Virus record (IMG/VR): IMGVR_UViG_3300048136_000044
Location: 1-23,630 of that record
Direction: 5' to 3' (one strand)
DNA length: 23,630 nt
Origin: a virus
Shown here: positions 1 to 23,630 of the stretch, one piece after another
Layout of the letters: each line of letters begins with the position of its first letter
Numbering within the stretch: position 1 is the first letter of the stretch
Position numbers and translations under genes: made by a program
Notes under the pieces: model-generated
Database searches by the model: none
What the model saw: the letters and a program-made list of their open reading frames with translations, nothing else
What the model was told of the DNA's origin: nothing

Positions 1-2
1 TC

Positions 3-782
3 AGTCCATCGATCAAGCACAGCAAGTATCTCGTTGAGATGTTTCGAGAGGCTGGGATTACCGCAGAGCACATTGACGGGTACATGGATGATGAGATGCG
101 TCAGGAGCTTTATGAGGCTCACGATGACGGTGAGTTCATGGTTTTATCCTGTTCGCGGCTGTTGAACACCGGCTATGACGCTCCGACAGTTTCCTGCCTA
201 ATTGATGCTTTCCCCACAGCAAGCCTAATCAGTTTCGTTCAACGAGCCGGCAGAATTATGCGTACAGCAAACGGCAAAGAGAACGCGATTTACCTAGATC
301 ACGCCGGTAATGTCCGTAGGCATGGATTCGCTGAGTCTGTGGTTCCAGAGCTACTCGATGAAGGCTTACATCGGTTCAGCGAGCGCAAACTGGTTAAAGA
401 GAAGAAAGAACCCAAGGTTCAGCAGTGTCCAGAGTGCTATCACGAGATGGTCGGCGTTCGATGCAAATGCGGTTACGAGCTTCCGATCCATAAACAGATC
501 AACACTGACGATCAGATACTAGAGCGTCTCACGGCGGCTAAGAAAGCCAATCTGACGTATTCGCCAGAACGTAAAGCCGAATGGCTCGGCGAGCTCACGT
601 TATACGCTCAGGAGCGCGGGAAATCGAAAGGATGGATCATGCACCGCTACCACAGCAAGTTTGGCGTATGGCCGAATCGTATTGAGCCAGCCAGAGTCAG
701 CGGCGTATCTGACGAGGTACATAACTGGATCAAGAGGGAAAATATACGTCACGCACATATGAGGATGAAAAATGCCGGTTAA
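3..782 (+). CDS. SF2 (DEAD/DEAH-type) helicase, C-terminal part; 5' partial
   Basis: The frame is already open at the first complete codon (base 3), so the N-terminal Walker A/B half lies outside the window. The visible 259 residues carry the second RecA-like lobe of an SF2 helicase. A motif IV-like start (SIKHSKYLVEMF) is followed by motif V (NTGYDAP, residues 55-61) and motif VI with its arginine fingers (QRAGRIMR, 80-87). A small zinc ribbon follows (C142, C145, C154, C156), then a basic tail. Such proteins unwind phage replication or recombination intermediates. The gene overlaps the primase-like gene by 11 bases, which supports a shared replication role. The first in-frame ATG (base 39) is internal to the lobe and is not the true start. 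Seen: motifs and open 5' end. Known: motif order of SF2 helicases. Inferred: replication role. Confidence 0.85.
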   Translation, partial: SPSIKHSKYLVEMFREAGITAEHIDGYMDDEMRQELYEAHDDGEFMVLSCSRLLNTGYDAPTVSCLIDAFPTASLISFVQRAGRIMRTANGKENAIYLDHAGNVRRHGFAESVVPELLDEGLHRFSERKLVKEKKEPKVQQCPECYHEMVGVRCKCGYELPIHKQINTDDQILERLTAAKKANLTYSPERKAEWLGELTLYAQERGKSKGWIMHRYHSKFGVWPNRIEPARVSGVSDEVHNWIKRENIRHAHMRMKNAG

Positions 783-1179
783 CAACATTCTAAATCGTCT
801 CGATAAAGTGGTTCCAGCAGGCGAATCTAAATGGCGATGCGCTTGTCCTGTCCATAACGGCAAGGACAGGAACATGATGATCAGCGAGCGTACTGACGGC
901 TCGGTAGGCGTTCACTGTTTCGTTTGCGGTGCTACCGGCACAGAGCTTATGGAAACGCTCGGCCTTCCGATGAAGGAGCTATTCTCGCCAGACTCAACCT
1001 ACATCAGACCGACAGTCACAAAGAAGATGGAGCAAGAGCTATTGGAGGATGAACTGGTTCTTCTGATGGCTCAGAGAGCAGATGAGGATGGCACTAAACT
1101 GTCTCTAGAAGATCGCAGACGAGTTCGGCTCGCTCGGCATCGTGCATCATCAATTCAGGCGATGAAGCAAGAAACATAA
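772..1179 (+). CDS. CHC2 zinc-finger primase-like protein
   Basis: This 135-residue protein has a DnaG-type zinc-binding domain in its first 65 residues. The ligands are C25-x2-H28 and C49-x2-C52, followed by the typical GATG turn and a short helix (ELMETLGL). In primases this finger recognises the template start site. The rest (residues 75-135) is charged and helical, and no TOPRIM or RNA-polymerase domain is present. It is therefore either one half of a split primase or an accessory template-recognition protein. The start ATG overlaps the helicase end by 11 bases, so the two are probably translated together. Good confidence for the zinc finger, low for enzymatic priming by this protein alone. 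Confidence 0.75.
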   Translation: MPVNNILNRLDKVVPAGESKWRCACPVHNGKDRNMMISERTDGSVGVHCFVCGATGTELMETLGLPMKELFSPDSTYIRPTVTKKMEQELLEDELVLLMAQRADEDGTKLSLEDRRRVRLARHRASSIQAMKQET

Positions 1180-1260
1180 AAAAAACAACTAAATGGTTTG
1201 TTTTCTTGTTTTATTGAGGCATACTAACCATGTCGAATAACTGCTAGGGAGCAAAAAGAC
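1180..1260 (+). promoter_or_regulatory. 81-base gap with A/T-rich inverted repeat; possible promoter for the next gene
   Basis: This is the longest untranslated gap in the early region. It starts with an A-run and contains a weak A/T hairpin (AAAACAA about 1184-1190, TTGTTTT about 1198-1204), then a T-rich stretch. No -10/-35 pair matches the consensus well. A new promoter here is suggested mainly by the abrupt codon-use change in the next gene and by that gene's separate strong ribosome-binding site (AGGGAG, 1246-1251). Confidence 0.2.
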
Positions 1261-2139
1261 ATGACTACTCAATTTCTTCAGACTGAACTTCAGAAAGCCG
1301 CTACTCGCCGCACATACGTTTATATCAGCACTGGCGAGGAAACTGGCTTTTACACGTTGCGTAAGGTTACGTTCGTTCCTGTTTACGATGGTCTCGGCGT
1401 ATTCAATGGCGAGTTTACAGAACACGATCATTACGTTCAGAATCTTTCGACTGAGCCTAAGCTGGCAGAGCAGAAGTGTGCTGAGTTCGCTAAGAAGCAT
1501 GGCTACGAGAATCGTGGTATTGCTGATTTCACTCTTGAGGAGTGGTATCACTCTTTCGCTTATAACAACGACATGATCGATTCGATCCGTAAAGACGGCG
1601 TGATCATTTTCGGTGAGAAGCATTTCCACAAATCATTTAAGGATGTGATCGATTCTAATCCTGATTACATTCGCTGGGTTCTTGACACGGCTGACCATAT
1701 CTTGTCTGACGTTGATGCCGCCAAGAAGTCTGGCCGCTTAAATCGTCTTGAGCTTACTGCAATCGTGATTCAGGAAATGATTAACAACGGTCAACTGTAT
1801 TTGCCAGAGAAGCCAGTGGTTGTTCCTGTTGTCGAGAAGCCATCGGTCTGGATCGGTGAGATCGACGAAAAGATCGAGTTTCAGGGTACTTGTGTATTCG
1901 CTAAATCATTCGAGACTCGTTTCGGTTACAACACGATCTATATTGTTAAGTCTGATGACGATGTTGTTGTGAAGTTCTTTTCTACTTCAGCCACGCTCGA
2001 TGACGTCAACCGTGGCGATTGGATTCAGATCAAGGGGACTGTCAAGTCTCACGATCTCGATGAGTATCGTAATAATAATAAGGTCACTCAGCTGACTCGC
2101 GTCAAGTGTGTTGATCATGTAGCAAAGGAGGAGGCGTAA
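1261..2139 (+). CDS. Probable ssDNA-binding protein with ExoX-like C-terminal module and OB-fold-like end
   Basis: Three parts can be seen in the 292 residues. An N-terminal part (1-105) is of unknown fold. Residues about 112-175 resemble the small exodeoxyribonuclease X-like C-terminal module (FGEKHFHKSFKDVID, then NPDYIRWVL), without any nuclease domain. Residues about 197-285 are beta-rich with the rhythm of an OB fold (KIEFQGTCVF, TIYIVKSDDD, WIQIKGTVKSH). That layout is common in phage proteins that bind single-stranded DNA. Arginine is coded almost only by CGT/CGC, with no AGA or CGA noticed, unlike the flanking genes and like the capsid gene. This suggests high expression, as expected for a stoichiometric DNA-coating protein. 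A strong RBS (AGGGAG) sits nine bases before the ATG. The stop codon lies in the loop of a hairpin. Function is inferred; a recombination annealing protein is the main alternative. Confidence 0.55.
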   Translation: MTTQFLQTELQKAATRRTYVYISTGEETGFYTLRKVTFVPVYDGLGVFNGEFTEHDHYVQNLSTEPKLAEQKCAEFAKKHGYENRGIADFTLEEWYHSFAYNNDMIDSIRKDGVIIFGEKHFHKSFKDVIDSNPDYIRWVLDTADHILSDVDAAKKSGRLNRLELTAIVIQEMINNGQLYLPEKPVVVPVVEKPSVWIGEIDEKIEFQGTCVFAKSFETRFGYNTIYIVKSDDDVVVKFFSTSATLDDVNRGDWIQIKGTVKSHDLDEYRNNNKVTQLTRVKCVDHVAKEEA

Positions 2140-2146
2140 GCCTCCT
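2129..2146 (+). promoter_or_regulatory. RNA hairpin at the stop codon, GTAA (GNRA) tetraloop
   Basis: AGGAGGC (2129-2135) and GCCTCCT (2140-2146) form a perfect 7-bp stem around a GTAA loop, a GNRA-class tetraloop. The loop contains the TAA stop codon (2137-2139) of the OB-fold gene. No T-run follows, so it is not a standard terminator. The 5' arm contains AGGAGG (SD-like) and the 3' arm CCTCCT (anti-SD-like). The next gene's own AGGAG starts at 2147, directly after the stem. It may stabilise the upstream mRNA or tune translation of the downstream gene. Confidence 0.5.
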
Positions 2147-2157
2147 AGGAGATAATA

Positions 2158-2304
2158 ATGGAACTGTTAGATATTCTCGTTTACATCGCGGCGTTCAGCT
2201 TTTTATGGCTGTTTTGCTGTTTCTTAGGCGCGTTGATCGATTGGTCGCTACGCCGTCTATTTGGTTTCAGGATATTCCCTAAGGGATACTGGAGTTGGAA
2301 ATGA
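2158..2304 (+). CDS. Small single-pass membrane protein
   Basis: This 48-residue ORF starts at ATG 2158 behind AGGAG (2147-2151) and stops at TGA 2302-2304. Residues about 6-27 form one strongly hydrophobic helix (LVYIAAFSFLWLFCCFLGAL). It is followed by a basic stretch with an RR pair and an aromatic tail ending YWSWK, so the C-terminus probably faces the cytoplasm. The stop overlaps the next start as ATGA. It is embedded in replication and regulatory genes, not in a lysis cassette. A holin-like role cannot be excluded, but neither an endolysin nor a spanin is adjacent. Function unknown. Confidence 0.65.
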   Translation: MELLDILVYIAAFSFLWLFCCFLGALIDWSLRRLFGFRIFPKGYWSWK

Positions 2305-2501
2305 CACAGGAATATACTCACTGCCCCCACTGTGGCGATAGCTTGCCTGATCGTAACTTCTGCCGTCATTGCGGAGATATCGGCGATCTGGATGAATATA
2401 AAGATGACGAGAAGAAGCAGGAGCCGCCTGTTCAGTCGATGACTCAAGCTGAGTTTGGCAAGGCCTCTGTGGATTTCGCATTCAGGAAGATATTCGGATG
2501 A
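2301..2501 (+). CDS. Small zinc-ribbon protein
   Basis: This 66-residue protein has four cysteines in two CxxC pairs (C8, C11, C21, C24; CPHCGDSLPDRNFCRHCGD), a compact zinc ribbon. A highly charged linker follows, then a short hydrophobic end. I chose ATG 2301 over an in-frame TTG at 2295. The ATG sits six bases after GGAG (2291-2294) and overlaps the preceding TGA as ATGA, whereas TTG leaves no spacing. It overlaps the next gene by four bases. Zinc ribbons of this size often mediate protein or nucleic-acid contacts in phage early regions. The exact role is unknown. Confidence 0.65.
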   Translation: MTQEYTHCPHCGDSLPDRNFCRHCGDIGDLDEYKDDEKKQEPPVQSMTQAEFGKASVDFAFRKIFG

Positions 2502-2704
2502 TGCCTAATATTGTTTATCTCAGACAGAATCATCCAACTGCGACACTGAACGAGCATGATGTCTATCTGATCAAAGGGTTGATCCATCACGGTTTGCCGA
2601 TCGGCGAGATCGCAGAAAAGTTCGAAGTAACGAAAAGCTGTATCTCTAGGATTAGCAATGGGAAGATCTGGAAACACGTTCCTGACTATGTAGAGGAAAC
2701 ATGA
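2498..2704 (+). CDS. Helix-turn-helix DNA-binding protein
   Basis: This 68-residue protein is almost entirely one homeodomain-like HTH. LNEHDVYLIKGLIHHG is followed by LPIGEIAEKFEVTKSCISRI and the closing SNGKIWKHV. The I-A-x-x-F-x-V-t-x-s-x-I-s-R-I pattern and the final G-K-x-W-K-H are typical of HTH units found alone in phages or attached to homing endonucleases. No nuclease domain is present. It may regulate transcription of the phage; a leftover of an HNH endonuclease is the alternative. An RBS-like AGGAAG (2484-2489) precedes the start, which overlaps the zinc-ribbon gene. Confidence 0.7.
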   Translation: MMPNIVYLRQNHPTATLNEHDVYLIKGLIHHGLPIGEIAEKFEVTKSCISRISNGKIWKHVPDYVEET

Positions 2705-2883
2705 ACGAATATATAGAAAATGCCGCAGAAGCATTATCCAAAGCAAGAAAGTTCCTAAGAGGGAACACCAGAACACACGTATTGATCGGCAGAACTCCAA
2801 AAGGGTATCTGCTGATCGATCCAAGACGCAAAGGACAGCATTACTGCCAAATCGTTGGCAAGCTCTACCGTCAAATAACATAA
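2701..2883 (+). CDS. Hypothetical small basic protein
   Basis: This 60-residue protein overlaps the HTH gene as ATGA, so it is probably made by translational coupling. The N-terminal third is a helix with alternating acidic and basic residues. The C-terminal part (HVLIGRTPKGYLLIDPRR, then HYCQIVGKLYRQIT) looks like a few beta strands with a basic surface. I do not recognise the family. Its setting among small DNA-associated genes hints at nucleic-acid binding, but nothing in the sequence proves it. Confidence 0.5.
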   Translation: MNEYIENAAEALSKARKFLRGNTRTHVLIGRTPKGYLLIDPRRKGQHYCQIVGKLYRQIT

Positions 2884-2962
2884 TCGGTTATTCTGTTAAT
2901 CATTGGTCGCTTCTGGGTTGCGGCCTTTGATACCGTCTGGGACGGGAAACGGTGGAGCCGAT
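2874..2962 (+). promoter_or_regulatory. Untranslated leader of the ParB cassette with competing small hairpins
   Basis: An A/T hairpin (AATAAC 2874-2879 with GTTATT 2887-2892) overlaps the end of the previous gene. Further on, CCGTC (2933-2937) pairs with GACGG (2941-2945). Alternatively ACCGT (2932-2936) can pair with ACGGT (2949-2953), just before the GGAG RBS (2954-2957). The two pairings exclude each other. No convincing promoter is visible. This is the only real gap between 1261 and 6703, so a promoter for the cassette could lie here. Confidence 0.2.
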
Positions 2963-3577
2963 ATGACCAGCATTACGAATCTTGAGGTCGTCTATCTAAA
3001 GACGGCTGACATAATCCCCTACGTTAATAATCCTCGCGAACACCCTGAAGAACAGATCACGCATATTGCATCCAGCATCAAGGAATTTGGATTCACCAAT
3101 CCTATCCTAGTTGACGAGACAAGTAGCGTTATAGCAGGGCATGGCCGTCTCATGGCCGCTAAGAAGCTCGGGCTAGAGGAAATCCCTACAATCACGTTAT
3201 CAGGACTCACAGAAGCTCAGAGAAAGGCTTATGTGATTGCAGACAACCAGATGGGATTAACGTCTGAATGGGATGACGATCTATTAAAGCTCACGTTGCA
3301 AGAGCTATCCGACATGGAATTCAATCTTCAACTTCTCGGCTGGGGAGACAACATACCTGAGTTCGTTGAGGCTCCTGATTACGGGATTCTCGATGATGAA
3401 GATTTAGACGATCAGCTAGATGAAATGGCTGGCGGAGTGAAAAAGGCTATCCAGATCGAATTTGAGCCAGAACACTACGAAGAAGCGCAGGAGCTCGTCA
3501 AATTCTGGCGAGAGCAAGGCGGCTACATCGGAATGTTCCTGATTGATAAGCTCAGAGACGAAAAGGATAAACTATGA
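2963..3577 (+). CDS. ParB-like nuclease/CTPase domain protein
   Basis: The first 100 residues of this 204-residue protein are a ParB/Srx-type domain. IPYVNNPREHPEEQ is followed by SIKEFGFTNPILVDE and by AGHGRLMAAKKLG (58-70), the counterpart of the GxxRxxA box. ADNQMG (93-98) closes the domain. Phage proteins of this family commonly sit beside DNA methyltransferases or terminases, with proposed roles in DNA nicking or DNA-modification control. The last 60 residues are acidic and then form an alpha-beta tail. I start at ATG 2963, five bases after GGAG. An in-frame TTG at 2903 lies in the leader and has no RBS. The 3' end overlaps the FkbM gene as ATGA. Domain call firm; biochemical role open. 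Confidence 0.85.
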   Translation: MTSITNLEVVYLKTADIIPYVNNPREHPEEQITHIASSIKEFGFTNPILVDETSSVIAGHGRLMAAKKLGLEEIPTITLSGLTEAQRKAYVIADNQMGLTSEWDDDLLKLTLQELSDMEFNLQLLGWGDNIPEFVEAPDYGILDDEDLDDQLDEMAGGVKKAIQIEFEPEHYEEAQELVKFWREQGGYIGMFLIDKLRDEKDKL

Positions 3578-4269
3578 AAACAGAGCGCGGCGCACTCAGA
3601 GGCATCGAATTTATCCACAGGGTTGGATTCTCTGATCTCAAGACGTTTGAAGAAGTCATTGGCAGAGACACATACCAGAAACGAGGCCTAAAGATCGAGG
3701 CTGGCGAATCATGGCTAGACTGTGGTGGTAACGTAGGCGCATTCGCTCTACTGGCCTGTTCGCTCGGGGCAAAGGTCAAGATATTTGAGCCTGATCCATA
3801 TAACTGCGAGATGATCGAAAAGAATCTCGATCTGAACGGCTTCAAAGCTGAGATCAAACAAGCCGCATTGGTGCATAACGACACCAAAGAAGTCACGCTA
3901 TTCATCGGCAACAACAATAACGTCTGGCGCAACTCAATCGTCAAGAAATGGAATAAGCTCGGCCTCAAGGTTCCGGCAGTTAATTTCGATCAAGAGGCTT
4001 TCGGGTGGGATTGCTGTAAAATGGACATCGAAGGCGCAGAGATGCCAATCCTGGAGACGACAGAAACTCGATTCCAGAAACTGGTATACGAATGGTCGTT
4101 CGACATTGATCCAAGTCTGACGCGCCTATGGGACGTCCTAGACCAGCAGAAAAAGAAATATCGGGTTGAAGCACCATGGCATTCAATCTGTTATGACGAC
4201 AAACGCGAGACGCAATGGCAGAAATCATGGTTTCCTGCTTGCGCCAACATATTCTGTTTCGAGAAATGA
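3574..4269 (+). CDS. FkbM-family SAM-dependent methyltransferase
   Basis: This 231-residue protein has a class I Rossmann methyltransferase core. The SAM-binding glycine motif is LDCGGNVGAF (48-57). The acidic end of strand 2 is FEPDP (71-75). The FkbM hallmark KMDIEGAE is at 149-156. FkbM enzymes usually O-methylate hydroxyl groups on sugars or polyketides. It is coupled by ATGA overlaps to ParB upstream and to the oxygenase downstream. The three products may therefore act on the same substrate, for example a modified base, a virion glycan or a host surface glycan. No glycosyltransferase is visible in the window. Family assignment is firm; substrate unknown. Confidence 0.85.
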   Translation: MKTERGALRGIEFIHRVGFSDLKTFEEVIGRDTYQKRGLKIEAGESWLDCGGNVGAFALLACSLGAKVKIFEPDPYNCEMIEKNLDLNGFKAEIKQAALVHNDTKEVTLFIGNNNNVWRNSIVKKWNKLGLKVPAVNFDQEAFGWDCCKMDIEGAEMPILETTETRFQKLVYEWSFDIDPSLTRLWDVLDQQKKKYRVEAPWHSICYDDKRETQWQKSWFPACANIFCFEK

Positions 4270-5039
4270 AGACAGTAGAGCTAAAGCGCATAGCGCATAA
4301 CGTCAAGATCGGAGACAAGCCTAAAGAGCTAGAGCCGACACTTTTCGAGGATTCCTTGTTCGTAGAGAACGGGGAACCAGTAGGCTTTTACATCGCAAAA
4401 ATCCCTGAGAAACTTCAGAAGCTCGTAGACATCGCAGACTATGAGCTAAACAGCAAACGTGTACCGAAGTCAGAGATGAAGCGATCCAGTGGTCTGAGAG
4501 ACGATGCCATGGATGTACGACAATACTCTTGCATCATAGGATCGATTCCACCGAAGCCCCATATGCGGCGAGCCTATGCAACCAAGTCATCTGTCCATGC
4601 TGTTGATTCTGCTAGGGTTTTTGTCAAGGCGATGACTCTGGCCGGTATCGAAGGATTGAAGATAATCGATGCTGTCAGCCCAGAACTCTATAAGGTTCAC
4701 AAGGAATCTGTTGAAGGAAAGGTTCCAGAGAAATGGCGATTCGCTGATCTGTTCACGAGCTCGATCAGCAACTACAACATTAGCGCAGGAATCCATCAGG
4801 ACAATCTTAACGTGAAAGGCGCACTGAACGTCATTATCACGAAGCGTAAGAACTCTACTGGCGGAAACCTGTATATCCCTGATTACGAAACAACGCTCAA
4901 TAGCGCAGACAACTCGATGCTGGTCTATCCGGCATGGCGGAACATGCATGGCGTTACACCAATCATTCCAACTCACAAAGGCGGCTATCGTAATAGCTTA
5001 GTCTGGTACGCATTAGACTCGTTCAGTAAGGCAGGATGA
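4266..5039 (+). CDS. 2OG-Fe(II) dioxygenase, Tet/JBP-like or prolyl-hydroxylase-like
   Basis: The C-terminal half of this 257-residue protein shows a double-stranded beta-helix dioxygenase. The iron ligands are H177-x-D179 (GIHQDN) and H228 (MHGV), and R242 (GGYRNS) is the likely 2-oxoglutarate anchor. The preceding N-x-N segment (SISNYNIS) and the GGNLYIP strand between the ligands look like the Tet/JBP family, which oxidises methyl groups on DNA bases. The 51-residue H-to-H spacing also fits. Prolyl-4-hydroxylase-like enzymes share the same ligand pattern, so the substrate is not settled. The N-terminal 120 residues are unassigned. I chose ATG 4266, an ATGA overlap with the methyltransferase stop, over ATG 4215, which would overlap by 55 bases. 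The terminase genes start one base after the stop. Confidence 0.7.
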   Translation: MKTVELKRIAHNVKIGDKPKELEPTLFEDSLFVENGEPVGFYIAKIPEKLQKLVDIADYELNSKRVPKSEMKRSSGLRDDAMDVRQYSCIIGSIPPKPHMRRAYATKSSVHAVDSARVFVKAMTLAGIEGLKIIDAVSPELYKVHKESVEGKVPEKWRFADLFTSSISNYNISAGIHQDNLNVKGALNVIITKRKNSTGGNLYIPDYETTLNSADNSMLVYPAWRNMHGVTPIIPTHKGGYRNSLVWYALDSFSKAG

Positions 5040-5040
5040 T

Positions 5041-5418
5041 ATGGCAAAGAATGGTAGGCAAGGTGAAGGCGGAGGCCGTCCAGTAGTCGTATTCGATGAT
5101 CGTGATATCGCTCAATGCGAAGCTTTAGCGGCTGTACTTAATAAAGAGCAGATCGCAGACTATTTCGGCATCGATCAGAACACTTTACGAGCCGTAGAGA
5201 AGCGACAGCCGGAAGTATTTCATGCACTAAAAAAAGGAAAAGCCAAAGCAATAGCGGGTGCAGGCATGAATCTGATGCAACAGAGCAAACGTGGGATCAC
5301 CACAGCGACGATCTTTTACCTGAAGACACAAGGCGGTCCACAGTGGCGAGAGAACCAAACTGGCGGCTCTGGTGGCAATGTCGTACTGCAAGTAGTGAAC
5401 CCGAATGAAGTGGATTGA
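5041..5418 (+). CDS. terS: Terminase small subunit
   Basis: This 125-residue protein starts one base after the oxygenase and overlaps the large terminase by 14 bases. Residues about 20-55 form an HTH (LNKEQIADYFGIDQNTLRAV) as in small terminases that recognise the packaging site. A helical middle (KGKAKAIAGAGMNLMQQ) fits an oligomerisation segment. ATIFYLKTQGGPQWRE is a recurrent signature of TerS-like phage proteins, and the Gly/Val-rich end may contact TerL. The call rests on HTH, size and position. A generic HTH regulator is possible but less likely here. Confidence 0.8.
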   Translation: MAKNGRQGEGGGRPVVVFDDRDIAQCEALAAVLNKEQIADYFGIDQNTLRAVEKRQPEVFHALKKGKAKAIAGAGMNLMQQSKRGITTATIFYLKTQGGPQWRENQTGGSGGNVVLQVVNPNEVD

Positions 5419-6703
5419 AGTCGACGAGCCTGAGATCTGGGAGCCATCGGAAGTTGATGAGGTCAAACGCATCAATCCGACTATTCCGCAATGGCAGTAT
5501 ATTTACAGCAAAGCACAGTTTCCTGCATTCGTAGCAGGGTTCGGAGCCGGCAAGACTGAAGCCGCTATCCTGCGCTGTATCTTTGGGCTGTTAGAGAACC
5601 CGAAATGTAACAGAGGATTCTACGAGCCTACCTACGATTTGATCCGCATGATCGCATGGCCTCGATTTGAGGCAACGCTGACAGAGCTTGGATTACCTTA
5701 CAAGCTAACCAAGAGCCCACAGAACCAGATAGAAATTGAAGGCTACGGTACGATCTTCTTTCGCTCGATGGATAACGCAACCAGAATCATCGGTTACGAG
5801 CACGCAGACGCTGACATTGACGAGCTAGACACACTGAAACGCGACGATGCGGCATACGTCTGGCGTCAGATACTTTCTCGTAATCGTCAGCACAAGCCGA
5901 ATGCACAGCACAACACTATCGGAGTCACTACAACGCCTGAAGGCTTCAGATTCGTCTACGAGACATGGAAGCGTGACCCTAAAAGCGGCTATGAGATTAT
6001 CCAAGCTCCAACCTATTCCAATCCGCATTTGCCAGAGGGATACGTGAAGTCGCTACAAGACGTCTATCCTGCTAACCTATTGGATGCGTATCTGGAAGGC
6101 AGATTCGTGAACCTAATCTCAGGAACGGTCTACTCTAGCTATGACAGGACAGCGCACAATTCGCAGGAGACGATTAAAGAAGGGGAGCCGCTTTTCATCG
6201 GCTGTGACTTCAACGTCACCCAACAAGCCGCAACGGTCTACGTCCAGCGAGAAGGAGGAGTCGTCTGGCACGCAGTCGACGAGCTAGTCAATATGTATGA
6301 CACGCCGGATATGATCGAAATCATCAAAAGCCGATACCAAAACCACAAAATCTATGTTTATCCTGACGCTTCAGGCGGTGCGAGAAAGACTGTTAATGCG
6401 AGCCTTTCTGATATTGCGCTTTTACAGCAAGCAGGCTTTACAGTCAGGGCTAAGAAAACGAATCCGATGATACGAGATCGGGTTATGTCGACTAATGCCG
6501 CTTTCGAGGCCGGCAGGATTAGAGTCAACGCAGTGAAGTGTCCGACAGTGGCGTCATGTCTAGAGCAACAGGTCTATCGTAATGGCGAGCCAGACAAGAC
6601 GAGCGGTAACGATCACCAAAACGATGCCACTACTTATCCGATCGCCTACGAGATGCCGATCATCAAGCCAGTAGCAAATGTAGATTTCAATTTTGCGCTG
6701 TAA
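5405..6703 (+). CDS. terL: Terminase large subunit (ATPase-nuclease)
   Basis: This 432-residue motor protein pumps DNA into the prohead and cuts concatemers. The N-terminal ATPase has a Walker A-like loop (GFGAGKTEA, 45-53), a Walker B (ADIDELD, 136-142) and a coupling segment (GVTTTPEG, 173-180). The C-terminal RNase H-like nuclease shows acidic motifs GCDFN (266-270) and YPDASGG (319-325), and D407 in the DHQNDAT segment. Length is normal for the terminase_6/GP17 class, so the gene looks intact. It overlaps terS by 14 bases. A 50-base gap separates it from the portal gene. Confidence 0.95.
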   Translation: MKWIEVDEPEIWEPSEVDEVKRINPTIPQWQYIYSKAQFPAFVAGFGAGKTEAAILRCIFGLLENPKCNRGFYEPTYDLIRMIAWPRFEATLTELGLPYKLTKSPQNQIEIEGYGTIFFRSMDNATRIIGYEHADADIDELDTLKRDDAAYVWRQILSRNRQHKPNAQHNTIGVTTTPEGFRFVYETWKRDPKSGYEIIQAPTYSNPHLPEGYVKSLQDVYPANLLDAYLEGRFVNLISGTVYSSYDRTAHNSQETIKEGEPLFIGCDFNVTQQAATVYVQREGGVVWHAVDELVNMYDTPDMIEIIKSRYQNHKIYVYPDASGGARKTVNASLSDIALLQQAGFTVRAKKTNPMIRDRVMSTNAAFEAGRIRVNAVKCPTVASCLEQQVYRNGEPDKTSGNDHQNDATTYPIAYEMPIIKPVANVDFNFAL

Positions 6704-6721
6704 CCTGTTAAAGCCTACAAT
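6693..6721 (+). promoter_or_regulatory. Candidate sigma70-like promoter before the head genes
   Basis: TTGCGC (6693-6698), a 17-base spacer and TACAAT (6716-6721) resemble a sigma70 promoter with a good -10 and a poor -35. It lies at the terL end and in the 50-base gap before the portal, a natural point for a structural-gene promoter. The rest of the gap shows no clear structure. Weak evidence only. Confidence 0.25.
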
Positions 6722-6753
6722 ACAAGCTATTACCTTCAGTTGAGACCGAGACG

Positions 6754-8169
6754 ATGCCGATAGACACTCAACATCCCGAATATCAGAAGTACGTTCCTGT
6801 CTGGACGCGCACACGAGATGCTGTGAAAGGCGGTCGAGCGGTCAAGGAAAAGAAACACGAATATCTCCCTGTTCCTGACAACTCATCAGGCGATGAGCGC
6901 AAAGGCACAGAGACAATCAGATACCGCCAATACATTAAGCGAGCAGTGTTCACTAACTTTACTGGTCGGACTAAGAACGCTCTCGTAGGTGCGGCATTCC
7001 GCAAGAATCCCAATTACGAGATTCCTGAGGGCGTCGATTATCTGCTTGAAGACGCAACTGGTGATGGCCTTTCATTGATTCAGGTAGCGAAAGATGAGCT
7101 ATCGAACTTGTTAGAAACTGGGCGGTCTGTTTTGTTGGTTGATTATCCGCCAGCACCAGATGGGCTAACGGTAGAGCAAGTTCAAATGCTTGATCTAAAG
7201 GCCGCTATTATTCCTTACATGGCTGAAGCAGTCATCAACTGGAAAACTGATACTATCGCGGGCAGGAAGATGCTGACTCTTTGCGTTTTGGCTGAAACCT
7301 ACCTTGAGCCAGAAGATGAGTTCGGCCACGAGAGCAAGACGCAATATCGAGTTCTGCGCCTCAGAGACGATGGCTACACACAACAACTATATCGAGATGA
7401 CGTTCCAGTAAGCGATGAAATCTATCCTCGTAAGGCAGATGGGTCGGTATGGGATGAGATTCCACTGGCGTTCATTGGAGCTAAGAACAACGATTCAACC
7501 ATCGATGAAGCTCCATTATCCGATATTGCAGACGTCAACATGGCGCATTACCGCAACTCGGCCGATTACGAAGAATCCTGTTTCCTGACGGGCCAGCCAT
7601 CTCTATTCATTACGCATAGCTTATCTCCAGAGCAATTTCAGCAGTACAATCCGCAGGGTATTAAGCTTGGATCAAGAGCAGGACATGTATTAGGCGAGAC
7701 AGGCGGAGCTAATCTACTCCAAGCTGATCCGAATAACATGGTCGCAGAGGCGATGAAAGCTAAAGAAGCCGCCATGATCATGATCGGCGCAAGAATCATC
7801 ACCGACAGAACAGGCAACGAGACAGCAGAGGGAGCGCGTATTCGCTTTGCGTCTGAGAACTCTGTTTTAGGCGATTTAGTCGGCAACTTAAGCCAAGGCC
7901 TAACTAAAGCTGTAGAGTGGGTTTGTGAGTTCATGGGCGCACCATTGGACGATGTCGAGTTTCAGATCAACGATGAGTTCTACGACAAGTCAGTCGATCC
8001 TCAACTGATTATGTCCATGGTGACACTGCTTGATCGCTCCATCATCGCGGAGAAAGACATCTTTGACCGGCTCAAATCTGCTGGCGTGATCGATCCAGAG
8101 CGCACTTTGGAAGAAATACAAGACGAGCGAGGCGTAGTTAACCCGCTGTTAGGGGCGGTTGATGCCTAA
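6754..8169 (+). CDS. Portal protein (DUF4055 family)
   Basis: This 471-residue protein directly follows the terminase, where portals are found. Its start (HPEYQKYVPVWTRTRDAVKG), the YLPVP element and the R-Y-x-x-Y-I-x-R-A-V-F segment match the DUF4055 type of siphovirus portal as I remember it. The dodecameric portal is the DNA gate and the docking site for terminase and connectors. The middle of the protein (VLLVDYPPAP, then VINWKTD) is typical of the clip/wing region, and the C-terminal part is helical. The start uses ATG 6754 with a weak GAG-type RBS. It overlaps the following small gene by 8 bases. Confidence 0.85.
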   Translation: MPIDTQHPEYQKYVPVWTRTRDAVKGGRAVKEKKHEYLPVPDNSSGDERKGTETIRYRQYIKRAVFTNFTGRTKNALVGAAFRKNPNYEIPEGVDYLLEDATGDGLSLIQVAKDELSNLLETGRSVLLVDYPPAPDGLTVEQVQMLDLKAAIIPYMAEAVINWKTDTIAGRKMLTLCVLAETYLEPEDEFGHESKTQYRVLRLRDDGYTQQLYRDDVPVSDEIYPRKADGSVWDEIPLAFIGAKNNDSTIDEAPLSDIADVNMAHYRNSADYEESCFLTGQPSLFITHSLSPEQFQQYNPQGIKLGSRAGHVLGETGGANLLQADPNNMVAEAMKAKEAAMIMIGARIITDRTGNETAEGARIRFASENSVLGDLVGNLSQGLTKAVEWVCEFMGAPLDDVEFQINDEFYDKSVDPQLIMSMVTLLDRSIIAEKDIFDRLKSAGVIDPERTLEEIQDERGVVNPLLGAVDA

Positions 8170-8449
8170 GAAAGACCCTAGATTGGAGCGAGTTGGCGTT
8201 ACTGGCTACAACAAGCCAAAGCGCACACCTAAGCATCCAACCAAATCCCATGTGGTGGTTGCCAAAGAAGGCGATAAGATCAAGACCATTCGATTCGGTG
8301 AGCAGGGCGCGAAGACTGCAGGAAAGCCCAAAGCAGGCGAATCAGACACGATGAAGAAGAAACGAGCTTCATTCAAGGCTCGCCATGCCAAGAATATCGC
8401 GAAAGGGAAGATGTCAGCGGCATATTGGGCCAACAAGGAGAAATGGTAA
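8162..8449 (+). CDS. Conserved small basic phage protein of unknown function
   Basis: This 95-residue, lysine-rich protein has distinctive segments. The start is DPRLERVGVTGYNKPKRTP, KSHVVVAKEGDKIKTIRFG follows, and the end is FKARHAKNIAKGKMSAAYW. I recall very similar proteins in many phages of aquatic bacteria, always near the portal and without known function. The positive charge suggests contact with DNA or a role inside the head. I use ATG 8162, which follows a GGGG-type RBS. An in-frame TTG three bases earlier is less likely. Its stop overlaps the next start as TAATG. Confidence 0.7.
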   Translation: MPKKDPRLERVGVTGYNKPKRTPKHPTKSHVVVAKEGDKIKTIRFGEQGAKTAGKPKAGESDTMKKKRASFKARHAKNIAKGKMSAAYWANKEKW

Positions 8450-8574
8450 TGGCGAAATTAACTCCACAGCAGAAGGCTAGAGCTAAGGCGATGTCGAAAA
8501 AGAAAGGCGTCAAGTATCCTAATGCTTGGTCGAATTTAGCAGTCGCTCGCGGCAAAAAGCCGAAGAAAAAGTAG
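8449..8574 (+). CDS. 41-residue basic protein
   Basis: A short ORF starts at ATG 8449, overlapping the previous TAA by one base, and ends at TAG 8572-8574, three bases before the MuF gene. The product is extremely basic, with KKK runs at the middle and end, and it has a central YPNAWSNLAVARGKK segment. A GGAG lies at 8438-8441 within the preceding gene. Tight packing and a recognisable central motif make it a likely real gene. DNA binding is inferred from charge only. Confidence 0.55.
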   Translation: MAKLTPQQKARAKAMSKKKGVKYPNAWSNLAVARGKKPKKK

Positions 8575-8577
8575 TGG

Positions 8578-10347
8578 ATGGCGAAAGAAGATCTATTAGA
8601 TAAGCTGACCCGCCACCAAATATTCGTTCAGCGTATCGGGGCGCGTGAAGCTAACAAAGCTAAAGGCCGCCTTAACAGCCTGATGAATCGCGTCCGAGAA
8701 ATACTCGAAACCGATCTTACGATTGTGCAACGAGCTCGCTATCAGTCCATACTCTACGATCTTCAGAATTACGCCAGAGAAACCTACACTGCAGTCGGGG
8801 CTGATTTTGACGAGTTTGCAGAAGATTTCCTAGACTACGAATCGGAGTTCAGTGCTAACGCTTTCGAGCAAGCAACAGGAATATCATTCGATCTACCGAA
8901 TCCTGTTCAACTCCAGTCTGCCTATCGCACCAACATCATGGACTTAACACCAACACAGGCAGGAAGGTCTATTGGGGAAACGATAGCCAGATTTGGCCTT
9001 CAGGCTCAGAATCAGTTTAGTCAGATTCTCAGGGATGGGTTCGCACTCGGAATGACTAGCGGCCAGATGATACGAAACGTCAGCGAACATATCAGCCTCA
9101 AACGGAATCAGGTTGAGACTCTGGTCAGGACAAGCACTAACCATCTAGCAATCCAAGCCAGAAACGAGACGATGAAAGAGAACGAGGACATTCTTGATGG
9201 CTATGAATGGGTTGCCACTTTGGATAGCCGGACATCTCTGATCTGCGCGAGCCGTGACGGAATTATTTATCCGGTATCGGATGACCCTGAGAAATCACCT
9301 AAACCACCGGCTCACTACGGCTGTCGGTCTACAATCGTTCCTGCTGTGAAACCTGAGTTCGATTTGCTAGCGGATGAGGATGAGAGAAGGCCGTTTGTCG
9401 GGCCTAATGGTAAGAAAGGCGTTATTGACGGCAAGATCACTTACGAGAAATGGTTACGCAAACAGCCGAAAGCCTTCCAGATTCAGGTTCTCGGCCGAGC
9501 TCGCCAAGAGCTATTCGCCAAAAACAAACTGCCACTATCTCGGTTCATCGATCCTGAAGGCCGCGCTCTAACGCTCCAAGAGCTGAGAGAGCTAGACGTT
9601 CAGTTTAACGGCATGAAGCCTCAAGAGGTCGCACAGCAAACGATCGCGCCTCCTCCGGCTCCTGTGTTGAGCTTAAAGGGTGTTCAAGGCAACAAAATAG
9701 ATCAAGCAGAACGAATCTTGAACGAAGGCCTCGATCCTCTGACGCTTAAAGTCGCTCAGAGACTGCAAAAGCCAAGATATATTGACTCTAAGCCAGAAAG
9801 AGAGGGAGCTTATTATAGAGCGTCAGATCGTTATCTCAGGACGAATATTAAGGATGATGGTAAGGACGTTCATGCGGTCACTGCTCACGAATACGGACAT
9901 CACATCGATGCCGAAATAGGTAAGATATTTAATATGCCGAAACCATGGTCGGAATCAGATCCTCGTTTTATCGAGGCGTTTAAGCTCGACAGGAAGGCAC
10001 TAGGGTTAGTTCCTACCAAAACAAGAAAGTCAGTGTCATACAATCTGATGAAAGATTTATTCAAGATCAAGCAAGTGAATGGCAAGGGTCGTTGGGATTT
10101 CGATCAGGCTCCCACCAAAGGCAACCTCTGCGATATTCTCGATGGCATGACAGGCGGCATCTGTCGTGGTGATCTAGGTGGTTTCGGCCACTCAAAGAGC
10201 TACTGGGCTACCAAAGGCAACAAAGAGAGTGAATCTTTTGCGAATATGTTTTCCATATATGGAACGCCGGATTGGAAAAACGTCGAAAAGATTGCGCCCA
10301 ATATGGCTAAACGATTTATTCAAATTCTTGAGGAGATAGCGAAATGA
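8578..10347 (+). CDS. MuF-type minor head protein fused to a C-terminal HEXXH metallopeptidase
   Basis: This 589-residue protein has two parts. Residues about 1-256 are a phage head morphogenesis (Mu gpF-like) protein. The family signature with DSRTS, C223, the DG turn and the PPAHYGCR block containing C249 is present. MuF proteins sit with the portal and often enter the cell with DNA. A proline-rich linker (IAPPPAPVLS, about 353-362) leads to a zincin-like domain. HEYGHHID (437-444) supplies H437, E438 and H441, and the SESFANMF stretch around E552 supplies a probable third ligand. The HExGHxxD plus ExFA combination recalls gluzincins of the anthrax lethal factor type. MuF proteins with C-terminal effector domains are known as phage polymorphic toxins. 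Cleavage of head proteins during maturation is the alternative, since no other protease is visible. The gene overlaps a 66-residue ORF as ATGA. Confidence 0.8.
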   Translation: MAKEDLLDKLTRHQIFVQRIGAREANKAKGRLNSLMNRVREILETDLTIVQRARYQSILYDLQNYARETYTAVGADFDEFAEDFLDYESEFSANAFEQATGISFDLPNPVQLQSAYRTNIMDLTPTQAGRSIGETIARFGLQAQNQFSQILRDGFALGMTSGQMIRNVSEHISLKRNQVETLVRTSTNHLAIQARNETMKENEDILDGYEWVATLDSRTSLICASRDGIIYPVSDDPEKSPKPPAHYGCRSTIVPAVKPEFDLLADEDERRPFVGPNGKKGVIDGKITYEKWLRKQPKAFQIQVLGRARQELFAKNKLPLSRFIDPEGRALTLQELRELDVQFNGMKPQEVAQQTIAPPPAPVLSLKGVQGNKIDQAERILNEGLDPLTLKVAQRLQKPRYIDSKPEREGAYYRASDRYLRTNIKDDGKDVHAVTAHEYGHHIDAEIGKIFNMPKPWSESDPRFIEAFKLDRKALGLVPTKTRKSVSYNLMKDLFKIKQVNGKGRWDFDQAPTKGNLCDILDGMTGGICRGDLGGFGHSKSYWATKGNKESESFANMFSIYGTPDWKNVEKIAPNMAKRFIQILEEIAK

Positions 10348-10544
10348 CGCTAGAGGAGTTTGAGGCCGGAATACAATCGGCTGAATCAGATTTGGTAGAG
10401 CAATACACAAAAAAGTTCGGCATGGCTCCGCCAAATATGGACAATCTTGAATTCTTAGGATCGAAAGTTGATCGTTTGCGGTCAGCTATTGAGTCAAACG
10501 AAGTGATTCAGGATATAATCATCCCTGATGGTGCTAAGATTTAG
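10344..10544 (+). CDS. Small acidic helical protein coupled to the MuF-peptidase gene
   Basis: This 66-residue protein starts in an ATGA overlap with the MuF fusion and has AGGAG (10331-10335) eight bases upstream. It is acidic and mainly helical (LEEFEAGIQSAESDLVEQY, then DNLEFLGSKVDRLRSAIES) with a hydrophobic-acidic C-terminus (IIIPDG). I do not recognise a family. Its translational coupling and small acidic nature fit a dedicated inhibitor, immunity protein or packaging chaperone for the peptidase domain. An unrelated minor head protein is also possible. The stop codon lies within a hairpin. Confidence 0.55.
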   Translation: MTLEEFEAGIQSAESDLVEQYTKKFGMAPPNMDNLEFLGSKVDRLRSAIESNEVIQDIIIPDGAKI

Positions 10545-10567
10545 CACTTCTTGTAGCAGGGCTACAA
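10531..10567 (+). promoter_or_regulatory. Two adjacent 7-bp triloop hairpins
   Basis: GTGCTAA (10531-10537) pairs perfectly with TTAGCAC (10541-10547) around a GAT loop. Three bases later TTGTAGC (10551-10557) pairs perfectly with GCTACAA (10561-10567) around an AGG loop. The first covers the stop of the 66-residue gene and is followed by TTCTTGT, a poor U-tract. They sit between the low-copy MuF region and the high-copy scaffold/capsid genes. A processing site or partial terminator is plausible. Confidence 0.45.
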
Positions 10568-10590
10568 CCATTGCAAACTAGAGGTGACGC

Positions 10591-11265
10591 ATGGAATTTT
10601 TGAATGAAGTAGAACTTGATGAGGCTGTTAAGGCACAGTTAGCAGAAAAGTTTAACCAGACACTTCAGAAGACTTTAGACGAGAAGCTCGCCGAAGAAGT
10701 CTCTGGACTCAAGGCTAAGAATGATGAGCTTCTAGCTGAAAAGAAGGCCGCACAACGCGCCAAGGAGGAACTCGATGCCAAGGCAAGAGCTGAAAAAGAA
10801 GAAATTGCTAAAAAGCAAAACGACTTCCAACAACTCTACGAGTCGCAAAAAAATGAAGCCGACTCCTTACGGAAGAAAATCGAAGAAATGAATCACGCCG
10901 TGCAACGGCAGACAATCAGTGGGGAAGCCGCTAAAATAGCTTCAGCATTGACAAAAGACGTTGCAAAGGCAAAACTTCTCGAAAAGGAGATTAGCCAGAG
11001 GCTATCCCTAGTCGAAAATGAAATCCGAGTAGTCGACGATTCAGGACAACTGACCGTTAGCACTCTGGATGACCTGACAGCACAGATCAGAGCTAATTAC
11101 CCGTTCTTGATCGATGGCATTCAGGCTCAAGGCGGCGGAGCCGCACGTTCACAAGGCAGGGCTGATGTGGGCGGCAAAGAAATCAGCCGCAGTCAATTTG
11201 ACGAGATGAACCAAGCTCAACGGGCGCGTTTCTTTCGTGATGGCGGCAGGATAATCAATGATTAA
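10591..11265 (+). CDS. Capsid scaffolding protein
   Basis: This 224-residue protein lies directly before the major capsid gene, the usual scaffold position. Residues about 15-110 are a long coiled coil rich in Lys, Glu and Ala. The middle is a helix-strand segment. The C-terminal tail after a Gly-rich hinge (QAQGGGAARSQG) is basic (SQFDEMNQAQRARFFRDGGR), as in scaffolds that touch the coat protein through a short basic helix. It would guide prohead assembly and then leave or be degraded. No protease motif is seen in it. A GAGG-type RBS precedes ATG 10591. Confidence is good from position and coiled coil. Confidence 0.8.
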   Translation: MEFLNEVELDEAVKAQLAEKFNQTLQKTLDEKLAEEVSGLKAKNDELLAEKKAAQRAKEELDAKARAEKEEIAKKQNDFQQLYESQKNEADSLRKKIEEMNHAVQRQTISGEAAKIASALTKDVAKAKLLEKEISQRLSLVENEIRVVDDSGQLTVSTLDDLTAQIRANYPFLIDGIQAQGGGAARSQGRADVGGKEISRSQFDEMNQAQRARFFRDGGRIIND

Positions 11266-11285
11266 GTCACGTTAAGGAGCCCATC

Positions 11286-12431
11286 ATGGCGAACGTATTA
11301 ACTGATCTTGCGGCAGATATCTACAAAGCCGCCGACGTGGTAGGACGGGAGCTAGTAGGCTTCATTCCTGCTTCTACAATCAACGCTAATGGTTCAGAGC
11401 GAGCGGCAAAGGGTGACGTAGTTCGCGCCTCTTTCACACGCGAAGCATCAGCAGTTGACGTAACAGAGTCTATGACTATTCCGGAAGGAACGGATCAGAC
11501 TGTCGACAACAAAACGCTGACGATCAGCAATGCTCGTTCAGTCCAAATCCCATACACTGGTGAAGATGTTCTGCATCTCAACAACGGTATCGGGTTCGAG
11601 ACTGTGTACGGGGATCAGATCGCTCAAGCGATGCGTACTCTTACCAACGAAATGGAGCAGGACTTGTGGGAAGAAGCCTACACCAACTCCTCACGTGCGT
11701 TCGGTACAGCAGGTACAACGCCATTTGGCTCTAACTTCTCTGAGATTGCTGAAATCCGCCAGATTCTGGTCGATAACGGTATGCCAGCGAATGATGGTCA
11801 GGTGTCTTTGGTCTTGAACACTCTCGCAGGGACTAACTTGCGTCAGTTGGCTCAGTTACAGCAAGCGAACACTGCTGGCGGTACTGATCTTCTGCGTCAG
11901 GGCGTTTTGCTTGACCTTCAAGGTCTGGGCATCCGTGAGTCTGCACAAGTCAGCACTCACACCAAGGGTACAGGTACTAGCTACCTGTTGAACGATGCTT
12001 CATCTGCTGTCGGTGATACGACAATCGCAACTGACACTGGTACAGGAACTATCCTTGCAGGTGACATTGTGACTTTCGCAGGTACATCAACTCAGTACGT
12101 TGTTAACACGGCTCTTGCTGGCGGTTCATTCGTCATCGGCGGAACTGGTTTGACTGCGGCTGAAGCTGACAATGACGCGATCACTGTGGGCAACAGCTAC
12201 ACAGCGAACATTGCGTTCCATCGTCGCGCTCTTGAGTTGGCGGTTCGTGCGCCAGCAGTACCACAAGGCGGAGACATCGCTGACGACGCTATGACAGTTC
12301 AAGATCCAGTTTCAGGATTGGTCTTTGAAGTCCGTGTTTATAAGGGCTATCGTAAGACGATGATCGAAGTTGCGGCATCTTGGGGTGTCAAGGCTTGGAA
12401 GTCTGACTTCATCGCTACACTGGTCGGTTAA
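11286..12431 (+). CDS. Major capsid protein, P22 gp5-like, with inserted I-domain-like beta module
   Basis: This 381-residue protein begins MANVLTDLAADIYKAADVVG, then MTIPEGTD and QIPYTGEDV, a pattern I associate with P22-type coat proteins (HK97 fold). Residues about 232-305 look like the inserted beta-barrel domain of that family (GDTTIATDTG, GTILAGDIVTFAG, GSFVIGGTGLTAAEAD). The E-loop and A-domain sequence resumes with AFHRRALELAVRAP and ends KSDFIATLVG. Codon use is strongly biased to CGT/CGC arginine and an AAGGAG RBS lies upstream, both fitting the most abundant virion protein. A strong terminator follows. A related module recurs in the distal-tail-like gene. Confidence 0.9.
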   Translation: MANVLTDLAADIYKAADVVGRELVGFIPASTINANGSERAAKGDVVRASFTREASAVDVTESMTIPEGTDQTVDNKTLTISNARSVQIPYTGEDVLHLNNGIGFETVYGDQIAQAMRTLTNEMEQDLWEEAYTNSSRAFGTAGTTPFGSNFSEIAEIRQILVDNGMPANDGQVSLVLNTLAGTNLRQLAQLQQANTAGGTDLLRQGVLLDLQGLGIRESAQVSTHTKGTGTSYLLNDASSAVGDTTIATDTGTGTILAGDIVTFAGTSTQYVVNTALAGGSFVIGGTGLTAAEADNDAITVGNSYTANIAFHRRALELAVRAPAVPQGGDIADDAMTVQDPVSGLVFEVRVYKGYRKTMIEVAASWGVKAWKSDFIATLVG

Positions 12432-12438
12432 GGCCATG

Positions 12439-12462
12439 ACGGGAGCTACGGCTCCCGTTTTT
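12439..12462 (+). terminator. Intrinsic terminator after the capsid gene (UACG tetraloop)
   Basis: ACGGGAGC (12439-12446) and GCTCCCGT (12451-12458) form a perfect 8-bp G/C-rich stem. The loop TACG closed by C-G is the very stable UNCG tetraloop. A T-run follows at once (12458-12462). It ends or attenuates the capsid transcript seven bases after the stop codon. Confidence 0.85.
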
Positions 12463-12465
12463 ACT

Positions 12466-12505
12466 GAAGCCCATTCATCCAAGCTGGTTCGGATGAGTGG
12501 GTTTC
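12466..12505 (+). promoter_or_regulatory. Long 15-bp hairpin just before the connector genes' RBS
   Basis: Bases 12466-12480 pair with 12491-12505 in a continuous 15-bp stem with two G-U pairs and a 10-base loop (AAGCTGGTTC). No T-run follows; instead the AAAGGAG ribosome-binding site begins six bases later. It lies three bases after the capsid terminator. It could protect the 5' end of the downstream message, block nucleases from the capsid 3' end, or act in processing. Confidence 0.6.
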
Positions 12506-12521
12506 ACTAAAGGAGAACGAC

Positions 12522-12686
12522 ATGGCAGAGACTAAAAAGACAGTTAAAAAGCCAGCCGCTAAGAAAACGGCTCCGAAGAAAGAATCCAATGCGCTTGTCA
12601 CGATGGTTAATGACGAGGGCAAAACAGCAAGTGTTCATCCTTCAATGGTTGAGGACTACAAAGCAGGCGGTTACAGGGAATCATAA
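12522..12686 (+). CDS. 54-residue post-capsid protein, copy A
   Basis: A short ORF runs from ATG 12522, with AGGAG seven bases upstream, to TAA 12684-12686. The first 20 residues are a Lys/Ala-rich basic tail (MAETKKTVKKPAAKKTAPKK). The remaining part (ALVTMVNDEGKTASVHPSMV, then DYKAGGYRES) is a small folded unit seen after the capsid gene in many phages. It is clearly similar to the protein encoded next. The function is unproven; a head-completion or capsid-binding role is inferred from position. Confidence 0.65.
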   Translation: MAETKKTVKKPAAKKTAPKKESNALVTMVNDEGKTASVHPSMVEDYKAGGYRES

Positions 12687-12688
12687 TC

Positions 12689-12859
12689 ATGGCCAAGAAA
12701 GACGTGGTTGAAGAAGTTGCCGTCGAGGAAGAAGTTGTCGTTGAAACGACAGTCAAAGACCATCGCATGAAGTTGGTTCATCCTGACGGACGAGTAGCAT
12801 TTGCACCTGAGTCGATGGTAAACGCATATAAATCGGCGGGCTTTAAAGAGGAACAGTAA
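12689..12859 (+). CDS. 56-residue post-capsid protein, copy B (paralogue of copy A)
   Basis: This ORF starts two bases after copy A and ends at TAA 12857-12859, overlapping the next ATG. The C-terminal unit (MKLVHPDGRVAFAPESMV, then NAYKSAGFKEEQ) matches copy A in the order V-x-x-x-G-x-x-A, then SMV-x-x-YK-x-(A/G)-G-(F/Y). Its N-terminal tail is acidic and Val-rich (VVEEVAVEEEVVVETT) where copy A has a basic tail. The RBS is weak and lies inside copy A, so coupling is likely. Function unknown. Confidence 0.65.
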   Translation: MAKKDVVEEVAVEEEVVVETTVKDHRMKLVHPDGRVAFAPESMVNAYKSAGFKEEQ

Positions 12860-13335
12860 TGGCACTTGTAGTCGAAGATGGTTCAGTCATTTCTGGGGCT
12901 AATTCTTACATTACCTTAGCTGATTATCGTGCATGGGCGAACTCACGAGGCATTATTGCGTCAGATTCAGACACAGTGCTTGAACGCTACGTTTTGCGTG
13001 CAATGGATTATTTTGAGCAACTTATGTTCATCGGAAACAAGGCTAACGAGAATCAGCCGCTTCAGTGGCCTCGCACAGAAGCCTTGATAGACGGCTATTA
13101 CGCCGATGCTACTGAAATACCTGTCCAAGTAAAAAGAGCCTTATACGAGGCCGTAAAAGTAGAAGCAGACGGATATTCAGAGCTTAACAACCAAGACCGC
13201 AGGACAATTCGTGAGAAAATCGGCGATATCGAGGTTCAGTATGCCGATAATAGTGAAAATCGCACGATTACTCCGGCTTTAAGGACTGCTTTGAGCAAGA
13301 TTATCCAGCCAGCCATGCAGGTATTGCGGGTATGA
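12859..13335 (+). CDS. Head-tail adaptor (DnaT-like/gp6-like)
   Basis: The N-terminus of this 158-residue protein (GANSYITLADYRAWANSRG) and the central PLQWPRTEA element are typical of the phage family often annotated as a DnaT-like ssDNA-binding protein. By gene order that family serves as the first connector ring under the portal. Helices in the second half (PVQVKRALYEAVKVEADGY) fit the four-helix adaptor fold. It overlaps copy B by one base and the next gene by four. The adaptor role is inferred from position and family; direct DNA binding is doubtful. Confidence 0.75.
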   Translation: MALVVEDGSVISGANSYITLADYRAWANSRGIIASDSDTVLERYVLRAMDYFEQLMFIGNKANENQPLQWPRTEALIDGYYADATEIPVQVKRALYEAVKVEADGYSELNNQDRRTIREKIGDIEVQYADNSENRTITPALRTALSKIIQPAMQVLRV

Positions 13336-13682
13336 GTTTTAACTACACCGGACTGAAAAGCTCTGCTACGGCCTTGCTAACAAAGTTCGGTCGTCAGCTA
13401 ACATTTACCCGTACCACTAAAGGTTCCTTTTCGGCATCTACCGGACAGACAACAGACACCACAGCGACATTCCAGAAGTATTGTTGCGTCTTTGATTACT
13501 TGGCATCTGAGGTGAACGGCGGAACGATTCAACAAGGCGATCGCCGTATACTCTCAGAGGCGCATGAATATCAGCTGAATGACTCAGTAAGCCTTGACGG
13601 TAAAGTCTATCGGGTCGTGAGCATCTCAGAGAACAAGCCATCAGGGACGCTTATGAGCGTTGATTTACAGGTGAGATCATGA
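13332..13682 (+). CDS. Head closure / head-tail connector protein
   Basis: This 116-residue beta-rich protein is in the usual position of the head-closure ring. It starts with a helix (SSATALLTKFGRQLTF), then strands with a hinge at DTTATFQKYCCVFDYL. The end is DSVSLDGKVYRVVSISENK, close to the D-x-V-x-x-x-G-x-x-Y-x-V-x pattern of stopper proteins. It overlaps its neighbours on both sides by four bases, as in a tightly coupled connector operon. Position and strand pattern support the call; the residue-level match is modest. Confidence 0.7.
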   Translation: MSFNYTGLKSSATALLTKFGRQLTFTRTTKGSFSASTGQTTDTTATFQKYCCVFDYLASEVNGGTIQQGDRRILSEAHEYQLNDSVSLDGKVYRVVSISENKPSGTLMSVDLQVRS

Positions 13683-14059
13683 GTGTTGAGGATGACTTAA
13701 TCAGAGCTTCAATTAACTTTGCTGGCTTCCACAGGGAAAAGATTCGCGGAACTCTGTTGAGCTTCTGTCGTCGCGTCATTAGAGAGACTCCGGTAGATAC
13801 AGGCAGACTGCGCGGAAACTGGCAATCTAGTTTGAATGTGCCGGAAAATGCTCCAATCGAGAGATTCCAGAAGGCTCAATCATCTGGTTCTTCAAGCGCA
13901 GAGGTAAGCTCAACAATAAACAGACTGCAAATAGGCAATATTTTCTGGTTCACCAATAATTTGCCTTATGCGAGACGCATAGAAGAAGGTTATTCGTTGC
14001 AGGCTCCACAAGGTATGCTACGCAGAAATGTGGCGTTATTGGCGAGCAAGTTCCGATGA
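13679..14059 (+). CDS. Neck/tail-completion protein, HK97 gp10-like
   Basis: The segment RVIRETPVDTGRLRGNWQSS of this 126-residue protein is the classic HK97 gp10 family signature (x-x-x-P-v-d-T-G-x-L-R-x-S/N). It is followed by a strand region and a final Y-A-x-x-I-E-x-G-x-S motif (LPYARRIEEGYS). The protein lies between closure and terminator and is thought to help join head to tail. The start and end overlap neighbours by four bases. The family call is strong. Confidence 0.85.
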   Translation: MSVEDDLIRASINFAGFHREKIRGTLLSFCRRVIRETPVDTGRLRGNWQSSLNVPENAPIERFQKAQSSGSSSAEVSSTINRLQIGNIFWFTNNLPYARRIEEGYSLQAPQGMLRRNVALLASKFR

Positions 14060-14463
14060 GCACTATATTTAACGATATACAGGCGGCCTTAGACACTCGA
14101 TTGGTTTCAATGTCCGGCGGGTATGAGATTGCTTTTGCTAACATCCCGTATGAACCAGAAGCAGGTACAACTTATCTTAGGCCTACTTTTCTTCCTGCTG
14201 AGACCAATCAAGCCGCATTAGGCGATGACGGTAAGGACATCACAGTAGGCATATATCAAGTCGATGTATTCAATCCTGCTGGAGCTGGCAGGACTTCCAT
14301 ATCAGATACTATTGCGGATCACTTCAAGCGCGGTACTAATCTGGCTTATAATGGCATAACATTGCGGGTACAGTCGGTTTCGATTTTACCTGCCACTATT
14401 GATGGCGCATGGCAAATCGTGCCGGTATCCATCAGCTTTTACACATACACTGACGCGAGGTAA
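14056..14463 (+). CDS. Tail terminator protein (DUF4128-like)
   Basis: This 135-residue alpha-beta protein starts with a helix (IFNDIQAALDTRL), then FANIPYEPEAGTTYLRP. The middle has GIYQVDVFNPAGAG and the end has the strand set VPVSISFYTYT. This is the expected pattern of the gpU-like ring that caps the tail tube. It follows the gp10-like gene with an overlap and directly precedes the tail tube gene. The assignment fits DUF4128 by memory and by gene order. Confidence 0.75.
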   Translation: MSTIFNDIQAALDTRLVSMSGGYEIAFANIPYEPEAGTTYLRPTFLPAETNQAALGDDGKDITVGIYQVDVFNPAGAGRTSISDTIADHFKRGTNLAYNGITLRVQSVSILPATIDGAWQIVPVSISFYTYTDAR

Positions 14464-14469
14464 GGCAAA

Positions 14470-15408
14470 ATGGCTATCGCAAACGGCGCACAACACAAGA
14501 TTCTTTTTCACGAAGAAACTACGGCTTACGGCACACCGGAAACGACTGCTTATACCCCATTGCCGCACACAGGCACTACCCTTGCCTTAACGAAAGATGG
14601 CATTGAGTCAGAGAAACTGCGCGGCGATCGGCAAGTTGAAGATTTCCGTCACGGGAATCGCTCGGTAAGCGGAGACATCTCAGCAGAGCTTGAGTATGGA
14701 GCATTTGATTCGATACTTGAGGCTGTCATGTGTGGAACGTGGACAACTGACACTCCGAATGTCCTCAAAACAGGAACCACTCGACGCTCATTTACGATTG
14801 AGCGAATCTTCAATGACCTAGTATCTGGAAGTGACGAAGAAGTTCACATCTACAAAGGATGCGAATTTAACAGCATGTCACTCTCTATCGCGCCAAACGC
14901 GATGGTCAGCGCAACATTTGGCGTTGTGGGAAAGGATTTGACGCTAGCAACATCGCCATCATCTTCATCTACCGCAAATGCTGATGTAGGTAATGTTCCA
15001 TTCGATTCTTTCACTGGATCGATCAACGAGGGTGGCAGTGCGATCTCTACGGTAACGGCTTTGGAAATCTCTATTGAAAACGGTATTGAGCCGCTTTTCT
15101 CTGTCGGTTCTAATACTACGAACAGGCCATCAATCGGCAAGTCTCGTGTAACAGGGTCGTTGACTACTTATTTTGACGACAATGCTCTGTACAGCAAGTT
15201 CCTAAATGAAACTGAGTCTGACATTGTATGCACGTTGACGGACGTGAATGGAAATGACTATATCATTGACTTGACAAAAGTTAAGTTTAACTCAGGACAG
15301 CCGGACGTTTCAGGGGAAGGTGCGGTAACTATTACCATGGACTTTGTTGCCCTGTACAGCGGCGGAGATGACGTTTCACAGCTAATCATTACTCGTACAC
15401 CGGCATGA
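14470..15408 (+). CDS. Major tail tube protein
   Basis: This 312-residue beta-rich protein is downstream of the tail terminator and upstream of the G/GT chaperone genes. Its start (AQHKILFHEETTAYGTPETT) and the following GIESEKLRGDRQVEDFRHGN and RSVSGDISAEL segments are typical of the phage tail-tube_2 type. Hexamers of it stack to form the tail. A Ser/Thr-rich loop at about 158-165 (SPSSSSTA) may be surface exposed. The presence of a tube with G/GT frameshift genes and no sheath gene argues for a siphovirus. An AAGG-type RBS precedes ATG 14470. Confidence 0.85.
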   Translation: MAIANGAQHKILFHEETTAYGTPETTAYTPLPHTGTTLALTKDGIESEKLRGDRQVEDFRHGNRSVSGDISAELEYGAFDSILEAVMCGTWTTDTPNVLKTGTTRRSFTIERIFNDLVSGSDEEVHIYKGCEFNSMSLSIAPNAMVSATFGVVGKDLTLATSPSSSSTANADVGNVPFDSFTGSINEGGSAISTVTALEISIENGIEPLFSVGSNTTNRPSIGKSRVTGSLTTYFDDNALYSKFLNETESDIVCTLTDVNGNDYIIDLTKVKFNSGQPDVSGEGAVTITMDFVALYSGGDDVSQLIITRTPA

Positions 15409-15432
15409 TAAATATCAAGGAACCAGCAAACA

Positions 15433-15816
15433 ATGGATATTAATAAACTGCAAACAGTAGGTGATCACGAACAAGGCGCAGAATGTAATATTCTGTCGCC
15501 TGTTGACGGAATGCCCACAGATGTCTATATCAAGATCAAAGGCTCTGACTCAAAATCATGGAGAAAGGCCAAGAAAGATCAAATGAGTAAGATCATCGAG
15601 GCGCGTCAGAAAGACAACATGGGCCAGCTTGACTATGAAGGCATGGATGCAGAGGCCTTAGCTAGTGTCACCATTTCATGGAGAGGTATTACCAAGGATG
15701 GTGAGCCTTATGAGTTCAATGAAGACAATGCGCTCAAGTTGTACCAAGAATCACCAGCAGTGGCTAACCAGCTTCTTGCGTTCATAGAGCAAAGAGAGAA
15801 TTTTACCGACGGCTGA
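15433..15816 (+). CDS. Tail assembly chaperone, G-type (0-frame product)
   Basis: This 127-residue protein lies between the tail tube and tape-measure genes, the universal site of the G/GT chaperones. It has an N-terminal strand pair (CNILSPVDGMPTDVYIKIKG) and helices with a conserved SWRGITKDGEPYEFN segment near residue 76-90. It ends in a helix (AVANQLLAFIEQRENFTDG) at the usual G stop. A fraction of ribosomes should slip back one base near the end and read on into the T frame. AAGGA lies upstream of ATG 15433. The product is expected to bind the tape measure during tail assembly and not be in the virion. Confidence 0.85.
   Translation: MDINKLQTVGDHEQGAECNILSPVDGMPTDVYIKIKGSDSKSWRKAKKDQMSKIIEARQKDNMGQLDYEGMDAEALASVTISWRGITKDGEPYEFNEDNALKLYQESPAVANQLLAFIEQRENFTDG
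15798..15804 (+). other. Probable -1 ribosomal frameshift site
   Basis: The 0 frame reads AAT TTT and the -1 frame GAA TTT over GAATTTT. The TTT codon can re-pair perfectly one base back. The -1 frame is open from 15768 to 16145 and has no start of its own, so the slip must occur between 15768 and 15816. A possible stem follows: ACCGAC (15805-15810) with GTCGGT (15838-15843), enclosing TGACG/CGTCA (15818-15822/15827-15831). Confidence 0.6.
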
Positions 15817-16145
15817 TTGACGAGTTCGTCACTTATGGTCGGTGGTGCTTCTGGATCAATGCTTGTCCTGAAGGCTCAAAGATCAGTCGATACGACACTC
15901 TAAAGCAAGTCGAGAAGGCCAGAGGCGTAACACCGCCTGATTTGCAAAACGCGCCAAAACTATCTGAATACCACTCAGACGTTTGGCAGACATATATTTT
16001 GCTGAAAGAGTATACTTACAGCGAGATAGAAAGTTATATGCGGGTCACGGGCTTCATACTTCATCAATGGGAAATTGAGGCCATAATGACCCTGAGCAGA
16101 TACAGGGATCAAGAACCGATATGGCCACAGAATACGCAACCCTAG
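15804..16145 (+). CDS. Tail assembly chaperone T-domain, expressed as a G-T frameshift fusion
   Basis: This is the -1-frame extension of the G gene. It lacks a plausible start codon and RBS; an in-frame ATG at 15942 is internal. Slippage at the TTT codon gives a fusion of about 237 residues whose added part starts YRRLIDEFVTYGRWCFWIN. It continues through KQVEKARGVTPPDL, LLKEYTYSEIESYM and a helical end. The tyrosine/tryptophan-rich helices resemble T domains of other siphoviruses. The end overlaps the tape-measure start by 25 bases. Fusion is inferred from the frame arrangement and the known behaviour of this locus. Confidence 0.75.
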   Translation, partial: YRRLIDEFVTYGRWCFWINACPEGSKISRYDTLKQVEKARGVTPPDLQNAPKLSEYHSDVWQTYILLKEYTYSEIESYMRVTGFILHQWEIEAIMTLSRYRDQEPIWPQNTQP

Positions 16146-17914
16146 TCTTTAAGGCCGACACCCAAGAGCTCGGTCAAGCTTACAATCAGCTAAAAAAGCT
16201 CAACGAGCAAGGCAAGATCACCGATAAAACCCTGAAGTCGTTTGAAACTCAAATGAAGGGCATTCGTGGCGCGGCGGGAGGTGCTGGCAAAGGACTCCAG
16301 AATATGGGTCGTGGTGCTGGACAGGCCGGTATTCAGGTTCAGCAATTCGTAGGACAGGTTCAAGCCGGAACTAACCCAATGTTAGCCTTCTCACAGCAGG
16401 CGGCTGACTTAGGTATTGTTCTAGGCGCACCAATGCTAGGTGTAATCGCCGCACTCGGAGCGTCACTCGGAATGGTTCTTCTGCCGCAATTATTGAGTGG
16501 CAGTAGAGCTTTAAAGGATTTCGATGAAGTAGCCAAAGAGCTCGATATCTCGCTCAGGACTGATGCGCCAGCTTTGTATGCGGCCAGACTGAAAGATTTA
16601 GAGCAAAAGGAAAATGAAGCCAGAGAAGCAATCCAGAAAACAGAAAAGGCTTTAATTGCAGAACAGGAAAGACTCGCAAAAGTAACTGACGAGGTTGATA
16701 GAGGGATACTGCCAAGAGCGAGTCTACGCAACCAAACGGTTCGATTCGAGGAAGCTGAAGCAGAATTACTTGTTACTCTGGACAAAGAACGAATCGCTCT
16801 GAAAGAGGCTATCACTGCAACGAGAGATTTTGCTTCAGCCAAAACAGAGGCAGAAAAGGCCGCAGAAGATCAGGCTGAAGGAATCCGTCAGCTCGTATTA
16901 GACCTTACGCTCCAAGAACAAAAATTGATAATGGGCGAGCAAGCATTTGGTGTTTATGAGGCACAATTAAAAGGCGCAGACCAAGCTGTTTCCGATTTTG
17001 TCAGAACTACGCTGAAAAACATTGAAGCGTTGAAAGAGCAAGAGAAGGCGTCAAAGGCTACTGATAGGTTCCTGGAGAAACTCGAAAAACAAGCTGGAAC
17101 ATTCAAGCTCTCTAGATCTGAAGCGTTGATGTTGGAGTCTGCAACCCTTTCGTTGAGCGATACTGAAAAAGAAAGGGTAGCAGTTCTGATTCAGCAAATA
17201 GCACTTGAGGAACAGCGCACAGAGAAAATGAAAGAAGCTAAGGCGGCGCAAAAAGAACTGGTTCAGATGGGCCTTCTCGATGCCGAGCGAGATGAAATTG
17301 ATTCACTCATGAGACGCTCAGAAAAACTAGAGGAGTTCAGGGCTAAAGACCTTATATCGGAGCAACAATACGCAGAAGCAAAGAAGAATATCGAAAAGGA
17401 TCAGAGGGATTTCGCGATTAAGTCTGCTGGAGATGCATTAAACCAGCTAGGACAAGTGAATAAACAAGCGTTTAAGGCGGCGAAAGCCTACAACATAGGT
17501 CAAGCCATCATGAACACTTATACAGGGGCTACAAAGGCTTTAGCAGAGCTTCCACCGCCATTAAACTTCATCGTTGCGGCCGCCACAGTAGCGAGCGGAC
17601 TAGCGCAAGTTCAGCAAATTCGTTCTCAACAGTATTCAGGCAGAGCATTAGGCGGTCAGGTCAGAGGCGGTGAATCTTATGTTGTTGGTGAGCGCGGGCC
17701 AGAAGTTCTGACCATGGGTTCCAACGGCAGGATTATACCTAACGATAAGTTGTCAGCTCCGTCTCAGACAAACAATCAAAACGTCAGTGTCTCATTCAAT
17801 ATCACGGCAACAGATGCGTCAGGCTTTGATCAGTTGCTTCAGGCGCGTCGAGGCATGATTATTGGTATGATTAACCAAGCAATGAATAATCGCGGTAGGA
17901 AGGCACTTGTATGA
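16121..17914 (+). CDS. Tail tape measure protein
   Basis: This 597-residue protein follows the G/GT genes. The N-terminus (FKADTQELGQAYNQLKKLNE) and a Gly-rich linker lead to a hydrophobic block (about 75-132; GIVLGAPMLGVIAALGASLG). Long charged helices (about 135-460) are the ruler, and a second hydrophobic segment lies near 465-500. The end carries the frequent GGESYVVGERGPEV element and a Ser/Asn-rich tail. At roughly 1.5 angstrom per residue the length would predict a tail of about 90 nm, using the general rule for this family. It would also guide DNA across the membrane. The start lies within the T ORF. Confidence 0.9.
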   Translation: MATEYATLVFKADTQELGQAYNQLKKLNEQGKITDKTLKSFETQMKGIRGAAGGAGKGLQNMGRGAGQAGIQVQQFVGQVQAGTNPMLAFSQQAADLGIVLGAPMLGVIAALGASLGMVLLPQLLSGSRALKDFDEVAKELDISLRTDAPALYAARLKDLEQKENEAREAIQKTEKALIAEQERLAKVTDEVDRGILPRASLRNQTVRFEEAEAELLVTLDKERIALKEAITATRDFASAKTEAEKAAEDQAEGIRQLVLDLTLQEQKLIMGEQAFGVYEAQLKGADQAVSDFVRTTLKNIEALKEQEKASKATDRFLEKLEKQAGTFKLSRSEALMLESATLSLSDTEKERVAVLIQQIALEEQRTEKMKEAKAAQKELVQMGLLDAERDEIDSLMRRSEKLEEFRAKDLISEQQYAEAKKNIEKDQRDFAIKSAGDALNQLGQVNKQAFKAAKAYNIGQAIMNTYTGATKALAELPPPLNFIVAAATVASGLAQVQQIRSQQYSGRALGGQVRGGESYVVGERGPEVLTMGSNGRIIPNDKLSAPSQTNNQNVSVSFNITATDASGFDQLLQARRGMIIGMINQAMNNRGRKALV

Positions 17915-18489
17915 CTTACCCAACTGATCCAGAGTTTCAGTCGATCAATTTTAGATCGAATAACTTTGTCACTACATCAGAGTCGATTAACGGCAAGATC
18001 AAAGCTCGTGCAATCGGAGCGCAACGCTGGGAGTTTACTGCTAGCTATGACCGTCTAACAAAGGCTGAGGCTGGGATTGTTAGCGCATACATCATCTCTC
18101 AGGGCGGAAGATTTGGCGAGTTTCAGATACAGCCGACAGAAATTGGCTCCACTCGTGGCACTGCAACTGGTGTAGTAGAGGCAAATGGCGCACACACCGC
18201 TGGAGACAAAACAATAGCAATAACCGGACTGGGGGCTAGTGAAACTTTGCTTAGAGGAGACTTGATTAAGTTTGCAGGTCACAACAAGGTTTACATGGTC
18301 ACGGAAGATTTAACCGGCGATGGAACGCTAACCATCTACCCTGCACTGGTGGAAAACGTGGCGGATAATGAGGATTTAACATATAACAACGTACCTTTTA
18401 CCGTACGTCTAGCAAATGACATTCAATCTTATGAGGTGAACGCGAATAACCAGTACAATGTCGAAGTCGATTTTATTGAGTCCTTGTAA
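17911..18489 (+). CDS. Distal-tail-like protein with inserted I-domain-like beta module
   Basis: This 192-residue protein immediately follows the tape measure (ATGA overlap), where distal tail or tail-tip adaptors lie. The N-terminal 85 residues (RAIGAQRWEFTASYDRLTKA) and the C-terminal strands (NQYNVEVDFIESL) form one beta domain. They are interrupted by an insert at about 88-165. The insert has AGDKTIAITG, LLRGDLIKFAGHNKVYMVTE and GDGTLTIYPALVENVADNED, closely parallel to the insert in the major capsid protein. The start and stop overlap neighbours. Dit function is inferred from position; the exact homologue of lambda gpM is uncertain. Confidence 0.65.
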   Translation: MTYPTDPEFQSINFRSNNFVTTSESINGKIKARAIGAQRWEFTASYDRLTKAEAGIVSAYIISQGGRFGEFQIQPTEIGSTRGTATGVVEANGAHTAGDKTIAITGLGASETLLRGDLIKFAGHNKVYMVTEDLTGDGTLTIYPALVENVADNEDLTYNNVPFTVRLANDIQSYEVNANNQYNVEVDFIESL

Positions 18490-19052
18490 TGGCACGAACG
18501 CTCCACACTGATACATACAATGCGCTATCTGCAAATAGCACGAATATCGCACACCTAATTAGCATTGAGGTAGATACGGACACTCCGACTGTACGGTACT
18601 ACACGAGCAACCCGATTGATCTGGTTTATGACAGCCAGACATACCTATCGTCAGAACTTCTCGTAGATATTAGTACCTCGTCCCAAAGCGGTACGTTACA
18701 GAATCAACAGTTCAACATCACACTAAGTAACGCCACTGGCTCTTTTGTCAGTGATTTGCTGGCTGACAACTGGAATAACGGAGACGTTTATTATTATTTT
18801 TGCGCGATAGATTCATCCTACGCAATCTTGGGTTCGCCAATACTTCTGTTTAAAGGTCTTTTATCGAGCTTTACCTTTCAGGAAGGCGATAAAGGTGTAA
18901 TCACACTGACTGCCGATAGCCATTGGGCTGACTTTGAAAAGAAAGGTGGTAGACGAACTAATTCATCATCGCAGAGAGAGCTTCATCCAACCGATTTGGG
19001 ATTTGAGTTTTCAGCTAACTCCGTCAAGGATTTGAAGTGGGGTAAAGCATAG
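18489..19052 (+). CDS. Tail tip hub protein (DUF2163-like)
   Basis: This 187-residue beta-rich protein opens with a helix (TDTYNALSANSTNIAHLISI), then IDLVYDSQTYLSSELLVDIS. It ends in GRRTNSSSQRELHPTDLGFE and KDLKWGKA, a tail motif I associate with baseplate-hub/tip proteins of the DUF2163 group. The middle reads NITLSNATGSFVSDLL and ILLFKGLLSSFTF. It starts one base inside the preceding stop and overlaps the J-like gene by one base. No cysteine or enzymatic motif is apparent. It probably links distal tail and J protein. Confidence 0.65.
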   Translation: MARTLHTDTYNALSANSTNIAHLISIEVDTDTPTVRYYTSNPIDLVYDSQTYLSSELLVDISTSSQSGTLQNQQFNITLSNATGSFVSDLLADNWNNGDVYYYFCAIDSSYAILGSPILLFKGLLSSFTFQEGDKGVITLTADSHWADFEKKGGRRTNSSSQRELHPTDLGFEFSANSVKDLKWGKA

Positions 19053-22000
19053 TGAGTTTTTTTGAAGACTTTTTTAATAATCCACTTGGCACAACTAAAA
19101 AGACAGTTGACGATGTTTGGGATTGGAGCCTCGATCTTGTCGGCGATGTTATCTCATGGTTTATCGAGATACCTGAACTTCCTGATTTTGGCAGTCAGCA
19201 ACAAGGATTCTTGGTCAACAAGCAAGCGAATGATCAGCCAATCCCTATCGTTTATGGTGAACGGCTGATTGGTGGAACTAGAGTATTCGTTGAGACAGCA
19301 GGGACGGACAACAAGAATCTTTATATTTGTCTTGCTTTGTGTGAAGGGCCAGTTGACGCAATCGGCGACATTTACATCGATGATGTTCTATCGACAGATT
19401 CTAAATATTCTGGCTTGGTCACCATAGATAAGAAGCTGGGGGCATCTCCGCAAACGGGTAGCTCAACTCTAGAGGAGGCTCCATCATGGACTACATCCCA
19501 TCGCTTGAATGGCATCGCTTATTTAGGAATCAAGATAGTCTTTGATGCAGATGTATTTAGGGGTTTGCCTACGATTACCGCAAAGGTTCGCGGAAGAAAA
19601 GTCTACGATCCAAGAAAAGACAGCACATCTACTGTTTATGACGCAGGTCTAGGCGTTTCATCGCATCGCTCAAATAGTCCAGCAACTTGGGAATGGAGCG
19701 ACAACCCAGCACTCTGTCTTAGAGATTATCTAACCGATGACTTGTACGGCAAGGGCATACCGTACAGTGAGATTGATGAACAAGGTGTAGCTGATGGTGC
19801 TGATTTTTGCGATGAGACAGTAACCGAATATACCGGCGGATCAAGTCAATCTATCTATCGCTGTAATGCTGTTCTCGATACAGGGCAGTCAATCTTCAAT
19901 AACACCACTGCGTTACTGAAGGGTATGCGGGGGATGCTCCCGTTCAGCAACGGCAAGTACAAACTCGTCATTGATGATGACCCTGCAAGCTCCGTTTTTA
20001 CATTCAATGCAGGAAATATTATTAGCGACATTAGCGTAGCCTCAAATAGTCGGAAACAAAGATATAATCGCTGTGTCGCAAAGTTTGCCAACAAAGACGT
20101 TAATTATCAGCCAGACGAAATTGCGTATCCAGAAAAAGATTCAACCGAATACACAACATTTAAGACTGAAGACAACGGCATCGAACAAGAGCTACAACTT
20201 GATCTGCCCACGATTACGGCGGTGTATCAGGCTCGTGACATAGCTCGTGTGGCAGTGTTGTCGTCAAGACAGCAAAGTTTATCTGTATCGTTTACAGCGG
20301 ATTCGTCTGCAATACGGGTAGAAGTAGGCGATTTAGTATTGCTGACCTACACGGCACTTGGCTTTACGAATAAACAGTTCAAATGTCGTGGAATGTCGAT
20401 CAACCCTGACTCAACTTGTTCATTTCAGCTACTAGAGCATGACGCAACAGCGTACCCTTGGGAAGTGCTGAGTGAAGTCGATGACCTTAGCTCGCCAGCT
20501 TTCGTTGATCCTGCCGACGTAGCTTTTCCTACGCTTGCTACTGGCACTCCATCGTTGGAGGAAGTCAGTGATGCAGATGGCGCGATAAGAAAATTCGTCA
20601 AGTTTGAAGCTCCAGAAAGCTCGTATGAATACGTCGATTATTATGACGTTCAGTACAGAGAGCAAAGCTCTGACTGGTTTTCATTTCATAAAGATACTCC
20701 AGTGCTTCAGATTTACGGTTATAGAACAGGGTTTTCATATCGTTTTAGATACGCAATCGTGAATATTTTCGGGCAAAAAAGTGCCTATTCAACAGAACGA
20801 GTGATGAGCATTGGTAGTTTAGGCAGAGACGAATTTACCGGCGAATCAATCAAAGATGAGTCTGAGCCAGTAGGTAAGCTCAAACCAGCAAGCAGTTTCG
20901 ATTTTTTAGGCACTTCAAGCAATCCTAAGTATAAGTTCTTCCTCGGCCCTTCCGGTTCTGGCTCAGGGTTTGAAAACTCTGATTACGCAATTGGCGGTAA
21001 ATCCTACCAAGCGAATGAAGGCGGGATGGTCGCTTATGCTGAACAGGGGCCGCCATTTACAGCATTTGGAGAAACAGATTCAGCATCTAGCTCTCATTAT
21101 TCTGGGAATTTTTTTGGCGGCTATAATTTGTCTGCTAACAAAGCACCCTCAAGAGCTGAAATAGCCGCATTTAATGCGGGCGGAAGATTCAGGGTTGGAA
21201 ATATAAATTCACACAACGTCTCGAATGTCACAAGCGCAAATCCGGCTGTTGTTACCACATCTACTGTCCATAATTTAAATTCCGATGATATTGTGTATTT
21301 TTCTGGGTTCACCGGAATTTGGTCTTTCATGGATGGTTCGTCATCAACAATAACAGTGTTAAGTGATACCACATTTGAAACGACTTTTGACCTTAGTACG
21401 GTTGTTTCATATTCATCAAATGCCGGAGTCATCAAAAGTTCAAGGCCGTTATATGTCGAGGATGGAACGTCAGCAGACGTTTATCTTGCAAGAGCTTTTG
21501 AAGGTGCGGCGTATTCGATCTACACAAACGTAGGTACAGCAGGGCCGTTTACAGCGTCACACGATGGTCTTATTGAAAAACAAATCGAGCCAGAGCTAGG
21601 TGACATTCTAATTGACGTTGAGGTAAAGGCGGCCCCATCAATCAATGATGCAATTACATCTGTTGCTATCTCAAGTCAGGCGAATCAAGTCGGAGTGATC
21701 GGAGTGTTTGCAGGTGATCTTGGCGCAAGTTTTGTCCCTGCGTCTTTAGGCGAAGACAGTCCGTTCGTATGGAATAATCAAGTACCTAGCGGCGGACAAT
21801 GGGTGTTGAAAGCAGAGCATGAGCATCTGTTTGATACTTATAAGACCATTAAGATCAACTCTATCGGTGAAGGCAAGATCAACGTCTGCGGTCAGGCAGG
21901 GAATATCTCTGTTGGAGACTTAATTGTCGCATCTGATACGCAGGGTAAGGGTATGAAGCAGAGTGATGATATAATTCGCTCATACACGGTAGCTAAATCA

Positions 22001-22069
22001 CGCGAGAATGTGACATTTACATCCGCTGATGAGGTTAAACAAATCGCTTGTATTTACTTAGGTGGATGA
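19052..22069 (+). CDS. Central tail tip protein (J-like, host specificity)
   Basis: This 1005-residue protein uses a GTG start overlapping the previous TAG (TAGTG). The first 60 residues contain amphipathic helices. Residues about 60-480 show the J-type core (IPIVYGERLIGGTRVFVET, then LYICLALCEGPVDAIGDIYI). An FN3-like domain follows (about 518-590, YYDVQYREQSSDWFSF). An FCCH-like beta module lies at about 720-796 (NPAVVTTSTVHNL, DDIVYFSGF, FETTFDL). The end (about 945-1005; GNISVGDLIVASDTQGKGMK, then RSYTVAKSRENV) is a beta domain common at ends of phage adhesins. It forms the tip that touches the receptor. Confidence 0.85.
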   Translation: MSFFEDFFNNPLGTTKKTVDDVWDWSLDLVGDVISWFIEIPELPDFGSQQQGFLVNKQANDQPIPIVYGERLIGGTRVFVETAGTDNKNLYICLALCEGPVDAIGDIYIDDVLSTDSKYSGLVTIDKKLGASPQTGSSTLEEAPSWTTSHRLNGIAYLGIKIVFDADVFRGLPTITAKVRGRKVYDPRKDSTSTVYDAGLGVSSHRSNSPATWEWSDNPALCLRDYLTDDLYGKGIPYSEIDEQGVADGADFCDETVTEYTGGSSQSIYRCNAVLDTGQSIFNNTTALLKGMRGMLPFSNGKYKLVIDDDPASSVFTFNAGNIISDISVASNSRKQRYNRCVAKFANKDVNYQPDEIAYPEKDSTEYTTFKTEDNGIEQELQLDLPTITAVYQARDIARVAVLSSRQQSLSVSFTADSSAIRVEVGDLVLLTYTALGFTNKQFKCRGMSINPDSTCSFQLLEHDATAYPWEVLSEVDDLSSPAFVDPADVAFPTLATGTPSLEEVSDADGAIRKFVKFEAPESSYEYVDYYDVQYREQSSDWFSFHKDTPVLQIYGYRTGFSYRFRYAIVNIFGQKSAYSTERVMSIGSLGRDEFTGESIKDESEPVGKLKPASSFDFLGTSSNPKYKFFLGPSGSGSGFENSDYAIGGKSYQANEGGMVAYAEQGPPFTAFGETDSASSSHYSGNFFGGYNLSANKAPSRAEIAAFNAGGRFRVGNINSHNVSNVTSANPAVVTTSTVHNLNSDDIVYFSGFTGIWSFMDGSSSTITVLSDTTFETTFDLSTVVSYSSNAGVIKSSRPLYVEDGTSADVYLARAFEGAAYSIYTNVGTAGPFTASHDGLIEKQIEPELGDILIDVEVKAAPSINDAITSVAISSQANQVGVIGVFAGDLGASFVPASLGEDSPFVWNNQVPSGGQWVLKAEHEHLFDTYKTIKINSIGEGKINVCGQAGNISVGDLIVASDTQGKGMKQSDDIIRSYTVAKSRENVTFTSADEVKQIACIYLGG

Positions 22070-22070
22070 T

Positions 22071-22406
22071 ATGGCTGATCCAATCAAACTCGTACAAGGG
22101 GATACAGCCCCGCAAATCAAGGCAACTGTAACCCGTAGCGACACAGGCGATGCTGTTGACGTAGCGGATGCAACAGTCAGTCTACATTTCCGTAGAAAGT
22201 TCTCTGAAACTGTATTGTTCTCTCTGACAAATGCCGGAACGTCAGAGCAAGCCGCAACAGGCGTATGCATCTTCGTCTTTGGCGCAGGAAACCTCGACAT
22301 TGACGCTGGCGAGTACGAGGGCGAGATTGAAGTCCTATTCAATGGCGGAACCCGTGAAACAGTCTATGAAACATTAGACTTTGTGATGCGAGAAGACTTC
22401 CAGTGA
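22071..22406 (+). CDS. BppU N-terminal-like / Ig-like tail protein
   Basis: This 111-residue beta-rich protein starts at ATG 22071, five bases after AGGTGG. An in-frame GTG at 22062 lies inside the J gene and the RBS itself. The opening PIKLVQGDTAPQIKATVTRS and the centre VDVADATVSLHFRRKF match the N-terminal fold of baseplate upper proteins (DUF2479 group). The end is DAGEYEGEIEVLFNGGTRET. In such phages this domain anchors receptor-binding proteins to the tail tip. The following gene begins with a GTG overlapping this stop, so the two may form one fibre assembly. Confidence 0.7.
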   Translation: MADPIKLVQGDTAPQIKATVTRSDTGDAVDVADATVSLHFRRKFSETVLFSLTNAGTSEQAATGVCIFVFGAGNLDIDAGEYEGEIEVLFNGGTRETVYETLDFVMREDFQ

Positions 22407-23630
22407 GTTTAAGCCTATCGGCGGCTATTGTTGCTAAGAGAATACTAGCCGCAATATCCGCTGGTAGGGTAAAGGCCGCCATATCAGCAGGGCGAGTCCT
22501 TGCATCAATTACGGCAAGCAGAATATCAGCATCAGTCACTTCCGCACGATTGCTGGCCGCCATCGTCATCGGGAAGTTTATTGAGAGGCTAGTTACTTCC
22601 GACAACATCGCTGTATCTCAAGTATTCAGTTTCTTATTCGGCAAGAACGTCTCCGATTCTGCCGATCTTACAGACGATCAGACCTTTGAGGTAGGGAAAG
22701 GTTTAGACGAAACTCCCTTGGCATCTGAGCAACACGCTGTCTCTTATAGTAAGCCAGAGACAGATGCGTTCTCAGCATCAGACGACAGCACCATTGCGTA
22801 TGGTAAGAATCCAATCGAGTTTCCTAACCTGACAGAGCAAGCGGTCTTCTCGTTCGGTAAGTCGTTGTCTGACACAGTAAACGCCACTGATGATATTGAT
22901 GGCAACGCTACCATCGAAGACGATCAGAACATGACGTACAACAAGATACGTCTGAACACAGCGCAGGTTGCAGAGGCTCACGCCATAGCGTTTGTCAGAG
23001 GGCCAATATCAGACGCATCAAGCACCACCGATCTGCATTCCCTTTCGTACGGGAAGATTGTTAATGATAGCGGTGCGCTGACAGACTCAAACACCGTAGC
23101 CTTTGGCAAGGCTCCATCTGATTCAGCCAGCCTCACAGACACGCAGGTATTTGACCTAGATACTGCCAGAACAGACTCAGCAAACGTAGCTGAAGCGCAT
23201 GAGGTGTCATTTAGCTCTGCACAGACCGATACAGGCTCTCTAACGGACGATCACGCTGTTTCCTATGGCAGTATTCAATCTGACTCAGGAAGCGTCACAG
23301 AGAGTATTTCAAATAGCCCAAGTAAAGTTCTGGCTGACTCTGGCTCATTTACAGATGATGACCCTGTATTCAACGTCGGGAAGAACCCATCTGACTCAGG
23401 ATCGTTGGCTGATCTGCACGTTGTCGATCTATCGAAGACACTGACTGATTCTGGCTCTGTTGCTGAGTCCTTTAGTCGAGTTGTAGCGTTTAGCCGATCA
23501 TTTACTGAGACGATCTATGTTACAGATGATGTGAATGGTGCGGCAGTCGATGATGACCAGACAGCGCAATTCTTCAAGAATCTTACAAACATTGGTTCTA
23601 CCGCTGATTCAGAGGTAAAATCGGTGGGCA
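22403..23630 (+). CDS. Repeat-rich tail-fibre-like protein; 3' partial
   Basis: An open frame of 409 codons begins with GTG 22403 in an overlap (GTGA) with the preceding stop. A GAGAAG-type RBS lies at 22390-22395. It runs off the right edge without a stop. Residues 5-58 are six exact 9-residue repeats (LSAAIVAKR, ILAAISAGR, VKAAISAGR and so on). From residue 63 on, about 17 units of mostly 18 residues follow (consensus close to SDSGSLTDDHAVSYGK). The acidic DS-x-S-x-T-D and the closing G-K suggest a beta-solenoid or fibrous shaft. No N-terminal signal or enzyme motif is visible. A receptor-binding tip could lie beyond the edge. Fibre role is inferred from repeats and position. Confidence 0.75.
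   Translation, partial: MSLSLSAAIVAKRILAAISAGRVKAAISAGRVLASITASRISASVTSARLLAAIVIGKFIERLVTSDNIAVSQVFSFLFGKNVSDSADLTDDQTFEVGKGLDETPLASEQHAVSYSKPETDAFSASDDSTIAYGKNPIEFPNLTEQAVFSFGKSLSDTVNATDDIDGNATIEDDQNMTYNKIRLNTAQVAEAHAIAFVRGPISDASSTTDLHSLSYGKIVNDSGALTDSNTVAFGKAPSDSASLTDTQVFDLDTARTDSANVAEAHEVSFSSAQTDTGSLTDDHAVSYGSIQSDSGSVTESISNSPSKVLADSGSFTDDDPVFNVGKNPSDSGSLADLHVVDLSKTLTDSGSVAESFSRVVAFSRSFTETIYVTDDVNGAAVDDDQTAQFFKNLTNIGSTADSEVKSVG
22415..22576 (+). repeat. Six 27-base (9-residue) coding repeats
   Basis: Basic residues recur at exactly 13, 22, 31, 40, 49 and 58 of the fibre-like protein, each ending a nonapeptide of the form (I/V/L)-x-A-(A/S)-(I/V)-x-x-x-(R/K). Synonymous codons differ between units, so the repeats are old or selected at protein level. 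Confidence 0.8.
22589..23630 (+). repeat. About 17 imperfect 54-base (18-residue) coding repeats
   Basis: The lysine or equivalent closing each unit falls at residues 81, 99, 117, 135, 153, 181, 199, 218, 236, 254, 272, 290, 308, 327, 345, 365 and 392. Spacing is 18 in most cases and 19-20 in three. The units ending at 181 and 392 are 28 and 27 residues long and carry a related insert (TDDIDGNATIEDDQ and TDDVNGAAVDDDQ). The array runs past the window edge. Confidence 0.85.

What the first reader, a model, noticed from the sequence alone, without database searches (positions are those of the whole stretch)
2963..5039. ParB-like + FkbM methyltransferase + Tet/JBP-like oxygenase cassette coupled to the terminase
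Seen: three genes joined by two ATGA overlaps, with terS starting one base after the last. The oxygenase has H177-x-D179, H228 and R242 with Tet/JBP-like surroundings. Known: Tet/JBP enzymes oxidise methyl groups of DNA bases; FkbM enzymes O-methylate hydroxyls; ParB-like domains accompany phage DNA-modification genes. Inference: the oxygenase may create a hydroxyl on DNA that the FkbM enzyme then O-methylates, with ParB targeting, giving a hypermodification made before packaging. A hydroxylation plus O-methylation pair without a glycosyltransferase would be unusual.
Basis: partly seen in the sequence, partly recalled or inferred. Interest (0 to 1): 0.72.

Follow-up and report, generated by a model that had tools for sequence, protein, structure and literature searches.

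The report
Phage DNA hydroxylation plus O-methylation cassette
A marine phage carries three coupled genes that most likely put a hydroxyl on a base of its own DNA and then cap it with a methyl group; related phages carry a sugar-, amino-acid- or phosphate-adding enzyme in the same gene position, so this looks like an undescribed kind of DNA camouflage that can be tested in phages already in culture.

Summary
H177, D179, H228 and R242 are invariant in 56 relatives, and the predicted fold matches TET enzymes best (NgTET1 Z 19.1, TET2 19.0).

The new evidence is that the gene between ParB and TET is a swappable slot. In IMG/VR relatives it holds FkbM, TET-associated glycosyltransferase (TAGT), a P-loop kinase, ADDT plus kinase, or nothing; FkbM presence changes at least 11-14 times on the TET tree. 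All 80 loci found with FkbM alone have ParB-FkbM-TET. A distant lineage (Pelagibacter phage HTVC112P) has ParB-TET-FkbM and similar swaps. FkbM therefore sits where enzymes that decorate the TET-made hydroxyl sit.

C5-methyltransferases are absent from 47 of 49 cassette records and the thymidylate-synthase family from 35 of 35, so thymine is the likely substrate: T to 5hmU to 5-methoxymethyluracil. The chemistry is inferred. ParB as a DNA-targeting factor is not supported (no HTH found, pI 4.3).

New variant of phage pyrimidine hypermodification. P-HS2 and HTVC112P are cultured isolates on which it can be tested.

The parts
2963..3577 (+). ParB_N-domain protein (204 aa), first gene of the cassette; no HTH domain found, acidic (pI 4.3)
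   Evidence: PF02195 5.4e-8, phrog_620 7e-52; pI and charge; next to TET in nearly all relatives
3574..4269 (+). FkbM-family SAM-dependent methyltransferase (231 aa), occupant of the swappable slot; proposed O-methyltransferase of the hydroxymethyl base
   Evidence: PF05050 1.3e-8; invariant D49, G51, N53, G55, E72, D74, K149-M-D-I-E-G154 and E156 in 47 relatives; AF2 pLDDT 92.6, Rossmann methyltransferase fold
4266..5039 (+). Tet/JBP-family Fe(II)/2-oxoglutarate dioxygenase (257 aa); Fe ligands H177, D179, H228; 2OG arginine R242; base-stacking Y248
   Evidence: PF12851; invariant residues; AF2 pLDDT 92.4; TET structures are the best matches
5041..5418 (+). terminase small subunit, directly downstream (context, not part of the chemistry)
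   Evidence: phrog_309 3e-14
5405..6703 (+). terminase large subunit; lies within 1.5 kb downstream of TET in every locus where TerL was detected (143 of 143)
   Evidence: PF17289/PF03237, synteny

Best explanation
The three genes form a post-replicative DNA base hypermodification cassette. The TET/JBP enzyme hydroxylates the methyl group of thymine in phage DNA (T to 5-hydroxymethyluracil), and the FkbM enzyme transfers a methyl from SAM to that hydroxyl, giving 5-(methoxymethyl)uracil, before packaging by the adjacent terminase. The slot held by FkbM is exchanged in related phages for a glycosyltransferase, a P-loop kinase or an amino-acid transferase that would also act on the TET-made hydroxymethyl group. 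Shown here: gene order, domain identity, active-site conservation, TET fold (predicted), slot exchange, absence of other recognised routes to a hydroxymethyl base. Inferred: substrate base, acceptor oxygen, timing, protective role. The role of ParB is unknown.
For: (1) TET identity: Pfam in 56 of 56 relatives; invariant HxD...H and R; Foldseek ranks 1-26 are all TET-family structures, best E 1.3e-10; Z 19.1 to NgTET1 and 19.0 to TET2 against 14.7 for FTO. (2) Slot exchange: TAGT PF20691 5e-20, ADDT PF18724 1e-18 with GATase and P-loop kinase, kinase alone, or nothing, where FkbM sits; 61 TET representatives: FkbM 44, TAGT 8, none 4, kinase 2, ADDT 1, other GT-like 2; FkbM/other changes at least 14 times, 11 forced by well-supported branches. 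(3) FkbM alone retrieves ParB-FkbM-TET in 80 of 80 loci. (4) Second lineage: Pelagibacter phage HTVC112P ParB-TET(1e-29)-FkbM(27% identity, 1e-13); its relatives swap FkbM for TAGT with a cytidylyltransferase-like gene, or for an ADDT fusion with a kinase. (5) 37 cassette records: FkbM in 23, TAGT in 5, never both. (6) C5-methyltransferase absent in 28 of 30 and 19 of 19; thymidylate-synthase family absent in 35 of 35; so TET is the only evident source of a hydroxymethyl group, and thymine the only methylated base that needs no further phage enzyme. (7) Kinase and ADDT in the slot point to 5hmU, the known substrate of 5hmdU DNA kinases (PMC6449724); the similar set ParB, TET-like protein, aGPT-Pplase and 5hmU kinase in phage Tonitrus is read by its authors as thymidine hypermodification (PMC11955845). 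(8) The R-x-S-x-V-x-Y-A-L motif is shared with those actinophage TETs; TET2 has H in place of L250.
Against: No enzymology or mass spectrometry is known to me for any of these proteins. TAGT enzymes were characterised on 5hmC (from memory), so cytosine is not excluded; host-made 5mC could feed TET, and two relatives carry a C5-methyltransferase. In two contigs of the second lineage a methyltransferase and a glycosyltransferase lie together (L253, L264), which would also fit methylation of a sugar. FkbM enzymes are not known to use DNA (from memory). The window's own Tet_JBP score is below Pfam's cut-off.
Confidence: 0.6

Rival explanations
1. Same scheme on cytosine: TET oxidises 5-methylcytosine (made by the host or an undetected phage enzyme) to 5hmC and FkbM methylates it to 5-methoxymethylcytosine at restricted motifs.
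For: All solved TET-family matches act on 5mC or 6mA DNA; TAGT in the slot belongs to a family described on 5hmC (from memory); two relatives carry PF00145.
Against: PF00145 absent in 47 of 49 cassette records, including complete P-HS2 and HTVC112P and the 37.3 kb near-identical contig; kinase/ADDT partners act on 5hmU in known pathways; the TET2 His at R+8 is Leu here.
Confidence: 0.15
2. FkbM methylates something attached to the base later (for example a host-derived or unrecognised sugar) rather than the hydroxymethyl oxygen itself.
For: FkbM-family enzymes often O-methylate sugars (from memory); L253 and L264 place a methyltransferase beside a GT.
Against: FkbM and TAGT are mutually exclusive in 37 cassette records; no other GT was recognised among the ORFs scanned in the window's cassette region or its 37.3 kb relative.
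Confidence: 0.12
3. FkbM is a DNA base methylase that supplies the methyl group which TET then oxidises.
For: Best structural neighbours of the FkbM model are nucleic-acid base methyltransferases, RlmLK, Trm5, RumA.
Against: Phages with TAGT, kinase, ADDT or nothing in the slot would then lack any methyl supply; no invariant catalytic Cys was seen in FkbM (C50 and C148 both vary); thymine already has the methyl.
Confidence: 0.07
4. The FkbM product is unrelated to DNA (for example host surface glycan or a virion protein) and only hitch-hikes with TET.
For: FkbM is common in polysaccharide loci (from memory).
Against: 80 of 80 FkbM loci have TET adjacent; two distant lineages; exchanged mainly with DNA-decorating enzyme families.
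Confidence: 0.06

Closest known systems
Phage thymidine hypermodification (5hmdU to kinase to amino-acid or amine transfer; phages M6, ViI, phiW-14; Tonitrus-type actinophages)
   Same: Hydroxymethyl pyrimidine decorated after replication; kinase and ADDT occur in the same slot in close relatives; ParB and TET-like genes in actinophages.
   Different: M6, ViI and phiW-14 make 5hmdU at nucleotide level; here no thymidylate-synthase-family gene is found and TET is the likely source; the window has a methyltransferase instead of kinase and transferase.
Phage TET with TET-associated glycosyltransferase (TAGT)
   Same: TET/JBP oxygenase plus a decorating enzyme; TAGT sits in the identical slot in relatives.
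   Different: This genome has FkbM, not TAGT, and no recognised C5-methyltransferase; characterised TET/TAGT systems use 5mC (from memory).
Base J (JBP1/JBP2 plus glucosyltransferase) of kinetoplastids
   Same: T to 5hmU by a Tet/JBP enzyme, then capping of the hydroxyl (from memory).
   Different: Cap is glucose there, proposed methyl here.
FkbM-family O-methyltransferases (PF05050)
   Same: Sequence family, motifs and Rossmann fold.
   Different: Small-molecule or sugar acceptors known (from memory); DNA acceptor proposed here.

Membership tests
Tet/JBP dioxygenase (PF12851) | HxD...H iron ligands and 2OG-binding Arg | tested here: met
   H177, D179, H228, R242 invariant in 56 sequences
Tet/JBP dioxygenase (PF12851) | Profile match over Pfam's curated cut-off | tested here: inconclusive
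   Window 28.6 bits (E 9.8e-7) against 34.9; matched by 56 of 56 relatives, best 4e-14
Tet/JBP dioxygenase (PF12851) | TET-type double-stranded beta-helix fold | tested here: met
   Predicted model: NgTET1 Z 19.1, 2.8 A over 211 residues; TET2 Z 19.0; ahead of FTO and AlkB
Tet/JBP dioxygenase (PF12851) | Oxidises 5-methyl of a pyrimidine in DNA | not testable with these tools
   needs enzyme assay
FkbM methyltransferase (PF05050) | Profile match over cut-off and SAM motifs | tested here: met
   35.5 bits against 22.7; D49xG51xN53xG55 and KMDIEG invariant
FkbM methyltransferase (PF05050) | O-methyl transfer to a hydroxyl | not testable with these tools
   acceptor unknown
ParB partition or targeting protein | ParB_N domain | tested here: met
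   PF02195 33.2 bits against 26.3
ParB partition or targeting protein | HTH domain for sequence-specific DNA binding | tested here: inconclusive
   No HTH family among Pfam hits up to E 1; pI 4.3, charge about -25; absence of a hit does not prove absence of a domain
TET/TAGT phage glycosylation system | TAGT glycosyltransferase in the genome | tested here: not met
   PF20691 absent from the window and the 37.3 kb relative G001
Nucleotide-level 5hmU/5hmC phages (SP8, M6, T4 type) | dUMP or dCMP hydroxymethylase (thymidylate-synthase family) | tested here: not met
   PF00303 absent in 35 of 35 records; the window itself is a fragment
TET on phage-made 5mC | C5-cytosine methyltransferase in the genome | tested here: not met
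   PF00145 absent in the window, G001 and 47 of 49 cassette records; the window itself is a fragment

The most novel reading that the evidence does not exclude
A natural DNA methyl ether, 5-(methoxymethyl)uracil, made by TET hydroxylation of thymine in DNA and FkbM O-methylation, within a phage slot where capping enzymes (methyl, sugar, phosphate, amino acid) are exchanged rapidly, as in an arms race over recognition of the 5hmU hydroxyl.
Probability: 0.5. Interest if true: 0.85.

Novelty: new variant of a known kind. Interest (0 to 1): 0.7.

Why it matters
It predicts a DNA base ether and a DNA substrate for FkbM enzymes, and shows that marine phages exchange the capping enzyme of a fixed ParB-TET module many times, so the cap rather than the hydroxyl may be what host defences select on. 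It makes the base modification of Prochlorococcus and Pelagibacter phages directly testable, because isolates exist (P-HS2, MED4-184, MED4-117, HTVC112P). New TET/MTase pairs would also be useful tools to label or protect 5hmU or 5hmC in DNA.

Tried and rejected
Prolyl/lysyl hydroxylase reading of the oxygenase: no such family among Pfam hits, and TET folds rank first. 'Queuine tRNA-ribosyltransferase' label of phrog_6059 and the NC_ records: contradicted by Pfam and fold. Megablast of the window in phages: no match. Literature for FkbM with phage DNA modification or hydroxymethyl: no paper in the open library; the key papers on TET systems (Iyer 2013, Burke 2021, Lee 2022) are not held, so prior mention of FkbM next to phage TET cannot be excluded. 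R+8 residue as a thymine/cytosine marker: suggestive only, since HTVC112P has Arg there. The slot labels on the TET tree are no more clustered than shuffled labels, consistent with rapid exchange. Loci with an empty slot showed no obvious decorating enzyme among the upstream ORFs, and one (L060) keeps an FkbM remnant.

Full report
Observation. The window is a linear 23,630-base IMG/VR record (G000). The three genes, both ATGA overlaps and the terS start are exactly as described. Pfam gives ParB_N, FkbM (Methyltransf_21) and Tet_JBP. The Tet_JBP score of the window protein alone is below the curated cut-off, but each of 56 relatives at 51-79% identity matches that family. By the profile alignment to TET2, R242 aligns with R1896 and Y248 with Y1902, which stacks on the base (PMC4787775); N182 is three residues after the HxD motif, as in TET2.

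Fold. The AlphaFold2 model of the oxygenase (pLDDT 92.4) matches TET-family structures before anything else: Foldseek ranks 1-26 are CcTet, TET2, NgTET1 and CMD1, with Z 19.1 for NgTET1 and 19.0 for TET2 against 14.7 for FTO. The protein is basic (pI 9.3), as expected for a DNA-acting enzyme. The FkbM model (pLDDT 92.6) is a Rossmann methyltransferase whose best neighbours act on RNA bases; that fold is common, so this is weak evidence for the substrate.

Co-occurrence. A search of IMG/VR with FkbM alone gave 80 loci, all with ParB-FkbM-TET in that order. TET searches showed that the middle gene is a slot. It holds FkbM, a TET-associated glycosyltransferase (PF20691), a P-loop kinase, a kinase + glutamine amidotransferase + amino acid:DNA transferase set (L057), an unassigned protein that I read as GT-like (L068), or nothing. 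Among 149 distinct TET nucleotide sequences the tally is FkbM 114, TAGT-type 19, none 6, kinase 3, ADDT 1, other 1, cut 5; this tally is enriched for FkbM because one search used FkbM. On a tree of 61 TET representatives the FkbM/other state changes at least 14 times, 11 of them forced by well-supported branches. L060 keeps a short, stop-terminated FkbM remnant. In two loci (L019, L020) TAGT lies just upstream of ParB instead.

Second lineage. Among isolates, tblastn of FkbM also hit Pelagibacter phage HTVC112P at 27% identity. There the order is ParB (gp17), gp18, FkbM (gp19). gp18 is annotated as a DnaJ/SNF2 protein but is a Tet_JBP enzyme at 1.1e-29, 103 bits. Its IMG/VR relatives swap FkbM for TAGT with a cytidylyltransferase-like gene, or for a 712-aa ADDT fusion with a kinase; two carry a methyltransferase together with a GT. 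The ParB-TET-FkbM association is therefore seen in two distant lineages.

Which base. A C5-cytosine methyltransferase is absent from 28 of 30 and 19 of 19 cassette records, including complete P-HS2 and HTVC112P and a 37.3 kb contig with near-identical cassette proteins. The thymidylate-synthase family, which makes hydroxymethyl nucleotides in other phages, is absent from 35 of 35. Many of these records are fragments, so absence is strongest for the complete isolates. Among 37 records FkbM occurs in 23 and TAGT in 5, never together; one further TAGT contig (L211) has a distant partial FkbM match elsewhere on the opposite strand. Kinase and ADDT partners act on 5hmU in described pathways (PMC6449724), and ParB/TET/aGPT-Pplase/kinase of phage Tonitrus is proposed by its authors to be a thymidine hypermodification system (PMC11955845). 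The simplest reading is T to 5hmU by TET, then methyl ether formation by FkbM.

What is not shown. No activity, no modified base, no acceptor. ParB_N is present, but no HTH domain was found and the protein is acidic, so I do not support ParB targeting. TerL lies within 1.5 kb downstream of TET in all 143 loci in which it was detected; that the modification precedes packaging is an inference from this and from TET acting on DNA polymer.

Novelty. TET with decorating enzymes in phages is known; a methyltransferase as the cap, in place of a glycosyltransferase or kinase, was not found in the open literature, but the main papers on phage TET could not be read, so priority is uncertain.

Noticed in passing
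L223:4094-5002 (HTVC112P gp18): Annotated as DnaJ chaperone/SNF2 protein but a clear Tet_JBP enzyme (1.1e-29).
   Followed up: yes
L081:15790-17914 (MED4-184): RefSeq names ParB 'DNA methylase' and TET 'queuine tRNA-ribosyltransferase'; phrog_6059 carries the same wrong name.
   Followed up: partly
L258:5890-8549: 712-aa protein with a C-terminal ADDT domain and an unassigned N-terminal part, followed by a P-loop kinase, directly after TET: a possible compact hypermodification pair.
   Followed up: partly
L255:5894-7424: Cytidylyltransferase/mannose-6-phosphate-isomerase-like fusion next to TAGT after TET, suggesting a dedicated nucleotide-sugar for the base.
   Followed up: no
L218:4698-8011 (Bolt007): ParB-TET-GT-glucosaminyl deacetylase order suggests an amino sugar on the base.
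   Followed up: no
L068:7547-8431: 294-aa slot protein without Pfam or PHROG match, between ParB and TET.
   Followed up: no
L037, L181, L015: ParB-TET with an empty slot and no obvious decorating enzyme nearby; might carry plain 5hmU.
   Followed up: partly
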